From Deltaproteobacteria bacterium (GTDB taxonomy: Bacteria; Desulfobacterota; Desulfobulbia; Desulfobulbales; SURF-16), in NCBI GenBank assembly GCA_016219175.1, contig JACRCD010000039.1, positions 62,001-126,000 of the forward strand: a DNA stretch of 64,000 nucleotides. The letters run 5' to 3'. Positions 1 to 64,000 of this stretch are shown here, in pieces. How positions within the stretch are numbered: position 1 is the first letter of the stretch; each line of letters opens with the position of its first letter. The notes under the pieces are model-generated. The model ran no database searches. It had not been told where the DNA came from and saw nothing but the letters and a program-made list of their open reading frames with translations. The translations under genes and the position numbers were made by a program.

Positions 1-44
1 GGGCTTGTATTCGTTTTGCTGATTTTTGCTATCAAAAAAACTCC

Positions 45-1517
45 TCACCCTCCGTTCTGCCCCGAGCGGCCCGTCTTCTTCCGGTGTTTGAAATCGGTGG
101 AGAGGACGCCGTGGCGGCGCATGAGGCGCTGAAAAGCCTGTCTCTCCAGGCCGCATTGTTTGGCGGCGGCAGTGACGTTGCCCTGGTGCCGGGAGAGCAG
201 CTGCCCGAGATAGGCGATGGAAAAGCGCTGCACCACCTCGGCCTTGGCCTCATTGTAGGAAAGATTGCACAACTGCTGCAGCTGATCCTGCGGACAGCGC
301 AGCCGGTCAGCCTTTTCATCCGCCACGCAAACATCGGAGACCGAAACGGTATTACCGGGGGCGAGAAGCACCGCCCGCTTGATGGTGTGCTGCAGTTCCC
401 GCACATTGCCCGGCCATTCCTGCTGATAGAGAAACTGCAGGGCTTCCGGGGCTATGACCAGATCAGGCCGGCCGTGCTGCCGTTTGTAGCGTTCAAGGAA
501 ATGGTGGACCAGCAGCGGCATGTCCTCGCGCATGTCCCGCAAGGGGGGCATTTTCACGGTGACCACGTTCAGCCGGTAGAAAAGGTCGGCCCGGAATTCG
601 CCGGCCAGAATCCTGGCCTCGAGATCCTGATTGGTGGAGGCCACCACCCGCGCCTCAACCTTGATGGTGTTGTTCTGGCCCAGGGGCTGGATCTCTTTTT
701 CCTGGAGAACGCGCAGGAGTTTGGTCTGCACCGCGACCGGGATATCGGCGATCTCGTCGAGCAGGATGGTCGATTGATCGGCGGCCAGGAAAAGGCCCTT
801 CTTGTCCTGGGTTGCGCCGGTAAAGGCCCCCTTGCAGTAGCCGAACAGCTCGCTTTCCAGGATCTGTTCCGGCAGGGCCGGGCAGTTGACCGTGATCATC
901 CTCTGCTGTCTCCGGTTGCTCAGTTCATGCAGGGCGCGGGCCGCCAGTTCCTTGCCCGTGCCGGACTCCCCGCGGATGAGCACGGTGGCATCCGTGTCGG
1001 CAACCCTGGCGATGAGGTCAAGCACCTTGCGCAGGGCAGGCGACTGGCCGACAAAGCCCTGGGGCAGGACGAGATCATCCAGCTTTTCCTGGAGCTGACG
1101 GTTATCACGCAGCAGGCGGGTCCGTTCAAGGCAATAGCGGATCACCCGGACGATATGGTCCTTGTCAAAGGGCTTTTGCAGAAAGTCATATGCCCCGTCT
1201 TTCAAGGCCTGGACCGCCATCTCAATGGTCCCGTAGCCGGTCATGATAATCACGGAAATGGTTTTATCAAGCTCCGTGATTTTTTTCAGCAGCAGCAGCC
1301 CGTCGAGATCCGGCATCTTGATGTCGGTCACCACCACATCGGGGCGGCAGTGTTCCAGCTCCTTAAGGGCCATGCGGCCCGTGGAGGCCAGAATCACTTC
1401 GCAGTCGCATTCGCGGGCCACGACAAGCTTGAGCATGTGCAGCATGTCCGGCTCGTCATCAACGATCATGACCAGCTGTTTACCGGCAGGGAGTGGCGGG
1501 GAGGCGGGTTTTTTCAT
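45..1517 (-). CDS. NtrC-family sigma-54-dependent response regulator
   Basis: About 490 residues in the classical three-domain order. The receiver (about 16-125) has acidic pair D20/D21, phospho-acceptor D65 in the run VVVTDIKMPDLDG, and a KPF lysine. The AAA+ sigma-54 interaction domain (about 154-388) has Walker A GESGTGKE, the sigma-54 loop GAFTGA (230-235), a Walker B LLDEIAD, and WPGNVREL. A Fis-type helix-turn-helix lies near 445-470. An in-frame upstream extension exists, but the ATG at 1517 is preferred: it overlaps the upstream gene's stop as ATGA and the protein then begins directly before the receiver. It is expected to activate sigma-54 promoters on phosphorylation. No sensor kinase lies beside it; its operon partners are a phosphatase and a PEP-synthase-like protein. 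Targets are unknown. Confidence 0.93.
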   Translation of the reverse strand: MKKPASPPLPAGKQLVMIVDDEPDMLHMLKLVVARECDCEVILASTGRMALKELEHCRPDVVVTDIKMPDLDGLLLLKKITELDKTISVIIMTGYGTIEMAVQALKDGAYDFLQKPFDKDHIVRVIRYCLERTRLLRDNRQLQEKLDDLVLPQGFVGQSPALRKVLDLIARVADTDATVLIRGESGTGKELAARALHELSNRRQQRMITVNCPALPEQILESELFGYCKGAFTGATQDKKGLFLAADQSTILLDEIADIPVAVQTKLLRVLQEKEIQPLGQNNTIKVEARVVASTNQDLEARILAGEFRADLFYRLNVVTVKMPPLRDMREDMPLLVHHFLERYKRQHGRPDLVIAPEALQFLYQQEWPGNVRELQHTIKRAVLLAPGNTVSVSDVCVADEKADRLRCPQDQLQQLCNLSYNEAKAEVVQRFSIAYLGQLLSRHQGNVTAAAKQCGLERQAFQRLMRRHGVLSTDFKHRKKTGRSGQNGG

Positions 1518-2593
1518 TGCGGTCTGCCGAGTGAACTGAGGTAGTGAAAATAGGTCTGGATGAAGCGGCCGGAGACGGCGTCGGCAAAAGAGACGCGAAA
1601 TAACGATTTCCCCGGCAGGGCGCCTGACAGGGCCAGAAACACCGAACGGGAGAGAGAGGTAAGAGCGGTGTTGATTTCCGGGAGATTGGAGGTTTCCTTG
1701 GGTAATCCGTATATCCGGCAGCTTAACGGCCGGAATTGGGCCAGCTGACATGAACCATGCAGGAGCAGGGGACAGTCCAGATTTTCCCGCAGGTAGGCGC
1801 GCTCAAGCTCTGCGGGGGAGGTCACCTGATCCGCCTGGGCCAGGCGGCGGAGCGCGCGGCAGTTCTCCACCGCCCGGTCAATGATCTCTTCCCGCAGATT
1901 GCTGGTCAATGTTTTGTTCATTTTGTTGCTCAGATAAATGGCCTCAATCAGCTGCAGTTCGAAATAGCGTTGGCAGCCCGTTGTCTGCTCGATGCCGCAG
2001 CGAGGAAGTTCCCGCCCGGCGTTAGCAACCGCGATCTGCTCTTCCACCGTGGCCACCAGCCCTTCATATTCGCTGAAAAAGGCGCCCAGGTCAACAATGT
2101 GCCGGTTTTCCAGTTGGGGCTCTCTGATCGTCAACTTCCCCGATGTCTTGCCATACTTTTTCAGGAACCGCCATTGCGAATAATTGGCAGGCGCGGCTTT
2201 GCTATGTTGCAGCACCTTGTCCGCCATTTTCATGCCCAGACCCCGGCGGAGCAGATACGCGGTAACGAAGGTGCCCGTCCTGCCTATGCCGTGCCGGCAA
2301 TGGACCAGGACCTTTTTGCCGAGATAGATGGCCTCGTCCAGCCAGTGCAGCCCTTTTTCCATTTCCGTCATATCCGGGGCGCTCTCATCGGCGATGGGCA
2401 GATAGTAGACCTCAAATCCCGATTCCTGTTCAATCTGATGAAGATCACAGAATTCTCCGCAGAGATTGACAATGGCATCGATTCCCAGTGACTTGATATG
2501 GTCGAGCTCAACATAGGACATGGGGGCATGGCCGACGGCCAGATTGGCCGTTATCCAGGAGAGCTGATAGGGGGGCTCAGCTTGAGAAGTCAT
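1514..2593 (-). CDS. Dual-specificity/tyrosine phosphatase with Cys-rich YkgJ-like C-terminal half
   Basis: A 359-residue protein in two parts. Residues about 10-150 form a dual-specificity phosphatase fold with the P-loop signature HCRHGIGRTG: nucleophile C99, R105, and a plausible general acid near D69. The C-terminal half has C199, C207, C274, C282 and C292, the last in RPLSCRIYG. This resembles the YkgJ-type zinc/iron-binding family (CP, G-C, RP-CR-Y spacing), although its usual CxxCxxCC start is altered to C-x7-C. The gene overlaps the PEP-synthase-like gene upstream by 17 bases and the sigma-54 activator downstream by 4, so the three are almost certainly co-translated. The substrate is unknown; a phosphoprotein made by the adjacent phosphotransferase is an inference only. 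Confidence 0.85.
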   Translation of the reverse strand: MTSQAEPPYQLSWITANLAVGHAPMSYVELDHIKSLGIDAIVNLCGEFCDLHQIEQESGFEVYYLPIADESAPDMTEMEKGLHWLDEAIYLGKKVLVHCRHGIGRTGTFVTAYLLRRGLGMKMADKVLQHSKAAPANYSQWRFLKKYGKTSGKLTIREPQLENRHIVDLGAFFSEYEGLVATVEEQIAVANAGRELPRCGIEQTTGCQRYFELQLIEAIYLSNKMNKTLTSNLREEIIDRAVENCRALRRLAQADQVTSPAELERAYLRENLDCPLLLHGSCQLAQFRPLSCRIYGLPKETSNLPEINTALTSLSRSVFLALSGALPGKSLFRVSFADAVSGRFIQTYFHYLSSLGRPQ

Positions 2594-5105
2594 ATTTACC
2601 GTTCATGAATCCTTCAACCATCCTGTTTACCATGTTCTCGTCCTTGATAACCATGTCCATCAGCGTGGTTGCCGCCAGCAGACGTCCCACCGTGTCAAGT
2701 CTCTGCAAAATCGTTTTTTCATTATAGCGCATCAGCTGGCCATCGAGCAAATCCCCCGTGGTTTTTACGGAAAAACTTAAGCGCCTGAGAATCTCGGCAA
2801 TAAACAGTAAACGGAGGGTTATGCCGGCTGAGCCGCCGCCGCCTCCGGCAAAACGCAGCTTGATATAGTTCTCCTCGGCAACAGAGGTGCACAGCGAATC
2901 CAGGATGACAAAATGATAGCCGAAGCGCATATTCAGATTCAGATAATCCCGCGAGACAACGGCATAGCTGGCAAAGGCAGGGTCGCTGCTGCTGACGATG
3001 CCGTCCGCCATGGTCACCTCGCTGAAATTTTTCCAGTCAAAATGATCGTGATGGCGCCAAGTGATGTCCGGGTGGGCCAATCCCCGCAGCAGGGCCTTGA
3101 GCGGACCGGAGCGCAGGTCGTTTTCGCTGAGTTTTTCATCACTGTCGCACGGCTTGCCGATGTCGCCGTCCACATCAAGGACATAGATCCGCAAGGGAAG
3201 GGGGGTTTCCAGCAGACTGGTTGCCGACCTTTTGGAAAACATTCTGCCTGTCTGGGAAAACATGGAGTGCAACCCCTTTTCGTGGACAAAACGGATAATG
3301 TCATGCAGGGAACGGCAATTCTCCGGGGCAAAGGCCGGGTCCGCCGGATTGACCAGCCGTAAAGGGAAAATAAATTGAATGGCCTTGGCAAAAGCCTGGT
3401 GCACAGGGGTATCAGCCTGCTTGATTTGTTGGGGCGGGTAACTCTCGATTATGGTGTCGATGCGCCCGTCAAAAACCCGGCCGAGATCGGCACAGACGGT
3501 TACCATCCTGCCGGCGGGGAGAAGCTCGCTGCCGCTGCCGGTCTTGACCAGCACCGGCACGCCGAATTCGCGGGCCACGGAGGCAAAATGATCGGCGACG
3601 CTGCCCTGATCCGCCACCACGGCGCAGACGCGGGGCAACGCCAGGACATAGGAAGGCGGGGTCACGGCGGTGACCAGCACCGCTCCCTCGGGCACATCAG
3701 CCAGCTGCCCTTCATTGTCGATACGATAAACCGGGCCGCTGGCCGCGCCCCGGGACGCGGTTTCCCCATCGTTGATCAGCACGGGAAAGCCGCTGGTATC
3801 GACAGGTCGCGCCACCTCTCTTTTCTGTTGATGCAGCAAGGATCTGGCCTGCAGCAGAAAGATGTTGCCCTGGCGGTCCAGGCTCCATTCTATCTCCTGG
3901 GGCAGCTGGTAAAAAAACTCAATCTGCTGGGTCCAGGAGGCAAGCTGCAGCGCCTGTTTTTCACTGATATACCAGGAGAAAAACTCTGTTGTTCCATCCG
4001 CGTCTTCTGCCGGGGTCTGACCGGAGCGGGCGGCGGAATTGGCCGGAGGCTGGGCATGTTCAAACAGGACCCCGCCGTCATGGCGGGTGATGAAGGCGGT
4101 TACCGGTGTGCATCTGCCGCCGACCAGCTTGTCGCCGAAGCCTTGGGTGTAATGAATGGCAATCCCCGCATGGCCGGTGCCCGCCGGGCCTCCTGATGTC
4201 ACGACGCCGCTCAGCCGGGCCTCGATCATCGTAAGCACCAGCACCGCCATCGGCGTCTCTTCATCAAGAAGTCCGGCATTGATGCGGTAGTAGATGGCCT
4301 TGGCCGCGTATTTGCCGGCCAGCACTTTCCGGTAGGCGGCAAGTATCCGCTCTTGACTGACCTGCAAAAGGGATTCGTATTGCCCGGCAAAAGAGATTGC
4401 CGAATCCTCGCTGACAGCGCTGCTGCGCACGGCAAACAGCGGACTCCCGGTGCGCAGGGCCAGGGCGGCGAGCGCGCTCCGGATCTCCTGCGCCAGTCTG
4501 TCCGGAATGTCCGCCGCCTCAACCATCTTCGTCAGTTTATCCGCGGCAGCGTATAGGGATTTTTCAGAGGTGATGTCCACCTGGCTGAGCAGGGAATTTA
4601 TTTTGGGGCCGAGGTTGTTTGCCTCCAGAAAATAATGGAAGGCAGAGGTGGAAATGATGAACCCCTCGGGCACGGGCAGGCCAAGCTGCTGTTTGAGCTG
4701 GCTGAGATGCAGTCCCTTGCCGCCGGTCTGCAAGTCGTCTTGATACGATCCGTTAAGGGGAAGAATAAAGGATGAGGCGGGGGTTGATTTGAGCGAGGTC
4801 AGGGCAATGCGCCCATAAAAATCAATTTTTTTGTAGTAGGCCCGCAAGGTTCGGTATGAGGCGGGCGACATGCGATCCAGGCAGCCCACCATGGCGGACA
4901 CCCCGTCGGAGAGTTCCCGGTGCAGCCTCCGAATACGGTGGAGATCAACCTTCCTGTTCTGATAGTACAGTTCTTCCAGCTCGGCGAGACGCTCGTGGCA
5001 ATGGCGGTCGCTGCGCAACAGCTCCTTGAAGGCATTGTATTTTGCCCGGATGGCTGCCTTGGGGGCCATAAGCTGCAGGGCAATACGGCTGAAGATACCG
5101 AGCAT
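2577..5105 (-). CDS. PEP-synthase/PPDK-like phosphotransferase lacking the PEP-binding barrel
   Basis: 842 residues. After an N-terminal helical region (1-105) comes a PPDK N-terminal ATP-grasp domain (about 118-425) with GGKG (128-131), FAVRSSAVSEDSAISFAG (224-241) and EIEWSLDRQGNIFLLQARS (404-422). A swivelling phosphohistidine domain follows (about 445-540), with catalytic His506 in SVADHFASVAREFGVPVLV. The TIM-barrel PEP/pyruvate domain of PpsA and PPDK is not present. Residues 560-842 are an unrecognised segment with a Gly-rich run near 760. ATP-dependent phosphorylation of the mobile His is therefore likely, but the acceptor is unknown; rifampin phosphotransferases and glucan dikinases show that this family can have varied acceptors. 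It is the first gene of an operon with a phosphatase and an NtrC-like regulator. Confidence 0.85.
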   Translation of the reverse strand: MLGIFSRIALQLMAPKAAIRAKYNAFKELLRSDRHCHERLAELEELYYQNRKVDLHRIRRLHRELSDGVSAMVGCLDRMSPASYRTLRAYYKKIDFYGRIALTSLKSTPASSFILPLNGSYQDDLQTGGKGLHLSQLKQQLGLPVPEGFIISTSAFHYFLEANNLGPKINSLLSQVDITSEKSLYAAADKLTKMVEAADIPDRLAQEIRSALAALALRTGSPLFAVRSSAVSEDSAISFAGQYESLLQVSQERILAAYRKVLAGKYAAKAIYYRINAGLLDEETPMAVLVLTMIEARLSGVVTSGGPAGTGHAGIAIHYTQGFGDKLVGGRCTPVTAFITRHDGGVLFEHAQPPANSAARSGQTPAEDADGTTEFFSWYISEKQALQLASWTQQIEFFYQLPQEIEWSLDRQGNIFLLQARSLLHQQKREVARPVDTSGFPVLINDGETASRGAASGPVYRIDNEGQLADVPEGAVLVTAVTPPSYVLALPRVCAVVADQGSVADHFASVAREFGVPVLVKTGSGSELLPAGRMVTVCADLGRVFDGRIDTIIESYPPQQIKQADTPVHQAFAKAIQFIFPLRLVNPADPAFAPENCRSLHDIIRFVHEKGLHSMFSQTGRMFSKRSATSLLETPLPLRIYVLDVDGDIGKPCDSDEKLSENDLRSGPLKALLRGLAHPDITWRHHDHFDWKNFSEVTMADGIVSSSDPAFASYAVVSRDYLNLNMRFGYHFVILDSLCTSVAEENYIKLRFAGGGGGSAGITLRLLFIAEILRRLSFSVKTTGDLLDGQLMRYNEKTILQRLDTVGRLLAATTLMDMVIKDENMVNRMVEGFMNGKYDFSS

Positions 5106-5138
5106 GGGGAATCACGGGTTGTGGCTGATCAGGTGTTC

Positions 5139-5224
5139 AGGCTGAAGACTGAAGGCTGAAGGCCGGAGGAGACAATGAATTAAATCAAGTACCTCCAAGT
5201 CTTCAGTCTAAAGCCTGCAGCCTT
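5139..5224. repeat. Imperfect inverted repeat upstream of the phosphotransferase operon
   Basis: The left arm, about 5139-5168, begins AGGCTGAAGACTGAAGG. The reverse complement of the right arm, about 5194-5224, begins AGGCTGCAGGCTTTAGAC. The arms align with about ten substitutions and one gap, giving a potential long hairpin of low sequence complexity. It lies between the operon start at 5105 and the repeat at 5246. It looks like a dispersed intergenic palindrome and not a gene; a transcription-terminator or REP-like role is possible. Confidence 0.45.
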
Positions 5225-5245
5225 AACCCCTGAGTAGTTATAAAG

Positions 5246-5384
5246 GGAACCTTGAAAAATTGCCCTCTGGCCCGATTACTGCGGCGCAGCGAAAAGAAAA
5301 ATGCTCACATATGCCCAATATGCTGCGCATTTTATTTTCGCTGCTTCTTGTCCTCGAACCAGATGCCTAATTTTTCAAGGCACC
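5246..5384. repeat. 139-bp palindromic (MITE/REP-like) element
   Basis: Outer arms 5246-5270 and 5359-5384 share CCTTGAAAAATT in inverted orientation and a CTGG/CCAG boundary. Inner arms 5286-5304 (GCAGCGAAAAGAAAAATGC) and 5327-5344 (GCATTTTATTTTCGCTGC) also pair. The whole piece can fold into one long hairpin. A 38-base stretch of the right arm (5348-5385, reverse complement) matches 34 of 38 bases at 19812-19849, so it is a dispersed repeat. It sits directly after the stop of the exporter gene. No transposase was seen. Confidence 0.75.
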
Positions 5385-5392
5385 CTAAAGGA

Positions 5393-5788
5393 TTAATAAA
5401 CGCCCAACAGGTTCAGACCCAGCAGCAGAAGCCCTGCGCAGGCAACCCTTTTGACCACAATCGGGTTGACTCGTTTAGCAATCTGCGGACCGATATATCC
5501 TCCCAGCAGGGCGGCGGGAAACATGCACAGAAAGAGGATAAGGTCAAAATTGCCGAACTGAAAATGTCTGATTGAACTCATGGATGTGTTAAAGAAGATG
5601 GCGAGCAGAGAGCTGCCCACCACAATATACATAGGCAACCGCAGGCCGACCGTCATGAGGGGAACCATGAACGGGCCTCCGCCAAAACCGAACATGGAGG
5701 ACATGACAGCGATAAGAAAACCGCCGATCGCACCGACAACCACATTCGCTTCAAATTCCTGACCCCAGAAATCTACTTTCATCGTCAT
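5393..5788 (-). CDS. Half-size TauE/SafE-family membrane permease subunit
   Basis: 131 residues, roughly four transmembrane segments, with one copy of the family's Gly-rich motif (SSMFGFGGGPFMVPLM, about 31-46) and a second GGYIGPQIA segment. Full TauE/SafE (DUF81) exporters have about 250-270 residues with two such halves; this is a single half, equivalent to the C-terminal one. Its own ribosome-binding site (GAGAGGAGGA) precedes the ATG at 5788, with a second in-frame ATG at 5782, so it is a separate gene and not a frameshifted tail. The gene upstream carries the other half, only 10 bases away. The likely role is export of a small sulfur oxyanion or sulfonate across the inner membrane, as part of a two-chain permease. 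Confidence 0.8.
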   Translation of the reverse strand: MTMKVDFWGQEFEANVVVGAIGGFLIAVMSSMFGFGGGPFMVPLMTVGLRLPMYIVVGSSLLAIFFNTSMSSIRHFQFGNFDLILFLCMFPAALLGGYIGPQIAKRVNPIVVKRVACAGLLLLGLNLLGVY

Positions 5789-5798
5789 TCCTCCTCTC

Positions 5799-7001
5799 TT
5801 ATTGTTTGGCCTTGGCGGCCTCTTCGGCTCTTTTTTTGAATTCTTTCAGAATCGCCTGCTCTTTCTTATTCTTGGCCAGATAGCCGGCCGTGGTCTGCCA
5901 GTACATCAAGGCTGCCAGGACCATGAGAATCCAGCCGAAGGCGAACTTAAACTGATCGAGGGTAATGAGTTCCGTAAGCTTGGGACCGATGAAGCCGCCG
6001 ACCAGCATGGCGCAGCCGATTGTACAGCCCAGTTTCCAGTTGATGAATTTGATCTTTGAATAGTTGTAAATGCCGCTGCCCTGGGAAAAAAGCACCGTTG
6101 GCATAACGGTCCCGGCCACGATGGTGTGCGGCAGCGGGAAAAGGCTGACCAGAATGGGATTCAAAATAAAGCCGCCGCCCGCGCCCATCAGGACGCCGAA
6201 GACGGAAATCACGAGGCACAGCAGAAAGGGCCAGAGGATGTTCTGGCTGGTGCCCGCGGTACCCAGATAGACCAGGGGGAAGGAGATACTGTTTTCAAAG
6301 ACGGCGGGGGCGCTTTTCATGCTTTTGTCGCAGACGGCGACGATGTTGTATTTACCGGGGGCAAGGCCTTCCCGGATCATGATTTCAGCGGAAAAAGTGC
6401 CGTCCGGGTTGACTACGACATCCGGGCTGAGAACCTTGTCCAACTCTTTAAAGCGTTCCTTGACCAGCTGCATGGACCTTTTTTTGTTTTCCTTGTCATC
6501 CATCGGATCAAGCAGATCGCCCCGGCTGCCGATGATGCTGGCCATGATGCTGGCCTTGTAGCGGTCGATCTTCATCTTGGCGGGCACACTGTACGCCGCC
6601 TCGGCGCCAAGTTCCTTGATGGCCTCGGAGTATTTCCATTTCTTCCCGGCCTTCTTCAGCTCGGCGATTTTATCTTTTTGTTCAACGGGAACAAAGATCT
6701 TGTAATAGGCGGGCATGTCATAGGTCAGGTAGAAGACGTAAGGTATCTGGCCCGTCTTGGCGTCTTTTTTGCTGTCAAAAAAGTTGGCGCGCACGGCCTT
6801 GTCGGCGGCCCACACCTCCAGATAGACGGGCATGCCCGCGGGAGCCTGGCCCGTGACCTTGATAGTCCCGCCGTTGTTTAATGATGTCTTGTCAATCTGC
6901 AGGGTCGGACCTGCCCCTTCCTGCCCATAGGCGCTTGCGGCCAGAAGAAAGCAGGCCATAAAAACAGATAATACCCTGAGAAACTTCAACTTTTCTTTCA
7001 T
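5799..7001 (-). CDS. TauE/SafE half-permease with signal peptide and large periplasmic domain
   Basis: 400 residues. A signal peptide or first membrane segment (1-26, ending ASAYG) is followed by about 220 periplasmic residues with a beta-rich start (TLQIDKTSLNNGGTIKVTG). Next comes a four-helix TauE/SafE half (about 250-365) with VLMGAGGGFILNPILVSLF and GGFIGPKLTE, then a charged cytoplasmic tail. A GAGGAGGGAAAAC ribosome site supports the ATG at 7001. With the next gene it makes up one complete DUF81 exporter divided between two polypeptides, the first fused to an extra-cytoplasmic domain. Lying in the same direction as a thiosulfate/polysulfide-reductase-like enzyme, it may export sulfite or a related product; this is inferred. 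Confidence 0.8.
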   Translation of the reverse strand: MKEKLKFLRVLSVFMACFLLAASAYGQEGAGPTLQIDKTSLNNGGTIKVTGQAPAGMPVYLEVWAADKAVRANFFDSKKDAKTGQIPYVFYLTYDMPAYYKIFVPVEQKDKIAELKKAGKKWKYSEAIKELGAEAAYSVPAKMKIDRYKASIMASIIGSRGDLLDPMDDKENKKRSMQLVKERFKELDKVLSPDVVVNPDGTFSAEIMIREGLAPGKYNIVAVCDKSMKSAPAVFENSISFPLVYLGTAGTSQNILWPFLLCLVISVFGVLMGAGGGFILNPILVSLFPLPHTIVAGTVMPTVLFSQGSGIYNYSKIKFINWKLGCTIGCAMLVGGFIGPKLTELITLDQFKFAFGWILMVLAALMYWQTTAGYLAKNKKEQAILKEFKKRAEEAAKAKQ

Positions 7002-7098
7002 GTTTTCCCTCCTCGTCGTGAGACGGAACCATTGGTTACATTGATTTTGCTTTTCAGTTCATTGAACGTGGACTGTTAATTTCCGTGCACCTCCTCTG

Positions 7099-8769
7099 TT
7101 AATGAAATTCAATGATCCTGGCATCACCGACATATTCCTTGCTGGTAAAACCTGTCATTGTCGTCATTTTTTTGGTTAAAGCGGCCATTGACCGCATATT
7201 GCGTATGATGATATCCATTTCCGCCTGCTGTCCTTCATTTTCCATGTCGTCGCGCAGCAGCTGCGCCGTGCCCAGGGCGGCAAACAATGGGGAATTAAGC
7301 TCATGCGCGGCCGTGCCGGCCATTTCCAGAACCCCGGCCAGTTTTTCGCGCTCAAGCTTTTCCTGTTCCAGGGATTTCAGCGAGGTGATGTCGCGCACGG
7401 TCTCGATAACGTATTCAACCCGGCCCGCATTATCGAATATCGGCGATATGCTCCGTTCCAGCCATTGCAGCTGGTCTTGCACGCTGAGATGGTCCGTGCG
7501 GATGAGTCTGTCCCCCGTGGCCAGGACCAGGTCAACCGGACACGGCTGCCCGGCGCGATTTTCCCAGGGGATGATGCGGGCGTAAGGGCTGCCGAGCAGA
7601 TCGTTTTCCGCAAGATTCTCCTGCTGCAGAAATCTTTTGTTAGCCATAACCACCCTTTTTTTCCGGTCAACCACGATGATCCTGTCCTGTAAGGAGTCGA
7701 GAATAGTTTGGAGAAACCGCTCGTTTTCCTCGATCTGATTAAAAAGCAGATTGATTTTCTGGAAGGTCAGGGCATTGCGGATGGCGCTGCCGCCCTCTTC
7801 GGCGACCGCCGTGGCAAAGGTTACCTCGCTGGCGGTAAAGCAGTGGTGTTCCGTGGTCAGCAACCGCAGCACCCCGATAATTTCCGTCCCTTTTTTGATG
7901 GGAACGGCCAGGATACTTTTGATGCCTTCCTTGCGGATGGATTCGTGGTACTGCACGCGCGGGTCGTTGGGAGCATCGAAAACCGCCACGGCTTCCCCTT
8001 TAAGCGCCATGAAAATACTGTTTTCCTTCTTGATGCTGCCCCGTTTCAGGTATTCTTCCGACAGCCCGGACGCAGCCGCCAGTTCCAGCTGGTTGGTTTC
8101 CGGCTGGAGAAGGCGGATGGTGCAGGCCTTCATCCCCATGATTTTGGGGAGCTTGTCCACAATGGTCTGCAGAATTTCAGTGAGATCAAGGGTTGAGTTG
8201 ACCAGCCGGGATATGTCATGCACCTCCTTTAGAAAATCAACCTGATGTTCCATCTCGGTAAAAAGACGGCCATTGGAGATGGCCACGCCGATCTGTTCGG
8301 CCAGGGTCATGGAAAAGGAGATTTCCATGGGCGTAAAGGATCGGTTTTTTCTGGTCAGGAGGCGCATGATGCCGATAATGTGATCCTGAAAGACGATGGG
8401 CAGGGAGAGGACGCTTTTTATCCCCTCCCTGGCGGCCTCATCACTGTGCTGGTAATGGGGATCGACATCAAAGCCGGTTTTGGCCACCGGCCGGCCCTGC
8501 ATGATCATTTCCATGGCATCCCTGGTGTCAATAACCCCCCTGGACAGATATTCCTCGGAAAGACCATGGGCCGCGCCCAGGACAAAGGTATTGGTGGAGG
8601 CATCAAGGAGCCTGATGGTGGCTGCGTCTACCTCAAGAAGCTCAGGCAGGCGGCGCACCACCAGATCCATGACCTGCTGCGGGTCAAGCACCATGCTGAT
8701 AAGCCTGGCGACCTTCTGGAAGATCTCCAGGTAGGCGCGTTCCTTCTGCTGGTCAGTAACTGTTGTCAT
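7099..8769 (-). CDS. Double-GAF, PAS protein with HisKA domain but no ATPase domain
   Basis: 556 residues. Two similar GAF domains (about 15-170 and 183-338) share the pattern TIRLL ... GLSEEYL.RG ... EGIKS.L..PI, so they are a tandem duplication. A PAS domain follows (about 348-465) with an RAGQPCP element, then a phospho-acceptor helix pair with H489 in AGTAAHELNSPLFAALG. The protein ends at residue 556 with no N, G1 or G2 ATP-binding boxes. A HATPase domain is not found in the other frames downstream either, where the exporter genes begin. It is predicted to be soluble. It cannot autophosphorylate as a standard kinase; it may be phosphorylated in trans or act as a scaffold. It follows the molybdoenzyme genes by 78 bases. 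Confidence 0.88.
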   Translation of the reverse strand: MTTVTDQQKERAYLEIFQKVARLISMVLDPQQVMDLVVRRLPELLEVDAATIRLLDASTNTFVLGAAHGLSEEYLSRGVIDTRDAMEMIMQGRPVAKTGFDVDPHYQHSDEAAREGIKSVLSLPIVFQDHIIGIMRLLTRKNRSFTPMEISFSMTLAEQIGVAISNGRLFTEMEHQVDFLKEVHDISRLVNSTLDLTEILQTIVDKLPKIMGMKACTIRLLQPETNQLELAAASGLSEEYLKRGSIKKENSIFMALKGEAVAVFDAPNDPRVQYHESIRKEGIKSILAVPIKKGTEIIGVLRLLTTEHHCFTASEVTFATAVAEEGGSAIRNALTFQKINLLFNQIEENERFLQTILDSLQDRIIVVDRKKRVVMANKRFLQQENLAENDLLGSPYARIIPWENRAGQPCPVDLVLATGDRLIRTDHLSVQDQLQWLERSISPIFDNAGRVEYVIETVRDITSLKSLEQEKLEREKLAGVLEMAGTAAHELNSPLFAALGTAQLLRDDMENEGQQAEMDIIIRNMRSMAALTKKMTTMTGFTSKEYVGDARIIEFH

Positions 8770-8847
8770 GCTGCGAGCCGGCCTCGGTGATGTTTCCCCC
8801 TTCCGGCGCGACCACCGGAAGGAATAGCCCCCGAAAATCCATGGTCC

Positions 8848-9300
8848 TTAAATCTCATTCATGGTGACAAACTTCAGGGCGTGGGTCGTGCACTTGGTGA
8901 CGCAGGCCGGTTTGAGGCCTTGATCAACCCGATCCATGCAGAGATCGCATTTTACCGCCTTGTTGGTTTCCTGGTTATGCTGCGGGATCTGCCAGGGGCA
9001 GGCGCCCTGACAGGCCATGCAGCCTATGCATTTGTCAAAATCCACATAGACGATGCCGTCGGCCCGTTTGATCATGGCCCCGGTGGGGCAGACCGGTACG
9101 CAAAACGGATCATCACAGTGATAGCAGGCCTTGAAGGAAAATTCGGTCTTGGGCACGCCCTTGATTGATTTGAGCGGCTTGTGGTCAATCTCGCAGAGGA
9201 TTGGCCCCACCGGCAACCCTTTGTTGGTTTTGCAATGGACCTCGCAGCCGTGGCAGCCAATGCACCTTTTGGTGTTCAGATGGATCATGTATTTGTTCAT
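8848..9300 (-). CDS. 4Fe-4S electron-transfer subunit of molybdopterin oxidoreductase
   Basis: 150 residues with sixteen cysteines in four ferredoxin-type groups (C13/16/19/23; C59/62/67/71; C91 onward with CIGCMACQGACP; and CDLCMDR plus CVTKC). This is the DmsB/PsrB/PhsB pattern of four cubane clusters. It has no signal peptide or membrane segment. Its ATG overlaps the stop of the catalytic subunit gene as ATGA, so the two are translationally coupled. It would pass electrons to or from the Mo enzyme; the external electron partner is not encoded nearby. Confidence 0.92.
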   Translation of the reverse strand: MNKYMIHLNTKRCIGCHGCEVHCKTNKGLPVGPILCEIDHKPLKSIKGVPKTEFSFKACYHCDDPFCVPVCPTGAMIKRADGIVYVDFDKCIGCMACQGACPWQIPQHNQETNKAVKCDLCMDRVDQGLKPACVTKCTTHALKFVTMNEI

Positions 9301-11411
9301 AATTCAACCCTCCTCTTCGGGGTTCTGACGCTCCGGCGCACAAAAACAAAGGCCTCGCAGAGGTTGATGGCCCCGCCGGCCTCATCCCAGTCATCAAGTT
9401 TGCCCACCATCAGCTTCTGGTCGCTGAGGCCCGCGTGGTAAGCCCGGGTCTGCAGGGGAATCTGGCGGCCAAAGCCGTGCACGGTGTAGACCGCCTCGGG
9501 ATGGATGAATTCGGTGACATTGGCATGAACTGTTCCGGAATAGCTGCTGTCCTCGGAGATGACATCCACCAGATCGCCATGGTTGATGCCCAGTTTGTTT
9601 GCCGCCCTGGTATTGATCCACAGCGTATTGGCCGGCATCAGTTCGGAAAGCAGCGGATTGTTGATGGTGTGGCCGTGGGTATGGACCGCGGAACGGCCGT
9701 AGACCAGACGGAACATGCCCTTGGGCGGCTTGATCGGCGACTGGTAGGGTTTTAGTGAAGCAAGTCCGGCATCCGTCAGCTTTTTGCTGATGATTTCAAT
9801 CTTGCCGGATGGGGTTTTAAACTGCCCCTCCAGCTTGTCACGGTCGTACATGATTGGTTTTTCAGTCAGGGAAACAAAACCTTTCTCCTCAAAGTCCTGC
9901 ATGGTGAAGCCTGTTGGCTCAAGCTGCCAGGCCCACAGTTCCTCAATGGAGTTGTAGGGAAAGTGGGAGCCGATATCCAGCCGGTCGGCGAGCTGTTTGA
10001 AAATCTCCCAGGACGGCTTGGTGTCAAACTTAGGCTCCACGGCCTTGCGGCGTACGGCCAATCTTGGCTTCAACCCCTTCTGCATACAGATGGGGTTGTC
10101 CCGTTCAAGGTAGGTGGATTCCGGTAGAATGACATCCGCATACCAGCCGAATTCGCTGTAATGGGTGTCGATGGAGACCAGCAGGTCGCACTTGTCCATG
10201 GCCCGTTTCTGGCGCTGGGGATCGGGCATGGCGCAGAAGGGATCGTGGCGCATGGCGATCCACGCCTTGATGGGGTATGGATCTTCAGTCAGCATGGTGT
10301 TGAAAAAGAGATGAGCAAGACCCGGCCCTTTATCAAAATGTTTGTATTTCCAGCCGACGCCATCGCCTCTCTTGATGTCCGGCTTGGCACAGTCGATACC
10401 GCGGATGCCTTTTACCCCGCAGTCCCCGGCCCCTTTGGGAATAACGAGGCCGCCCTGCATCTCGATGTTGCCCATCAGGACATTGAGGATGTGCAGGGCG
10501 CGGCTGGCATAAAAGGAATCCTTATAGCGCGACAGGTTCCAGCCGGGATGAAAGATGACCTTGGGCCGGTCGGCAGCCACTTCTTCGATAAAATCCTTGA
10601 TGGCGCTTTCCTTGACCCCGCATTCCTTGGCCGCCCACTCAGGGGTATACGGAGTGATAAAGGAGCATAGTTCGTCAAAGCCGCTGACATAGCGCTGGAT
10701 AAAGTCCGCATCATAGAGTTCTTTTCTGATGACCTCGTGGATCATGGCGAGCGCCAGGGCGTAATCCGTGCCGGGCCGCACCTGGAAAAAACGGGTGGCC
10801 TTCAGGCCGGTCATGGTCTGGCGGACGTCCACGTAGGTAAGCTTGCCACCCCGGTCCAGCATGTCCATGGTCTGAAGGTTTTCGGCGATGCGCAGGGAGG
10901 CGAACATGTTACGGCCGAAAAGAACCAGATGGTTGGCGTTCTTGATGTCGTAAATGAAATCCTTTCTGCCCACCCCGTTAATGGAAAGGCTGGCATGGTG
11001 CGTGTTGCGGCCGCAGGTGTTGTCGTGGTTGGTGTAGTTGGGCGAGCCGTAGGCATGGATAAAGGCCTTGTACATATTCTGCCAGGGGCCGCCCCGGGAG
11101 GAGAGCACCACTGATTCCGGCCCGTGTTCCTGCTTGATTTTTTTAAGCTTGTCCGCGATATAGTCGTAGGCCGTGGTCCAGCTGACCTTCCGCCAGCGTC
11201 CCGCGCCGCGCCCTCCTTCGCGGATGAGCGGCTGTTGCGGCCGTTCCGCGTCATCAATCAGTGCCACGCCCGCCGAACCTTTGGCGCACAGGGCGCTGTC
11301 CAGCAGATGAGGATTGCCCTCAATCCATGTCACGCGGTTGTTTTCAGTCTCCACCCGGATAGGGCAGCGCACCGTGCACATGCCGCAAATGGAGTATACT
11401 GATTTTTTCAT
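9297..11411 (-). CDS. Molybdopterin oxidoreductase catalytic subunit, polysulfide/thiosulfate-reductase-like
   Basis: 704 residues of the DMSO-reductase superfamily. The N-terminal 4Fe-4S motif is C9-x2-C12-x3-C16-x25-C42. A candidate Mo-ligating cysteine is C134 in HDNTCGRNTHHASLSI. The C-terminal dinucleotide-binding domain includes GRSAVHTHGHTINNPLLSEL. Overall it is closest to PhsA/PsrA-type enzymes as judged by eye. The start is firm: AAGGGAGG lies five bases before the ATG, and the protein then begins MKKSVYSICGMC with no twin-arginine signal. It should therefore stay in the cytoplasm, unlike typical PhsA/PsrA. No NrfD-type membrane anchor is encoded here. The substrate (thiosulfate, polysulfide or another) cannot be fixed from sequence alone. 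Confidence 0.85.
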   Translation of the reverse strand: MKKSVYSICGMCTVRCPIRVETENNRVTWIEGNPHLLDSALCAKGSAGVALIDDAERPQQPLIREGGRGAGRWRKVSWTTAYDYIADKLKKIKQEHGPESVVLSSRGGPWQNMYKAFIHAYGSPNYTNHDNTCGRNTHHASLSINGVGRKDFIYDIKNANHLVLFGRNMFASLRIAENLQTMDMLDRGGKLTYVDVRQTMTGLKATRFFQVRPGTDYALALAMIHEVIRKELYDADFIQRYVSGFDELCSFITPYTPEWAAKECGVKESAIKDFIEEVAADRPKVIFHPGWNLSRYKDSFYASRALHILNVLMGNIEMQGGLVIPKGAGDCGVKGIRGIDCAKPDIKRGDGVGWKYKHFDKGPGLAHLFFNTMLTEDPYPIKAWIAMRHDPFCAMPDPQRQKRAMDKCDLLVSIDTHYSEFGWYADVILPESTYLERDNPICMQKGLKPRLAVRRKAVEPKFDTKPSWEIFKQLADRLDIGSHFPYNSIEELWAWQLEPTGFTMQDFEEKGFVSLTEKPIMYDRDKLEGQFKTPSGKIEIISKKLTDAGLASLKPYQSPIKPPKGMFRLVYGRSAVHTHGHTINNPLLSELMPANTLWINTRAANKLGINHGDLVDVISEDSSYSGTVHANVTEFIHPEAVYTVHGFGRQIPLQTRAYHAGLSDQKLMVGKLDDWDEAGGAINLCEAFVFVRRSVRTPKRRVEL

Positions 11412-11471
11412 GTCAACCTCCCTTTTCTTGTTGGTGATCTTCGTGTTGCCGAGTGTGGTTTTGCAAAATTT

Positions 11472-11831
11472 CTAGCCGCGGAGAACCTTACTGACCTTCT
11501 CCTCGAGTTCATCCTTGTCGATGGGTTTGATGCAATACTCGTTTGCGCCGAGGCTGATAGCCTCGCGGGCAGTCTCCACCGTCGGATAACCGGTGAGCAT
11601 GATGGCCCGTATGGCGGGCAGGGCTTTTTTCATCTGGGCCAGGACGTCAATACCGCTCATTTTTTTGAGTTTTATGTCCAGGATAGCCAGATCGACTTTG
11701 TTTGTTCTGGCATAACTGATAGCCTCTTCTTCCTCGGTGAAGGTATGGACGTTATGCCCCTTTTTACTCAGAATTTTCTTGATCAGGATGCCTGCGTCGT
11801 GCACATCGTCCAATGCGATTATCTCGGCCAT
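11472..11831 (-). CDS. Single-domain response regulator (receiver only)
   Basis: 119 residues, one CheY-like receiver: acidic pair D8/D9, phospho-acceptor D52 in LAILDIKLKKMSG, switch T80 in IMLTGYP, and K102 in CIKPID. There is no output domain. It lies 6 bases downstream of a PAS histidine kinase and 60 bases upstream of the molybdoenzyme operon. It is the probable phospho-acceptor of that kinase and may relay phosphate on, possibly to the ATPase-less HisKA protein at 7099-8769 (inference). Confidence 0.93.
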   Translation of the reverse strand: MAEIIALDDVHDAGILIKKILSKKGHNVHTFTEEEEAISYARTNKVDLAILDIKLKKMSGIDVLAQMKKALPAIRAIMLTGYPTVETAREAISLGANEYCIKPIDKDELEEKVSKVLRG

Positions 11832-11837
11832 ATTGTC

Positions 11838-13400
11838 CTATTGCTCCTCATTGATAACATTTTTTTCCGCGGCCACCGGAAGCCGCACATGAAATGCCGT
11901 TCCTGGCATTTTTTGCCCTGTTTCGCGGTCCTGCACCGGACTTTCCGCGGATATGCTGCCGCCATGGTCCCGTATGATCCCATAACTGACGGACAAGCCG
12001 AGCCCGGTCCCCTTGCCTATCTCCTTGGTGGTAAAAAAAGGGTCAAAAATCCTTGGTTTGATGTCATCGGCAATACCTGTGCCGCTATCCCGTATCGAGG
12101 CAACTATTTCGCCTGCAGCCAAGTCGTGGCTGGTGGTGACCATGATTTCACCCCCATTTGCCATGGCGTGGTGGGAGTTATTGAAAAGATTGATAAAAAC
12201 CTGGCGCAGTTTTTCCGCATCGCCGATTGCCTTGGGTAAAACCCGCGCAAAGCGGCGGACGACCTGGATATGACTGATATTGAGATTATGCTCGCTGACG
12301 GTCAGCACCTCTTCAATCAAGCCGTTCAGGTCAACTTCCACTTTAGCGCTGTCCGACTGCCGGGAAAATTTCAGCAGATCAGCGACAATTTTGCGGCAGG
12401 CCTTGGTTTGTCTTTCGATAACCTGTAGATTTTCATAGACTTCCCCGGTTTTATCGAAATCATCCATCATCAACTGGGTATAGCCGAGGATGACCCCCAG
12501 CGGGGTATTGATCTCATGGGCCACCCCGGCCGCCATCTGGCCCACCGAGGCCATCTTTTCCTGTTTGATCAGCTGATCCGTCATGTTGCGCAACCGCGTC
12601 ATATCCTTGGCGATCCCCTCGCAACCGGTCATAAAGCCGTTTTTGTCAAAAATGGCATTGGCGGAGAGAAGGATGTGGCGGGCCGAGCCGTCACTGCTTT
12701 CCAGTTCCATTTCAAAGTCACTGACAAAACCGTTTTCGCTGATGGTCGACAGATAGCGATCCAGGGCCGCATCGTTTTTGAAAAAGGACAGCAGGTTGAA
12801 CTGCTCGGGCGGGGAATCGAAACCGAGCATTTTTAAGCCGCTCTGGTTGATATCGGTAATTTTGCCGTCGATATCGCAGAAATAGACCATGTCCTTGGAG
12901 TTTTCAAAAAAATGACGGAATTTTTTCTCTGATTTGGAAAGCTCGCGGGTCCGGTCTGCAACCATATCCTCGAGGTAGGTGTTCATTTTCTGCAGGGCCT
13001 CGGCTGTTTCAGCCAGTTTCCGGTTGGCCTCCGCCAGTTTTTCGGCCTCCGCCCGGATCGCCTTATAAGCCGCCAAGCCCTTGTGGTAATAGATGATGGC
13101 CGAGGCCACCGAGATCATGAGCAGGGTATTGAACCCTCCGGACCAGGGAGAGAGCTGTTGCCAGACTTTTTCTTGCCCCCCCAGGACCAGGATGATTCTG
13201 AGGATGTGGCCCACGCCGCGGGAAATGGAAAAGGCGGCCATGGCAAAGCAGAAATAAAAGAGAAAGCCCCAGATGAAGTTTTTGGGCTGCAGTTTGACCA
13301 GAAAATTTGCATAGCGCAGGGCCATGAAGGAAAGAAAAATAACCAGGCCTGAACCCCCAAGATCGACAACAATGGTAGGCGTAAGGGAAAGGCCGGTCAT
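11838..13400 (-). CDS. Membrane PAS-domain sensor histidine kinase
   Basis: 520 residues. Three hydrophobic segments (about 10-30, 42-75 and 88-105) precede a coiled coil (108-160) and a PAS domain (about 158-275). A HisKA domain has H295 in AAGVAHEINTPLGVILGYTQ, and a complete HATPase domain follows (N box about 404-413, DSGTGI 438-443, GKGTGLGLS 462-470). It is a complete class I kinase. Its start overlaps the stop of the small membrane protein upstream as ATGA, and its stop lies six bases before the receiver gene, so it forms a three-gene signalling unit placed before the molybdoenzyme. Confidence 0.93.
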   Translation of the reverse strand: MTGLSLTPTIVVDLGGSGLVIFLSFMALRYANFLVKLQPKNFIWGFLFYFCFAMAAFSISRGVGHILRIILVLGGQEKVWQQLSPWSGGFNTLLMISVASAIIYYHKGLAAYKAIRAEAEKLAEANRKLAETAEALQKMNTYLEDMVADRTRELSKSEKKFRHFFENSKDMVYFCDIDGKITDINQSGLKMLGFDSPPEQFNLLSFFKNDAALDRYLSTISENGFVSDFEMELESSDGSARHILLSANAIFDKNGFMTGCEGIAKDMTRLRNMTDQLIKQEKMASVGQMAAGVAHEINTPLGVILGYTQLMMDDFDKTGEVYENLQVIERQTKACRKIVADLLKFSRQSDSAKVEVDLNGLIEEVLTVSEHNLNISHIQVVRRFARVLPKAIGDAEKLRQVFINLFNNSHHAMANGGEIMVTTSHDLAAGEIVASIRDSGTGIADDIKPRIFDPFFTTKEIGKGTGLGLSVSYGIIRDHGGSISAESPVQDRETGQKMPGTAFHVRLPVAAEKNVINEEQ

Positions 13401-13864
13401 TTTTTTATTTCCTCTCTGGCTTCCAGGTAAAAGGTCCTCAGACTGATAAAAAGGGCCAGCAGAGCGGGGACGGTGAGAAAATGATCCATTTTGGCAACAA
13501 AATAGATGATTTTCAGGAAACTGATGGGAGGCGCGATCTGTTCGTTCCAGGTTCCTATATCGATAAAATCATCGAGAGAAAGGTGCAGAGCAAATTCGTG
13601 TCCGGCAAAGGCCATCAGGTTCCAGAAAAACAGCAGCACGCAGAAGAGACGCAGGTATCGCCAACCTCTGCTGCCCAAGTCCTGGGTGCGGCGGGTATGC
13701 AAGTAAAGATAGGTGAGCGCCCCCATGAAAAGGATATGGGCCATCTGGTGTACATACAGACCTTCGGAGCCGCCATGGGACTGAAAGGCCCAGGCATTGC
13801 CGGCCTGAATCAGCAGCAGAAAGGTTATTAACAGTGTTTTCGGGGTACGGCTGGAATGTCCCAT
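13397..13864 (-). CDS. Small membrane protein coupled to the histidine kinase
   Basis: About 155 residues from the ATG at 13864, which has GAGG six bases upstream; a longer in-frame start at 13900 lacks this support. The N-terminus (GHSSRTPKTLLITFLLLIQA, then GNAWA) looks like a signal peptide or first membrane helix. Three more hydrophobic stretches follow, with histidines in GGSEGLYVHQMAH and AGHEFALHL. The family was not recognised. ATGA overlap with the kinase suggests a sensory partner, perhaps a membrane ligand or redox-sensing subunit; the membrane histidines could bind heme or metal, but no classical motif is present. Confidence 0.7.
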   Translation of the reverse strand: MGHSSRTPKTLLITFLLLIQAGNAWAFQSHGGSEGLYVHQMAHILFMGALTYLYLHTRRTQDLGSRGWRYLRLFCVLLFFWNLMAFAGHEFALHLSLDDFIDIGTWNEQIAPPISFLKIIYFVAKMDHFLTVPALLALFISLRTFYLEAREEIKK

Positions 13865-14453
13865 TTTTTCCTCATTGGCTTGACTGGTGCTTATAAGCAT
13901 TTTTCATACCTGCACGGGAAAGAGCTGATGAGAATAATATTTTATTCATATATTCGAATAATTAACCAGCTATTTATTTTGCTGGGCCTTCCGGCAAACT
14001 CTTCAGTGGCATCAGGAAGCCAATAGTGCAGCGTAAATGTTGCGGTATGTTATGCATGAAAACCTGTGCAAATCCAGTCAGGATCACGGTTTCCGTGGTG
14101 CCGGCCCTGCTCGCATGCGGTGCAACCTTAATGATGCGTTGGTTTGCTTTTTAGTCTGTAATAATGGCTGGTTGGTTGAGCGGCAGGCAAGGAGAGGAGG
14201 GAAATCCGCCACATTTGTGTTGCGATGGGGGGAGATGGGAAAACGGCTGGAAGTTGCCTGGAGGGAAGATTCTTTTTTCAGACCTGCCCGCACAGTGGCG
14301 GACGTTATTCTGTCGCGTCCCGAAAGGTTTATATGAAAGTCCTGTTTTCATGCATTTGGAACAAGGCATGCGGCATAAGGCAAAAGGCGGAAGGCGGAAG
14401 GCAAAAGAAAAACACCTGCACTTATGCCTATTGCCTTTTCATGAAACGCTCTT
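13865..14453. other. Gene-free stretch with palindromes
   Basis: No convincing coding region; short open frames here have no ribosome-binding sites or recognisable composition. The A/T-rich part 13942-13961 has arms TTATTC and GAATAA around an 8-base spacer, and the perfect 10-mer TATTCGAATA at 13951-13960; it is about 80-100 bases upstream of the sensor operon start and could hold its promoter or operator. Around 14382-14439 the arms AAAAGGC-GGA-AGGC and CTTATGCCTATTGCCTTTT form an imperfect hairpin after the end of the GGDEF-EAL gene. Confidence 0.5.
14382..14439. repeat. Imperfect inverted repeat with AAGGCGG-type short repeats
   Basis: Left arm 14382-14400 and the reverse complement of 14421-14439 agree at 14 of 19 positions (AAAAGGC, AGGC and AAG blocks). 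The sequence is made of near-repeats of AGGCGGA. It is similar in style, but not in sequence, to the repeat at 5139-5224. It lies just past the stop of the GGDEF-EAL gene. A terminator-like or REP-like role is possible; there is no clean T-run. Confidence 0.35.
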
Positions 14454-16964
14454 TCATGCTTCGTTGTTCGCGCTTGCGGAGATGGCGGTTAGCCCGGATG
14501 CTGCCGCTGGCTTTGCCGCGGTTTTACCTGCCGTGAGCAGTTTCTCAATGTTTCCGGCCGGCATCGGCTTGTGGAAATAATATCCTTGTATGGCGTCGCA
14601 GCCCTTATCCCGCAGGAAATAAAATTGTTCCTTTTTTTCAACCCCTTCAGCGACCACGGAGAGATGTAAACATTTAGCAAGGGCAATGATGGCGGAACAG
14701 ATCTCGGCATCCTTGGAATCAGTGGTGATATTCATCACAAAGCTGCGGTCTATTTTCAAAACGTTTATAGGGAAGCGCTTGAGATAGTTGAGCGATGAAT
14801 AGCCCATGCCGAAATCGTCGAGACAGATTTCCACCCCGGTTTCCTTGATGGCATGCAGCATCATGATCGCCTCTTCCTCGGCCTTGAGAAGAATGCTTTC
14901 GGTCAGTTCCACCTTGAGGTAGCTGCTGGGCAGCGAGGTATCTTCCAGGATTGACGTGATAATGGTGTAGATTTCCTTGCTCTGGAATTGGGGACTGGAA
15001 AGATTGACGGAAACGGGAACAACCGGAACGTCTTTCTGCTGCCATTCCCTGATTTGACAGACTGCCGACTTCATGACCCATGAACCGATCGGCACAATGA
15101 GGCCTGACTCTTCGGCAACCGGGATAAAGGCGGATGGCATGATCAGCCCTTTTTCAGGATGCTGCCAGCGGATAAGGGCCTCCAGCCCGTTAATTTCGGA
15201 GGTCTGGGCGTTTACCTGCGGTTGATAGTGGAGCACAAACTCATTGTCCTCAATGGCTCTACGCAATTCTCCTTCCATGGTTAGTCTTTCCAGGGCGGCG
15301 CTGTTCATGGATTCACAGTAATACTGGAAATTGTTTTTGCCTTTTTCCTTGGCGTGGTACATGGCGATATCGGCATTTTTCAGCATTTCTTCCGGGGTTT
15401 CCGCGTCACTTGGGAAAATGGTAATGCCGATACTGATAGTAATAAATACCCGGTGCGCATTGAGGCTGAATGGTTCGAGCAGAGAGGCAAATAAACGGCG
15501 AGCGACAATGGCGGCATCATTGTGATCCTTTATGTTTGTCAGGAGAACGGTGAATTCATCGCCGCCAAGCCGGGCCACCATGTCCGGGTCCTTGTCAAGA
15601 TGCGATACGGCGAGAAAATCCGCTTTTCTCATGTTTTCCTTAAACCGCACCGCCACCTGTTTTAACAGCTCATCGCCGAGGTTATGTCCGAGGGTGTCAT
15701 TGATGCGTTTAAAATTATCCAGATCGATGAACATCAGCGCAAAAATTCTCTGTTGACGCCTGGCTGTTTCAAGCAGGCGCGCAAGATAATCGTGAAACAT
15801 GACGCGGTTTGGCAGACCAGTGAGAAAATCATGGTAGGCGAGACGGCGTATCTGTTCATTGGATTCCCGCAGGTTGTTGCTCATGTCGATAAAAGAGCGG
15901 GCGAGATCGCCGATCTCATCGTTGGCCTTTGTGTCAATAACGATGTCCAGGTTGCCATGGCCAAAATCAACGGCGGCATTTCTGAGCTGCGTAACCGGGT
16001 TGATGATAATCCGCCTGCCAAGGAAAAAAAGCAGAAGGGAAATGATGACGATGGCGCAGATTGTGATAATGGCGATGGCAAATCCAAGTCTGTAGCTGGA
16101 GGCATAGAGTTTTTGCTCGGGGATCTTGGCGATGAGCAGGAGCGCGTCATTTATCTGCCGGGTGAAGACGAGAAAGGAGCCATGCTGTTCAGAGATTACA
16201 AAGGGGAAATCATTGTCCAGGTTTGCCATTGCCTGGTGCAGTTCCATGTCCGGCAGGCGCGAAATGTCCGGCTCGCTGTCTGAATGGAAAAAGACAGTGC
16301 CGCTTCTGTCCAGGAGAAGAAAGATGGTGCCGTATTCGTCCTCAGCCGCTTTTATTTTTTTTTGGAGCATTTCCAGGGTAATTGTAACAGCCAGATATCC
16401 GCGCAGAATCTTTGGCGAATTGACCGGATGCAGATTGGGGTCGCGCAGCAGAATTCTTTTGCTGGTCAGGAAGGAGATGTTGTTGTTGTCAGGATTTCTA
16501 AAGAGCGCGCTGAAGATGTCTTTTTCGGATTTACGCATTGCCTGAAATAAATCCGACCCACCTTCTTCTTCCGTGGAATTAGGCAGATCCGTAAGCGTCA
16601 CCCTCGTATCCTCGTAGCCGTCGGGGAGAAGGATGCGTATCTCGTAATAGTCAGGATTTGCCTTCTGGTAGGTGCTGAAAAGCCGGATAATGGTCGGCTG
16701 CAGGATCGTGTAGCGCACGTCGTCGGTGGAAAGCAGATAGTTTTCCAGCATGGCGGAGCTGGAAAAGAGTTCAATATCCCTTGCCGCTCCGTCATGGAGC
16801 ACCTGCATCCAGCCAACCGTGTTATCCATAAAAGAGAGGGTATTGCTAAGGGCCTTTTTAACGGTTGTTTCGCGGATCATGGAAAAGGACACACTGCCGA
16901 TGATCAGCATGAAGATGACAACAACAGGTGTTGTCATGAAAATTATTTTGGATTGCAGTCTCAA
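14454..16964 (-). CDS. Membrane GGDEF-EAL c-di-GMP enzyme with periplasmic sensor (MbaA-like)
   Basis: 836 residues. TM1 (about 8-28), a periplasmic domain of about 260 residues, TM2 (about 293-315), HAMP (315-368), GGDEF domain (about 375-545) with intact GGDEF at 467-471, then an EAL domain (about 565-815). The EAL domain has EAL at 595-597, VNLSSPQF, ELTESILL, CLDDFGMGYSSL and the EGVE loop, a set consistent with active phosphodiesterase. The inhibitory I-site Arg upstream of GGDEF is Lys (KDPD). The gene follows a PotD-like binding protein by 9 bases, which is the arrangement of Vibrio cholerae nspS-mbaA, where a periplasmic polyamine-binding protein controls the enzyme. Polyamine sensing here is inferred from that match. 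Confidence 0.92.
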   Translation of the reverse strand: MRLQSKIIFMTTPVVVIFMLIIGSVSFSMIRETTVKKALSNTLSFMDNTVGWMQVLHDGAARDIELFSSSAMLENYLLSTDDVRYTILQPTIIRLFSTYQKANPDYYEIRILLPDGYEDTRVTLTDLPNSTEEEGGSDLFQAMRKSEKDIFSALFRNPDNNNISFLTSKRILLRDPNLHPVNSPKILRGYLAVTITLEMLQKKIKAAEDEYGTIFLLLDRSGTVFFHSDSEPDISRLPDMELHQAMANLDNDFPFVISEQHGSFLVFTRQINDALLLIAKIPEQKLYASSYRLGFAIAIITICAIVIISLLLFFLGRRIIINPVTQLRNAAVDFGHGNLDIVIDTKANDEIGDLARSFIDMSNNLRESNEQIRRLAYHDFLTGLPNRVMFHDYLARLLETARRQQRIFALMFIDLDNFKRINDTLGHNLGDELLKQVAVRFKENMRKADFLAVSHLDKDPDMVARLGGDEFTVLLTNIKDHNDAAIVARRLFASLLEPFSLNAHRVFITISIGITIFPSDAETPEEMLKNADIAMYHAKEKGKNNFQYYCESMNSAALERLTMEGELRRAIEDNEFVLHYQPQVNAQTSEINGLEALIRWQHPEKGLIMPSAFIPVAEESGLIVPIGSWVMKSAVCQIREWQQKDVPVVPVSVNLSSPQFQSKEIYTIITSILEDTSLPSSYLKVELTESILLKAEEEAIMMLHAIKETGVEICLDDFGMGYSSLNYLKRFPINVLKIDRSFVMNITTDSKDAEICSAIIALAKCLHLSVVAEGVEKKEQFYFLRDKGCDAIQGYYFHKPMPAGNIEKLLTAGKTAAKPAAASGLTAISASANNEA

Positions 16965-16973
16965 AAAAAGTCC

Positions 16974-18059
16974 TTACTGGATGACAAGGTTGAATATGTC
17001 ATTGTATTTTTTTGCCCCCCTGGGCGGAAGATCCGCATAGGTTTCGGATTTTTCCAGGATTTCCTTCGTTGGATAAATATTGTGATCCGCCTTGAACTCT
17101 TCGGGGAGAATTTTTTCCGCGGCCAGGTTTGTTGTGGCAAAATAGGCAAATTGCGCCAGCCTGGCCATGATTTCAGGTTCGTGTATGAAATGAAGGAACT
17201 TGCAGGCGAGTTCCTTCTTTTTTGACGAGGCGGGAATGACAAAAAAATCACACCAGAGATTGCATCCTTCCCTGGGCTGGACGAAGGCAATGTCAGGATT
17301 ATGCTGGTGCAGGGCCAGCGCGTCACCGTTGTAAATCATGGCCATTAAGGTCTCCCCGGTGACCAGGGATGAATTTTGGGCAAGAGTGACATAGGAATAG
17401 ATCTGCACATGGGGTTTCTGAGCCAGGAGAAGCCGTTTGGCCGCATCAAGCTCGGCGGTCTCCGTCGAGTTGGCGGAGAATCCTAAAGCTTTCAGCGCCA
17501 TGCCTATCAAATCCCGCGAATCTTTGATCATGACAATTTTTCCTCGCAGAGACTCCTCCGGCCGGTACAAATCAAGCCAGCTGGTGACGGGCTTGTTTAT
17601 TTTATCCTGACGATAGGCAATACCCAAGGTTCCCCAGAGAAAAGGGACGCCATACCGTTCTGACTCCGGAAAGGCATTGCGCCACCTGGGGTTGACATGG
17701 CGCAGATTGGGAACATCCTTGTCCGTGATGGGATTCAGCCAGTTGTGTTTTACATATGAGGATAAAGACGAACCGTTGGAAAGCACCAGATCGAAGCCCG
17801 TGCCGCCATTTGTGCTGAACATGATCTCGTTTCTTATCTCATCGGTCTCGTAATAGGATTCGGCAATTTGTATCCCATATTTTTTTTGAAAATCTGCAAG
17901 AACGGCTGGATCAAAGTATTCAGACCAGATAAGGAGTTTGAGTTGATTGCCGGATTGTTGCTGGGCCGACGCCACTGCCGAGCCGCAGAGAATGAGGGGT
18001 AACACGGCAAGCAGTCTGCCCAGCCATCGGCAATGATCGAGTAAGACGGTACACAACAT
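16974..18059 (-). CDS. Periplasmic PotD-like (polyamine-type) binding protein
   Basis: 361 residues with a signal peptide (about 1-32, ending SAVASA), then the type-I extracellular solute-binding fold of PotD/PotF: LLIWSEYFDPAVLADFQKKY, DLVLSNGSSL, VPFLWGTLGIAYR and SLVTGETLMAMIYNGDAL. No ABC permease or ATPase genes are adjacent, so a transport role is unsupported locally. Instead it is the first gene of a two-gene unit with a membrane GGDEF-EAL protein. By analogy with NspS it is likely a ligand-binding subunit of a c-di-GMP receptor. The ligand could be spermidine, norspermidine or another cation. Confidence 0.85.
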   Translation of the reverse strand: MLCTVLLDHCRWLGRLLAVLPLILCGSAVASAQQQSGNQLKLLIWSEYFDPAVLADFQKKYGIQIAESYYETDEIRNEIMFSTNGGTGFDLVLSNGSSLSSYVKHNWLNPITDKDVPNLRHVNPRWRNAFPESERYGVPFLWGTLGIAYRQDKINKPVTSWLDLYRPEESLRGKIVMIKDSRDLIGMALKALGFSANSTETAELDAAKRLLLAQKPHVQIYSYVTLAQNSSLVTGETLMAMIYNGDALALHQHNPDIAFVQPREGCNLWCDFFVIPASSKKKELACKFLHFIHEPEIMARLAQFAYFATTNLAAEKILPEEFKADHNIYPTKEILEKSETYADLPPRGAKKYNDIFNLVIQ

Positions 18060-18249
18060 GACAAAACCTCCCTGAAGCTGGTTGCGAGAAATTCTTCTTA
18101 TTAAAATGTGCTTCCATGGTGAAAGTCAAGGGCGCTCTTGTCGTACCGGCATCGGAATTAAAAAAAATAAAGGGAAAAAGCGCCAAAGCTGGCATAATTG
18201 TTTAAATAGTATTATTTCACAGGAAAAGAATACAATTACGGTTAGATAC

Positions 18250-18278
18250 TTGCCAGATGAACCAAAAAAGATTAAGAT
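18250..18278 (+). promoter_or_regulatory. Candidate perR promoter (-35/-10)
   Basis: TTGCCA (18250-18255) and TAAGAT (18273-18278) are separated by exactly 17 bases, 5/6 and 4/6 matches to sigma-70 boxes, about 40 bases before the perR ATG. The -10 box touches the palindrome at 18277-18291, which suits repression of its own gene. Read by eye; no transcript data. Confidence 0.5.
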
Positions 18279-18291
18279 AATTAGTAATTAT
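18277..18291 (+). promoter_or_regulatory. PerR/Fur-type 7-1-7 operator
   Basis: ATAATTA-G-TAATTAT is a perfect 7-1-7 inverted repeat, the architecture of Fur and PerR boxes (PerR consensus TTATAAT-N-ATTATAA). It lies 26 bases before the ATG of the Fur-family gene and overlaps the predicted -10 region, consistent with autorepression. Exact consensus identity is partial, so the regulator assignment is inferred from the adjacent gene. Confidence 0.65.
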
Positions 18292-18317
18292 TTCTATCTA
18301 ACTCCGGGGAGGACGAA

Positions 18318-18728
18318 ATGGAAGCAAAAAATAAACTGCGCATGACCAAGCAGCGCCAGGTGATTCTTGAGGAATTACGAATGGTTAAAACGCACCCTAC
18401 GGCTGACGATATGTACCAGATGCTCCGCAAAAGGATGCCTAAGATCAGCCTCGGCACCGTGTACAGAAATTTGGAGATTCTGTCGGAATCCGGTATCATC
18501 CAGAAGCTGGATGTGGGCGGGACACAAAAAAGATTCGATGGCGATACCACCATTCATTCACATGTCCGCTGCGTTGCCTGCGGGCGGGTTGGCGATATCG
18601 ATGTGAAGCCAAACTGCAATCTCGAGGCAGAGGCCCAGAAAATGACTGATTATGAAATTATCCGTCACAGGCTCGAGTTTGCCGGTCTTTGTCCGTTATG
18701 CCAGCAGAAGAGGAAAGCCACGGCGTGA
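18318..18728 (+). CDS. perR: Fur-family peroxide-responsive repressor (PerR-like)
   Basis: 136 residues with the winged-helix start RMTKQRQVILEEL and LGTVYRNLEIL, the DNA-recognition helix of the family. Structural zinc cysteine pairs are C85/C88 and C125/C128. Candidate regulatory metal ligands are H26, H80, H82 and nearby Asp residues. A GGGGAGGAC ribosome site precedes the ATG. It heads an oxygen-defence cluster (desulfoferrodoxin, ferritin, flavodiiron protein), the usual context of PerR in sulfate reducers. A Fur-like iron-sensing role cannot be excluded from sequence, but the neighbours favour peroxide sensing. Confidence 0.85.
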   Translation: MEAKNKLRMTKQRQVILEELRMVKTHPTADDMYQMLRKRMPKISLGTVYRNLEILSESGIIQKLDVGGTQKRFDGDTTIHSHVRCVACGRVGDIDVKPNCNLEAEAQKMTDYEIIRHRLEFAGLCPLCQQKRKATA

Positions 18729-18903
18729 TTCCTGGCGCTCCGCTTTAAAAAGGGGGCGTTTGTTCGCGCCGCTGTGCCTGTCTGCCATGAGCAAGAGCCG
18801 TGGAGGGTGACCAACGCCGGAGAAGAGGCGATGAGGGACGAACCGCCTGGCCGGAAACAAGAGGCCCGAGTATCTTTTATACGACCGTCAAGAGGAGAAT
18901 GTC

Positions 18904-19278
18904 ATGACTAAGCAGCTTGAAGTCTACAAATGCGAAGTGTGCGGGAACATCGTTGAAATGCTTCATAGCGGAGCAGGGGAATTGGTCTGTTGCGGACAGC
19001 CGATGAAGCTTTTTGTTGAAAACACGGTGGACGCGGCCAGGGAAAAGCATGTGCCGGTGCTTGAAAAGGTGGATGGCGGCTATAAGGTAAAATTGGGGGC
19101 GGTTCCCCATCCCATGGAAGAAAAGCATTACATTGAATGGATAGAGCTGGTGGCCGGCGGCAGGGTGCTGCGTCAGTTTCTGAAACCAGGCGACGCGCCC
19201 GAGGCAACCTTTGTCACGAGCGACAAGGAAGTGTCTGCCCGGGCCTATTGTAATCTGCACGGGTTGTGGAGGAGCTAG
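18904..19278 (+). CDS. dfx: Desulfoferrodoxin (2Fe superoxide reductase)
   Basis: 124 residues, the usual length for class I (2Fe) superoxide reductase. The N-terminal desulforedoxin Fe(Cys)4 site uses C10, C13, C29 and C30. The catalytic centre uses H49 (in the conserved EKH), H69, H75, C116 and H119. It reduces superoxide to hydrogen peroxide in the cytoplasm without making oxygen, normally drawing electrons from rubredoxin. No rubredoxin gene is seen nearby. A GAGGAG ribosome site lies about 5 bases before the ATG. Ferritin starts 3 bases after the stop. Confidence 0.97.
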
Positions 19279-19281
19279 CCG

Positions 19282-19788
19282 ATGATAAGCAAAAACATGG
19301 AAAAGGCCCTGAATGAGCAGGTCAACTGGGAGTTCTATTCTTCGTATTTCTATCTTTCCATGAGCTCTTATTTCGCATCAAGCAGCCTTGCCGGCTGCGC
19401 CAACTGGATGAGGGTGCAGGCCCAGGAAGAATTGTTTCATGCCATAAAAATTTATGACTATATCAATGAGCGCGGGGGCAGGGCCATTCTGGAGGCCATT
19501 GCCAAGCCGCCCTTTGAGTGGAAATCTCCCCTGCATGTTTTTGAAGAGGTAATGTCCCACGAGCAGAAGGTGACCGGGCTTATTAACGGACTTGTCAACC
19601 TGGCCGTGGATGAACGTGACCACGCCACGAATAATTTTCTGCAGTGGTTTGTTGCCGAGCAGGTTGAGGAAGAGTCCTCCGTTGCCTCGGTAATGGAAAA
19701 ATTTAAACTGATCGGCAAGGACAAAAGCGGTCTGTTCGCCATTGATCTGGAGCTGGCCAAGAGGGTATTTGTCCCGCCCGCGAAATAG
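19282..19788 (+). CDS. ftnA: Non-heme ferritin
   Basis: 168 residues, the length of bacterial ferritin. The N-terminus (MISKNMEKALNEQVNWEFYS) and E-x-x-H helices (AQEELFHAIKIYDYINERGG) carry the ferroxidase ligands, and a later helix has EQVEEE. It stores iron as ferric oxide and so limits Fenton chemistry. It is directly downstream of desulfoferrodoxin (3-base gap) and is followed by a strong terminator, so the perR-dfx-ftn unit probably ends here. Confidence 0.96.
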   Translation: MISKNMEKALNEQVNWEFYSSYFYLSMSSYFASSSLAGCANWMRVQAQEELFHAIKIYDYINERGGRAILEAIAKPPFEWKSPLHVFEEVMSHEQKVTGLINGLVNLAVDERDHATNNFLQWFVAEQVEEESSVASVMEKFKLIGKDKSGLFAIDLELAKRVFVPPAK

Positions 19789-19811
19789 CGGAAAAAAGTA
19801 CGCAATCAGCA

Positions 19812-19849
19812 GGGTGCCTTGAAAAAGGAGGCATCCGGTTCGAGGGCAA
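19812..19849. repeat. Partial copy of the palindromic element at 5246
   Basis: The 38 bases here match the reverse complement of 5348-5385 at 34 positions, starting GGGTGCCTTGAAAAA and later GGTTCGAGG. Only one arm is retained. It lies between the ferritin stop codon and the terminator at 19868. This is the second occurrence in the window and shows the element is dispersed. Confidence 0.75.
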
Positions 19850-19867
19850 TTTTTAAGATTCCCGGAA

Positions 19868-19903
19868 GCCGTCCTGACAGCATATGCCAGGACGGCTTTT
19901 TTT
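19868..19903 (+). terminator. Rho-independent terminator after ferritin
   Basis: Stem GCCGTCCTG (19868-19876) pairs perfectly with CAGGACGGC (19888-19896) across an 11-base loop, followed by seven T residues. It closes the perR-dfx-ferritin unit and separates it from the flavodiiron gene. Confidence 0.92.
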
Positions 19904-19998
19904 ATGGGTGAGGTTTTTGAAATTGCCAATGTCACTGTTAGATGGTAAGTATTTTGTATTATTTAACAAGATAAATGATGCGACACAGGAGGAGTAAC

Positions 19999-21189
19999 AT
20001 GGGAGCGGTGGAGATAAAGGAAAATATTCACTGGGTCGGGGCTGTTGACTGGAATATCAGGGATTTTCACGGATACTCGACCTATAAAGGCACAACCTAC
20101 AATGCCTTTCTGGCAATGGATGAGAAAATCGCGCTTTTTGATACGGTGAAAAAGCCCTTTAAAGAGGAAATGCTGCACCGCATCAAACAGCTGACTGATC
20201 CGGGCAAAATAGACTACATCATCGTCAACCATGTCGAGATGGATCACTCCGGCTGTCTGCCGGAAATGGTGGAGCTCATCAGGCCGGAAAAAATATACTG
20301 TTCCCCCATGGGTGAAAAGGCGATCCACAGTCATTTTCACCCCAAGGACTGGCCCCTGGAAGTGGTGAAATCAGGGGACACCCTGAGTCTGGGTAAAAAA
20401 ACGGTTCATTTTCTGGAAACCCGTATGCTGCACTGGCCGGACAGCATGTTTTCCTACATCCCCGCGGATAAGCTCCTGATTTCCAGTGACGCCTTCGGCC
20501 AGCACTGGGCCACCTCGGAACGGTTCAACGATGAGGTGAGCGAAGGGGAGCTGATGAGCCATGCGGCCAAATACTATGCCAATATTCTGATGATCTTTTC
20601 GCCCAATGTGCAGAAATTGCTGCAAACCGTGACGGAGATGAACCTTGATATCGATATGATCGCCCCTGATCACGGACTGATCTGGCGTAAAAATCCCCGG
20701 CAGATTATCGAGGCCTATGACAGATGGAGTAGACATGAGGCCCGAAACAAGGTGGTGATCGTCTATGATACCATGTGGCACAGCACGGCGAAAATGGCGA
20801 AGGCCATTTATGAAGGCTTGGTGCAGGAAGGTGTCAGTGTACGGATGATGGATCTCAAGGCAAACCACCGCAGTGATATTATCACGGAGATACTTGATGC
20901 CAAGGGAGTGCTGTTTGGTTCCCCCACCTTGAACAATGGCATGCTGCCCACCATGGCCGACGTGCTGACCTATCTCAAGGGTTTGCGGCCGAAGAATAAG
21001 GTCAGTGCCGCCTTCGGCTCATTCGGCTGGTCTGGTGAGGCAGTCAAGCACATTAACGGATTTCTGGAGGAAATGGGCCTTGAGATCGTTGATCCCGGCC
21101 TTAAGGTGAAAAATGTGCCGAGCCATGAGGATTACCAGCAGTGTTTTGACCTGGGAGTCAAGGTGGCCAAGGCAGTAAAGGGCTCGTGA
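19999..21189 (+). CDS. roo: Flavodiiron protein (rubredoxin:oxygen oxidoreductase type)
   Basis: 396 residues from the ATG at 19999, which has AGGAGGAG a few bases upstream; an earlier in-frame ATG at 19975 is less likely. The beta-lactamase-like domain holds the diiron ligands H78-x-E80-x-D82-H83 (HVEMDHSG), H145, D164 and H225. The C-terminal flavodoxin domain (about 250-396) starts VVIVYDTMWHSTAKMA. It is a class A flavodiiron protein that reduces oxygen to water, or NO to nitrous oxide, in the cytoplasm. It is the next gene after the superoxide reductase and ferritin and belongs to the same defence island, although a terminator separates them. Confidence 0.95.
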   Translation: MGAVEIKENIHWVGAVDWNIRDFHGYSTYKGTTYNAFLAMDEKIALFDTVKKPFKEEMLHRIKQLTDPGKIDYIIVNHVEMDHSGCLPEMVELIRPEKIYCSPMGEKAIHSHFHPKDWPLEVVKSGDTLSLGKKTVHFLETRMLHWPDSMFSYIPADKLLISSDAFGQHWATSERFNDEVSEGELMSHAAKYYANILMIFSPNVQKLLQTVTEMNLDIDMIAPDHGLIWRKNPRQIIEAYDRWSRHEARNKVVIVYDTMWHSTAKMAKAIYEGLVQEGVSVRMMDLKANHRSDIITEILDAKGVLFGSPTLNNGMLPTMADVLTYLKGLRPKNKVSAAFGSFGWSGEAVKHINGFLEEMGLEIVDPGLKVKNVPSHEDYQQCFDLGVKVAKAVKGS

Positions 21190-21234
21190 GCGCCATGCCC
21201 CATTGTTCTCGCTGAAGTCCTGAACGGATTTTTT

Positions 21235-21918
21235 GTGAAAGAGCGGGATGCCAAGAAAAAATTAATGCCCTTGCTGCGGGGCGCTGATGTTGAGCGGATT
21301 CTGACCGAGGTGCGGCTTTTTCCCCCGCGGCTTGCCGTACCCTCGCTGCTGTCCGGCCTGTGTCAGACCGATGAGCAGGCGAAGTGGAATTCGGTGACGG
21401 TTATCGGCCAGGTCATGGATACGATAACCTGTAACGACATGGAAGCGGCTCGTGTAATCATGCGGCGCATTCTCTGGAGCCTCAATGAAGAATCGGGCGG
21501 CATCGGCTGGGGCATGCCCGAGGCCATGGGCGAGATACTGGCGGTGAATGAAACGTTGGCCGGCGAGTATGCCCATATGCTCGTTTCCTATATGCGCGAG
21601 GAAAATTATCTGGAGCTGCCCGCCCTGCAGCATGGTCTGCTGTGGGGGATAGGGCGGCTGGCCATGGTGCGCCCGGAGCTGCTCCTACAGCATGATGCGG
21701 ACGGCTATATGGCGCACTATCTGGAATCAACGGATGAGGTTGTGTTAGGGCTGGCCAGCCGGAATTTCGGTATCCTCAAAATCAAGGAGGCGGCGTACCT
21801 CATCCGCGGCTTTGTGGAGATTAAGCAGCCGGTCAAGCTCTACCAGGATCGCCGCCTCATTGCCACCACCGTCGGGGCATTGGCCAGGGAGGCCCTGGAG
21901 AAAATCGCTTTAGGCTGA
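21235..21918 (+). CDS. DVU0298-family helical-repeat protein
   Basis: 227 residues with a GTG start at 21235. The family was recognised from memory as the DVU0298-like proteins of sulfate reducers: ILTEVRLFPPRLAVPSLLSG, NEESGGIGWGMPEAMGEIL, and a C-terminal helical part. It is all-helical in appearance, possibly HEAT-like, with no signal peptide. The function is unknown. It is 45 bases downstream of the flavodiiron gene in the same direction and may be co-transcribed. The ribosome site before the GTG is weak, so the start is less certain than the frame. Confidence 0.75.
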   Translation: MKERDAKKKLMPLLRGADVERILTEVRLFPPRLAVPSLLSGLCQTDEQAKWNSVTVIGQVMDTITCNDMEAARVIMRRILWSLNEESGGIGWGMPEAMGEILAVNETLAGEYAHMLVSYMREENYLELPALQHGLLWGIGRLAMVRPELLLQHDADGYMAHYLESTDEVVLGLASRNFGILKIKEAAYLIRGFVEIKQPVKLYQDRRLIATTVGALAREALEKIALG

Positions 21919-21968
21919 GCAATGCCCCCTCCGGTTGTTCGCAATCAGCCGGCAGGAGGCGAGCTTCC

Positions 21969-22694
21969 TTATAGAATCACGCCCCTGGCGCTGATGACAA
22001 ATTCCTGCTGTTGGATGGTTCTGCCCGCCCTGCGCAACGCTTCGCCGATAATGGCCCGCATGCTGCCGCAGCAGGGCACTTCCATGATGACCGAGGTGAT
22101 GCTTTTGATCGAGCGGGTCTGGAAAATTTCGGTAAATTTCTCTATGTAACTTTCCTGGTTATCGAATTTCGGGCAGCCCATCATAACCACTCTGTCCTGG
22201 ATGAAATCCCGATGAAAGTCAGGATAGGCGAGAGGGGCGCAGTCCGCCACAATCAGCAGGTCACTTTTTTCCAGAAACGGCGCGGTCGCCGGTACGAGCC
22301 TGATCTGCACCGGCCAGTGGCTGAGGGCTGAAGCACTCTGGCCGGATATGTCCCTTGGCTGGTTTGCGGCCTGGCATGAGGTCGCGGCCGGAAAGCTCCG
22401 CAGGGTAGCTGACGGACAGCCGCAGGGGATCGAGGGTGACTTTTCCTTTTGGGCCTTGAGAAACTCCTCCACCGCCTTTTCATCGAAATCGTCCGCTTCC
22501 CGTTCAATGATTTTCAGGGCTCCGGTTGGGCATTCTCCCAGGCAGGCGCCGAGGCCGTCACAAAATTTCTCCGCAACCAGCCTGGCCTTACCGTCAATAA
22601 TTTGCAGCGCTGCTTCGGCGCAGCCCGTGACGCACTGGCCGCAGCCGTTGCAGAGTTCCTCGTCTATCTTGATTATTTTTCGTTTTATTTTCAT
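21969..22694 (-). CDS. Ferredoxin-like protein of the hcp cluster
   Basis: 241 residues. The first 4Fe-4S motif is complete (ELCNGCGQCVTGCAEAAL). The second lacks one cysteine (FCDGLGACLGECPTGAL), a pattern seen before in this family. The C-terminal region has cysteines in IPCGCPSA, VADCAPLAY, MMGCPKFDN and EVPCCGS, suggesting further metal or disulfide sites. Cytoplasmic. It lies four bases downstream of an HD-domain gene and follows hcp, so it may supply electrons to the hybrid cluster protein; this is inferred from context. Confidence 0.8.
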   Translation of the reverse strand: MKIKRKIIKIDEELCNGCGQCVTGCAEAALQIIDGKARLVAEKFCDGLGACLGECPTGALKIIEREADDFDEKAVEEFLKAQKEKSPSIPCGCPSATLRSFPAATSCQAANQPRDISGQSASALSHWPVQIRLVPATAPFLEKSDLLIVADCAPLAYPDFHRDFIQDRVVMMGCPKFDNQESYIEKFTEIFQTRSIKSITSVIMEVPCCGSMRAIIGEALRRAGRTIQQQEFVISARGVIL

Positions 22695-22698
22695 GGTG

Positions 22699-23439
22699 TT
22701 AGCCTTTTTTTTCTGTTAGCAGTACCTGGCGGGCAATTCGTTGTCCTGTCCCGGTGAGAAAGGATTTGCCGATAATTTTTTCAAGCTGGGCCCGCGGCGA
22801 AGGCGCCTGCCGCTGTTCTTCGTCAAGATTGACTATGAGATCGGCATCATAGAGCACCTTGAAATTCATGGTTTCCTCTTGGCGCGGATGGTGATGGTGG
22901 CCGATGATGTCACATACCTCATCGATGAGAAGGCGGTCGGCATGCAGGCCGGTGAGTATGTCCCTGGCCACGGGGGGCCCTTCCTGGTGCTGATATCTGG
23001 CGGAACTGCTGTTGAATTTTCTCTCCGCCTCTTTGATGCCGATGTCATGCAGGTAGGCGCAGATAAGCACAACGGCAGGGTCGCCCTGTTCGGTGCGGTT
23101 GATTTCTTCCGCATAATGGGCAACCTTGCTGGCGTGCCCGATTCGTTTAAAATCCTTGCCAAAATAACGTTTCATTTCAATAGCCACCCTTTCTTTCAGG
23201 GATTGGCCGGATGATGCTTTGAGACCATCAGGCAGGGAGCCGAGACATTGTTCGGCGTGGGGGCAATAGGCCGCGCAGCCGAAATCAATCTTGGGATTCA
23301 ACATGCGGTTGCCGCAAGCCCTGCATGTTCGGCTTGAGTCATCCTTGAAAAACTCGATCAGATTCTGGCATGTTGGACATTTTACCTCGAAAATTGCCGC
23401 GCTTTCCCAGTAGCGGCTGTCCTGTCCGGGGCATTGCAT
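22699..23439 (-). CDS. HD-domain phosphohydrolase with Cys-rich N-terminus
   Basis: 246 residues. The N-terminus has zinc-ribbon-like cysteines (KCPTCQNL, RTCRACGNR), then two more cysteine clusters. The HD domain follows, with GHASKVAHYAEEI, the HD pair in YLHDIGIKEAE, IIGHHHHP and YDADLIVNLD. It is a metal-dependent phosphohydrolase of unknown substrate. It sits between hcp and the ferredoxin-like gene; similar trios exist in other anaerobes. A role in nitric oxide or redox stress is inferred from the neighbourhood only. Confidence 0.8.
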   Translation of the reverse strand: MQCPGQDSRYWESAAIFEVKCPTCQNLIEFFKDDSSRTCRACGNRMLNPKIDFGCAAYCPHAEQCLGSLPDGLKASSGQSLKERVAIEMKRYFGKDFKRIGHASKVAHYAEEINRTEQGDPAVVLICAYLHDIGIKEAERKFNSSSARYQHQEGPPVARDILTGLHADRLLIDEVCDIIGHHHHPRQEETMNFKVLYDADLIVNLDEEQRQAPSPRAQLEKIIGKSFLTGTGQRIARQVLLTEKKG

Positions 23440-23507
23440 ATCTTGCTCCTTTGGTCAAGCAGGGGGGGTGATATGATGTTTATCCTCCCCCCTGCAGCAT
23501 CTTAATG

Positions 23508-25136
23508 TTAACCGAGTATCGCTTTCAGATCCTCATCCGGGGTTGAAATGTGTTTTATGTTAAAGTTCTTGACCAGCACATCCAGCACGTTCGGGGTAAT
23601 GAAGGCAGGCAGGCTCGGCCCAAGGCGGATATCCTTGATCCCCAGATGGAACAGGGTAAGCAGGATGGCCACAGCCTTCTGCTCATACCAGGAGAGAACC
23701 ATGGAAAGAGGCAGATCATTGACCCCGCATCCGAATGCGCCTGCCAGGGCCACGGCGATCTGGATGGCGGAATAGGAGTCGTTGCACTGCCCGACATCAA
23801 GAAGACGCGGAATCCCGCCGATGTCTCCAAGCTGCTTGTCAAAGAAGCGGAATTTGCCGCAGGCCAGGGTGAGAACCACGCAGTCCTTGGGGATTTTCTC
23901 GACGAATTCCGTGTAGTAGTTACGGCCCGGTTTAGCGCCGTCGCAACCCGCCACCAGAAAGAAATGCCTGATCGCTTTCTGTTTCACCGCCTCGATCACC
24001 TTGTCCGCCACGCCAAGCACGGCATTCCTGGCAAAACCCACCATGACGGAACCTTTGTCCGTGTCGGCGGCAAAGCCTTCCATGGCCATGGCTTTATCGA
24101 TGGCCGGGCTGAAATCCTTGCCGGCAATGTGGGGCACATCCGGCCAACCCACCAATCCCGTGGTATAGAGGTTCTCCTTATAGGAATCTTTCGGCCTCTG
24201 GATGCAGTTAGTGGTCATGACGATGGCGCCGGGAAATTCGGCGAACTCCTTGCCCTGATTCTGCCAGGCGGTACCGTAATGGCCATGAAAATGAGCATAT
24301 TTTTTCAGCTCGGGATAGCCGTGGCAGGGCAGCATTTCTCCATGGGTGTAAACGTTAATGTCCTTGCCTTCAGTCTGCCGCAGGATTTGCTCCAGATCCT
24401 TGAGGTCATGGCCGGAGACGAGAATGGCCTTGCCTTTTCTGGCGCCCAGCGGCACCGTGGTCGGCACCGGATGGCCGTATGTTCCCGTGTTGCCGGCATC
24501 GAGCAGCTCCATGGCGCGGAGGTTGATTTCTCCGCATTTCAACACGAGACCTACCCACTGCTCAACGCCGAGATCCTTGCGGAGAATGGATGTCAGTCCT
24601 TCTTCGATGAAGGCATAAACCGTGTCATCTTCCTGGCCGAGGATCCTGGCATGATCGGCATAGGCCGCCACGCCTTTAAGGCCGAAGAGCAAAATGTGCT
24701 TGAGAGAGGTGATATCCGGGTTTTCATCGCTGACCGTATTTAAGGCAACCGCCTCCCCCTGCTTGATCAGGCCCGCCAAATCACCGGCCGGGACAAAATG
24801 TGCAGCGGGTTCCGTGAATTCGACATTGCCGCCTGTCGCCTTAACCTTTGCCTTTATCTCCTCCCTCAACTTGACGGCCTTATTGATCAGCACCACAAAA
24901 CGCTCGGGATCAAAGTTAACATTGGTCAAGGTTGAAAAGGTGGCCTCGCAGATAAAAAGCCCTGTTTCAGGGCTTGAAACGCTACGTTTGCGCGCTTCGA
25001 TAGCGTAAAGGGAAAGGCCTTGGGCGGCATGAATGAGAAGATCCTGCAGAGACGCCACGTCGCTGGTTTTTCCGCATACACCTATGGCTGTGCATGCCTT
25101 TCCTTTTGCCGTCTGCTCACACTGGTAACAAAACAT
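23508..25136 (-). CDS. hcp: Hybrid cluster protein (hydroxylamine reductase), class I
   Basis: 542 residues, the usual Hcp length. The N-terminal cysteine motif C3-x2-C6-x8-C15-x5-C21 (MFCYQCEQTAKGKACTAIGV, then CGK) is the class I pattern of strict anaerobes, not the x11 spacing of the E. coli type. Downstream are the hybrid-cluster regions ATFSTLTNVNFDPE, HGEMLPCHGYPELK, VAGCDGAKPG and DVGQCNDSYSA. Hcp reduces hydroxylamine in vitro and is linked to NO detoxification. A palindrome TTGAC-N4-GTCAA and a TATACT box lie upstream at the correct spacing for activation by an FNR/HcpR-type regulator. Confidence 0.97.
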   Translation of the reverse strand: MFCYQCEQTAKGKACTAIGVCGKTSDVASLQDLLIHAAQGLSLYAIEARKRSVSSPETGLFICEATFSTLTNVNFDPERFVVLINKAVKLREEIKAKVKATGGNVEFTEPAAHFVPAGDLAGLIKQGEAVALNTVSDENPDITSLKHILLFGLKGVAAYADHARILGQEDDTVYAFIEEGLTSILRKDLGVEQWVGLVLKCGEINLRAMELLDAGNTGTYGHPVPTTVPLGARKGKAILVSGHDLKDLEQILRQTEGKDINVYTHGEMLPCHGYPELKKYAHFHGHYGTAWQNQGKEFAEFPGAIVMTTNCIQRPKDSYKENLYTTGLVGWPDVPHIAGKDFSPAIDKAMAMEGFAADTDKGSVMVGFARNAVLGVADKVIEAVKQKAIRHFFLVAGCDGAKPGRNYYTEFVEKIPKDCVVLTLACGKFRFFDKQLGDIGGIPRLLDVGQCNDSYSAIQIAVALAGAFGCGVNDLPLSMVLSWYEQKAVAILLTLFHLGIKDIRLGPSLPAFITPNVLDVLVKNFNIKHISTPDEDLKAILG

Positions 25137-25184
25137 GATGTTTTTCCTCCTTGTTGAAGTATTTTGGTAAATTCTTTTAAGGAG

Positions 25185-25190
25185 AGTATA
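25185..25190 (-). promoter_or_regulatory. Candidate -10 box of the hcp promoter
   Basis: On the minus strand this reads TATACT. A start site about 7 bases downstream (near 25178) places the palindrome centre at 25219.5 about 41.5 bases upstream, the standard position for a class II FNR/CRP-family activator. Leader to the ATG is about 41 bases. Confidence 0.55.
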
Positions 25191-25212
25191 GCAAAACAGG
25201 AGGGGGAAATCC

Positions 25213-25226
25213 TTGACTTATGTCAA
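25213..25226 (-). promoter_or_regulatory. FNR/HcpR-type operator upstream of hcp
   Basis: TTGAC-TTAT-GTCAA is a perfect 5-4-5 palindrome, the form bound by the FNR/CRP family and close to motifs reported for HcpR regulators that control hcp in Deltaproteobacteria. It is centred about 41.5 bases before the start site predicted from the TATACT box. The regulator gene is not in this window. Confidence 0.7.
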
Positions 25227-25610
25227 TCGGATTTTTTTATTAAAAGTTTCCCCGGCAGTTTTTCAGCACCGGGCGCAAGCGGCCATAATCGCTTTAAAAA
25301 CCGCCTGTTACGCAAGGGAGATGGGGTTACTGAGCGACGAGAAGAATTCCTATTTTCGTAAGGCAAAAAAGATGCCGCATACATGAGTGCGGTAAAGAGG
25401 ATAAGGCCGGCCCGCCTCCACTTGATGGGTGCGGCCGGCATGAATTTTTGACACTGCGTCCCGCGAGGCATGTCGCCCAGACCGAAGAGCAGGCCGAGCA
25501 GCAAGCCAGGCACCACCGCCATGCCGGGGTATAAAAGAGAGCGATGGCCGCCTTATCCTGCCGGCCCGTAAATAAAGGGTTGCGGCCATGGGATAATCGG
25601 GAGGCGCATT
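25227..25610. other. Stretch between hcp promoter and glmS, no confident gene
   Basis: A 99-residue minus-strand frame (25223-25522) begins MAVVPGLLLGLLFGLGDMPR and has two hydrophobic runs, so a small membrane protein is possible. It has no ribosome site, its 3' end runs into the hcp operator, and the family was not recognised. It may equally be a decayed gene. No palindromic repeat or terminator was seen here. Confidence 0.3.
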
Positions 25611-27446
25611 CTACTCAACCGTAACACTTTTGGCCAGATTCCGGGGCTGGTCCACATCGCACCCCCGCAGATTGGCAATCTGATAGGAAAGAAGCTGCAA
25701 GGGAATAACGTAGAGCAGAGGGGTAAGGTCTTCATGGACATCAGGCAGACCTATCACATATTCACTGATTTCGGCAAGCCGGCTATCCGAGGCGCTGCCT
25801 ACCAGGATGATACGGCCGTGGCGGGCCTTCACCTCCTCGACGTTGGAAATAAGCTTCCCATAAACGCAGTCCCTGGGGGCCAGGGCCAGCACCGGCATAT
25901 CCCGGTCGATCAGGGCGATTGGCCCGTGTTTCAGTTCTCCCGCGGCATAGCCTTCGGCATGGATATAGGAAATTTCCTTGAGCTTTAGTGCCCCTTCCAG
26001 GGCAATGGGAAAGTTGGCGCCCCGGCCAAGGTAGAGAAAATCCCGGCTGCGAGCGAATTCATCGGCAATGACGTGTAATTTTTCCTGCAGGGAGGGCAGC
26101 ATCATTTCAATGACTCCCGGAAGGTCAACCAGGGCCGCGGCAAGTTCCTTTCTGGTCCCCGGCAAAATGGTTTCCCGCACCTGGCCCAAAAAAAGCGTCA
26201 GCAGAAAAAGGGCGGCAAGCTGGCTGGTAAAGGCCTTGGTGGAGGCAACGCCAATTTCCGGTCCTGCGTGGGTATAAATGGTGCCGTCTGATTCCCTGGT
26301 TATAGTGCTGCCCACCACATTACAGATGGCAATGACCCGCGCCCCGAGTTTTTTTGCCAGCCGCAGGCCTGCCAGGGTGTCGGCGGTCTCGCCTGACTGG
26401 GAAATGGGAATGACAATGACATCCGGCCCGAGTAAAAGTCTACGGTAGCGGAATTCCGAAGCGATATCCACCTCCACCGGCAAGCCGATCCATTTCTCCA
26501 GCCAGTATTTTGCCACCAGGGCGGCATGCCAGGAAGTGCCGCAGGCCACCAGCGAAATTCTTTTTATACCGAGCAGCTGTTCATTGGTCAGGCCGATTTC
26601 CGGCAGACTTACCAACCCTGTTTGGGGATCAAGCCGGCCCCGGAAGGTATTAAGAATAGACTGGGGCTGTTCAAAGATTTCCTTCAGCATGAAATGGCGG
26701 TACCCTGATTTTTCCGCCATGCCGGCATTCCAGTCAATATGCTGGACAGTTTTTTCCACCCGGGTTCCGTCATCAAGACGGAACACCCGGAGGGTATTGG
26801 CCTGGAGCACCGCCATCTCGCCGTCGTCAAGGAAGATGATCTCTCTCGTGTAAGGAAGAAGCGCCGGGATGTCAGAGGCCATGAAGGAACCTGTCTCGTG
26901 CACCCCCAAGACGAGAGGGCTTTGAAAGCGGGCCGCCACCAGCACATCAGGTTGTTTGCGCCACATGACACCAAGGGCAAAGGAACCTTCCACCTCGCGC
27001 ACCGCCTGGCGTACTGCTTCGGCCAGATCGTCCCGCAGGTGATCCTCGATCAGGTGAGCAAGAACCTCGGTGTCGGTCTGTGAGGTGAAGACATGGCCTT
27101 CAGCTCGCAATTTTTCGCGCAGGGTCTGAAAGTTCTCAATGATGCCGTTGTGCACCACGACCAGGTCTCCACTGCAGTCGCTGTGCGGATGGGCATTGGC
27201 CTCGGAAGGAGGGCCATGGGTGGCCCAGCGGGTGTGGCCGAGACCAACGCAGCTGTCGGTCAGCACCTTGTCCATCACCTCTTCCAGGTTGGCCAGTTTG
27301 CCCTCGCAGCGGTATTTATGCAGCCTGTCATCCTGCAGAAAGACAAGCCCGGCGGAATCGTATCCTCGATATTCAAGTCTTTTCAAGCCTTCCAGAAGGA
27401 TAGGGACGACTCGGCGCTGTCCGATATAACCAACTATGCCACACAT
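25611..27446 (-). CDS. glmS: Glutamine-fructose-6-phosphate aminotransferase
   Basis: 611 residues, full length. The N-terminal glutaminase starts MCGIVGYIGQR with Cys2 as nucleophile and includes HTRWATHGPPSEANAHPH. Two SIS sugar-isomerase domains follow (ISLVACGTSWHAALVAKYWL, SQSGETADTLAGLRLA), ending in PRNLAKSVTVE. It makes glucosamine-6-phosphate for peptidoglycan, lipopolysaccharide and capsule precursors. It precedes the exopolysaccharide cluster but is separated from it by a palindromic element at 27462-27625. No glmS ribozyme was recognised in the leader. Confidence 0.98.
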   Translation of the reverse strand: MCGIVGYIGQRRVVPILLEGLKRLEYRGYDSAGLVFLQDDRLHKYRCEGKLANLEEVMDKVLTDSCVGLGHTRWATHGPPSEANAHPHSDCSGDLVVVHNGIIENFQTLREKLRAEGHVFTSQTDTEVLAHLIEDHLRDDLAEAVRQAVREVEGSFALGVMWRKQPDVLVAARFQSPLVLGVHETGSFMASDIPALLPYTREIIFLDDGEMAVLQANTLRVFRLDDGTRVEKTVQHIDWNAGMAEKSGYRHFMLKEIFEQPQSILNTFRGRLDPQTGLVSLPEIGLTNEQLLGIKRISLVACGTSWHAALVAKYWLEKWIGLPVEVDIASEFRYRRLLLGPDVIVIPISQSGETADTLAGLRLAKKLGARVIAICNVVGSTITRESDGTIYTHAGPEIGVASTKAFTSQLAALFLLTLFLGQVRETILPGTRKELAAALVDLPGVIEMMLPSLQEKLHVIADEFARSRDFLYLGRGANFPIALEGALKLKEISYIHAEGYAAGELKHGPIALIDRDMPVLALAPRDCVYGKLISNVEEVKARHGRIILVGSASDSRLAEISEYVIGLPDVHEDLTPLLYVIPLQLLSYQIANLRGCDVDQPRNLAKSVTVE

Positions 27447-27461
27447 AAATTACCTCATATT

Positions 27462-27625
27462 TGATGGCGTCGCAAAAAGTCCGATCTACTGCGTTGCAGG
27501 TTTTTTTCAGGACCTCGACATACCATATGTATTGTCGAGCCCCTGAAAAAAATACCGCGCCTTGTATATCAAACTTTTGTGCTTAGCCATCTGATTGTCT
27601 TTCCTGACTTTTTACGAGTTCATCA
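27462..27625. repeat. 164-bp palindromic (MITE-like) element
   Basis: Terminal arms 27462-27482 (TGATGGCGTCGCAAAAAGTCC) and 27605-27625 (reverse complement TGATGAACTCGTAAAAAGTC, then A) match at 16 of 21 positions. Inner arms also pair: TTTTTTTCAGGACCTCGACA on the left against TGTCGAGCCCCTGAAAAAAA on the right, around a CATATG centre. The whole insert fills the gap between glmS and the sugar transferase. No coding capacity. Resembles dispersed non-autonomous repeats common in deltaproteobacterial genomes. Confidence 0.7.
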
Positions 27626-27652
27626 TATTCCGTTGACTTAAAAAACCGCGGA

Positions 27653-29041
27653 TTATCTCGCGCCTTTCTGAGACAGGACGGTCTTTATGGTTTGGAATAT
27701 GATCCACAGATCCATCTGCAGAGACAAATTTTTAATATAGTAGAGGTCATACTCAAGTTTACGCAAGGCGTCCTCCTCGGAGGCGCCGTAAGGATAGCAT
27801 ATCTGGGCCCAGCCGGTGATACCCGGCTTGACACTGTGCCGCAACGCATAATAGGGTATTGTCCTGGTGAGCTGCTCCACAAAAACGGGTCGTTCCGGTC
27901 GCGGACCGACAAAGCTCATCTCACCCTTTAAGACATTCCACATCTGGGGAATTTCATCAATGCGCACTTTACGGATAAAGCCGCCATAGCGGGTGACCCT
28001 GGTGTCATTTTCCATGGCCCAGACAGGACCGTTTTTTTCCGCATCGCTGCGCATGGAGCGGAATTTTATCACATTAAAAACCTTGCCCTTCTCACCGACC
28101 CGATCCTGCTTATAAAAAACCGGCCCGGGGGATTCCAATTTGATGATAACGGCGCTGATCAGGGTAACCGGCAAGGAAACAAGCAAACCGGCAAAAGATA
28201 GAGCAATATCAAGGAATCTTTTGATAAAGGTGCTCCAGCGGCTTAATTGAAAACCGGATGAATAGATAAGCCAGGACGGATTAACCTTTTCAACCATGAT
28301 CTTGCCGGTAAGACCTTCATAAAAGGTGACGCCGTTTTCGATGGAGATCCCCTGCATTTTACACTGCAGCAGCTCCTGGACCGGGGTCTTGCCGCGGGCA
28401 TCATCAAGTGCGACAACGACTTTTTCCACTTTGTGTTTCTGGCATAGGCGGGGAAGCTGTTCCATTTCCGCCACCACGGGTATGTGCTCAGGAATCGGGC
28501 TGGCAGGATTTTTTTTGCTGCCTATGAAACTGACAATCTTATAGCCTGAATCACGTTTCCCTTCAATTTCGGTAAAGATTCTAGTCGCAAGCGCGCCCGC
28601 GCCCAGAACCACCACCGGTTGGACGAACATTTTTCTGTCAAGCGCCTTGTTGTAAACAAAACGCCAGAGGAAAATACTGGCGCAGATGGCTCCATAGCCG
28701 GTCCAGAAGACCCGGGAGGAAATCATGATGATCGGGAAAAAATAATAGACAAAGGCAAGGACAATGCAGCCAACCCCGAAGGCCTGCATGATCCGGGCAA
28801 GAACCTCCGCAGCCGCAACCTTGCCGCTTAAATCGTAGAGATCAAAAAAGTAGAAAGAGAGCTGAAAAATCATGGTGACCAGCAAAGCGCGCATGCCGTA
28901 AAGAAAAGCGACCTCACTGTAAAGATGCGGCCCTCTGAATAGATAATAGACGGTATTGACAGTCAGAAAAATAAGAAATCCCTCGCCGAGGAAAAAAAAG
29001 ACATTTCTGGCTGGATAATACTGTTTCAGGATAAACGGCAT
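27653..29041 (-). CDS. Polyprenyl-phosphate sugar-1-phosphate transferase (XrtA/EpsH-associated type)
   Basis: 462 residues. The N-terminal half has about four membrane segments, then a CoA-binding-like Rossmann region (QPVVVLGAGALATRIFTEIE). The C-terminal bacterial sugar transferase domain contains KRFLDIALSFAGLL, ESPGPVFYKQDRVG, VIKFRSMRSDAEKNGPVWA and PGITGWAQI. It starts exopolysaccharide repeat-unit assembly by putting the first sugar phosphate on undecaprenyl phosphate at the inner membrane. The sequence style fits the exosortase-system-associated subgroup (TIGR03013), and the next genes fit the same system. Confidence 0.92.
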   Translation of the reverse strand: MPFILKQYYPARNVFFFLGEGFLIFLTVNTVYYLFRGPHLYSEVAFLYGMRALLVTMIFQLSFYFFDLYDLSGKVAAAEVLARIMQAFGVGCIVLAFVYYFFPIIMISSRVFWTGYGAICASIFLWRFVYNKALDRKMFVQPVVVLGAGALATRIFTEIEGKRDSGYKIVSFIGSKKNPASPIPEHIPVVAEMEQLPRLCQKHKVEKVVVALDDARGKTPVQELLQCKMQGISIENGVTFYEGLTGKIMVEKVNPSWLIYSSGFQLSRWSTFIKRFLDIALSFAGLLVSLPVTLISAVIIKLESPGPVFYKQDRVGEKGKVFNVIKFRSMRSDAEKNGPVWAMENDTRVTRYGGFIRKVRIDEIPQMWNVLKGEMSFVGPRPERPVFVEQLTRTIPYYALRHSVKPGITGWAQICYPYGASEEDALRKLEYDLYYIKNLSLQMDLWIIFQTIKTVLSQKGAR

Positions 29042-29047
29042 TGGCGG

Positions 29048-29920
29048 TTAATAGTCTTCTGAATAATATTTATAATATCCTTCGCCCTGCAATCTCTTAT
29101 CGAGGATGTTCATTTCAAAGGCATTAAAGACCACGCCGAGAATTTTTTCGCGGCCAATCTGCTCAGCAATTTTTTTTACCTGTTCGCGGCCGGACTCTCC
29201 CCACCTGACCACCAGGATTACCTTGTCAACATGCTGGGCCAGGACCGCAGTCTCCGAAGCAGCCTGGGCTGGGGGACTGTCGAGGATGATGAAGCGGTCA
29301 TCGTATCTGCTGACAACTTCCTTAAGCAGGTTGGACATCCCCTGGGATGCCAGGAGTTCAGAGGGATTTTCCGGTGGCGTTCCCGCCGGGATAAGGGAAA
29401 GCCGGTCAAGCCCGGTTTTATGTATCAAACTGGTCAGATCCTCTCCCATACGCAGATGATCAACCAGTCCGGACCCCTGGCTTTCAATGCCGAAAAAACG
29501 GGCCAGACCGGGACGGCGCAAGTCGCAATCAACCATCAGGACATGCTGGCCGACACCCTGCGCCATAATAACCCCCAGATTAGCGCAGACGAAACTTTTA
29601 CCCTCGGCGGGGGAGGCGCTTGTCACCAGGATCGAGCGCGGGGGTTGCCCATCGGCAGGATGAAGAATCCTGGCGCGAAGCCGCCTGAAACTTTCAGCCA
29701 CCCCCGGAAAATCCTCGAGTGCCGCCGCCAGTCTCGCATCCCAGCCCCTGCCGGCCGCATAATGTAAAACAGGCGGCTGCGGTCTGGTCTTCCGGGACCG
29801 AACATTGCTATTTTTGGCCGGCTGGGCCTCAATATGGAGGTCATTTTCAGCAACAACCGTTTCTTCGGCCGGCTTGATATCGGCCCCGGCTTTTGCAAGC
29901 GCCTTGAACACCTTTCCCAC
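29048..29920 (-). CDS. Bacterial tyrosine autokinase (CpsD/CapB type)
   Basis: 290 residues with a GTG start at 29920. Walker A region VTSASPAEGKSFVCANLG, Walker A' and B regions VLMVDCDLRRPGLARFFG, and a second acidic motif FIILDSPPAQ. The C-terminus carries the expected tyrosine cluster (GEGYYKYYSEDY). It is a cytoplasmic BY-kinase that partners with a Wzz-type membrane protein, here encoded by the next gene upstream, and controls polymer length and export. The spacing of six bases to the sugar transferase gene supports one operon. Confidence 0.93.
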   Translation of the reverse strand: MGKVFKALAKAGADIKPAEETVVAENDLHIEAQPAKNSNVRSRKTRPQPPVLHYAAGRGWDARLAAALEDFPGVAESFRRLRARILHPADGQPPRSILVTSASPAEGKSFVCANLGVIMAQGVGQHVLMVDCDLRRPGLARFFGIESQGSGLVDHLRMGEDLTSLIHKTGLDRLSLIPAGTPPENPSELLASQGMSNLLKEVVSRYDDRFIILDSPPAQAASETAVLAQHVDKVILVVRWGESGREQVKKIAEQIGREKILGVVFNAFEMNILDKRLQGEGYYKYYSEDY

Positions 29921-29933
29921 TCTATTTATTCTC

Positions 29934-31532
29934 CTACAGTATTATCATTCCCTGCTTCCAGAGATAACCGGCTGCCGCCACAATAATCGTCACCGAGACC
30001 AACAGGAGCACCCCCCAGACAATCTGCCAGACCTTTCGTTTTTGCACTTCGGGCTTCGTATAAATATTGGGAATGGCGCAGAGTACCGGCACGCCAAGAA
30101 ACGTTTCCAGTTCGGATGGATCCTTAAATGAGGTCCCCAAAAGTTCCAGCCCCAAGGCCAGCCCCCCGCCAATACCCAACCCTAACCCCACCGCCATCAA
30201 CATAATTTTCTTAAAATCAGGCTTGAAGGGCTTTTCCGGGAAATGCGCGGGGTCAACAATTTTAAATTGACTCCCTTTCTGGCGCTTTTCCAGGCTTTGC
30301 GCCGACTCTGCCTGCAGGCTCTGGCCCACCAACCCCTGATAGTGATTGCTCAACTGCTCATAATCCCTGGTCAAGGCTGCCCACTCAGCCTCCCGGACAG
30401 GAGCGGCCTCCACCCAGCCCTGATACCTGTCGATCTGTTTTCTTATCTCCGCCCGTTCTTGTTTCAGCCGGTCAATATTGAACTCCAGATTGTTCAGCTG
30501 CTGCTTCAGCTGTTCCAGCTGCGGATCAATGTATGGCTGATTTGCTGCCTTTTCCCCTTCGCCCTCCGGCGTGGATGTCTCTCCCTTCTGTCCCATTCCC
30601 GCGGCATGCTCCGCTTCAAGGTCCTCCAGAAGTTTTTTCACCCTCCGCACCTCGGGATGCTTGTCCGTATAACGGGCCTCAAGGCTTTGCAGCTCAGTGC
30701 GCAGCTGGCTGATCTGCGCCAGGGGCCCGCTTTGCTGCTGTGCGCCCTGCGGAACAGGAAGAATCGGGCTGAGACCCTGCAGCTGCTGACCCAGCAGCTC
30801 TTGCCGTAAAGAAATTTGCTCCTGAACCATGACCTTGGTCCGTTCCAGGTCCTGGGCGCTCACCTGATTATTCTGGTACTGTTCCTGCAGGGCATTGAGC
30901 CGGGTCATATTATTGGTGAGCTGAGCCGGCATTTCATTGTAATATTGCAGTTTATAGTCCCGCATCACCCCTTCTTTCTGGTCCAGAGCCTCCTTGGCCA
31001 TGCGCAGTTCATCCTGCACATAGGCTGAAGTTTCTGAGGCCCGCTCTTCCCGGTAGCGCAGGTTTTCTTCAATAAATTTAGCGGCAATGGCATTGGTCAC
31101 CCGCAGGACTTTTTTCGGATCTCCACCCTGATAGGAAACCTTGAAAATATCCCCTCTCTCCTGGCTGATTTCAATATGCTTGTCCCGCATGAGATCAACT
31201 ACATCCTCCATGGGAAGACTCGCGCGCAGATCGCTATAAAGATCAAACTCCTTGATCAACGCCTCAAGGCTGCTGCGGCTGGTGATCTGCTGGCTCACCG
31301 TGGCAACGACTTCCTGGGTTCGAGACCGGACATCATCGGGAGACATGGCGGTTGGATTAACCTGCTGCCGTTGATACTGAATGAGCGACAGGCATTGGTA
31401 GACCTTAGGCGTTTTCAGATAGACCCCCAAGCCTACAACGGCAGAGAGGAGAAGAAAAGAAACGACCAACTTCTTCCGCCGCAGGAAGATGTCTACATAC
31501 TTTTTAATAAGCTGTCGCTGTTGCTGATCCAT
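29934..31532 (-). CDS. Wzz/GumC-type polysaccharide chain-length determinant
   Basis: 532 residues. Transmembrane segments near the N-terminus (KLVVSFLLLSAVVGLGVYL) and C-terminus (about 450-470 and 505-525) flank a large periplasmic part. That part has long coiled coils (about 165-310 and 330-375) and the PVREAEWAALTRDYEQL region typical of this family. It acts with the tyrosine kinase downstream and the outer-membrane export protein. Similar to the exosortase-associated chain-length proteins (TIGR03007). Confidence 0.9.
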   Translation of the reverse strand: MDQQQRQLIKKYVDIFLRRKKLVVSFLLLSAVVGLGVYLKTPKVYQCLSLIQYQRQQVNPTAMSPDDVRSRTQEVVATVSQQITSRSSLEALIKEFDLYSDLRASLPMEDVVDLMRDKHIEISQERGDIFKVSYQGGDPKKVLRVTNAIAAKFIEENLRYREERASETSAYVQDELRMAKEALDQKEGVMRDYKLQYYNEMPAQLTNNMTRLNALQEQYQNNQVSAQDLERTKVMVQEQISLRQELLGQQLQGLSPILPVPQGAQQQSGPLAQISQLRTELQSLEARYTDKHPEVRRVKKLLEDLEAEHAAGMGQKGETSTPEGEGEKAANQPYIDPQLEQLKQQLNNLEFNIDRLKQERAEIRKQIDRYQGWVEAAPVREAEWAALTRDYEQLSNHYQGLVGQSLQAESAQSLEKRQKGSQFKIVDPAHFPEKPFKPDFKKIMLMAVGLGLGIGGGLALGLELLGTSFKDPSELETFLGVPVLCAIPNIYTKPEVQKRKVWQIVWGVLLLVSVTIIVAAAGYLWKQGMIIL

Positions 31533-31628
31533 GAAAATGTATTATTGAGATTTTTTTATACTGATTGATTAAATCGGAAACGGGCAAATATCATTCCCGT
31601 GAGCAAGCGTTCATAACGCTGGCGCTCG

Positions 31629-33107
31629 CTACCACCGTATGAGCTCTTTGGAGGCAGATAATTCCACCATCACCAGATGTTCGTCATAGCCTGGCACCAA
31701 GTCATTGCTGCTCAGAAGTTTTGAGAAAGTATAGCGGCAGGTCACGGCGAACCAGCGCATAAATGAATAGCTTATGGATGCGCCTGCCGAATAGTCGTCA
31801 AAATTTTCTTTGCTGCCGGCAAGCAGCCACAGGTAGCGTTTTTCATAGGAGGCATCCAGTGTGCCCGTTGTGTTTTCAAACAGCTCATAGGTCAGCCCCC
31901 CATCCACACCCCACGTTTCCCGGAGATCATCCCAGGAGCCATCTTTTTTCTGCCGGTCAAATAAAGTGCTTGCCCCAAAGGTAACGGACCCCCTCTGCAA
32001 ACGTTTTGCAAGGCCCGCGTTCAGGCCGAACCCGCTTTCATCGGCATTAAACTCCCTGGAGAGATAATTTCCCAGCAGAGCAGTAGTCAGCCGGGTTTCG
32101 GCGCTGAAATCATGATTCCATGCCAGTTCCCCTGTCTGGTCGGCAATATCCTCACTGCCCTCTGCCAGTCCGACAATATTGAGGTCGCCGTCCTGAAAAT
32201 TTGAATTGTCATAGCCGTAGGAAAGGGTAAGCTGGTCAGCGGGACTGACGGTGTAGCCAACGGTAAAAAGGGTATTATTTTCGCTCAGGTCGCTTTCGGA
32301 ATCGTACTGTCCCTTGGTGAATTCGTAGCTGACCGAGGTGAGCCATTGGGGGGTAAAGCGGTAGGAAAGACTGACGTGGGGAGAGTGCTCATAATATTCG
32401 CTGATGTCCGAGGAGCGGTCGTCATTGCTAAAATACCTATAGCCCAGGGTCAGGATGCTTTCCCTAGCAAACTCATACTCTGCCGCCACGGAAAACTCGT
32501 TGTCCCAATAACGTCTGCGTCCCTCCGTGTTTGACAGAAGGCGGTCAACTTCCCGCTGGACGATGGGCGAGGCCAGGGCATAACGCGGCCCCAGTTCCGT
32601 CAGGACCGAAAGATAGTCATCCGGGGTGTAATCAATTTCCGGAAAGAGCAAGCGGGCCACTTCCGCCTGCTCGTAAAGGCCTGAGCGACGAAAACGTTCC
32701 GTGATGCTCAGCGTTGGGTCCAGATCCGTACGGGGGGAATCATCATTATAGGAAAAGCTGTCGGACACCGTTACTTGCAAATACTGCGAAATTTCCCTGC
32801 TGCCGGAAAAAGACAGGCCATGACTGAAATCCCGTTGGTCGCGGCGTTGGTCCCAGCTCAGATCCGAATTGCCCACCAAGGTAAATTCATCCTTTTCCCC
32901 GGTGGAAACCAAGGTCAATACCGGCAGTGCTGTTGTCGTCCATTGACTTACCTCATCATGATCCAGCCGGAAAATATTGGAATTATATTCCTGCTGCAGG
33001 CCAATGCTGCCCGCCAGGCTGGTCTCCCGGCAACTGACCTGGTCAGGGCTGTAAAGCTGAAAACCGAACAATAAACTGCCGAGTACGATGAAATTTTTTC
33101 TATCCAC
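31629..33107 (-). CDS. Outer-membrane beta-barrel protein of the exopolysaccharide cluster
   Basis: 492 residues. A short N-terminal hydrophobic stretch (FIVLGSLLFGFQLY) is a weak signal peptide, followed by repeated amphipathic beta strands with aromatic ends (LSYRFTPQWLTSVSYEF, LTLSYGYDNSNF, CRYTFSKLLSSNDLVPGY). This fits a 14-18 strand barrel. The family resembles the uncharacterised exosortase-associated outer-membrane proteins (TIGR03016). It probably forms the outer-membrane pore or anchor for the polymer. No enzyme motif was seen. Confidence 0.8.
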   Translation of the reverse strand: MDRKNFIVLGSLLFGFQLYSPDQVSCRETSLAGSIGLQQEYNSNIFRLDHDEVSQWTTTALPVLTLVSTGEKDEFTLVGNSDLSWDQRRDQRDFSHGLSFSGSREISQYLQVTVSDSFSYNDDSPRTDLDPTLSITERFRRSGLYEQAEVARLLFPEIDYTPDDYLSVLTELGPRYALASPIVQREVDRLLSNTEGRRRYWDNEFSVAAEYEFARESILTLGYRYFSNDDRSSDISEYYEHSPHVSLSYRFTPQWLTSVSYEFTKGQYDSESDLSENNTLFTVGYTVSPADQLTLSYGYDNSNFQDGDLNIVGLAEGSEDIADQTGELAWNHDFSAETRLTTALLGNYLSREFNADESGFGLNAGLAKRLQRGSVTFGASTLFDRQKKDGSWDDLRETWGVDGGLTYELFENTTGTLDASYEKRYLWLLAGSKENFDDYSAGASISYSFMRWFAVTCRYTFSKLLSSNDLVPGYDEHLVMVELSASKELIRW

Positions 33108-33146
33108 TGTTCACGCCGCCGGTATAATTTGTTTTTTATGAAGTCT

Positions 33147-33743
33147 CTATGGGACAATAACGGTATCACCGGGGGCAATAATGATGTTCTGCTGCAGATT
33201 CTTCCCCTTGACAAAGGCATCATAATCAAAGTTTATGAATTCCTCTTTGCCGCCTTCCCGTCTCACCACCTTGATCTCTTCCTTCTTGGCCCATTCCTGA
33301 AAACCTCCGCTTCTGGCTATGGCCTGTAAAATCGTCAGGGGGAACTCTATGGGAAACTCGCCGGGCTGCCCGACCTGCCCGACAATATAATAGCGGCGGC
33401 TGCGGTTTTCCGCGAGAATGACCGAAACAGCCGGCTCGGTTACCAGTTCGGAAATTTTTTTCTCCAAAAATTTTTCAAGTTCACTTGGCGTTTTTCCCGC
33501 CGCCTGCACATCCCCGGCCAGTGGCAAGGAGATTTTGCCATCGAGCCGAACCTTGACCGTTCGCGACAGATCCGGTTCCTTCCAGACCTGGATCTCCAGA
33601 ACATCACCAACACCCAGCAAATAATCTTGTTCCATGTCGGCTGTTTGATCCGCCGTCAACACGGAAGGGAGGCTGAAGGCAAGAAATGCTACGAAATAAA
33701 CAACAAAAAAGAACATGCTCGCTTTAGTATTTCCCCTAATCAC
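33147..33743 (-). CDS. Periplasmic polysaccharide export protein (Wza-like, SLBB domain)
   Basis: About 198 residues from a GTG at 33743. That start is chosen because GGAGGAG lies five bases upstream, while longer and shorter ATG starts (33791, 33716) have no ribosome site. A signal peptide (FFFVVYFVAFLAFSLPSVLT) is followed by the polysaccharide export domain (YLLGVGDVLEIQVWKEPDLS) and an SLBB-like region (YYIVGQVGQPGEFPIEFPLT), ending in APGDTVIVP. No lipobox cysteine is present, unlike Wza. First gene of the exopolysaccharide operon. Confidence 0.9.
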   Translation of the reverse strand: MIRGNTKASMFFFVVYFVAFLAFSLPSVLTADQTADMEQDYLLGVGDVLEIQVWKEPDLSRTVKVRLDGKISLPLAGDVQAAGKTPSELEKFLEKKISELVTEPAVSVILAENRSRRYYIVGQVGQPGEFPIEFPLTILQAIARSGGFQEWAKKEEIKVVRREGGKEEFINFDYDAFVKGKNLQQNIIIAPGDTVIVP

Positions 33744-33788
33744 GGAACTCCTCCAGCATACGGTAAAGCCTTCTTGATAAAAAAAATT

Positions 33789-33808
33789 CATAACTTTTTT
33801 ATGTTATG
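33789..33808. promoter_or_regulatory. Inverted repeat before the exopolysaccharide operon
   Basis: CATAAC (33789-33794) and GTTATG (33803-33808) with an 8-base A/T spacer lie about 46 bases upstream of the export-protein GTG. A candidate operator in the promoter region; the regulator is unknown. Confidence 0.3.
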
Positions 33809-33865
33809 CTCAGCCACATAAAAACGCAACAACATTCTAGAAGAGGAAATAAATGTAATTTTTTT

Positions 33866-33892
33866 TTAAGTTTGTGAAAAGAAAGTCGATAT
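33866..33892 (+). promoter_or_regulatory. Sigma-28 (FliA) promoter of flgM
   Basis: TTAAGTTT, 11 bases, then GTCGATAT. The flagellar sigma-28 consensus is TAAAGTTT-N11-GCCGATAA, so 7 of 8 and 6 of 8 positions match with exact spacing. It is 85 bases before flgM on the same strand, consistent with FliA driving its own anti-sigma factor as a late class gene. Confidence 0.8.
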
Positions 33893-33977
33893 GGTAATTA
33901 GAGGTAAGTGTGTGTTTGATACGAACAGGCAGTAATATCCCTATAAGCAAGGGCTCAAGGGCGGAGAGGAGCTGATC

Positions 33978-34286
33978 ATGAAATTAACGGATGCAATTTC
34001 CCAGATCAGGACAGACAGTAAGGTTGAGGTGAAAAAAAATCGCAAAACGGAGGTTGGTCTCGAAGGCCCCGGTCTTTCAGGCTCCGACAAGGTTGATCTT
34101 TCCAGCAGTTCACGGGATGTGCAGAAAATGAAAGAGATACTGGATCAGACCCCCCTGATGCGCATGGAAATGATCGAGTCCTTAAAAAAGCAGATTGATG
34201 AGGGAACCTACCGGGTAGATGCCCGGGATATCGCCGATAAAATGATGGAAGATCTTCTTTCTGAAGATACGCTCCTGCACGAATAA
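33978..34286 (+). CDS. flgM: Anti-sigma-28 factor FlgM
   Basis: 102 residues with the conserved FlgM C-terminal half: DKVDLSSSSRDVQKMKEIL, MRMEMIESLKKQIDEGTY and VDARDIADKMMEDLL. The N-terminus is Lys-rich and probably disordered, as in other FlgM proteins. It binds FliA in the cytoplasm and is exported through the completed hook, releasing late-gene transcription. A GGAGAGGAG ribosome site precedes the ATG. It is convergent with fliW, with a shared terminator between. Confidence 0.96.
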   Translation: MKLTDAISQIRTDSKVEVKKNRKTEVGLEGPGLSGSDKVDLSSSSRDVQKMKEILDQTPLMRMEMIESLKKQIDEGTYRVDARDIADKMMEDLLSEDTLLHE

Positions 34287-34317
34287 TTTTCAGAAAACCA
34301 TAAAGAAGCGTTTGCAC

Positions 34318-34346
34318 AAAAAGCCGGCTGCAGCCGGCTTTTTTGT
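34318..34346. terminator. Bidirectional terminator between flgM and fliW
   Basis: AAAAAGCCGGC and GCCGGCTTTTTT flank a four-base TGCA loop. A-run and T-run lie on either side, so it can stop both flgM (plus) and the fliW-csrA transcript (minus). Confidence 0.92.
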
Positions 34347-34361
34347 GTCTTTTTTCTGTCT

Positions 34362-34844
34362 TCATGATTTTGCCGGGAAGAGTTTCCGGCACGGATCATA
34401 TTGATGAGGATCAAGAACAACTTGCACTGCAAGCTTTCTTTGGGAGTTCAACACAATCGGCCCTAAAAAATTTGCCGTCATCTCCAGTGGGTTTTCCTTA
34501 GGAATGGTCAGGATCAAAAGGATGTCCTTGTCGCTGTCTGAAGTTATCATCAGCTCCTTTAGCGATTGGCGCGGTATTTCCGGTTGATAATCCATGTTCA
34601 GGAGCGTGGCGGGAATAACAACGAAAGCCAGGTCCGGATTATCAAGGGACTGCAGCCACATCAACGGTGATTTCTTGCTGTGGGATTTTAAAATAAAACG
34701 TTTTGATTCGGGAAACCCCAGCAGGGGGCTGAGCATGCGAATAATTCGTTTCTCGTCGACCGAAATTTCACCAAACCTGCTGGTCTGCACCATGATGTTT
34801 TGTTCAGCTCCCGGCTGAACCATATCCTGTGGTAATGCGTTCAT
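34362..34844 (-). CDS. fliW: Flagellar assembly factor FliW
   Basis: 160 residues with FliW hallmarks: FGEISVDEKRIIRMLSPLLG, FPESKRFIL, LMWLQSLDNPDLAFVVI, LTIPKENPLEMTANFLGPIV and NSQRKLAVQVVL. It binds CsrA, and competes with flagellin for this, so that csrA-repressed flagellin mRNA is freed. It is 5 bases from csrA, the classical pair. Confidence 0.96.
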   Translation of the reverse strand: MNALPQDMVQPGAEQNIMVQTSRFGEISVDEKRIIRMLSPLLGFPESKRFILKSHSKKSPLMWLQSLDNPDLAFVVIPATLLNMDYQPEIPRQSLKELMITSDSDKDILLILTIPKENPLEMTANFLGPIVLNSQRKLAVQVVLDPHQYDPCRKLFPAKS

Positions 34845-34849
34845 TGTCG

Positions 34850-35089
34850 TTACTCGTTCCTTTTCAAAGGGAAAACATCGGCCAGAATTGATAAGTCATC
34901 CGGTGAATCCAATGCGGCTTTTTTATTTTCTTCAAGAATACGCAGATAAATTTCCTCACGATGTATTATGACCTGGTCCGGGGCCTCAACGCCAAGTTTG
35001 ACAAGGCCCCCTTTGCTTTCCAGGACTCTGACCTTGATGTCACCGGCAATAATAATCGCCTCGCCAACCTTTCTGGAGAGGATGAGCAT
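34850..35089 (-). CDS. csrA: Carbon storage regulator CsrA
   Basis: 79 residues starting MLILSRKVGEAIIIAGDIKV, with REEIYLRILEENKKAA. The C-terminal extension after residue 60 is longer than in E. coli CsrA (61 residues), as is usual where FliW is present. It is an mRNA-binding dimer that represses flagellin and other translation. It lies in the flgL-csrA-fliW order seen in many flagellar operons. Confidence 0.98.
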   Translation of the reverse strand: MLILSRKVGEAIIIAGDIKVRVLESKGGLVKLGVEAPDQVIIHREEIYLRILEENKKAALDSPDDLSILADVFPLKRNE

Positions 35090-35188
35090 ATGATGTGTCT
35101 CCTAAAGAAGTGTCTGAACTGGAAATGGGCACAGAGGCCCGCGTCGCCGGAATTGCCATAAGCGCGGTTTATACTGTAACACTTCTTC

Positions 35189-37879
35189 CTACAAATAATC
35201 AACAAGGCTGAGTTGCATAGTCTTGGCCGCGGCACTCAGTGCGGCCTGGTAGGAAACTTCCAGGGCTTTAAGATTCAGTATGGCTTCGGTCAGGTCAGTG
35301 TCCTCTTTTTCCGAAAGATTTTCCTTGGTTGCCAGTTCCAGATTGCCATAAATCTGTTCCTGAATGGTGATGCGATTGGCCCTGGCGCCAAAATCCGCAA
35401 TCTGCGAGGAGAGAGAGGTCAGCACGTTGTCCAGATCCGCCAGGGACTTGGTCAGCCCCTGATTCTGCAGCTCAGCGGCATTAATACCCAAGGCGTTAAG
35501 GGTGTTGCTGTTGTCTGCGCCGACATTAAAGGTGTACCGAGACGGGTCCGAGCTGTCGATATGCAGGTGTCCGCTGGAGTCCCAGCTGCTTGTTAATCCG
35601 GGGATGCCGTTAATTTTCTGGGCTATTGTTTCCGGGGTGTCAAGGGTGATGTCCACGGCGATCTTCATCTCAACATCAAGAGGGGGATAGACATCGTGGT
35701 CTGTCACGGTGATGGTGAAATCGCCGCTCTGGAATTTTTCCTCCAGAGGGTCTTCCGGATCATTGAGGGTCTCCAGAGGCACATAAATGTTGTCCTGGGC
35801 GTGGATGCTGCTGACAAAGGTGAAATTCTGGCCCCGCAGATAGTCCTCAATCTCCTTGAGAACTTGGAAAGCGCCCGTGTTGGAGACGGCATCCTCGCCG
35901 TTCTTGGCGACTTCGATAGCGCTTTTGGCCCCGACCTTTATCTCGGCATCGTTGTCCCGGTCCCCGGCATAGCGGACGTTGTTTTCAAGACGGGCGATGG
36001 AGAGCACGGATAGTTTTCCGTCAGCGGCCACATCGGTTGCCTCACGCGTAGAAGCTGATCCTCCTGAAAGACCTATGGCGGCGAGTCCCGGCTCCTCGCC
36101 TCCGGGAGGATAGGCGGAGGTGAGACTGCTTTCCAGCATGAAGGTGCGGTCGGAGAGTAGCTGGATCTTGCCGGAGTAAACCCTGTCCGCCGTGCCGGTT
36201 GGCGGAGCGCCATTCAGATGGGTGATGGAATTTCCCGTGGCGGTCGTCTGGACATGGAGATTGCGGCCGTCTATGGCCTTGAGGCCGATGTTGCCGGCGG
36301 AAGTACGGGTTGCCACCACGCCGGTGGCTGCCTGCTGAGCATTGATGGCGTTGAGCAGCACATTATCGGCATCACCGGCAACAACGGCTGTCGGCCCCAA
36401 GGCGGCAAAGATGTCGATGCCATTGATCAGCAAATCTCCGCTGTCAATGGTGCCGGCCGAAGCCGCCACGGGAGCCTGCCGGAATACGGGGGTCACTTCC
36501 GCGGTTACCCCTGTGCCGGGCACGGTCTGGCCGCCGGGATTTACCCAATCCTGGGAGATGCTGTTAATGGCAGCGGCTTTGGCCGCGGCGGATGAAGAGG
36601 CAAAGACATCTGAAACGCCATCCGAGGTGATGGTGTCCACGGAGATGCCGTTGATTTCCAAATCCCCCGGGGCAAGGCGATAGCCGTAAACCAGGAGGCC
36701 ATCGTTTGCCTCATCGGCTGCGCCGACCCCTCCCCCTCCCAGGCCGAGAAGGTCCAGGACCGTATCGTCGGTGTAGTTGGTGCTGCTGAGCTCAAACGGT
36801 TCTGTTGACTGCAGCGAAATTCTGCCGGTGTTGCTTGCCGCCCCCAGGGCATGGGCCCCCACAGCCAGCCCGGATGCGGCTGCCGGCGGGCCGGCGGGAT
36901 TAGCGGTCTCGGTAAGGGCGGTGATGTCTATGGCGGACTCGTCGCCCGCCATGGCATTTGTCAGAATAACGGTGCCGGCCGCGCCGCCGTTCGTGCCATC
37001 GCCCAGCACGGCTTGCACCCCGGTCTGGCCCGTATACTGGTTTAAGGCGGTAACCGCGTCCGCGGCCGGTGTGACCCCGGCTGTCGTGTAGTTGATGGTA
37101 ACGCCGTTCAGGGTGATGCTGACATCGGTCGGGTTGGCGCTTGCCGTTTCCGCGCCCCCGGCATAGAGGGTTGTCAGGGTTGCGGTAACCGGAGTTGTGC
37201 CGGGGGGCCAGACAATATTGTTGATGGCGGTCTTCAGGTTGTCCCCCCCGCTCATATTCAGCCCGAAGCTGGTACCCGCGCTCAGCACGACTGCCCCCGC
37301 ATCTTCACCATTGATCAGCAGATCACCGGCGGCAAGATCCGTCGTGCCCACCGTGCCGGAGAGCATGGATTCAAGAACGGGAAAACTGGCGCCGTTGATG
37401 CGGTAGCCGTCAATATAGCCAAGCATGAAAGGCGTGGGTTCCGTTGCCGTATAGCCCGTGGTTCTATAACCGCCGAAGACATATTTCCCGTCCCAGCGCG
37501 TATTGGCCAAGGTTACGGCCTGTTCAAGATAAAGATGTATCTCATCGGCCACATATGTTCGTGTTGTTGGGTTCTGGCTGTCGTTGATGGCGATCAGGGT
37601 CTGGCTCTTGCTGTTTGTGATCAGTTGCTTTATGCCGGTGAGCGCTTCCTCGGAGGCGGCGATCATGGATCCGCCAAAAGAGATATTTGACTTATACTGA
37701 ACTATTTCAGCCAGTGTCGAACGCATGCCCAGGGCGCTGATTAAATTGACGGGATCATCGGAGATCTTTGACATCTGCTTGCCGGAAGAGATCTGGCTGT
37801 TGATTTTCCACATTTCATTTGTAATCTTGTTCAGATTGCTGCCGATCATACTGTAGATGGTATTAAGGGTCGTTCGCAT
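35189..37879 (-). CDS. flgL: Hook-filament junction protein FlgL with a very large insert
   Basis: 896 residues, two to three times a usual FlgL. Conserved flagellin-like ends are present: MRTTLNTIYSMIGSNLNKIT with SSGKQMSKISDDP at the N-terminus, and NLSEKEDTDLTEAILNLKAL with YQAALSAAAKTMQLSLVDYL at the C-terminus. The centre (about 180-640) is made of repeated Flagellin_IN-like modules, each opening with GDL-(I/L)ING (about 185, 405 and 481). One module (about 182-398) clearly resembles FlgK residues 357-588. The insert should face the outside of the junction. The frame is open throughout, so no frameshift is needed. One base separates it from flgK. Confidence 0.93.
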   Translation of the reverse strand: MRTTLNTIYSMIGSNLNKITNEMWKINSQISSGKQMSKISDDPVNLISALGMRSTLAEIVQYKSNISFGGSMIAASEEALTGIKQLITNSKSQTLIAINDSQNPTTRTYVADEIHLYLEQAVTLANTRWDGKYVFGGYRTTGYTATEPTPFMLGYIDGYRINGASFPVLESMLSGTVGTTDLAAGDLLINGEDAGAVVLSAGTSFGLNMSGGDNLKTAINNIVWPPGTTPVTATLTTLYAGGAETASANPTDVSITLNGVTINYTTAGVTPAADAVTALNQYTGQTGVQAVLGDGTNGGAAGTVILTNAMAGDESAIDITALTETANPAGPPAAASGLAVGAHALGAASNTGRISLQSTEPFELSSTNYTDDTVLDLLGLGGGGVGAADEANDGLLVYGYRLAPGDLEINGISVDTITSDGVSDVFASSSAAAKAAAINSISQDWVNPGGQTVPGTGVTAEVTPVFRQAPVAASAGTIDSGDLLINGIDIFAALGPTAVVAGDADNVLLNAINAQQAATGVVATRTSAGNIGLKAIDGRNLHVQTTATGNSITHLNGAPPTGTADRVYSGKIQLLSDRTFMLESSLTSAYPPGGEEPGLAAIGLSGGSASTREATDVAADGKLSVLSIARLENNVRYAGDRDNDAEIKVGAKSAIEVAKNGEDAVSNTGAFQVLKEIEDYLRGQNFTFVSSIHAQDNIYVPLETLNDPEDPLEEKFQSGDFTITVTDHDVYPPLDVEMKIAVDITLDTPETIAQKINGIPGLTSSWDSSGHLHIDSSDPSRYTFNVGADNSNTLNALGINAAELQNQGLTKSLADLDNVLTSLSSQIADFGARANRITIQEQIYGNLELATKENLSEKEDTDLTEAILNLKALEVSYQAALSAAAKTMQLSLVDYL

Positions 37880-37880
37880 A

Positions 37881-40409
37881 TCACACCGCCTGCAGCAAAG
37901 TCTGCATCATCTCATCAGCAGAGGTTATCAGCTTGGCTGCTGCGGAATAAGCCTGCTGAAATTTGATCAGATCCGCCATCTCCTCATCAAGGGAAACTCC
38001 GGACGTGGCGTCACGCATGGCGTTCATCTGATCGGTAATGAGCGTATTGTATTCATAGTCCCTGTCGACCGTGCGGCCTTTTAAGCCGATATCGCCAACC
38101 AGGGTGTTATAGAAGCCGCCAAGGGTGTCGGATTTTCCCCCGGTGAAACGGACGTATTCGTTGCTTTGAATATTCGTGATCAGCAGGGCATTGGCTTGGT
38201 CACCCCGGAATATTTCGCCGATGGTGCTGACTTGCCCAGCGGCGATATACTCAACGTTTTGCTCAACGACTCCGTTAATACCGATGGAGTCGGCGCTGGA
38301 GCCGGAAAAAAATGTGTTAATTCCTGCTGTGGCAAGAAAATTTGAGGTGTCGCCGCCAAAGGCAAACTGGTGATCGGCGTCAGGGGTCAACACCAGTTTG
38401 TTATCCTTGATGCTGGCATTGAGCCAGGGGGTGGCCTCGCCACTGGCGTTGATAATGGAAATATTAATGGAATCGGCAACATCCTGCAGACTGTAGGCCC
38501 TTTCCAGAGACACTTCCACGGCTTGGGGCAGCGCCAGGGTATCATCGTTATTATAGAGCCAGATTTTAAAACTGCCGCCATCGGTCCGCAGTTCGTCGGA
38601 ATAGTCAAACCCCTGCATTGCAAACAGAACCTGGTTGTCCGTGGCCTCAAAGATGAGCTGCCCGTCACCGCCTTCATCCGTGCTGCTTCTGCTTCCACCG
38701 CCAAGTCCAAGCTGATCAAGGTAGAGATCGTCGACACCGGCATTGATATTGATGGAGTCTTTGTGGCTGAAGAGGGAAAGTTCGCCGGTATTATGGTCCG
38801 CATCCGCCACATAGGTGCCACTGGTCAGGCCCAGTTTGGTCTCTGACAGGAGAGGATCGGAGTCAATGCCGCTAATGATGATGCGTGACTCGTCCCCGGC
38901 GTTGGTGTTGCGCAGAATAATGGAATTGGCTGCTCCGCCGTTGTTGCCGTCGCCCACAGCAGCCTCAATGGTAATCTTGGGGATATTTTCGGGGACAGTG
39001 GTTGGATCGTTGTAGTCGTCAATCGCCTGATTGATGGCGGCCACCACGTTAGCGGCCAATGTCGCCGGATCCGTATCATCAGGAGGTCCTGAGGTGGAAT
39101 CAACAGTATAGCTGACATCAATGCCGTTAATTTGCAAGGTGATGACATTGCCATCCTCGCCTGCGCCCATGGCTGCCACCGCATCACCGGCAACCTGGGT
39201 GGTAAGTCTGGCCCGCACGCCGGTGATGGCCTCATTAATGGCCTGGGCGGTATTGTAGGTTTTGATATTGGCCAGACCAAATCGCGCCGTGGCCCCTTCA
39301 ATTTTGCCAATTTCCCTGTCATTAATCAGGAGGCGGCCGGCCTGGATGGTGTCTGTGGATGTGGCTGCATCTATTGTGCTGGTGAGAAGCGCGGTATTTT
39401 GCGCGGCGTCGTTGCTGGTCAGCTGCTCGGAAAAGCGGGTCAAACCTGCTCCCTGGCTGTGCTGCTGATTCACCTCCCGGATCAGGGCATTTGCCAAGGC
39501 ATCCAGACGGCCGAGATAATTTTCAGGGGTATCGGGATCGATGTTGCTGTAAATTTCCATCCAGCCGCCGATCTTACCGCCTATGGCCTCGCTTTCCGTC
39601 AGAGCGGCCGTCTTGAGGACATCGCCCTTGGAATTTTTGCTTATCCATTGCAGCTTGTCGTCAAGCAAGTCGATTTGCCAGTTTTCATCGTTTTCCACCA
39701 GGGTATGACCGTCACCCATGAGCACCGAATAGGCGCCGGTGTTCGTCTCAAAATAGTTGACCTCCAGATACTGGGACAGATCATTGAGCAGCAAATCACG
39801 CTGGTCCCGCAGGTCATTCTGCTGACGCACATCGGTCTCTGAAGCGGTGATTTTTACGTTCATCGCGGCGATCTGGCTTGTGAGCATATTGACGTCGGCA
39901 ACAGCGGCGTTGAGGCTGCTGTTGATGTCAAAACGGGTCCGGGTTATTTCGGCGGCCATGCTGTTTAACTGATCGATAACGATTTTGGCCTTCTGTACCG
40001 CCGCACCACGGGCGGAAATATTTTCCGGATAGCTGGAAAGTGTCTGCCAGCTTGCCCAGAATTCACTCATCAGCTCGTTGACGGCAAGGCCGGGGGCTTC
40101 ATTGAAAGAGGTTTCCACCAACCGCATTGATTCCTGCTGGGCCTGCAGATTGCTGAGCGAGGAGTTCTGGTCAGACATTCTTTTGACCATGAATTGATCG
40201 TAATGGCGGTTAATCTTCAGACTCTGCACGCCATTGCCGAAAAAACCCGAGGCATCAGGCGTGGGAATTGCCGGCGTCAGAGCAAGGGATTGCCTGGTGT
40301 AGCCCGGGGTATCCACATTGGCGATATTATGGCCTACCACGGAAACGGATTGCTGGTGGGAAAGCAGGGCCTCCTTGGCAGTGTTTAATATCTGGGAAAT
40401 ACCGATCAT
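37881..40409 (-). CDS. flgK: Hook-filament junction protein FlgK with a shared insert
   Basis: 842 residues (typical FlgK about 450-650). Conserved N-terminus GHNIANVDTPGYTRQSLALT and C-terminal block GVSLDEEMADLIKFQQAYSA are intact, as are LRDQRDLLLNDLSQYLEV and the FFSGSSADSIGING region. An extra module at about 357-588 begins AGRLLINDREIGKIEG, contains GDGNNGGAANSIILRNTNAG, and ends near GDGQLIFEA. It aligns with the FlgL module at 182-398. Exported by the flagellar system; joins hook to FlgL. Confidence 0.95.
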   Translation of the reverse strand: MIGISQILNTAKEALLSHQQSVSVVGHNIANVDTPGYTRQSLALTPAIPTPDASGFFGNGVQSLKINRHYDQFMVKRMSDQNSSLSNLQAQQESMRLVETSFNEAPGLAVNELMSEFWASWQTLSSYPENISARGAAVQKAKIVIDQLNSMAAEITRTRFDINSSLNAAVADVNMLTSQIAAMNVKITASETDVRQQNDLRDQRDLLLNDLSQYLEVNYFETNTGAYSVLMGDGHTLVENDENWQIDLLDDKLQWISKNSKGDVLKTAALTESEAIGGKIGGWMEIYSNIDPDTPENYLGRLDALANALIREVNQQHSQGAGLTRFSEQLTSNDAAQNTALLTSTIDAATSTDTIQAGRLLINDREIGKIEGATARFGLANIKTYNTAQAINEAITGVRARLTTQVAGDAVAAMGAGEDGNVITLQINGIDVSYTVDSTSGPPDDTDPATLAANVVAAINQAIDDYNDPTTVPENIPKITIEAAVGDGNNGGAANSIILRNTNAGDESRIIISGIDSDPLLSETKLGLTSGTYVADADHNTGELSLFSHKDSININAGVDDLYLDQLGLGGGSRSSTDEGGDGQLIFEATDNQVLFAMQGFDYSDELRTDGGSFKIWLYNNDDTLALPQAVEVSLERAYSLQDVADSINISIINASGEATPWLNASIKDNKLVLTPDADHQFAFGGDTSNFLATAGINTFFSGSSADSIGINGVVEQNVEYIAAGQVSTIGEIFRGDQANALLITNIQSNEYVRFTGGKSDTLGGFYNTLVGDIGLKGRTVDRDYEYNTLITDQMNAMRDATSGVSLDEEMADLIKFQQAYSAAAKLITSADEMMQTLLQAV

Positions 40410-40415
40410 TGTTGT

Positions 40416-40988
40416 TTAAACCTCTCTGCTGACGAGGGCAGGGGCGCCGCTTTTTCTTCTGCTCTGTCCGCGTGTCGTGTAAAGCCGGCTACTGGAGATG
40501 TCACCGCAAATAACTGAAATGGCATCGTTAATATAACCAAGGGTATCACTGGCGAAGCGTTTGTTGATGAGGTTGTTGTCGCTGATTTTTTCCCGCAGAG
40601 ACGCCAACTCGTCCCGGTACTGTTTTACGGCCAGTGTCTGCTCGCGGGTCATGAAAGGAATCAGTTCGGCAAGTTTGATCAGTCTCGTGGCATTTTTGGC
40701 GTCGGTTATGACAATGCGTCTGGCGACCTCCTGCAGGGAATGGTCAAGCTGGGCCATTTTGGCAAGCTCGCTTTCTTTTTTTCGGGTCAGGGGAATAAGG
40801 GAGTTTAAGTCCATGTTGATCAGGGCGGTTTTTTCCGCTTCCAGAATGGCCAGGAAACCTGTTGATATGACGATCTGTCGTTTGAGAATATCCAGAATCA
40901 AGGGCAGGGGAATAGCCTGAGTGGTCTGTCCGAACACATCCGGAGCTAGGGCCTGGGCATCACTTATTAGTGCTGTTCGCGTTTTCAT
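40416..40988 (-). CDS. flgN: Flagellar export chaperone FlgN
   Basis: 190 residues, mostly helical, with the FlgN pattern (LPLILDILKRQIVISTGFLA, LDHSLQEVARRIVI, LAVKQYRDELASLREKI, NDAISVICGD). It is a cytoplasmic chaperone for FlgK and FlgL, which lie directly downstream. Its ATG overlaps the flgJ stop as ATGA. Recognition rests on helix pattern and position, since FlgN is poorly conserved. Confidence 0.85.
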   Translation of the reverse strand: MKTRTALISDAQALAPDVFGQTTQAIPLPLILDILKRQIVISTGFLAILEAEKTALINMDLNSLIPLTRKKESELAKMAQLDHSLQEVARRIVITDAKNATRLIKLAELIPFMTREQTLAVKQYRDELASLREKISDNNLINKRFASDTLGYINDAISVICGDISSSRLYTTRGQSRRKSGAPALVSREV

Positions 40989-41332
40989 TTTTGTAAGCCC
41001 TCATCAGCGGGATGATTGATTTTCCGGCTTAGACTCCTGTAGAGAAGCTCGCCGATGCCTATTCCCTTCCCATGGGCCATTTCCTTGGTCATTTCTTCAT
41101 CGAGCATGGATTGGTATATTTTTTCCCCGAAACTTTTTTCAAAAAGACCGCCTTCCGGGATACTCTCTCGCATTGTCGAAAACATTTTATTCAACAGAAT
41201 CGCCTCAAAATCCTTGCAGGCATCCAACAGTTTTTTATTCTCAAGCGAATCGGCAAATTGCCTCTCGTTTTTATTATCGACAGCCTGCGGTATTTTCTGA
41301 AACTGAAATGACGGCGGAGCTATGCTTTTCAT
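40985..41332 (-). CDS. flgJ: Rod-capping protein, FlgJ N-terminal type
   Basis: 115 residues containing only the rod-binding domain (LLDACKDFEAILLNKMFSTM, GEKIYQSMLDEEMTKEMAHG, IGELLYRSLS). The peptidoglycan hydrolase domain of enterobacterial FlgJ is absent, as is common in Deltaproteobacteria, so wall opening must be done by another enzyme. It lies directly after flgI and overlaps flgN. Confidence 0.92.
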   Translation of the reverse strand: MKSIAPPSFQFQKIPQAVDNKNERQFADSLENKKLLDACKDFEAILLNKMFSTMRESIPEGGLFEKSFGEKIYQSMLDEEMTKEMAHGKGIGIGELLYRSLSRKINHPADEGLQK

Positions 41333-42424
41333 TTAAATAATCTCCAGGGCAGCATCAAGTGCGCCTGCCGCTTTGATAGACTGAAGAATAGCTATGAGAT
41401 CCCGAGGGGTTACCCCAATAGCGTTTAAAGCGCTGACAAGATCGCCCAGGGTCACCCCTGGGTCAAGGGCTACGAGCTTATTTTCCTTGTCGCGGGCGAT
41501 GGTATTGGAATTGTTGACGGAAGACGATGGTTTGGGTTTTGCGACATTGCCTGCTACCTGGACACTCAAGTTGCCGTGGCTCACGGCCAGTTCCTTGATT
41601 TTCACATCCTTGCCCATGACAATCGTGCCTGTACGTTCATCAATAATGATACGCGCGGCGGAATCAGGGTCGATTTCGAGATTTTCTATGGCCGCCATGA
41701 AGGACACTTCGCTGCCCGCGAATTTTTCCGGGACGGTAATGCTTACCGTGGCGCTGTCTTTTGCCTTGGCATATTCCCCTTCCAACAGGGTGTCAATGGC
41801 ATTAACGGCGCGGGACATGGTGGTGAAATCCGGGCTGTTGAGATGGAGCACAACCTCCCCGGTGTTCTCGAGAGAGACCGGGACCTCCCGTTCCACCGTC
41901 GCGCCGTCCGGTATGCGGCCCACCGTGACATGGTTTTGCTGTGTTTTTTCTTTTGTGCCGGTGTCAAATTGAAAACCGCCAATGCTGACTGGGCCCTGGC
42001 CGATTGCATAGACGTTGCCGTCCAGACCTTTCAGGGGGGTGGCAATGAGCGTTCCTCCCTGCAGGGATTTGGCATCACCCAGGGTGGACAGGGTGATGTC
42101 AATGGTCTGGCCATTCTTGACAAACGGCGGCAGGGTGGCTGTGACCATGACGCCGGCGACATTTTTCACCTTCACCTCGTTTTTGTCCACATGCACGCCC
42201 ATGTTTTCCAGCATGTTAACCAGCGCCTGATTGGTAAAGGGAGACTTGTTGCCGTCGCCCGTTCCGTCCAGCCCCACAACCAGTCCGTATCCGACTAACT
42301 GATTGGCGCGGATGCCTTTTACCGTGGCAACGTCCTTGAGCCTGACAGCCTGTGCTTCGTCTGCCGGGGCAAGCAAGAGTAATGTCAACATGGGCAGCAA
42401 TGCTAAAAGCCGTGAAAGGTTCAT
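41333..42424 (-). CDS. flgI: Flagellar P-ring protein FlgI
   Basis: 363 residues. A signal peptide (about 1-26, LLALLPMLTLLLLAPADEAQ) is followed by the conserved FlgI sequence: RLKDVATVKGIRANQLVGYG, LVVGLDGTGDGNKSPFTNQA, NVAGVMVTATLPPF and a C-terminal LNAIGVTPRDLIAILQSIKA. It forms the periplasmic P ring. It is first in the operon flgI-flgJ-flgN-flgK-flgL, with a sigma-54 promoter 68-83 bases upstream. Confidence 0.98.
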   Translation of the reverse strand: MNLSRLLALLPMLTLLLLAPADEAQAVRLKDVATVKGIRANQLVGYGLVVGLDGTGDGNKSPFTNQALVNMLENMGVHVDKNEVKVKNVAGVMVTATLPPFVKNGQTIDITLSTLGDAKSLQGGTLIATPLKGLDGNVYAIGQGPVSIGGFQFDTGTKEKTQQNHVTVGRIPDGATVEREVPVSLENTGEVVLHLNSPDFTTMSRAVNAIDTLLEGEYAKAKDSATVSITVPEKFAGSEVSFMAAIENLEIDPDSAARIIIDERTGTIVMGKDVKIKELAVSHGNLSVQVAGNVAKPKPSSSVNNSNTIARDKENKLVALDPGVTLGDLVSALNAIGVTPRDLIAILQSIKAAGALDAALEII

Positions 42425-42491
42425 TTCTCACCCTGTCTCATTTCGCGGTTTGCGTTAAAAGGGAAATAACGAGATCGTGTTAAAGGTCAAA

Positions 42492-42507
42492 AGCAATGGC
42501 TGTGCCA
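42492..42507 (-). promoter_or_regulatory. Sigma-54 promoter upstream of flgI
   Basis: On the minus strand this is TGGCAC-AGCCA-TTGCT, an exact match to the core consensus TGGCAC-N5-TTGC(A/T). The -12 GC would give a start near 42482, about 58 bases before the flgI ATG. Flagellar middle genes in many Gram-negatives use RpoN with a FlrC-type activator; that activator is not in the flagellar part of the window. Confidence 0.88.
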
Positions 42508-42705
42508 CGTGCCGTGGAGTTTCTGCTTGACTGGTTGCTGTTTTTAAAAACGACGCTTAATCAATAATATAGATTGTTTTCTTCTTTCGCCTTCACCCCA
42601 AGGGGGGAGCAGCAGGGGGGAATTTTTTTCCTACCCGCTGTTGCTGCAAGGCAACCAAAACAGCCAAGACAAACACAACAAGGGAGAGAGCATCTCGTCC
42701 CGTTT

Positions 42706-43422
42706 TTAAAAAGGCCAGAGGATATCAACGCCTCTGGCCAGCCAGCCCGGCTGTTGTTTATCGCTCACAACACCAGTGCCGCTGTACTCGATGCGGGCAT
42801 CGGCAAGGTAGGTTGATTTGACGGAGTTGTTTGGCGTAATGTCTTTTGGCCGGACAATCCCGGAGAGGACAAGAAACTGCGTCTCATTGTTAACCCGGAT
42901 TTCCCTGTAGCCCTGGATCACCAGGTTTCCTTCCAGGGTGACATCAACAACCCGGGCGGAAACGGTGGCGGTCACCTTGCTGTTTCTTTCCGTTGACCCT
43001 TTGCCTTCAAAATCATTTTGCAGGTCTACCTCAAGGCTTTTGTCAGAAGGGATGAAGTTGGCGTTTTTGTTGCTGAGCCATTTTTCAAAGCCGAACAATT
43101 GGCTGATGCCGCCGGCCACAATGGATTCACGTTCTGTTTTGGTTCTGGCGTTTTTCGCGCCGCTGGAGGTTTCAACGATCTCCACCATGACAAGATCACC
43201 CACGCGGCATGCCCGGCTGTCCCTGTAAAGATCCATAGCCTGATCGCTGTAAATGGATCCTTCCGCCCGGGCAAATTGCTGTGGTCGCGCCTCCGGTAAG
43301 CTGAAACGATCAGGCATGGTGGCGCGGCCGGGCGTTTCCCCGGTGGAAACACAGCCGGAGAGCAGAAGAGAACAGATCAGCCCTCCTGAAAAACAGCGAA
43401 GGAAATATTTTTTTTTCTGCAT
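42706..43422 (-). CDS. flgH: Flagellar L-ring lipoprotein FlgH
   Basis: 238 residues with a lipoprotein signal (ICSLLLSGC, Cys at about 24). Conserved FlgH blocks: GSIYSDQAMDLYRDSRACRV, GDLVMVEIVETSSGAKNA, KVTATVSARVVDVTLEGNLV, GYREIRVNNETQFLVLSGIV, RPKDITPNNSVKSTYLADAR and IEYSGTGVVSD. It forms the outer-membrane L ring. It lies 25 bases downstream of flgA and closes the flgF-flgG-flgA-flgH unit. Confidence 0.98.
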   Translation of the reverse strand: MQKKKYFLRCFSGGLICSLLLSGCVSTGETPGRATMPDRFSLPEARPQQFARAEGSIYSDQAMDLYRDSRACRVGDLVMVEIVETSSGAKNARTKTERESIVAGGISQLFGFEKWLSNKNANFIPSDKSLEVDLQNDFEGKGSTERNSKVTATVSARVVDVTLEGNLVIQGYREIRVNNETQFLVLSGIVRPKDITPNNSVKSTYLADARIEYSGTGVVSDKQQPGWLARGVDILWPF

Positions 43423-43447
43423 TGGCCCATCCTTGTGAAAGCATCAC

Positions 43448-44176
43448 TTAAAGATCGATTTCCACTAATTTTTCTTCGACGACCCTCGCATCGAGGACGC
43501 GGTGGCTCATCAGGTTTTTCACTCGCACTGTCTCGCCTCTGGCCCCGGTATTTTTCACTTCTCCAGGAACAGTGACCTGCACTGAGCCGCGTTTGGCCAG
43601 GATTGTTACTCGATCCCCTCTCTTTACCAGAGGTGGGTTGTTGAGGAGTTGACCGAATAGAATATCGCCGGTGCGCAGGGATTTGTTTGTCTGTTTGTCG
43701 AGGGCTTGCTCAGGGCTCCGGATCAGGTCGCCGCCGAGCATGGAGATGTCGCGAAAATCGGTTTTAACGTCATCACTGTTGATAATACCGTTCTTGGGCA
43801 GGGGGCGTGAGGCAATGACAACGGTGCCTAGAAAATGGAGATCGCCTTGCATTTTTACCTTGCCGTACTCCTTGTTGTTGACGGCAAGAACGGCCGCAAT
43901 AAATTTTTTCCCGGGAGAGGCGCAATCCGGCTCATCGGTCAAGCTATAGGTGATTTCTCCCCTTGCCAGGGAGAGGGTGTCCGGCTGGGAGGAAAAATCG
44001 CTGATACGTATGTCCTCAATATGATCCGGAATATTTGCGCGAATTATTTCCGTAAAAATTTGTTGCAGATCACCTTGCGCCAGGATTCTGCCCGCTTCCG
44101 CCCCGCATGCGGCCTGGGAGATTATGCAGAGGAAGAGCAGGCTCAACAGGATGACAAGAATCCGCGGATTACGCAT
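43448..44176 (-). CDS. flgA: P-ring assembly chaperone FlgA
   Basis: 242 residues. Signal peptide (RILVILLSLLFLCIISQAAC) then a variable region, then the SAF domain with IASRPLPKNGIINSDDVKTD, LRTGDILFGQLLNNPPLVKR, GDRVTILAKRGSVQVTVPGE and GETVRVKNLMSHRVLDARVV. It is a periplasmic chaperone for FlgI polymerisation. It follows flgG by 9 bases. Confidence 0.95.
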   Translation of the reverse strand: MRNPRILVILLSLLFLCIISQAACGAEAGRILAQGDLQQIFTEIIRANIPDHIEDIRISDFSSQPDTLSLARGEITYSLTDEPDCASPGKKFIAAVLAVNNKEYGKVKMQGDLHFLGTVVIASRPLPKNGIINSDDVKTDFRDISMLGGDLIRSPEQALDKQTNKSLRTGDILFGQLLNNPPLVKRGDRVTILAKRGSVQVTVPGEVKNTGARGETVRVKNLMSHRVLDARVVEEKLVEIDL

Positions 44177-44185
44177 GGGCTTCTC

Positions 44186-44968
44186 TTACCGTACCAGGTT
44201 GTTGGAAATTTCCAGGAGCTGGTCGGCGGTGGTGACGCCTTTTGAATTGGATTCAAAGGCGCGCTGGGTAATAATAAGGTTCACCATCTCCTCGGTAACA
44301 TTGACATTGGATGTTTCCAGCACGCTCTGGGCGATAGTGCCCAGTCCGTCGATTCCCGGATTTGCCTCCCGGGGATCACCGGAGGCATCGGTGGGCAGAA
44401 AAAGATTGTTGCCCTCGGCTTTTAATCCGGCGGGATTGATAAAATCGTGCAGGGTTATCTGCACCGAGGCGACGGTTTGCTGCGCCGAATCCAGGGCGGA
44501 CAGCAGACCATTGGAGTCAATCTCGAGGGCCACGGTTTCGGGGGGTACGGTAAATTCCGGCTGCAGTCGATCACCATTGCTGGTGACAATGAAGCCATCC
44601 TGGTCCATTTTGAATGCGCCGGCCCGGGTGTAATACTCCACGCCATCCCTGACGATCTTAAAAAAACCTCTCCCCTGAATGGCCCAGTCAAGCTCATTAC
44701 CTGTCTGGGCAAAATCTCCCTGGGTAAAGACCTTGTAGACGGCTGTGGGCCTAACTCCCATGCCGACCTGGATACCGGTGGGAACCTGCCCTCCGCCAAC
44801 GGTCTCCGCTCCCACGGCCCGGAGAGAATTATAAAAGAGGTCTTCAAACTGGGTTTGGCTTTTTTTATAACCGCCGGTATTGACGTTGGCCAGATTGTTG
44901 GAGATGACATTGAGCTGAAGCTCCTGGCCGTTCATGCCGGTGGTTGAAGTGTAAAGTGCGCGGATCAT
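44186..44968 (-). CDS. flgG: Flagellar distal rod protein FlgG
   Basis: 260 residues, the usual FlgG length. Starts MIRALYTSTTGMNGQELQLN, with VISNNLANVNTGGYKKSQTQ, LDWAIQGRGFFKIVRDGVEY, and a C-terminus with ETSNVNVTEEMVNLIITQRA followed by FESNSKGVTTADQLLEISNN. It forms the distal rod. It lies 105 bases downstream of flgF. Confidence 0.98.
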   Translation of the reverse strand: MIRALYTSTTGMNGQELQLNVISNNLANVNTGGYKKSQTQFEDLFYNSLRAVGAETVGGGQVPTGIQVGMGVRPTAVYKVFTQGDFAQTGNELDWAIQGRGFFKIVRDGVEYYTRAGAFKMDQDGFIVTSNGDRLQPEFTVPPETVALEIDSNGLLSALDSAQQTVASVQITLHDFINPAGLKAEGNNLFLPTDASGDPREANPGIDGLGTIAQSVLETSNVNVTEEMVNLIITQRAFESNSKGVTTADQLLEISNNLVR

Positions 44969-45073
44969 GTTCTTTCTCCTGCCCTAGGGGTAATTATTTT
45001 TTTGTAAGAACTCACATCTCTATTTTTGCGGGTGTAAGGTGAAACTTTTCATAAAACAGCGTCAATTTTTCGA

Positions 45074-45805
45074 TTAAATTGCCAATTTCCCGACGCTGTT
45101 GATGGCCTTGCTGTCCATCTCGTCAAAGGTGATAATAACCTTCTGCTGGGTTTCATAGGCCCTGTGCAGGTCGAGCATGGTGGTCATTTCGGTAACCAGG
45201 GTGACGTTTGCTGATTCGACAAAACCCTGTTTTACCGAGAAATTAGTTGCCGGTTCTTCCTGCGTCTCCCCCTCTTTCAGGCGGAAAAGGTTGGTCCCTT
45301 CTTTTTCAATTCCGGTCAGGTCGTTAAAAAAGACAATGTCAAATTGTCCGGCATTAATGCCATCCGCGCTGAGGCTGCCGTTCTGGGCAACGGCAACCTC
45401 GTTGCCGGTAATGACAATGGGGCCGCCGGTACCCAGGACAAGATGGCCGGCCGGGTTTACCAGCTGTCCCTGATTGTTTATTAAGAAATTGCCGGCCCTG
45501 GAGTAGCGAATTCCCTCGGGGGTCTGAAGTTTAAAAAAACCGTCGCCGCTAATGGCAAAATCCAATTGGTTGCCGGTGTTCTTGGCTGATCCTTCTTGTT
45601 GATTCGTGATGATTTTCAATGCCTTGCCGACACGCTGCCGGTTCTGGTTTGTGGTGTAAAGCATCTCCCAGAAGGTGATATCCTCTTTCTTGTAGCCGGG
45701 CGTATCCACGTTTGCCAGATTATTGGTGACCTGGTTCAGGCGCTGGCTTTGGGCAAGCATCGACTCCGTACTTTCGATAAGACCTAGGCGATTTTGAATA
45801 AACAT
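45074..45805 (-). CDS. flgF: Flagellar proximal rod protein FlgF
   Basis: 243 residues. N-terminal RLNQVTNNLANVDTPGYKKE, middle LDFAISGDGFFKLQTPEGIR, and C-terminal VESANVTLVTEMTTMLDLHR followed by AYETQQKVI. The order upstream of flgG and this length support FlgF over a second FlgG. A sigma-54 promoter lies 34-49 bases upstream, leaving a leader of about 24 bases. Confidence 0.92.
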   Translation of the reverse strand: MFIQNRLGLIESTESMLAQSQRLNQVTNNLANVDTPGYKKEDITFWEMLYTTNQNRQRVGKALKIITNQQEGSAKNTGNQLDFAISGDGFFKLQTPEGIRYSRAGNFLINNQGQLVNPAGHLVLGTGGPIVITGNEVAVAQNGSLSADGINAGQFDIVFFNDLTGIEKEGTNLFRLKEGETQEEPATNFSVKQGFVESANVTLVTEMTTMLDLHRAYETQQKVIITFDEMDSKAINSVGKLAI

Positions 45806-45838
45806 GTATCCTCCGGAAAAGTGTTTGTTTGCAGTTGA

Positions 45839-45854
45839 TGCAACTCATGTGCCA
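45839..45854 (-). promoter_or_regulatory. Sigma-54 promoter upstream of flgF
   Basis: On the minus strand this reads TGGCAC-ATGAG-TTGCA, an exact match to the core consensus with correct spacing. The start site would be near 45829, 24 bases before the flgF ATG. It drives flgF-flgG-flgA-flgH. Confidence 0.88.
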
Positions 45855-46025
45855 ATGGAAGGGCGGTAGAGAAGCGGCAAAGGGACCAGTGGTGCTGAAA
45901 GTGCGCAGAAGGTGCTGGGCAAGGGGAGATGGGGCGGAGGGGAATGTGAAAACTATGTCGCGGGGCGGATAACGGCATACGCCTTTATCGAGGGGCAGGG
46001 GGAAGAATTTTCCCGGTAAAGATGA

Positions 46026-46319
46026 TTATCCCTGGTATTTTTGGTTTGTCCGGTAGACAAAGGCCAGAATTTCGGCAACAATAAAATAGGTTGATTCCGG
46101 AATTTCCTGATTGATATCAAGTTTGGTCAGCACTTCCACCAGGGCTGCGTCTTCGTGGATGGGGATATCGTGTTTCCGGGCGAGTTCCAGCAGCTTTTCC
46201 GCCAGAAAGCCTGTTCCTTTACCCACGACCTTGGGCGAGGCGTCTTTTTCCAGGTCATAACGGAGAGCAACGGCCTTTTTGCGTCCCTGATTTTTTTCCG
46301 CGGGTGTTTTTTTTGTCAT
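46026..46319 (-). CDS. Stand-alone FlhB C-terminal-domain homologue
   Basis: 97 residues matching only the cytoplasmic end of FlhB/YscU proteins: KKAVALRYDLEKDASPKVVG, KGTGFLAEKLLELARKHDIP and IPESTYFIVAEILAFVYR. The four membrane helices and the NPTH autocleavage site are absent. Such FlhB-like orphans accompany flagellar genes in several phyla. A modifying role in substrate switching is inferred. It is the first gene on the minus strand of the flagellar block, 220 bases from flgF. Confidence 0.85.
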   Translation of the reverse strand: MTKKTPAEKNQGRKKAVALRYDLEKDASPKVVGKGTGFLAEKLLELARKHDIPIHEDAALVEVLTKLDINQEIPESTYFIVAEILAFVYRTNQKYQG

Positions 46320-46465
46320 GAGGCGGCAGTATTACATGGAGACAGCTCGAAGGCTTAAGATTGACTTCAGGGAACCTTGATGTAAAAGGGTTTCCCGCTT
46401 GCGTACCGATAGACCAACAGCCTTCACTCTTCTCTCTTCATACCTGAGTCGGTACATAATTTTCA

Positions 46466-47161
46466 ATGAAATTTAAAAATCTCCTTTGCGCCAGACTAAA
46501 AAAACGCTACAAACGTTTCCTTGTTGATGTGGAACTGGAAGATGGAAGCGAATTAACCGTGCATTGTCCCAATACAGGAAGCATGAGGGGCTGCCTTGCC
46601 GCGGGAAATCCTGTTTTGCTGTCTCTTGCAGCCAACCCTGACCGTAAATATGCCTATACCCTGGAAATGATCCAGGTCAACGATTACTGGGTTGGCGTCA
46701 ATACCAGTCTTACTAATTCTCTGGTCAGGGAGGGTGTGGAAAATGGGGTGGTCAGGGATTTCGGCATGATTGACCTTATCCAAGGCGAGGTGAAGGTTTC
46801 CGCGAGAAGCAGACTCGACTTTCTGCTGCACCGCGGCGGGCAGAAGATTTATATGGAAGTTAAGAATTGTACGCTGGTGGAGGGAAAGACCGCCATGTTT
46901 CCGGACGCCATAACCAGCAGGGGCACAAAGCATCTGCTGGAGCTGGCGGCATTAAAGAAAGCGGGCCATGGCGCAGCGGTTTTTTTCTGCGTGCAGCGGA
47001 TGGACGGCGAGGTCTTTTCTCCGGCCGCGCATATTGATCCGCTCTATGCCCGGACTCTGGCTGAAGTCGCCGGGCAGGGGGTCAAGGTGATGGCGTACCA
47101 GGCCGCGGTTGGACCGCGGGAAATCCTTTTGACCCATGCCTTGCCGGTCCATTTGCCATAA
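46466..47161 (+). CDS. sfsA: SfsA-family DNA/RNA nuclease-like protein
   Basis: 231 residues, the normal SfsA length. Motifs: [70 protein letters not shown] and [19 protein letters not shown]. SfsA has an OB fold plus a nuclease-like domain with the conserved E-x-K residues. Its cellular role is unsettled; the family was named for sugar fermentation stimulation. It lies 13 bases before queC and is probably co-transcribed with it. Confidence 0.95.
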
Positions 47162-47174
47162 AGAGGGAAGCGTA

Positions 47175-47870
47175 ATGAGCACAGATAAAGCGAAAGCCGT
47201 TGTTCTGTTAAGCGGGGGGCTTGATTCCACCACTGTTCTGGCCATGGCGGTTCAGCAGGGATTTTCCTGCTGCTGCCTGAGTTTTTCCTATGGGCAGCGG
47301 CAGGCCATCGAGCTTGCCAGGGCAAGGGAAATTGCCATAAGACTTGGCGCCGCGCACCATCTTGTTTTAAATCTTGATCTGCATAAAATCGGGGGCTCCG
47401 CCCTGACCGCGGATATGGCTGTCCCGAAAAACCGAACAGCCGAAGAAATGGAGTCATCCATCCCGGTCACCTATGTGCCGGGGCGCAATACCATCTTTTT
47501 GTCCCATGCCGTGGCCTGGGCTGAGGTTCTTGGCGTTTTTGACATATTTATCGGCATCAATGCCGTTGATTACAGCGGTTATCCCGACTGCCGGCCGGAG
47601 TTTCTCGGCGCTTTTGAAAAGGTGGCCAATCTTGGCACGCGGGCCGGAGTTGAAAGCGGCAGGGGGTATAAAATTCACGCACCGCTGATGCTTTTGTCGA
47701 AAAAAGAGATTATTTTAAAAGGGAAGGCTCTGGGTGTCGATTACAGTCTCACCCACAGCTGCTATGATCCGGATGATGAAGGGAGGGGCTGCGGCAGGTG
47801 CGATGCCTGCCAGCTGCGCTTGAAAGGGTTTCTCGAGGCTGGACTGGTCGATCCTGGCACATATCGATGA
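47175..47870 (+). CDS. queC: 7-cyano-7-deazaguanine synthase
   Basis: 231 residues from the ATG at 47175, which has AGAGGGAAG upstream; the in-frame ATG at 47136 lies inside sfsA. PP-loop motif [19 protein letters not shown], then [38 protein letters not shown] and the zinc cysteines [20 protein letters not shown]. It makes preQ0 from carboxy-deazaguanine with ATP and ammonia, for queuosine-type tRNA modification. The other queuosine genes are not in the window. Confidence 0.97.
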
Positions 47871-47891
47871 TGGTGATGGTGAAAAAGGTAA

Positions 47892-48887
47892 ATGCGAAAA
47901 TTTGAGCAGCTGGGACAGCTTTTTATGGTGGGTTTTCCTGGAAAGAGTCTGGATGACTCCACCTTGCGGCTTATTGGTGAGCTTGGCATCAATAATTTTA
48001 TTATTTTCAAACGGAATGTGGAAAGTCCGGCGCAGCTCAAAAAACTCTGCGCTGACCTGAAAGACGTTTGCGCCCGGGTAAATTTGCCCTCTCCGTTGAT
48101 CGCCATTGATCAGGAAGGGGGAACCGTGGCCCGTTTGCCGGCTCCTTTTACCCAGTTTGCCGATGCCCGCAAGCTTGCTGGCGCTGATGACCCTGCGGCC
48201 GCCCTTGCCCATTATGCAACGACCTGCGCCGGAGAACTTTTCGAAGCCGGGATTAACATGAATCTGGCCCCTGTGCTTGATGTCTGCCCGGCAGGGCAAG
48301 GTTTTTTCATGGAAAAACGTTCACTTGGCTCCGAGGCGTTGGTGGTGGGAGAGTTGGGGTGCCTGGTGATAAAGGGGTTGCAGGAGGGCGGCATCGCCGC
48401 CTGCGGCAAACATTTCCCCGGGCTTGGCGCGGCCAGGCTTGACCCTCACCTGCATCTGCCCGTTGTTTCCCGCTCGCTTGAGCAGATAAAGGAGACGGAT
48501 CTTGTGCCTTTTCAAAAGGCTATTGGGGCCGGGGTGGCGGCAATCATGACGTCCCATACCATTTACAAAAATCTGGATGAGGCCACGCCGGCTACCTTGT
48601 CAATGTATGTTCTTTCGGATTTGCTGCGTTCAGAGCTCGGCTTTGACGGGCTGATCATTACGGATGATCTTGAAATGGGCGCCATCGAAAATGAGAGATC
48701 GGTGCCCCAGGCGGCGCTGCAGGCCTTGGCCGCCGGAGCCGACATGATTTTGATCTGCCATGATCATGACAAGGTGAGATTGTCCTATGAGAAACTTATG
48801 GCTGCGGTGCGGAACGGGAACATCTCCTTGCGGCAGTGCGGGAATTCGTTAAGAAGGGTGGCCGCTGTCCGGCAAAGGTTTGCCTAA
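47892..48887 (+). CDS. nagZ: Beta-N-acetylhexosaminidase, NagZ-like (GH3)
   Basis: 331 residues, the length of cytoplasmic NagZ. Motifs: PLIAIDQEGGTVARLPAPFT, NLAPVLDVCP, ACGKHFPGLG (with the general acid/base loop following), TSHTIYKNLD, and DGLIITDDLEMGAI with nucleophile Asp. It removes GlcNAc from anhydro-muropeptides in peptidoglycan recycling. No signal peptide. It lies 21 bases after queC. Confidence 0.93.
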   Translation: MRKFEQLGQLFMVGFPGKSLDDSTLRLIGELGINNFIIFKRNVESPAQLKKLCADLKDVCARVNLPSPLIAIDQEGGTVARLPAPFTQFADARKLAGADDPAAALAHYATTCAGELFEAGINMNLAPVLDVCPAGQGFFMEKRSLGSEALVVGELGCLVIKGLQEGGIAACGKHFPGLGAARLDPHLHLPVVSRSLEQIKETDLVPFQKAIGAGVAAIMTSHTIYKNLDEATPATLSMYVLSDLLRSELGFDGLIITDDLEMGAIENERSVPQAALQALAAGADMILICHDHDKVRLSYEKLMAAVRNGNISLRQCGNSLRRVAAVRQRFA

Positions 48888-49062
48888 CGGCCTGAAAAAA
48901 ATAAAAATTTTTGAAAAATTTTAGAGAGAATGGTGGAGCCGAAAAAAATAATATGATACCATTATAGTACTCGGTGTGTCCGGCCCCGACTGCCGAGGCC
49001 GGATGGACGTTCCATTGCCGTGTTGACAGGTGATGCGGCAAAATTTTTCATGGAGGACGTGT

Positions 49063-49599
49063 ATGGAACTAAAGGTTGAAGGCCGTAATCTCGATGTAAG
49101 AAAATCTTGGCAGGATAGAATTGAGGAGGAAAAAGAACGGTTGATGCGTCATCACCCCGGGCTTATCCTCAACCTTCGTGTAACCATTGAGGAGACGACC
49201 TCCCATAAACAGGGCGGCTATGAAGTCCGGCTTGTGGCAGGGGTCCCTAATGATACGGTTGTTGTCAAGAGAAAAGGAGATTCGGTAACGCCGTTGCTTG
49301 TTGATGCCTTTGATACGTTGGGATTGCAGTTGAAGGAATTACAGAGAAAAAGGAGGCAGACCAATAAAGTGGCGGAGGCCGGAGGTGAGATCGGCCAAGG
49401 CTTGGGGGTGATTAAAAGACTCTCTCCCTATGAGTCTTATGGTTTTATCGCGGCCAATGACGGACGTGAGATATATTTTCATGAGAACGCCTTGAAGGAT
49501 CTTGCCATGGACCAGCTTGCTGAAGGCGACACGGTTACCTTTGGTGTTGCCGAAGGTCATAAAGGGCCCCAGGCAACCTGGGTGCGCGCCGCTGTCTGA
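49063..49599 (+). CDS. HPF/RaiA ribosome-associated domain fused to a cold-shock domain
   Basis: 178 residues from the ATG at 49063 with GGAGG nine bases before it; an upstream in-frame ATG at 49030 is less likely. The N-terminal half has the S30AE/HPF fold (MELKVEGRNLDVRKSWQDRI, LNLRVTIEE, PLLVDAFDTLGLQLKEL). The C-terminal half is a cold-shock-like OB domain (GVIKRLSPYESYGFIAANDG, YFHENAL, GDTVTFGVAEGHKGPQA). It may dock at the ribosome and contact RNA under stress. A strong terminator follows. Confidence 0.9.
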   Translation: MELKVEGRNLDVRKSWQDRIEEEKERLMRHHPGLILNLRVTIEETTSHKQGGYEVRLVAGVPNDTVVVKRKGDSVTPLLVDAFDTLGLQLKELQRKRRQTNKVAEAGGEIGQGLGVIKRLSPYESYGFIAANDGREIYFHENALKDLAMDQLAEGDTVTFGVAEGHKGPQATWVRAAV

Positions 49600-49635
49600 T
49601 TTCACAGCGTTACCGATAGATAGTTAACCGAAGTA

Positions 49636-49669
49636 AAGGGGCTTATTGAGATTTAAGCCCCTTTTTTTT
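49636..49669 (+). terminator. Rho-independent terminator after the HPF-CSD gene
   Basis: AAGGGGCTTA (49636-49645) pairs perfectly with TAAGCCCCTT (49654-49663), 8-base loop, followed by an eight-T run. Confidence 0.93.
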
Positions 49670-49694
49670 ATTACCACGGAAGAGAGATCAGTCA

Positions 49695-50750
49695 ATGACC
49701 GGACAACAGGGGAATGTTTTTAAAGAAATTGTTGCTCGAAAAAAAGAGCTGGCAGGAAAGGTGCTCATTCTCTGTCACCATTATCAGCACGAAGATGTCT
49801 TCCAATTTGCCGACCTGACGGGAGATTCTCTCAAATTGGCGCGTCAAGCCGCCGAGTCGGGAGAGTATCCTTATATCATTTTTTGCGGGGTGCATTTCAT
49901 GGCTGAATCCGCCGATATTCTGACCGGTGCTGATCAGGCGGTTATTCTGCCGGATCTGCAGGCCGGTTGTCCCATGGCTGACATGGCAACGGCCGAGGAA
50001 GTAGCCGCGGCCTGGGATGAGCTGGCATCAGTCTGTGCCGGGCAGGCTGTTATCCCCGTAACCTATGTGAACTCCTCGGCCCGCATCAAGGCGTTTGTCG
50101 GCAACCGGGGCGGCTCGGTCTGCACCTCATCCAACGCGGAAAGGGTCCTGGCCTGGGCCTTAAAAAAAGGAGAGAAAGTTTTCTTTTTCCCGGATGAGCA
50201 TCTTGGCAGAAATTCGAGTAAGGCCTTGGGGTTTGCCGATGATGAAATTGTGGTCTGGCAGAGGGGAAAGAAGCTTGGCGGCAACAGCGTGCAGCAACTG
50301 CGGCAGGCCAGAACGATACTGTGGAATGGCTACTGCCATGTGCATCAGGAATTTCTGGTGGGGCAGATCCACGACTGGCGCAGGCAGATCCCCGGCATCA
50401 AAATTATCGTCCACCCGGAATGCCCCTGGGAGGTGGTGAGCGAGGCGGACATGTCTGGATCGACCGAAAGGATCATTGCGGCCGTACAGGAATCCGCCGT
50501 CGGCGCTTCCTGGGCCATCGGCACCGAGGCCAATCTGGTGAACCGCCTGCAAAGACAGCATCCTGACAAGACTATTCGGCTTCTGGCTCAGACCCCCTGT
50601 ACCTGCGGCACTATGAGTCGCATCACGCCCGCCAACCTGCTTTGGGTGCTGGACAACCTGGCCCAAAAAAAGGTGGTCAATCAGATCTCGGTGGATGCAA
50701 AAATCGCTGCCGGAGCAAGGCTGGCCCTGGATCGCATGCTGGAGATATAA
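49695..50750 (+). CDS. nadA: Quinolinate synthase
   Basis: 351 residues. NadA blocks: LILCHHYQHEDVFQFADLTG, DSLKLARQAAES, IIFCGVHFMAESADIL, LPDLQAGCPMADMA, VTYVNSSARIKAFVG, FFPDEHLGRNSSKALGF, VHPECPWEVV, IGTEANLVNRL and TPCTCGTMSRITPANLLWVL. Conserved cysteines support the single 4Fe-4S cluster. It condenses iminoaspartate with DHAP for NAD synthesis. Cytoplasmic. nadB and nadC are not adjacent. Convergent with the phosphatase gene. Confidence 0.98.
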   Translation: MTGQQGNVFKEIVARKKELAGKVLILCHHYQHEDVFQFADLTGDSLKLARQAAESGEYPYIIFCGVHFMAESADILTGADQAVILPDLQAGCPMADMATAEEVAAAWDELASVCAGQAVIPVTYVNSSARIKAFVGNRGGSVCTSSNAERVLAWALKKGEKVFFFPDEHLGRNSSKALGFADDEIVVWQRGKKLGGNSVQQLRQARTILWNGYCHVHQEFLVGQIHDWRRQIPGIKIIVHPECPWEVVSEADMSGSTERIIAAVQESAVGASWAIGTEANLVNRLQRQHPDKTIRLLAQTPCTCGTMSRITPANLLWVLDNLAQKKVVNQISVDAKIAAGARLALDRMLEI

Positions 50751-50768
50751 AGCGGCCGCCGTCAGTGC

Positions 50769-51431
50769 TTACGGGTGCGGAAGTCCTTTGACGCTGATAA
50801 ATTCCAGGTCCGGCAGCACAAGGCAGGTCAGGCTCCCTCCGTAAACCGCCCCGGTATCAATGCCGATCTTGTTTCTTTCGAGGCGCGGTTTGCTAAATGG
50901 GGTATGGGCGAAGATAACCCTTTTGCCGAAATCATAAGTGCTGTTCAGAAACTGATCCCTGGCCCAGCAGCACCAGCGGGGAGATTGCTGGCTTAAATGG
51001 ACCTGCGGCTGCAGGCCGGCATGGACGTAAATATAATCCCTGTCTTCCCAGAAAAGGAGCAGTTCCCGGAAAAAATGGAAATGGCTGACCGGGATAAAAG
51101 AGGCAAGCTGACCGCTAAAGGGGGGCTTGATGCCGTAGCTGATTAAGGTACTGTCGCCGCCCATCCGCAGGAAGAATTCATGTTCTTCACCTGCCAAGGT
51201 GGCGAGAAAAATTTGCTCATGATTGCCCATCAGGGGGATTACCCGTCCGGGAGCCTCCTCCATCAACCGAATGATCTCGGAGACCACTTTTTTTGAGTCC
51301 GGCCCTCTGTCGATATAGTCGCCAAGAAAGATAAGCGTATCGCGGCTCAAATCCGGCTGAATGTTGTCGAGAAGCGCAAGCAGCGAACCGTGGCAGCCGT
51401 GGATATCTCCAATAGCAAAGGTTTTGCTCAT
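50769..51431 (-). CDS. Calcineurin-like serine/threonine protein phosphatase
   Basis: 220 residues of the PPP family (PrpA/ApaH-like): GDIHGCHGSLLALL, IFLGDYIDRGPDSKKVV, PLMGNHEQIFL, and later IYVHAGLQP and FAHTPFSKP, which together give a binuclear metal site. The length suits bacterial PrpA-type protein phosphatases; a diadenosine tetraphosphatase activity is less likely. It lies 78 bases from the TPR lipoprotein gene upstream. Confidence 0.9.
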   Translation of the reverse strand: MSKTFAIGDIHGCHGSLLALLDNIQPDLSRDTLIFLGDYIDRGPDSKKVVSEIIRLMEEAPGRVIPLMGNHEQIFLATLAGEEHEFFLRMGGDSTLISYGIKPPFSGQLASFIPVSHFHFFRELLLFWEDRDYIYVHAGLQPQVHLSQQSPRWCCWARDQFLNSTYDFGKRVIFAHTPFSKPRLERNKIGIDTGAVYGGSLTCLVLPDLEFISVKGLPHP

Positions 51432-51509
51432 CTCTGGACAAACATTATTTCGCCCGCATCGGCAAGATTGGGAAAATAAAACATCAGCTCAGGCCATTGC
51501 GCAAGAGCA

Positions 51510-53801
51510 TCAGCGGGCAGGGCGCCATGAGCTGAGAAGCTTGCCGGCCGCCTGCCTTTCGGGGAATTCGCCGCTTTCCTCAAGGCATTGTCGCAACTCC
51601 TGCAGGGCTTCGGCATCAGCGCCTTGCCCCTTGAGCGCCAACGCGAGATGGTAGCGGATGGTTGCCTGGTTGGGCAGGGAGGACAGAGCTTCCCGGAACT
51701 GGGTCACTGCCAGGTCATGGGAGCCCCTCTTGTAATGAATAAAGCCCAGGGTATCGCTGATGTTGGGGTCGTTTGGCAAACGTTCCTTGGCAACGAGGGC
51801 GAGCCGCAGGGCCTCGCCCAGATCGGGATTTGCCTCCAGGGTGATAAGCCAGGCGAGGTTGTTTGCCGCCGGAGCGAACTTGGGATCACGGTCAAGAATC
51901 TTGCCGTAGGTTTGTTTCGCCTCATCGCTTCTGCCGGCTTGCTCCAAGAGCGGCCCCATGCCCATCAGGGCCTGCAGGGAGTCCGGCTGTTTTGCCAGCA
52001 ATGACTGGTATTCCTCAATGGCCTGGCTGCCTTTCCCTGTTTTTTCCATGATTTTCGCCAGCATGATATACGTCTGGGGATTTTCAGGCGCAAGCTCCTG
52101 GGCCTTGCGGAAGGCGTTGATTGCCTCATCCATGGAGCCCTGGCTGAAGAGGAGATCGCCGAGCAGCAGCATATTGCCGGCGTTTTGCGGATTTTTTTCC
52201 TGCTGCAGCCGGATTCTCGCGATGGCCTTTTCCGGATGTTTTGCGCGGACATCCAGGGCGGCCAGGGTGGCCAGGGCGGGGGTGAAGTCCGGTTTGAGCC
52301 TGATTATCTCCTCCAGCAGCGGCCCGGCCTCGGCATGCTCCTTGCGGGCCAGTCTGGTCAGGGCGAGATTGTGGAGGACATCAATGTTTTCAGGGAGCAG
52401 TTCGCGCATCTGTTCAAACACCTTCAAGGCGCTGTCCGTATTGTCGGCATAGAGGAAGCTTTGCCCGAGGATGATGGCGGCCCGCACATTACGGGGATCG
52501 AGACGCAGGGAAAGGGTGGCCTCCTGCTGGGCGTTGTCAAATTCCCTTTTGCGCAGGTGGTGATGGGCAAGGAGGGCATGGGCCTGGGAGCTGCGGCCGA
52601 TCAGTTTCACGGCCTCGGCGGCGGCGTTCTGGGATAATTCCATGTTGCCTTTATTTAAGTGGGCAAGGGCAAGTTGAAAATATGCCTCTCCCCAGCGTGG
52701 ATTTTCCTTGATGAGTTGATCGAGGCTGGTAATGGCCTCGTCGTTTTTCCCGTCTTTTATGGCCAGCTTTGTCCGGACCAGAAGGGCCAATGGCAGTTTG
52801 TCGTTTTCCTTGAGTATTTCATCGGAAAGCGTTTTTGCCTCGTCGAACCGTTTTTGCTCAAAATAAAAATCGGCCAGCAGCGCTTTAGCGGCCAGGGGGT
52901 TTTCGCTCTTGGCCGCCAGCTGTTTCAAGGTTTCTTCCGCTTTGCCCGGCTGGGCCGTTTCCTTGTAGAAATCAGCCTGAAAAAGGGAGATACGCTCATT
53001 GCCCGGTTCAAGCGCCAGGGCTTTGCCGATCGCCTCTTCGGCCTTGGTAATTTCCTTTTTGTTCATGTAAAACGACGCCAGTTCAAGAAGCGGTCCGGAT
53101 GACTTCGGGAAGGAAGCAACGGTTTTGATAAGGTTTTCTTCAGCCTTTTGCTCGTCCTTCTGGCTTAAATAGAAAGCGGTCAGGGTCTGGTGCGTGGACA
53201 ACTTGTCCGGACCCAGCTCCAAGGCCTGCAAAAGGGCTTTCTCCGCCTGCTCGGGCATTTTCCTGGCTGAAAATATTCTGGCCTGCAGGATAGAGAGGCG
53301 GTCCAGATCCGGCTGGGCGGTCATGGCCTTGGTCAAGGCCGCTTGCGCCTTGTCGATATCGCCGGCGGCCAGTTCAATATTTGCCAGCACGGCTAGGGCT
53401 TCCGGGTGGTCTGGTTTGCCGGCCAGAATTTTAGCGATCTGGGCCCGGCTTTCCTCCGGCTGTTTGGAGAGCAGAAGAAATTCCGCGGTTTTCAGGAGGG
53501 CGTCGAGGTTGGCCGGATCGAGGCTTGCCGCCCGTTGCAGTTCCTGGAAGGCGCTTTTTGCTTCACCGGTTTTCAGATAGGCCAGACCGAGCTGGTAACG
53601 AGCCTCGGCGTATTTGGGGTCAATCTGGACGGCGTTCTTGAATTCCAGGATGGCCTCCTTCAGCTGCTCCTTTTTGACGTATTCCATGCCTTTGTCGAAA
53701 TGACCCTGTTTTTTCACTTCAGGGCTGGAGCAGGCAGACTGCAGGAACATGGCAAGACAGATACCTATCACGGCAAGCGCTGAGCGGCATGAACGGATCA
53801 T
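51510..53801 (-). CDS. TPR-repeat lipoprotein, PrsT-like
   Basis: 763 residues. Lipoprotein signal with LQSAC lipobox (Cys at about 24), then about twenty tetratricopeptide repeats covering almost the whole chain (for example KEAILEFKNAVQIDPKYAEA, ALAHLNKGNMELSQNAAAEA and FRKAQELAPENPQTYIML). This matches the exosortase-associated TPR lipoprotein family (PrsT, TIGR02917) in layout, though PrsT is often longer. It may help assemble or export the polysaccharide encoded at 27.6-33.7 kb. TPR proteins are hard to assign by eye, so this is tentative. Confidence 0.75.
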   Translation of the reverse strand: MIRSCRSALAVIGICLAMFLQSACSSPEVKKQGHFDKGMEYVKKEQLKEAILEFKNAVQIDPKYAEARYQLGLAYLKTGEAKSAFQELQRAASLDPANLDALLKTAEFLLLSKQPEESRAQIAKILAGKPDHPEALAVLANIELAAGDIDKAQAALTKAMTAQPDLDRLSILQARIFSARKMPEQAEKALLQALELGPDKLSTHQTLTAFYLSQKDEQKAEENLIKTVASFPKSSGPLLELASFYMNKKEITKAEEAIGKALALEPGNERISLFQADFYKETAQPGKAEETLKQLAAKSENPLAAKALLADFYFEQKRFDEAKTLSDEILKENDKLPLALLVRTKLAIKDGKNDEAITSLDQLIKENPRWGEAYFQLALAHLNKGNMELSQNAAAEAVKLIGRSSQAHALLAHHHLRKREFDNAQQEATLSLRLDPRNVRAAIILGQSFLYADNTDSALKVFEQMRELLPENIDVLHNLALTRLARKEHAEAGPLLEEIIRLKPDFTPALATLAALDVRAKHPEKAIARIRLQQEKNPQNAGNMLLLGDLLFSQGSMDEAINAFRKAQELAPENPQTYIMLAKIMEKTGKGSQAIEEYQSLLAKQPDSLQALMGMGPLLEQAGRSDEAKQTYGKILDRDPKFAPAANNLAWLITLEANPDLGEALRLALVAKERLPNDPNISDTLGFIHYKRGSHDLAVTQFREALSSLPNQATIRYHLALALKGQGADAEALQELRQCLEESGEFPERQAAGKLLSSWRPAR

Positions 53802-54156
53802 AGGATTCCTCTATGGGTTTGCGGGCTTTGGTTTTTTAATACTATGCACGGCAGGAATAACTATTCACTTTGGATAGGCTAACGGCTTAATTTTATTTAA
53901 TCGTATTAACTACTGACAGTCTTGGCCCTTTTGCCTTAATCCCTGAATAATTATCATCAGGATAGAGGAAAGCGGGGAAAAAGGCAAATAGAAAGAGGCA
54001 TGGTTTCGGCGTCAGCAGTAAGTCCGGCCAAGAACTTTGGCCGCGGTTCACTGAAATTTGACCAGCGGTACAACCTCAAACCCGGTTTGCCAGCGCCTGG
54101 TTGATTTTAAACCGCGGTTATTGCAAAAAAAAGCCCCCCCTGTTAGAGTGGCGGCC
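53802..54156. other. Divergent promoter region, no gene
   Basis: Between the TPR lipoprotein gene and polA. A/T-rich at about 53861-53920 and probably holds both promoters. An in-frame ATG at 54058 would lengthen PolA by 33 residues, but the added residues are unlike PolA. No clear consensus boxes, repeat or terminator were identified. Confidence 0.5.
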
Positions 54157-56838
54157 ATGAAAAAACACGAGACGGTGTATCTCATTGACGGCAGCGCCTA
54201 CATATACCGGGCATACCATGCCATTGCCCCACTGTCAAACAGCAGGGGGATGCCGACACACGCTGTTTATGGATTTACCAATATCCTGCTCAGGGTCATT
54301 CGCGAAAAAAATCCGCGCTATCTGGCCATGGCCTTTGACCTCCGAGGCCCCACCTTCAGACATGCCATCTATGACGCCTACAAGGCAAACCGCCCCCCCA
54401 TGCCGGAAGATCTGGCAATCCAGATCCCTTATATTAAAAAAATTTCCCAGGCCTTCAACATCCGCCCCCTGGAGCTCGAAGGCTTTGAAGCGGATGACCT
54501 GATAGCCTCTGCCGCAACAGTCCTGGACGCAGCCGGATATTCCATCATCATCGTCTCCGGGGATAAAGACCTCCTGCAGCTCGTCAATGATAACATCGTT
54601 CTCTGGGATCCCATGTCCGATAGAGTGATGGACAGAGATGGCGTGACAGCCAAATATAATGTCGGCCCGGAAAAACTCAATGATCTGTTTGCCCTGATCG
54701 GCGACAGTTCGGATAATGTCCCGGGGGTTCCGGGGGTGGGCCCGAAAACCGCGGAAAAACTTATCAATGATTTCGGCAGTCTTGACAGTCTGTATGAAAA
54801 TGTTGAGCAGCTCCCGAAAAATAAGCTCAGGGAAAAGCTCGTCGCCCATTACGACCAGGCCATGCTGTCGCGCCGGCTGATCGCCCTGAAAAGTGATCTG
54901 GTGGTCCCGCAAAACATAGAAGACTATCGTCTGCCGGAACCCGACCAGCAGCAACTGTATGGCCTGTACCGGGAGCTTGAGTTCTCGCGGCTGCTGAAAA
55001 GTGAAGCTCCGACCTCCCCCATGGATACGGGAGGCTTCCATCTTGTGGAGGACCTGCAGAAACTGCGGGAGGTCTGCCGTCTGTTGGCAAAGGGGGACAA
55101 ACTCGTGCTTGACACCGAGACGACCTCCCTTGATCCCCTGTCGGCGGCTCTTGTGGGTATTTCGCTTTGCACCGGCAGCGGCAGCGCCTGGTATGTCCCG
55201 GTCGGGCACAGAAACGAAAATGGTGATTTAGCACCGGACCAGCTCCCGCTTGCTGAGGTGCTCGCCTGCCTGCGGCCGTTGCTGGAAGATCCCGATCTGC
55301 CGAAAATCGGCCATAATCTCAAATACGACTTCCAGGTTCTCAAACAGCAGGGCATAGAGCTCAAAGGCCAGCTGCGGGATACCATGATCGCCTCGTATCT
55401 GCTCGATCCAACCCGGCGCAGCCATAAGCTTGATGACCTCGCTGTCGAATATCTCAACCTGGCCATGACTTCTTTTGCCGGGGTCACCGCGCACGACAAG
55501 AGGCCCGATGCCTTCAGCTTTGTCGCCCTGCCCGCGGCCCGGGATTATTCCTGCGAAGACGTCACCGCGACCTGCCTGCTCTGGGAGCTCTTTGTCCCGC
55601 GGCTCAAGGAGCTTGACCTGTGGCATCTTTTTGTCGAGCTGGAAATGCCCCTGGTGGTCATTCTGGCCGGCATGGAGGAGGCCGGCATCAGAGTTGATCC
55701 CGCTCTTCTCGCCGCTTTGGCTGATGAGTTTGCAGGCCAGCTTGACCGTCTTAATCAGAAAATTTTCGCCATGGCCGGGCAAGAATTTAATATCAATTCC
55801 CCCAGACAGCTGGGTGGGGTGCTTTTTGAAAAACTGAAATTGCCCATGGGGAGGAAGACCAAGACCGGTTATTCCACCGATGTCAAGGTGCTGGAAAAGC
55901 TCGCGGCCTATCATGAGCTGCCGGCGGCGGTGCTTGATCACCGCACCATCAGCAAACTGAAATCCACCTATATCGACAAACTTGCCACCCTCATCCACCC
56001 AAAAACAGGGCGGATCCACACCTCGTTCAATCAGACGGTCGCCGTCACCGGGCGCCTGAGCAGCAGCAACCCCAATCTGCAGAACATCCCCATACGCACA
56101 CCGGAAGGCCAGAGGATCAGGGAGGCCTTTATTGCCTCCCCGGGCCATTATCTGCTGGCGGCTGATTACTCCCAGATTGATCTGCGGGTTCTGGCCCACT
56201 ATTCCCAGGATAAGGCTCTGCTGGCGGCTTTCGTCTCCGGCAAGGATGTCCACGGCCAGACGGCGGCCGAAATCTTCAGGGTGCATCCCTCGCTCATCAC
56301 CCCGCAGATGCGGAGGGTAGCCAAAAGCATTAATTTCGGCATTGTGTATGGCATGAGTGCCTTTGGTCTGTCCAGTCAGCTCAACATAAGCCGCAAAGAG
56401 GCCCAGACCTTCATCACCCGCTATTTCGAGCTCTACAGCGGCGTCAAGAAATTCATGGAGGAGATTGTCGAGCAGGCGCGGCGAGACGGCTTTGTCACAA
56501 CCATTTTTCACCGGCGCCGCATACTGCCCGATATCCTGAGCAATGACCGGACCCTCAGGGAATTTGCCGAGCGCACGGCACTTAACACGCCGATCCAGGG
56601 GACAGCGGCTGACATCATCAAGCTGGCCACCATCCATGCCGACCGCCTGATGCGGGAAAAACGCCTGCGGGGCCGGCTGCTGCTGCAGATCCATGACGAA
56701 CTGATCTTTGAAGTTCCGCGGGACGAACTGGAGACCACGGCGGCCCTGGTCAGGGAAGCCATGGAAAACGTCACGGCGCTTTCCGTTCCTCTGCTGGTCA
56801 ATCTTTCCTGGGGCTTGAACCTGGCGGAAACGAAATAA
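54157..56838 (+). CDS. polA: DNA polymerase I
   Basis: About 893 residues from the ATG at 54157, chosen because PolA proteins begin near VYLIDGSAYIYRAYHAI. Three parts: 5'-3' exonuclease (about 1-290; ALIGDSSDNVPGVPGVGPKT), 3'-5' exonuclease (about 305-500) with the active-site pair in VLDTETTSLDP so proofreading is retained, and family A polymerase (about 510-893) with ADYSQIDLRVLAHYS, RRVAKSINFGIVYGMSAFGL and LLQIHDELIFEVP. It acts in Okazaki fragment processing and repair. Followed by a hairpin terminator at 56878. Confidence 0.98.
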   Translation: MKKHETVYLIDGSAYIYRAYHAIAPLSNSRGMPTHAVYGFTNILLRVIREKNPRYLAMAFDLRGPTFRHAIYDAYKANRPPMPEDLAIQIPYIKKISQAFNIRPLELEGFEADDLIASAATVLDAAGYSIIIVSGDKDLLQLVNDNIVLWDPMSDRVMDRDGVTAKYNVGPEKLNDLFALIGDSSDNVPGVPGVGPKTAEKLINDFGSLDSLYENVEQLPKNKLREKLVAHYDQAMLSRRLIALKSDLVVPQNIEDYRLPEPDQQQLYGLYRELEFSRLLKSEAPTSPMDTGGFHLVEDLQKLREVCRLLAKGDKLVLDTETTSLDPLSAALVGISLCTGSGSAWYVPVGHRNENGDLAPDQLPLAEVLACLRPLLEDPDLPKIGHNLKYDFQVLKQQGIELKGQLRDTMIASYLLDPTRRSHKLDDLAVEYLNLAMTSFAGVTAHDKRPDAFSFVALPAARDYSCEDVTATCLLWELFVPRLKELDLWHLFVELEMPLVVILAGMEEAGIRVDPALLAALADEFAGQLDRLNQKIFAMAGQEFNINSPRQLGGVLFEKLKLPMGRKTKTGYSTDVKVLEKLAAYHELPAAVLDHRTISKLKSTYIDKLATLIHPKTGRIHTSFNQTVAVTGRLSSSNPNLQNIPIRTPEGQRIREAFIASPGHYLLAADYSQIDLRVLAHYSQDKALLAAFVSGKDVHGQTAAEIFRVHPSLITPQMRRVAKSINFGIVYGMSAFGLSSQLNISRKEAQTFITRYFELYSGVKKFMEEIVEQARRDGFVTTIFHRRRILPDILSNDRTLREFAERTALNTPIQGTAADIIKLATIHADRLMREKRLRGRLLLQIHDELIFEVPRDELETTAALVREAMENVTALSVPLLVNLSWGLNLAETK

Positions 56839-56877
56839 TTGACAATCGCCACCGCGAATGGGTAATTTGATATGAAC

Positions 56878-56921
56878 GCATCGCTTGATTTCTGGCCAGC
56901 AGCAGCGATGCATATTTTTTT
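56878..56921 (+). terminator. Terminator between polA and ppiD
   Basis: GCATCGCT (56878-56885) pairs with AGCGATGC (56904-56911) around an 18-base loop, followed by AT and a seven-T run. The loop is large, so termination may be partial; ppiD begins 36 bases beyond. Confidence 0.6.
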
Positions 56922-56956
56922 ACCAACGCAAAATCTTTCTTTAGAAGGAGCCTTCA

Positions 56957-58843
56957 ATGCTTGACCTCTTACGCCGGAAAGCGCAGTCGCCCTACCTGCA
57001 GGCTACCGTGCTTGTCATTATCGTTGTTTTTATCTTCTGGGGTGTGGGCAGTAACAACCAAAGCGGGGGCCAGAATGCCGTGGCCACCGTCAACGGGGAA
57101 TCCATCACCATCATGGAATTTGACCAGGCCTACCAACGCACCATGGACAAGTACCGTAACCAGTTCGGCGGCAATCTGCCCAAAGGTTTTCTGGAGGCCA
57201 TGAACCTGAAGAAACAGGTGATAAACGAGCTGATTCAGCGCTCCCTGCTGCTGCAGGGCGGCGAAGAAATCGGCATCTATGTCAGCAACATGGAGATACA
57301 GAACGGTATCAAGGAAATGACCGTATTCCAGAACAACGGCGTTTTTGACGTGACCCGCTACAAGGATGTCCTCAAGGGGTCGCGCATGACTCCGACAAAA
57401 TTTGAAGCAGGGCTCCGTGACGATATGATTGCCACCAAGGTCGGCATGGGTCTTGGCGGATTCGGGCGGGTTTCGCCGCGGGAACTGGATGAACGTTTTC
57501 GTTTTGATAACAGTGAGCTGCGTTTTGATTACGCTGTTTTTAAAGCCGAGAGCTACGGCGACAAGGTTAAATTTACCCCCGAGGCCTTAACCGAGTATTT
57601 CGAAAAAAATAAAGAGACATACAAGACACCGCCCCAGGTGAAATTAAAATACCTCTCCTTTCCCATCAAGGATGAGATGGCGAAAATCACCATCCCGCAA
57701 GAGGAGATCGAGGCATACTACAACAGCCATCAGGGCGATTTCGGCCAGCTGGAAAAAAGGAGGGTGCGCCATATTCTGCTCAAGACAACCGAGCAGGACA
57801 AGGAGCAGCGCCGGCCTGAGATTGAAAAGATCCTGGCCAGGGCCAAGGCGGGAGAAGATTTTGCGGCTCTGGCCATGGAATTTTCCCAGGATGGATCAGC
57901 GGCCCGGGGCGGCGATTTGGGCTTTTTCGGCCAGGGCCAGATGGTGCCTGAGTTTGAAGAGGTGGCTTTCCGTTTGCAAAAGGGAGAGATCAGTGATGTC
58001 GTTACCTCGCAGTTTGGCTATCATATTATCAAGCTGGAAGAGATTCAGCCAGCCAAACTCACCCCTCTTGCCGAGGCAAAAGGGGCCATTGAAAACAAAT
58101 TAAAAAAACAGCAGGCGGAAAACAGCCTCTTTGAAAAGGCCAACGAGGCCTATGAAAAAATTATTTTTGCCGGCAGCCTGGCAAAATATGCTGAAAATTT
58201 CACTATAACCCTGAGCGGGACTGATTTTTTCATCCAGTCATCTCCGCCGCCAGCCTTTGACGGTCATCCGGAAGTGATCAGCACCGCGTTCTCCCTTAAA
58301 AAAGGTGAGCTCAGCTCCCTTATCAACAGTTCCGCGGGGTATACGGTTTTAATGGTTGAAGACAGAAAAGAGCCGGAGATCCCGGCCTTCGAGGAAGTGA
58401 AGGAGAAGGTAAAAAAGGATTTCATTGGCGCCGAAGCAAAAGTTTTGTGTCAAAAGGCCGCGGAAGACACTCTTGCTGCTCTGAGGCTGCAGGCGGATGT
58501 GGATTTTGCAAAAAAAATGAAGGAAAACGGCTTGTCCGTGCAGGAGTCGGGCTACTTTTCGCGGATAAAGAGAACAAGCAAGGAGCTGCCCAAGCAGGTC
58601 ATTGAAACAGGGTTGACGCTGACCGCCGAATCGCCGTATCCGGAAAAAGTTGTCACCGCTGACAATGGTATTTATGTTTTCCGCCTCAAGGACGTAAAAG
58701 ATGCCCCGGCGGAAAATGATAAGGAAAGGCAAGCCTTTGAAGCCAGGCTGGCCATGGAAAAGCAAAAACAGGTCATGGATGCCTGGCTTGCCTATCTCAT
58801 GAAGATGGGCAAAGTGACGATTAACGAAAAATATCTGAACTAG
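56957..58843 (+). CDS. ppiD: Membrane-anchored peptidyl-prolyl isomerase, PpiD-like
   Basis: 628 residues. One N-terminal transmembrane anchor (about 13-33, [17 protein letters not shown]), a SurA_N-like chaperone region ([34 protein letters not shown]) and a parvulin domain (about 270-360; [45 protein letters not shown]), then a second non-catalytic chaperone region. It folds proteins at the outer face of the inner membrane. An AGAAGGAG ribosome site precedes the ATG. Confidence 0.93.
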
Positions 58844-58885
58844 CCCGGATGGGGCCGTAAAAAGGACTCTGCATGGCTTCATCGA

Positions 58886-58919
58886 CTAGGTGACTCGGCG
58901 GATTGCCCGAGTCGCCTAG
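58886..58919. terminator. Hairpin between ppiD and the DnaJ-domain gene
   Basis: CTAGG-T-GACTCGG and CCGAGTC-G-CCTAG pair with one bulge around GCGGATTGC. It is between convergent genes and includes the stop codon of the minus-strand gene. No T-run on either side, so it may act as a weak bidirectional terminator. Confidence 0.5.
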
Positions 58920-59236
58920 CTTTCATCCCGCCGTTTCCCCCACAGAGGGTCCTGGCCGAAACGATCGAACCACCAGTCCTCCGCGTCCAGCGCCTCTTCC
59001 TGCATCACCAGAGGGAAGCGATACTTCCGGCAGTAGTCCAGCAGCGTCTGATACGCATCGTTTATTTCCTGCATGGCGCGCCGGCCTTCTTCTCCGCCCT
59101 GGCGGGCAGCCACGTCGGGGTGATGTTTTTTAGACATGCTTCGGTAGGCTTTCTTTATTTCGGCAAGGTTTGCTTTTTCCCCGAGCCCAAGCAGGTCCTT
59201 GGCCGCCATTATATTTTGCCACTCCTTTCGTGTCAT
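58916..59236 (-). CDS. J-domain protein
   Basis: 106 residues. An N-terminal J domain (about 13-68) includes AEIKKAYRSMSKKHHPDVAA with the HPD tripeptide. The C-terminal part has no zinc fingers or Gly/Phe region, so it is a small co-chaperone able to stimulate a DnaK partner and not a full DnaJ. It follows plsY with a 4-base overlap. Confidence 0.88.
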   Translation of the reverse strand: MTRKEWQNIMAAKDLLGLGEKANLAEIKKAYRSMSKKHHPDVAARQGGEEGRRAMQEINDAYQTLLDYCRKYRFPLVMQEEALDAEDWWFDRFGQDPLWGKRRDES

Positions 59237-59826
59237 ATTTCGGACCTTTTTTTCTTCCAGCTTTTTTCCTCATGGTGCAGGAGACGGACAATATTTCTTG
59301 TGTGTTTCAGCCAAATGAGAACGCTGATAAATATGGTTAGATAGAAAAAGCTGCCGCTTCCTTCAAGAAAAAAAATAACGGCCGGCATCAGGCCGGCGGC
59401 CAGCAGCGATCCCACTGATACATAGCCGGACAGGGCTACGGTGAAAACAAAACAAATAATGCAGAGCAGCAGGGCCAGGGGAGAAAGATAGAGGAAAACA
59501 CCCAGGGCGGTGGCCACGCCTTTGCCGCCTTGAAACCGCAGATAAAGCGGGAAAAGATGTCCTATAAAGGTGGCCGCACCGCAGAAAATAACGGTTTGTT
59601 GGTCAAAACCGAGGAAATTGGCCGCAACCATCGGTAGAAATCCTTTCCCTGCGTCAAAAAGCAGGGTGGCGGCTCCCATTTTTTTACCGGCCAGACGGCT
59701 GACATTGGTGGCGCCGATATTGCCGCTGCCGCCGGTGCGCACATCTATGCCGGCAAGCCTGCCCAGCAGAAGACCAAAGGGAATGGAGCCGACAAGATAA
59801 GAAACAATGATGATAAGCAGATTCAA
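59233..59826 (-). CDS. plsY: Glycerol-3-phosphate acyltransferase PlsY
   Basis: 197 residues, about five membrane segments. Motifs: GSIPFGLLLGRLAGIDVRTG, GSGNIGATNVSRLAGKKMG and FQGGKGVATALGVFLYLSPL. It transfers acyl from acyl-phosphate to glycerol-3-phosphate in phospholipid synthesis at the inner membrane. Overlaps the J-domain gene. Confidence 0.97.
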   Translation of the reverse strand: MNLLIIIVSYLVGSIPFGLLLGRLAGIDVRTGGSGNIGATNVSRLAGKKMGAATLLFDAGKGFLPMVAANFLGFDQQTVIFCGAATFIGHLFPLYLRFQGGKGVATALGVFLYLSPLALLLCIICFVFTVALSGYVSVGSLLAAGLMPAVIFFLEGSGSFFYLTIFISVLIWLKHTRNIVRLLHHEEKSWKKKRSEI

Positions 59827-60104
59827 TGTGATACCCGAATGTTCCAGGGGGAAAGTTCAAGAACGGATAACCGGTTTTCCTGTTCTTTTGCGCCCGGAAA
59901 TATGTCATTAATCTAAAAATCAGGTATCAGGCTGCTGGCTGACGTGTGCTGGCGACACGCAAGTAAATGCTATCAGTCTTCAAGTCTTTCCACCTGAACA
60001 GTGTAGCAAGGGCTGGCGCCGGTGAGCGCGCCCTGTGCTCATTAATGAGCCGATTCTAATTGATTCAACTCTTTTTATCAATCCTTCCAGTTGGTGGAGA
60101 AAAC

Positions 60105-60572
60105 ATGAACCAGGATTTTATGCAAGCGGCAATCAAGCTCTCTAGAGAAAAATCTTGGCAGGGCGACGGCGGGCCTTTCGGAGCGGTTATTGTCAAAGAT
60201 GGGAAAATCATAGCCAGGGGCTGGAATCAGGTTCTCAGAAAAAATGACCCCACCTGCCATGCGGAGATGGTGGCCATCCGCGCGGCAAGCCGGAAACTCA
60301 AGGATTACCGCCTCACGGGCTGTGCAATTTATGCCAGCTGTGAGCCCTGTCCGATGTGTCTTTCCGCCTTGTATTGGGCAGGGGTGGAGCATATCTATTT
60401 CGCCGCCACCCGAAAGGATGCGGCAAAACTTGGCTTTGCCGATGACTTCCTTTACCAGGAATTGCAGTGCGAACCGGAAAAAAGAACGCTGCCGATTGAA
60501 CAGATGATGCGGCCCGAGGCTGTTGAGGTTTTCAATCAATGGGAAAAATTGGAAAATAAAGTCATCTACTAG
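60105..60572 (+). CDS. guaD: Guanine deaminase (CDA-type zinc deaminase)
   Basis: 155 residues from the ATG at 60105, preceded by GGTGGAG. Zinc site: HAE in PTCHAEMVAIRAAS and PCxxC in SCEPCPMCLSALYWAG. The C-terminal pattern GFADDFLYQELQCEPEKRTL closely follows the Bacillus-type guanine deaminase, which favours guanine over tRNA adenosine (TadA). Makes xanthine and ammonia in purine salvage. Confidence 0.85.
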   Translation: MNQDFMQAAIKLSREKSWQGDGGPFGAVIVKDGKIIARGWNQVLRKNDPTCHAEMVAIRAASRKLKDYRLTGCAIYASCEPCPMCLSALYWAGVEHIYFAATRKDAAKLGFADDFLYQELQCEPEKRTLPIEQMMRPEAVEVFNQWEKLENKVIY

Positions 60573-60894
60573 GGGTAACCGGTTTGATGGGCTTGACCGG
60601 AGGAGACATGCGGGTCACTGGTCGTGTATTCCGGAAAATAATGATTCGCATGGGCAAAGGTCGTTTGACATCAGCTCGCATATTTGTATATTAATCAAGT
60701 AAATGAGCGTTGCCGAACGAGCAGCTCATCACATAATCACATAACCCGAGATCTGCCGCGCCGGGTTTTGCCGCGGAAGCAGCGGAGCAAACAGGGCAGC
60801 GGTAAATAATAGACGACCGGTTTCAGGTTTATCGCACGGCAAACCGGAAAACGCCAGGCAACGCGAAGTACACACTATCAGGGCACGGCCATTA
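60573..60894. other. Gene-free stretch before the Sua5/YciO gene
   Basis: No coding frame of merit. Contains a 21-base stretch at 60861-60881 that resembles 59957-59976 (ACGC, AAGTA, CTATCAG blocks). No clear terminator or riboswitch was identified. Confidence 0.4.
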
Positions 60895-61509
60895 ATGCGA
60901 ATACTACAAATAAATCCTATTAATCCACAACAACGGCTTATTGATCAGGTCGTTGAAGCGTTGAGGCAGGGGGCCGTAATCGCCTATCCGACCGATACAA
61001 TGTATGGCATCGGCTGTGATATCTTTAACCAAAGGGCTGTGAAAAGAATTTATCAGATTAAAAAAAGAGACAAAAGCAAACCGTTTAGTTTTATCTGCGC
61101 AAGTTTGAAAGACGTCAGCCAGTATTGTTTTCTGTCAAATTCAGCTTACCGGCTGATGAAAAAATGTCTGCCAGGGCCCTATACCTTCGTTTTACCGGCC
61201 ATGAAAATTGTCCCTAAAATTATGATGACCAAACAGAAAACCGTTGGTATCAGGGTCCCGGCAAATAACATTTGCCAGCAGCTTGTCAATGCCCTTGGCA
61301 ACCCCATATTAACCACAAGCGCCACTCTTGAAGAAGAGAGCTATCTTTCAGAGGCTTTTGAAGTCGAAGAAAAAATAGGAAATCAGATTGACATGATAAT
61401 TGATGGCGAACCGATTACACCCTCGCCTTCGAGTGTTATTTCTTTGATAGGTGATGAGGTGAGGGTGCTCAGAGTCGGAAAAGGGGATGTCTCGGACCTC
61501 GTTATTTAA
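60895..61509 (+). CDS. Sua5/YciO/YrdC-family protein
   Basis: 204 residues with the YrdC fold: VIAYPTDTMYGIGCDIFNQR, KRIYQIKKRDKSKPFSFICA, LPGPYTFVLPA, VGIRVPAN and ILTTSATLEEE. This length and the MRILQINPINPQQRLID start fit the YciO subgroup more than TsaC. Threonylcarbamoyl-adenylate synthesis for tRNA t6A is possible, but YciO proteins may have a different role. The 3' end overlaps ihfB on the other strand by 8 bases. Confidence 0.88.
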   Translation: MRILQINPINPQQRLIDQVVEALRQGAVIAYPTDTMYGIGCDIFNQRAVKRIYQIKKRDKSKPFSFICASLKDVSQYCFLSNSAYRLMKKCLPGPYTFVLPAMKIVPKIMMTKQKTVGIRVPANNICQQLVNALGNPILTTSATLEEESYLSEAFEVEEKIGNQIDMIIDGEPITPSPSSVISLIGDEVRVLRVGKGDVSDLVI

Positions 61510-61795
61510 GGGGGTCGCTCTTCACCAGTGGATCCTTTATTAATTTGCTCATGGTGAAATGGACTGTTTTCCGGGAGGGAATATGCATCATTTTCGAGGT
61601 GCGAGGATTTTTGGTGGAACGTGATTTCCGCTGTCGAACGCACAGGCTGCCGAATCCTCTTATCTCAACGCGACGCCCGTCAGTCAAGGCGTCAGTGATT
61701 GAGTCAAGGATTATATCTATCGCCTGACTGACATCCTTTTTTAAATGTCCATCCATCTTATCTGAAACAGAATTAACCAGATCCCGCTTGAGCAT
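61502..61795 (-). CDS. ihfB: Integration host factor beta-type DNA-bending protein
   Basis: 97 residues of the HU/IHF family. EIRGFGSLCVRQRKSRSTKN and the Pro-containing arm (NPRTSKMMHIPSRKTVHFTM) fit IHF-beta more than HU. IHF bends DNA at sigma-54 promoters and elsewhere, which is relevant to the RpoN sites found here. Tail-to-tail overlap with the YciO gene. Confidence 0.85.
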   Translation of the reverse strand: MLKRDLVNSVSDKMDGHLKKDVSQAIDIILDSITDALTDGRRVEIRGFGSLCVRQRKSRSTKNPRTSKMMHIPSRKTVHFTMSKLIKDPLVKSDPLK

Positions 61796-61884
61796 TTTGT
61801 TGTTCCTGTATGAAGCTAAACTAAAGTATATAAATTCAAGAAAAAGAGACTTACCCGGCCAAAATAAAACAGAAGGAGCGGAAG

Positions 61885-62796
61885 TTACTCGAAATAAAGT
61901 GCAGGGCTGTGTGATGTAACCTTTCTCAGCAATGAGCCGACATTCTGCTCCGCCAGCATCTTGAGCAAGGAGAGCTGGTCCTCTTCAGGGTATACGAGCA
62001 ACGGGGTCTCGGTTTGCAAACCGGCGAGTTTTGCCGCTAACGAAACGGCATCGTTGAAATTCCCAAGCTCGTCGACCAGACCCAGGTTTTTAGCCGTCTC
62101 TCCTGAGAAAATTCGCCCGTCCGCTACTTTTCTCACATCGTCAGAGGGCAGCTTGCGGCTTTGCGCGATATCAGCGATAAACTGCTCATGCACCTCGTCG
62201 AGAAGAGATTGCAACAGCTCACGCTCTTCAGTGGTCAAAGGGCGGCTGGGGGAACCGATATCCTTGAGCTTACCGCTCTTGATAACCTCGTCTCTGTAAC
62301 CGATTTTCTGGAAAATCTCCTCCAGATTCGGGAATTTAAAAATTACCCCCATGCTGCCGGTAAGGGTGCCCGGGCTGGCGACAATTTTCCCGGCGCCGAT
62401 AGCTGCATAGTAGCCACCCGAGGCGGCAACGGATCCCATGGAGGCTACAACCGGCTTAACCTCGTTGGCCCGGGCAATTTCCCGGAAAATTTCCTGTGAG
62501 GCGCCAACCGCGCCTCCAGGGCAGTCAATGCGGACAACAATAGCCTTGATTGATTTGGAAAGCCTGAATTGGAGAATATGGTCTAATGTCTCTTCGGCAT
62601 CGGTAATAATGCCTTTTAACTCAATAACCCCTACACTCTCCTTGTCACCGCCCAGAAAAGGCGTTTTCCCGGCCTGTCGATTCAGGGAAAAAACAAAAAA
62701 GGTTATTCCGAACCAAAAGAACATCAACATAACCCCCAGAATAAAAAAACCTGTCAGGAGCGGATGCTTTTGGCGAAATAACCTTTCTTGCGGCAT
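61885..62796 (-). CDS. sppA: Signal peptide peptidase SppA (S49)
   Basis: 303 residues, the short SppA form. N-terminal membrane anchor (about 13-36, LLTGFFILGVMLMFFWFG). Catalytic Ser in SVAASGGYYAAIGAGKIVAS, and Lys in VIKSGKLKDIGSPSRPLTTE. It degrades cleaved signal peptides at the inner membrane. 29 bases downstream of rpsA. Confidence 0.95.
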   Translation of the reverse strand: MPQERLFRQKHPLLTGFFILGVMLMFFWFGITFFVFSLNRQAGKTPFLGGDKESVGVIELKGIITDAEETLDHILQFRLSKSIKAIVVRIDCPGGAVGASQEIFREIARANEVKPVVASMGSVAASGGYYAAIGAGKIVASPGTLTGSMGVIFKFPNLEEIFQKIGYRDEVIKSGKLKDIGSPSRPLTTEERELLQSLLDEVHEQFIADIAQSRKLPSDDVRKVADGRIFSGETAKNLGLVDELGNFNDAVSLAAKLAGLQTETPLLVYPEEDQLSLLKMLAEQNVGSLLRKVTSHSPALYFE

Positions 62797-62825
62797 AACA
62801 GCGGATTAATTAAAGAAGATGCGTA

Positions 62826-64000
62826 TCAAGCTTCTTCATTCCTTTCCTGATTATCCATCTCCGATTTTAATAAATCACCCAAGGTGGAAGGGCCTGCCGC
62901 AGCCTGCTGCTTTTTATAGTCTTCAAGCTTCATCGTGCTGCTATCGTCACTCATGGCCTTAACGGACAAGCCAATTTTTCTGTCCTTGGCGGAAACACTG
63001 ATTACCTTTGTTTCAATCGTGTCACCGACATTATACATGCCGACAGGGGTATTGACTTTTTCCTTGCTGATCTCGGAGACATGGACAAGACCCTCAATGC
63101 CTTCCTCAACCTCAACAAAAATGCCGAAATCCGTCACATTGGTAATTTTCCCTTGCACCAGCGTGCCGACAGGATATTTTTCAATGGTCTGCTGCCATGG
63201 ATCGGGGGTTAATTGTTTAATCCCCAAGGAAAAACGCTCATTCTCACGGTCAATTTTTAAAACAACCGCTTGAATAGTCTGACCTTTGGCATATTTTTCG
63301 GACGGATGCTTGATACGTTCCGTCCAAGACAGATCGGAAACATGAATAAGGCCGTCAATGCCTTCCTCAATGCCGATAAAAATACCGAAATCAGTGATAT
63401 TTTTAATTTTCCCTTCAATGATGGAGCCAACCGGATAATTTTCGGTAACCAGATCCCAGGGATTCGGTTGCAGTTGCTTCATGCCAAGGGAAATCCGTTT
63501 TGCATCCACATCGATGTTGAGGATGGACACCTCAATTGCATCGCCCACGGAAACAATCTTTGAAGGATGTCTTGTTTTTTTGGACCAGGACATCTCCGAA
63601 ACATGAACCAAGCCTTCCACACCCTCTTCAAGTTCGGCAAACACACCATAATCGGTAATGCTCACCACCTTACCCTGAGCGCGGGAACCGATGGGATATT
63701 TCTGCTCAACGGTTGACCATGGGTCTGATTTCAGTTGTTTAACGCCAAGGGATACCTTGTCGGTATCCTTATCATATTTGAGGACTTTGACCTCAATCTC
63801 CTGTCCAACCTTGAAAAGCTTGGAAGGGTGGGAAACACGTCCCCAGGACAAATCAGTTATATGACAAAGGCCGTCAAGACCGCCAAGGTCAATGAACACA
63901 CCATAATCCGTAATATTTGTAATGGAACCGGTCACCACGGAACCTTCTTCCAGGGATGAACGCATCTCCTGGCGAAGTTTCTGCCGTTCGGACTCCAGTA
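62826..64000 (-). CDS. rpsA: 30S ribosomal protein S1 (5' end beyond the window)
   Basis: The frame stays open to the last base, where codons continue upstream of the internal Met at 63965, so the N-terminus is missing. Four S1 OB-fold repeats are visible, each about 87 residues and sharing the ITDYGVF or VTDFGIF core: they open near GSVVTGSITNITDYGVFIDL, RAQGKVVSITDYGVF, IIEGKIKNITDFGIF and LVQGKITNVTDFGIFVEVEE. They end in a charged tail. S1 brings mRNA to the 30S subunit. The full protein usually has six repeats, so about two are outside. Confidence 0.96.
   Translation of the reverse strand, partial: LESERQKLRQEMRSSLEEGSVVTGSITNITDYGVFIDLGGLDGLCHITDLSWGRVSHPSKLFKVGQEIEVKVLKYDKDTDKVSLGVKQLKSDPWSTVEQKYPIGSRAQGKVVSITDYGVFAELEEGVEGLVHVSEMSWSKKTRHPSKIVSVGDAIEVSILNIDVDAKRISLGMKQLQPNPWDLVTENYPVGSIIEGKIKNITDFGIFIGIEEGIDGLIHVSDLSWTERIKHPSEKYAKGQTIQAVVLKIDRENERFSLGIKQLTPDPWQQTIEKYPVGTLVQGKITNVTDFGIFVEVEEGIEGLVHVSEISKEKVNTPVGMYNVGDTIETKVISVSAKDRKIGLSVKAMSDDSSTMKLEDYKKQQAAAGPSTLGDLLKSEMDNQERNEEA

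Follow-up and report, generated by a model that had tools for sequence, protein, structure and literature searches.

A solute-binding protein gene beside a receptor gene

The window, the whole 64,000-nucleotide stretch of DNA analyzed here, carries on its minus strand a gene for a PotD-like periplasmic solute-binding protein (SBP) followed by a gene for a membrane receptor. The features of the pair are as follows.

16974..18059, minus strand: PotD-like periplasmic SBP; ATG start, 361 aa
16971..16976, minus strand: TAAGGA, a Shine-Dalgarno-like motif that overlaps the stop codon of the SBP gene (sequence)
14454..16964, minus strand: membrane receptor; TTG start, 836 aa, TM-dCache-TM-HAMP-GGDEF-EAL
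16110..16874, minus strand: periplasmic dCache domain (about residues 31-285), putative SBP docking site (structure model)
15864..16016, minus strand: HAMP domain, residues 317-367 (Pfam)
15330..15839, minus strand: GGDEF domain, residues 376-545, with the GGDEF motif intact at 467-471 (Pfam, motif check)
14565..15269, minus strand: EAL domain, residues 566-800 (Pfam, motif check)

Both reading frames lie where the first-pass annotation had placed a PotD-like gene 9 nt ahead of a GGDEF-EAL gene, and no ABC transporter genes are seen at the locus, as it had also stated. The SBP stop and the receptor start are 9 nt apart, and the TAAGGA at the SBP stop suggests that translation of the receptor is coupled. 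All 11 genomes that encode a close SBP (E < 1e-90; the window's own genome among them) retain the SBP-receptor neighborhood.

Residues 1 to about 32 of the SBP were judged by eye to be a Sec-type signal peptide, and the protein scores 108 bits against Pfam SBP_bac_8, where the cut-off is 27. PotD is its nearest curated relative in NCBIfam, at 178 bits, far under the equivalog cut-off of 582, and E. coli PotD is 31% identical to it. The predicted structure (pLDDT 92.9) finds its best PDB matches among spermidine/putrescine-binding proteins, so the PotD-like nature first read from the sequence is borne out by the fold and by the nearest solved structures. In the receptor, HAMP, GGDEF and EAL all exceed their Pfam cut-offs, and dCache_1 is sub-threshold (21.9 versus 45). 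The periplasmic part (about residues 31-285, close to the 260 residues claimed for it) is modeled as a double Cache fold between two membrane helices with a mean pLDDT of 91 (90.9); it matches solved dCache domains at Z 16-19 (2p7j, Z 19.0; 3lid, Z 18.7; Foldseek/VIA-align). The I-site position of the GGDEF domain reads KxxD, not RxxD, and the EAL residues E595, N654, E686, D716, D717, K737, E773 and Q793 are present. Judged by these motifs, the receptor is predicted to be bifunctional, with the catalytic motifs of both domains intact.

A family of SBP-coupled receptors

How widely is this arrangement found? Further loci were collected with a profile of the receptor sensor domain (A1), and the counts that follow refer to the best 80 of 89 confirmed loci. 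The family is spread over Desulfobacterota, Gammaproteobacteria, SAR324 and Magnetococcales; a search of plasmids with the sensor domain gave no match. Among these 80, an SBP gene lies directly upstream of the receptor in 66 of the 69 loci with enough upstream sequence, a count in which one broken SBP frame of 161 aa (L144) is scored as present. The receptors behind the profile had initially been located by way of their SBP; with the eight seed records (L096-L099, L161, L162, L168 and L169) removed, the figure is 58 of 61. Three receptors (L156, L157 and L158) stand without an SBP despite enough upstream sequence. That the neighborhood persists in all 11 genomes with a close SBP and in 66 of the 69 loci found by the receptor argues that the arrangement is not due to chance. 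The loci are not independent events, since the Marinobacter, Halomonas and Pseudomonas entries are near kin. Some loci have two or three SBPs per receptor.

The receptors of the best 80 of 89 loci end in GGDEF-EAL (50), histidine kinase (22), kinase-GGDEF (1), nucleotide cyclase (3) or SpoIIE phosphatase (1) modules, and in 3 the output is absent or cut off. The output classes thus comprise c-di-GMP turnover, histidine kinase, class III nucleotide cyclase and SpoIIE phosphatase. Within the 50 GGDEF-EAL members the motif is GGDEF in 48 and AGDEF in 2, and the EAL motif is present in 45.

In a tree of SBPs of at least 280 aa, a branch with SH-aLRT 100 separates 76 receptor-coupled and 4 NspS-type SBPs from the others. 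The other side holds 16 SBPs mostly from PotABCD operons, a group that also includes E. coli PotF and a lone plasmid SBP of Vibrio sp. HDW18 without adjoining transporter genes, together with 5 SBPs of another kinase group. Divergence of the SBP correlates with that of the dCache domain (r 0.894) no better than with that of the cytoplasmic GGDEF-EAL half (r 0.887; 39 pairs), so co-divergence lends contact no special support and was dropped as a sign of it.

A putative polyamine-type sensory unit

We consider it probable that the two genes form a sensory unit in which a polyamine-type cation acts through the SBP and the dCache receptor on the balance of c-di-GMP, and that this unit belongs to a distinct subfamily. 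The SBP, with no polyamine transporter to serve, would bind an extracellular polyamine-type cation, most likely spermidine or a relative. In one ligand state it would dock on the dCache domain, and the signal would cross the membrane and the HAMP domain to the GGDEF-EAL pair, tilting the receptor toward making or degrading c-di-GMP. Against this reading, the dCache domain could bind a ligand of its own. The ligand, direct SBP-receptor contact, the direction of the response and the downstream targets of the pair are all points that we infer.

Which ligand does the pocket favor? It is built of acids and aromatics, counted here over 67 family members: W45 (67/67), Y48 (66/67), D271 (67/67), W269 (65/67), D246 (63/67), D73 (55/67) and D183 (D or E in 60/67), with position 243 a Y in 54 and F or W in the other 13. 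Alignment with NspS, the comparison that the first-pass annotation had proposed, covered the contacts W41, D70, D90, F131, Y233, D236, W261 and D263, placed by way of the S. meliloti protein and the published V. cholerae numbering, with D70 ambiguous by one column. Six of the eight are kept (W45, D73, Y243, D246, W269 and D271), and two are changed (D90 to N95 and F131 to L141). These two positions vary within the family itself, position 95 being N in 29, S in 20 and D in 7 of the 67 and position 141 being F in 40 and L in 13, which suggests that the ligands vary. The SBP might therefore sense another small cation or an omega-amino acid (GABA, 5-aminovalerate, agmatine or similar), the pair otherwise working alike. 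There is precedent: P. aeruginosa SBP_bac_8 proteins near sensor kinases bind GABA and 5-aminovalerate and not spermidine, and PA0602 and PA4985, predicted spermidine/putrescine binders, prefer GABA (PMC11113362). Against such a ligand, the top structural matches of the window SBP are spermidine/putrescine binders, and the clamp acids D246, D271 and D183 are kept along with the aromatic box; we regard it as a real but rather unlikely alternative to a polyamine.

The genome that holds the window encodes nspC over its cut-off, behind a carboxynorspermidine-synthase-like gene (415 bits versus a cut-off of 800). Norspermidine was considered as a product of the cell itself and set aside: by family models only, no diaminobutyrate aminotransferase exceeds its cut-off, and spermidine by the carboxyspermidine route is therefore more likely.

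Relation to NspS-MbaA and other systems

The first-pass annotation had read the pair as an NspS/MbaA-like arrangement outside Vibrio. Occurrence outside Vibrio is not new, for NspS-MbaA pairs have already been published from S. meliloti, Pseudomonas and Shewanella, among others (PMC9993111). Such pairs have been taken to be rare: in that 2023 paper they occur in 222 (< 1.4%) of the 16,076 proteobacterial genomes (PMC9993111). In the window pair as in NspS-MbaA, the gene for a PotD-like SBP immediately precedes that for a membrane HAMP-GGDEF-EAL protein, transporter genes are absent alongside, and most pocket residues agree. Is the pair then a plain diverged orthologue of V. cholerae NspS-MbaA? 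By the published criterion for homology, both proteins share 30% identity or more across no less than 60%, and the genes lie within 20 bp (PMC9993111). Compared with S. meliloti, the SBP is 32% identical over about 96% (347 columns), the receptor 31% over about 61% (512 columns of 836 aa), and the gap is 9 bp. The best tree, moreover, places S. meliloti-type NspS inside the receptor-coupled clade, although placement outside is not rejected (AU p 0.358); on this tree NspS may be a branch of that clade. However, the receptor alignment is confined to residues 311-820, the HAMP-GGDEF-EAL half. The sensor domain has no BLAST match to S. meliloti MbaA, neither profile finds the other by HMMER, and hhalign reports a probability of 88%, limited to the first half (183 columns) and with the first membrane helix included. 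The NspS-MbaA receptors of V. cholerae and S. meliloti, paired with a polyamine SBP, are SGDEF-EAL or SGDEF-EVL proteins, whereas the window receptor reads GGDEF; it has 836 aa versus 790 for MbaA, and the pocket-residue spacing of the SBP is unlike that of Vibrio and S. meliloti NspS. A further difference from NspS-MbaA is that members of the family are wired to kinases, cyclases and, in one case, a phosphatase. Plain orthology thus seems unlikely to us. By analogy, the two-gene sensory unit probably works in the NspS-MbaA manner, as the early reading had it, though its SBP and sensor domain would fall in a separate subfamily; simple membership in the NspS-MbaA lineage is not supported, given a sensor domain that BLAST and HMMER do not link to S. 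meliloti MbaA, GGDEF in place of SGDEF and two changed contacts out of eight.

The SBP shares fold and pocket with the PotD of PotABCD importers and differs in falling in a separate clade. The distant ABC permease that had been named as the counter-reading was sought throughout the genome, which is 98.4% complete, and no polyamine ABC transporter was found. The SBP is the only SBP_bac_8 protein, and partners corresponding to PotA, PotB and PotC were not recognized: no PotA exceeds the cut-off (best 156 bits versus 356), and none of the nine BPD permeases is PotB/PotC-like, eight most resembling members of the Yej/Opp, Pst, Mod, Tup- or Ssu-type families, the ninth adjoining an ATPase and an SBP of another kind. 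That the SBP is a stray PotD feeding a distant transporter, incidentally close to a receptor, accordingly seems very improbable despite its PotD fold, given these absences, the linkage to the receptor type in 66 of 69 loci and an ABC-ATPase motif ORF near the receptor at only 3 of the best 80 of 89 loci.

LuxP-LuxQ and TorT-TorS are SBP-activated sensor histidine kinases. The SBP-SHK couples described in PMC11113362 likewise have an SBP gene adjoining a receptor gene, and the SBP presumably docks on the receptor's periplasmic domain; their output is a kinase, whereas the window family joins one SBP/dCache input to several output classes. ScrB-ScrC of Vibrio parahaemolyticus also controls a bifunctional c-di-GMP enzyme through a periplasmic protein that binds the signal, with the difference that ScrA of the same operon makes that signal; the likeness is drawn from the published description (PMC10269520). 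SBP-coupled receptors of the window's kind with kinase or cyclase output were not recognized in the open-access literature searched. We find the case evenly balanced for a modular family in which a PotD-type SBP and a dCache head serve at least four output classes in four lineages, with NspS-MbaA a derived branch of an older polyamine-reading module. If this one SBP-dCache head controls kinases, cyclases and phosphatases in other bacteria, a single transferable device with many outputs would serve to read extracellular amines. The family would offer domain swaps made by nature, from which the part that transmits the signal could be told, along with naturally occurring examples of one receptor served by several SBPs, in bacteria beyond the Vibrio models.

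The flagellar and exopolysaccharide operons reported in the window hold up in part: a cluster with flgL, flgK, flgI, flgA and a flgF-like gene is present, and exopolysaccharide is represented by hints only, a GNVR/Wzz-type protein and a PrsT-like TPR protein. These genes would be candidate targets of the pair. The genome has 18 PilZ matches.

The binding protein-receptor gene pair

The pair is real as observed: a solute-binding protein (SBP) gene and a receptor gene share a strand with 9 nt between them, just as the first-pass annotation had described.

16974-18059, minus strand: SBP gene, PotD-like periplasmic protein, 361 aa
14454-16964, minus strand: receptor gene, membrane dCache-HAMP-GGDEF-EAL protein, 836 aa, TTG start

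TAAGGA, which overlaps the stop codon of the SBP gene, resembles a Shine-Dalgarno sequence. Pfam matched SBP_bac_8 in the SBP and HAMP, GGDEF, and EAL in the receptor, with dCache_1 under its own cut-off; the top NCBIfam model for the SBP is PotD, at a score far under the equivalog cut-off. AlphaFold models of the SBP and of receptor residues 1-313 have mean pLDDT values of 92.9 and 90.9, respectively. Structural matches to the SBP model are crystal structures of PotD and PotF, among them V. cholerae PotD1 with spermidine and norspermidine; those to the receptor model are dCache domains from kinases, from chemoreceptors, and from a Vibrio GGDEF protein (Z 16-19). A gene for a PerR-like regulator, oriented divergently relative to the SBP gene, is followed within 18318-21189 by desulfoferrodoxin, ferritin-like, and flavodiiron-like genes, the last two called by sequence look only; neighbors resembling ferritin and flavodiiron genes also occur at two relative loci, L040 and L042.

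Does the SBP serve a transporter encoded elsewhere? A search for a distant ABC partner in its own genome assembly (4.2 Mb, 97 contigs, 98.4% complete) found none, the missing 1.6% being the remaining gap. This genome contains no PotA over cut-off (best 156 bits versus 356) and no recognized polyamine-type permease, and the window SBP is its single SBP_bac_8 protein. Of the nine permease matches, scans place eight near Yej/Opp, Pst, Mod, Tup-like, or Ssu-like proteins; the ninth gene is flanked by an ATPase and an SBP of another kind. The pair is conserved and plausible as a sensory pair.

Relatives and their outputs

The pair is of interest as part of a broader SBP-dCache family whose outputs are exchangeable; we found no earlier description of this family in the open-access literature. 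Searching with the SBP gave matches in 46 of 146 genomes. All of the best 11 (E < 1e-90, own genome included) encode a receptor directly behind the SBP: GGDEF-EAL in six (own genome, four of the five other congeneric genomes, and a further genome from the family) and histidine kinase in five, from another family of the same order, with the periplasmic domain shared at ~30% identity. The one kinase-type receptor scanned contains HisKA, HATPase, and two receiver domains. A CheW-receiver (CheV-like) gene follows kinase-type loci at L045:4153-5103 and L047:3001-4056, a possible link to chemotaxis.

The weaker SBP matches, among those opened, were mostly PotABCD operons, together with S. meliloti-type NspS-MbaA pairs carrying an AGDEF motif (L050, L052) and another PotD-like SBP group adjoining histidine kinases (L060:5990-10649, L072:5564-11048, L073:524-4665). 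The latter group stands apart in the tree, and L060 and L072 have two SBPs in tandem.

Using a profile of the periplasmic domain alone and one genome per species, we found 89 receptor relatives and kept the best 80, by record title from Desulfobacterota, Gammaproteobacteria (Marinobacter, Halomonas, Pseudomonas, and others), SAR324, and Magnetococcales. An SBP lies directly upstream on the same strand in 66 of the 69 kept loci having at least 1250 bp upstream, or 58 of 61 without the eight seed records used in building the profile; 6 of the 11 loci with short upstream sequence carry an SBP or SBP piece at the contig edge. Outputs among the 80 are GGDEF-EAL (49, plus one in a broken frame, L167), histidine kinase (22), class III cyclase (three; L120, L126, L132), kinase-receiver-GGDEF (one; L159), SpoIIE phosphatase (one; L160), dCache-HAMP without a further domain (one; L124), and two cut by contig ends. 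On the SBP tree, in which many inner branches are weak, at least 8 changes of output class are required among 73 labelled rows. A full strong match (E < 1e-80) occurs in 4 of 395 genomes of the phylum sample; the system is therefore sparse in the phylum.

Four Marinobacter and Halomonas loci (L107, L122, L131, L134) have two or three same-clade SBP genes in tandem before one receptor, as if several ligands were read by one receptor. At L156, L157, and L158, a receptor with the same sensor domain has no adjoining SBP gene.

Relation to NspS-MbaA

The first-pass annotation described an NspS-MbaA-like pair outside Vibrio; such an occurrence is not new, since PMC9993111 already reports pairs of this kind for 222 of the 16,076 genomes of Proteobacteria that it covers. 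Under the rule used there (30% identity, 60% coverage, genes within 20 bp), the window pair would count as NspS-MbaA when compared with one pair from S. meliloti: the SBP is 32% identical to NspS, and the receptor is 31% identical to MbaA, confined to receptor residues 311-820. Six of the eight modelled NspS contacts given in PMC9993111 are kept, with the D70 column uncertain by one, whereas D90 is replaced by N95 and F131 by L141.

The D90-F131 and D236-W261 spacings are 41 and 25 in V. cholerae NspS (from residue numbers) and 43 and 25-26 in the S. meliloti type, but 46 and 23 in the window SBP and 47 and 23 in PotD. Similarly, the catalytic motif lies at D426 in V. cholerae MbaA (PMC8079147) and D427 in S. 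meliloti MbaA, but at D469 in the window receptor. Because of these spacings and positions, the V. cholerae pair appears to group with the S. meliloti type and the window pair appears to represent a different subfamily. The L050 and L052 genomes belong to the window's order, so both subfamilies are present in one order.

In HMMER searches, the sensor-domain profile of the window type does not detect the S. meliloti MbaA type, nor the reverse; distant kinship is possible, as the hhalign probability across the first half is 88%. The SBP tree joins 76 receptor-coupled and 4 NspS-type SBPs against transporter SBPs with support 100. The best tree nests NspS inside the receptor-coupled clade, and a topology that keeps NspS out of it is not rejected either (p 0.358).

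Ligand and c-di-GMP context

The model for V. cholerae is that NspS carrying norspermidine binds MbaA and favors c-di-GMP synthesis, while spermidine or no ligand favors breakdown (PMC8079147). In nearly all of 67 SBP sequences, the pocket retains an aromatic box made up of W45, Y48, Y243, and W269 together with three clamp acids, D183, D246, and D271, and both enzyme halves of the receptor, GGDEF and EAL, retain their motifs. From these residues, we expect that the SBP would take a polyamine-type ligand, which would shift the receptor between c-di-GMP synthesis and breakdown. The main caution on the polyamine reading comes from PA0602 and PA4985, which belong to the same Pfam family and are predicted polyamine binders, yet prefer GABA (PMC11113362). 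Co-divergence of SBP and dCache is no greater than that of SBP and the cytoplasmic half of the receptor.

In the own genome, nspC scores over cut-off behind a carboxynorspermidine-synthase-like gene, itself under its own model's cut-off, and no diaminobutyrate aminotransferase scores over cut-off; given this gene content, the cell probably makes spermidine. The same genome has 18 PilZ matches, and c-di-GMP therefore has readers in this cell.

Follow-up and report, generated by a model that had tools for sequence, protein, structure and literature searches.

FlgK and FlgL, encoded by adjacent genes in the window (the whole stretch of 64,000 nucleotides that was analysed), carry one homologous module of about 212 residues. 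This shared module consists of a domain of known kind, is found throughout the order to which the window organism belongs, and is old. It is best read as a relative, specific to this lineage, of the flagellin outer domain (D2/D3). Three elements of this pattern go beyond the initial annotation: a second, diverged copy of the module within FlgL, another flgK-flgL pair elsewhere in the genome, and a family-wide pattern of occurrence.

Carriers and limits of the module

The genes and module copies on which the analysis rests are the following.

34362..34844, minus strand: fliW, downstream of flgL (PF02623, E 1e-34)
35189..37879, minus strand: flgL, 896 aa, with flagellin-type N and C helices flanking two module copies
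36011..36676, minus strand: FlgL inner module copy, residues 402-623, flagellin D2/D3-like (profile 160.6 bits, model positions 1-210 of 212)
36686..37336, minus strand: FlgL outer module copy, residues 182-398 (profile 199.5 bits, model positions 1-212 of 212)
37881..40409, minus strand: flgK, 842 aa
38649..39347, minus strand: FlgK module, residues 355-587 (profile 230 bits, model positions 1-212 of 212)
40416..40988, minus strand: flgN, FlgK/FlgL export chaperone gene, upstream of flgK (PF05130, E 3.6e-17)

The flgL product matched the FlgL equivalog model TIGR02550 at E 6.1e-51 (174 bits against a cut-off of 127.2), with PF00669 (E 4.5e-14) and PF00700 (E 1.3e-5) recognised at its ends. 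The flgK product was identified as FlgK by TIGR02492 (E 1.3e-96; 324.6 bits against a cut-off of 170.75), and its D1 helical domain matched FlgK_D1 (PF22638) at E 6.1e-48. The flagellar cluster around the two genes encodes FliW, FlgM, FlgN, a rod-binding protein and FlgI, and adjoining it at 29934-33791 are genes that resemble, on sequence alone, those for polysaccharide chain-length, outer-membrane beta-barrel and SLBB-type export proteins.

The second flgK-flgL pair of the window genome lies on another contig and has an identical layout. The two FlgK modules of this genome are 57% identical, in comparison to about 40% between FlgK and FlgL modules. At locus L138 (contig C23 of the same genome) a second axial gene set comprises FliD-like, FlgE (926 aa), FlgD-like, FlgK (827 aa) and FlgL (897 aa) genes, with a sigma-factor-like gene downstream; the gene content suggests a second flagellum. 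Two flagellins were observed in this genome, one of 805 aa (L136:4578-6992) and one of about 283-303 aa (L137:4293-5141), and in many relatives the long flagellin is likewise accompanied by a short one of about 290 aa.

The initial annotation had proposed that inserts at about residues 182-398 of FlgL and 357-588 of FlgK align along their length, and this was upheld end to end. BLASTP aligned FlgL 168-398 with FlgK 341-587 at 35% identity (E 9e-22), and an iterated profile placed the limits at nearly the same positions, 182-398 in FlgL and 355-587 in FlgK. Small residues are abundant in the module region, and a chance similarity between Ala/Gly/Thr-rich sequences was named at the outset as the outcome that would undo the proposal. 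The two inserts aligned with a score of 269. Scores for 1000 full shuffles averaged 52 (s.d. 9) and reached 101 at most, and those for 1000 shuffles within ten-residue blocks, which retain the local Ala/Gly/Thr content, did not exceed 99. These shuffles rule out low complexity as the source of the match; taken with the profile search and with motifs common to 40 FlgK-FlgL pairs, they leave the chance reading with practically no credence. Motifs are conserved throughout the module copies, amounting to 14 invariant columns.

Profile comparison with solved structures indicated what kind of domain this is. The family profile of the FlgL inner copies (A4) matched the outer domain of Helicobacter pylori FlaA (9ygu, residues 191-382) at E 1.7e-18, followed by Campylobacter jejuni FlaA (2.8e-14) and H. 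pylori FlaB (1.2e-13), so that by sequence profile the inner copies match a solved flagellin outer domain. The outer-type and FlgK profile (A1) had no match in the PDB to E 5, and the FlgK module alone returned nothing useful from Pfam, NCBIfam or the PDB. The outer and inner families nevertheless match one another (probability 98.7, E 3.2e-16). The FlgK copy, linked to flagellins only via the inner copies and weak matches to large flagellins, is thus to be regarded as a relative and not a member of the flagellin outer domain.

Related domains were also seen in FliC, FliD and FlgE, and a stretch at about 218-319 of the window genome's 805-aa flagellin is related as well. Pfam Flagellin_IN (PF07196) gave weak matches in 7 of 22 module copies; window FlgL scored 19.7 bits, below the cut-off of 22.7, and the window FlgK module had no match to this family. 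A fold search with the AlphaFold2 model of FlgK (pLDDT mostly 77-95 in the module region) returned Salmonella and Campylobacter FlgK first, followed by flagellins with large outer domains. Flagellins were at the top for the FlgL model, which is of low confidence (pLDDT 69) and too poor for reading domain contacts.

Distribution and history of the module

A survey of 146 genomes of the window organism's order, with FlgK length classes tallied from the resulting table, separated a long FlgK class of 68 genomes (about 813-991 aa when complete) from a short class of 39 genomes in families f3, f11 and f12 (about 435-564 aa when complete). All 68 long-class genomes carry the module, and at least one copy was present in FlgL in each of the 40 long-class FlgK-FlgL pairs examined. 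None of the 39 short-class genomes has it in FlgK or FlgL. Their FlgL measures about 295-360 aa, except in genus g41, where it is 554-556 aa and the one example inspected was without the module. Two hits in the short class both fell in the hook protein, FlgE there carrying a related module (62-70 bits) in proteins of 632 and 695 aa (L117:1986-3881 and L118:1465-3549). A module confined to this flagellum is ruled out by the order-wide presence.

FlgE splits in the same manner, being mostly 781-1082 aa in the long class versus 422-569 aa in the short class. Two discrete FlgE-FlgK-FlgL sets therefore exist in one order, of about 450/490/330 aa (f3, f11 and f12) versus 820/850/650 aa or more, and this suggests that the whole axial set was replaced within the order rather than having grown gradually. 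Outside the order, a sample of the phylum contained no full-length module match; the weak partial matches inspected were mostly to large flagellins of 761-1161 aa, plus one FliD. The nearest named database records to the module proteins were mostly from Desulfobulbaceae and deltaproteobacterial metagenome assemblies, which makes Desulfobulbales the probable identity of the order.

The number of copies varies widely in FlgL. Proteins of about 620-690 aa have one copy, those of about 870-940 aa two, those of about 1100 aa three, and those of about 1240-1480 aa four to about five. In three-copy FlgL the extra module is nested inside the last copy, giving model positions 1-66, a full 1-212 and then 64-210 in succession. 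FlgK has one or two copies, the second of which is without the first 50 or so model positions. Genus g35 alone spans one to four FlgL copies, as judged from frame length, and the one-or-more-copies state changes 15 times on the FlgK tree.

The module was also found in three large adhesin-like proteins from three other families of the order (L082:3828-9527, L083:2552-9973 and L116:1-3834). The two complete carriers have a DUF4347 N-terminal region, one of them also having FG-GAP and cadherin-like repeats, and HlyD-type genes lie downstream of L116; these domains and neighbours point to putative secreted adhesins. When the flanks of the module in L082 and L083 are joined without it, they form a repeat unit found elsewhere in the same protein, which indicates a clean domain insertion, and the junctions in L116 are identical. 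The description of a surface module in the initial annotation is in keeping with these insertions, in which the module behaves as a portable unit. In genome G006 (assembly 91% complete) an adhesin-borne module was present together with flagellin and FlgE matches, and a FlgK match was absent.

A tree of 84 module copies from FlgK, FlgL, FliC, hook and adhesin-like proteins separated the FlgL inner copies, together with one flagellin (FliC) copy, from the rest (support 100/99). The FlgK, FlgL outer and adhesin copies fell on a single branch (98/96), with the hook-protein copies outside it, and the main FlgK module formed one clade (100/99) nested among the FlgL outer copies. Constraining all FlgL copies to one clade cost 103.5 log-likelihood units and was rejected (p-AU 2.4e-6). 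The FlgK module is closer to the FlgL outer copies than these are to the FlgL inner copies, a topology that supports an ancient passage of the module between FlgL and FlgK, much as the initial annotation had supposed in proposing a transfer. FlgL to FlgK would be the simplest direction if the root, which is assumed here, lies on the flagellin side.

This event appears to be far from recent. FlgK copies group with those of other genera and in no case with the FlgL copy from their own genome, the sole exception to the lack of near-neighbour FlgK/FlgL pairing being second FlgK copies that associate loosely with a few FlgL copies. Copies thus group by protein and not by genome, and recent gene conversion between the adjacent flgK and flgL genes is ruled out. 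The second FlgK copy was placed apart from the main FlgK clade, hinting at two separate origins; a single FlgK clade was not rejected (p-AU 0.25) and separate origins are not claimed.

Alternatively, flagellin or the hook protein may have been the source from which FlgK and FlgL separately acquired their related outer domains, with no exchange between the two. The occurrence of related domains in FliC, FliD and FlgE would suit such a history, as would the p-AU value for a single origin of all FlgK copies. However, FlgE, FliC and the inner FlgL copy all fall outside the branch on which FlgK joins the outer FlgL copies, and we regard independent gain as very unlikely.

FlgL length, flagellin length and the role of the module

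FlgL length was compared with that of the longest complete flagellin in 47 long-class genomes with complete frames, using the longest flagellin where there were several and checking for truncations. The two lengths were correlated in these module-bearing genomes (Spearman 0.72, p 1.4e-8, n=47) in an analysis that was chosen after the tables were seen. The correlation was 0.81 for genus medians (n=22) and 0.78 within genus g35 (n=15), and independent contrasts on the FlgK D1 tree gave r 0.65 (p 8e-7). Among phylogenetically independent pairs there was none in which flagellin changed in the direction opposite to FlgL, although few pairs were informative and the supported-branch test had a median p of 0.06. 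Other length correlations were lower, at 0.31 for FlgK-flagellin, 0.20 for FlgE-flagellin, 0.23 for FlgE-FlgL and 0.12 for FlgK-FlgL. The outer-type module was not found in the sampled flagellins, so the size correlation does not reflect simple copying of one module into both proteins.

This link does not extend to a general rule, as it fails elsewhere in the phylum (rho 0.24, 61 genomes) and was 0.11 in short-class genomes (35). Several flagellins of 800-1125 aa occur beside FlgL of 300-400 aa outside the module-bearing group, indicating that FlgL bulk is unnecessary for a large filament.

In the Salmonella junction a single protofilament runs through FlgE, FlgK, FlgL and FliC, their D2 domains being exposed, and 11 FlgK and 11 FlgL subunits form a junction that buffers mechanical stress (PMC12221982). 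Within the module-bearing group, FlgL that follows flagellin and is nearly uncoupled from FlgK points to structural matching with the filament, and the FlgL-flagellin size link speaks for an outer layer of the junction that is matched in size. On balance it is probable that the modules are flagellin-type outer domains forming this outer layer, with FlgL bulk fitted to the filament. A flagellin-type outer domain would have been duplicated within FlgL in an ancestor of much of the order, and an outer-type copy would then also have come to reside in FlgK, most simply by passage from FlgL. FlgK and FlgL form stacked rings of 11 subunits with exposed outer domains, FlgL sitting directly beneath flagellin in each protofilament. 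The modules may pack side by side and against the adjacent ring to make up the outer layer, the FlgK module providing the layer below, and copies would be gained or lost in FlgL to match its bulk to the outer domains of the overlying filament. The packing of the modules, the direction of transfer and any mechanical role are what we infer from these patterns. The idea can be taken further, with FlgL of this order as a size adapter in which flagellin-type outer domains are nested in an array, the number of copies evolving along with flagellin, and with a portable module that is also found in FlgK and adhesin-like proteins; we hold this fuller version tentatively, at somewhat below even chances.

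Neutral domain drift is a serious rival to the outer-layer model, given the pattern outside the module-bearing group. Channel export may tolerate extra outer domains that tandem duplication adds and removes without functional consequence, and both the frequent changes in copy number, including the range within g35, and the large flagellins that accompany small FlgL elsewhere can be interpreted in this manner. A correlation specific to FlgL and flagellin, seen within a genus and in contrasts, is less readily accommodated, as are the motifs and invariant columns conserved in every copy, and drift is considered unlikely as the full explanation. The initial annotation suggested an adhesive or docking collar, and the modules might otherwise constitute such a putative structure at the junction, with exposed domains for binding to a partner cell, a sheath or a surface. 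The clean insertion of the same module in three adhesin-like proteins, one with HlyD-type genes beside it, shows that it can work off the flagellar axis. The size coupling of FlgK and FlgL expected of a joint collar is absent, FlgL following flagellin instead; no recognised binding domain was found, Pfam giving weak Flagellin_IN matches only; and just 11 copies per ring would be exposed on each flagellum (PMC12221982). A collar is accordingly judged improbable, slightly more so than drift.

Comparison with known axial proteins

The D2/D3 domains of Helicobacter FlaA and FlaB and of Campylobacter FlaA (PDB 9ygu, 9yh1 and 6x80) are matched by the FlgL inner copy in both profile and fold searches. 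In comparison to those flagellins, the domain here resides in FlgL and also in FlgK, there as a diverged outer type whose profile is without a PDB match. Flagellin_IN spans 55 positions in comparison to the 212 of the module.

Among published systems, the Domain-Extension (DE) region of giant flagellins comes nearest, being a tandem-duplicated repeat domain with a later insertion between the copies (Thomson et al. 2018, PMC6248924). DE region matches were reported in Pseudomonas, Legionella, Campylobacter and Helicobacter flagellins, with none outside annotated flagellins (PMC6248924). The same duplication and interruption enlarges an axial protein in both cases, the arrays lying here in FlgL and FlgK; judged by its published description, the DE region may be the same domain as our module.

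Enlarged junction proteins are also known from Campylobacter, where FlgL is large (750-950 aa) and FlgK divergent, and from Burkholderia, whose FlgK D3 resembles its D2, according to the portions of the account drawn on here (PMC5691160). Those portions share with our system the enlargement of junction proteins, a D3 with the D2 fold in one FlgK, and the idea of one ring altered to suit its neighbour, but unlike our system they describe no module common to FlgK and FlgL (PMC5691160). No description of such a common module was found in the open-licence papers searched.

In summary, a domain has been shown to have moved among axial proteins and a protein outside the flagellum. The variable nested FlgL array and its tie to flagellin size are new and testable, and related species with one to about five FlgL modules provide a natural series for examining how the junction is fitted to the filament. 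Outer-domain arrays are known in flagellins, and junction proteins have usually been treated as fixed parts; here the size of FlgL, the junction protein adjoining the filament, changes in units of a whole module and tracks that of flagellin, but not that of the hook or of FlgK.
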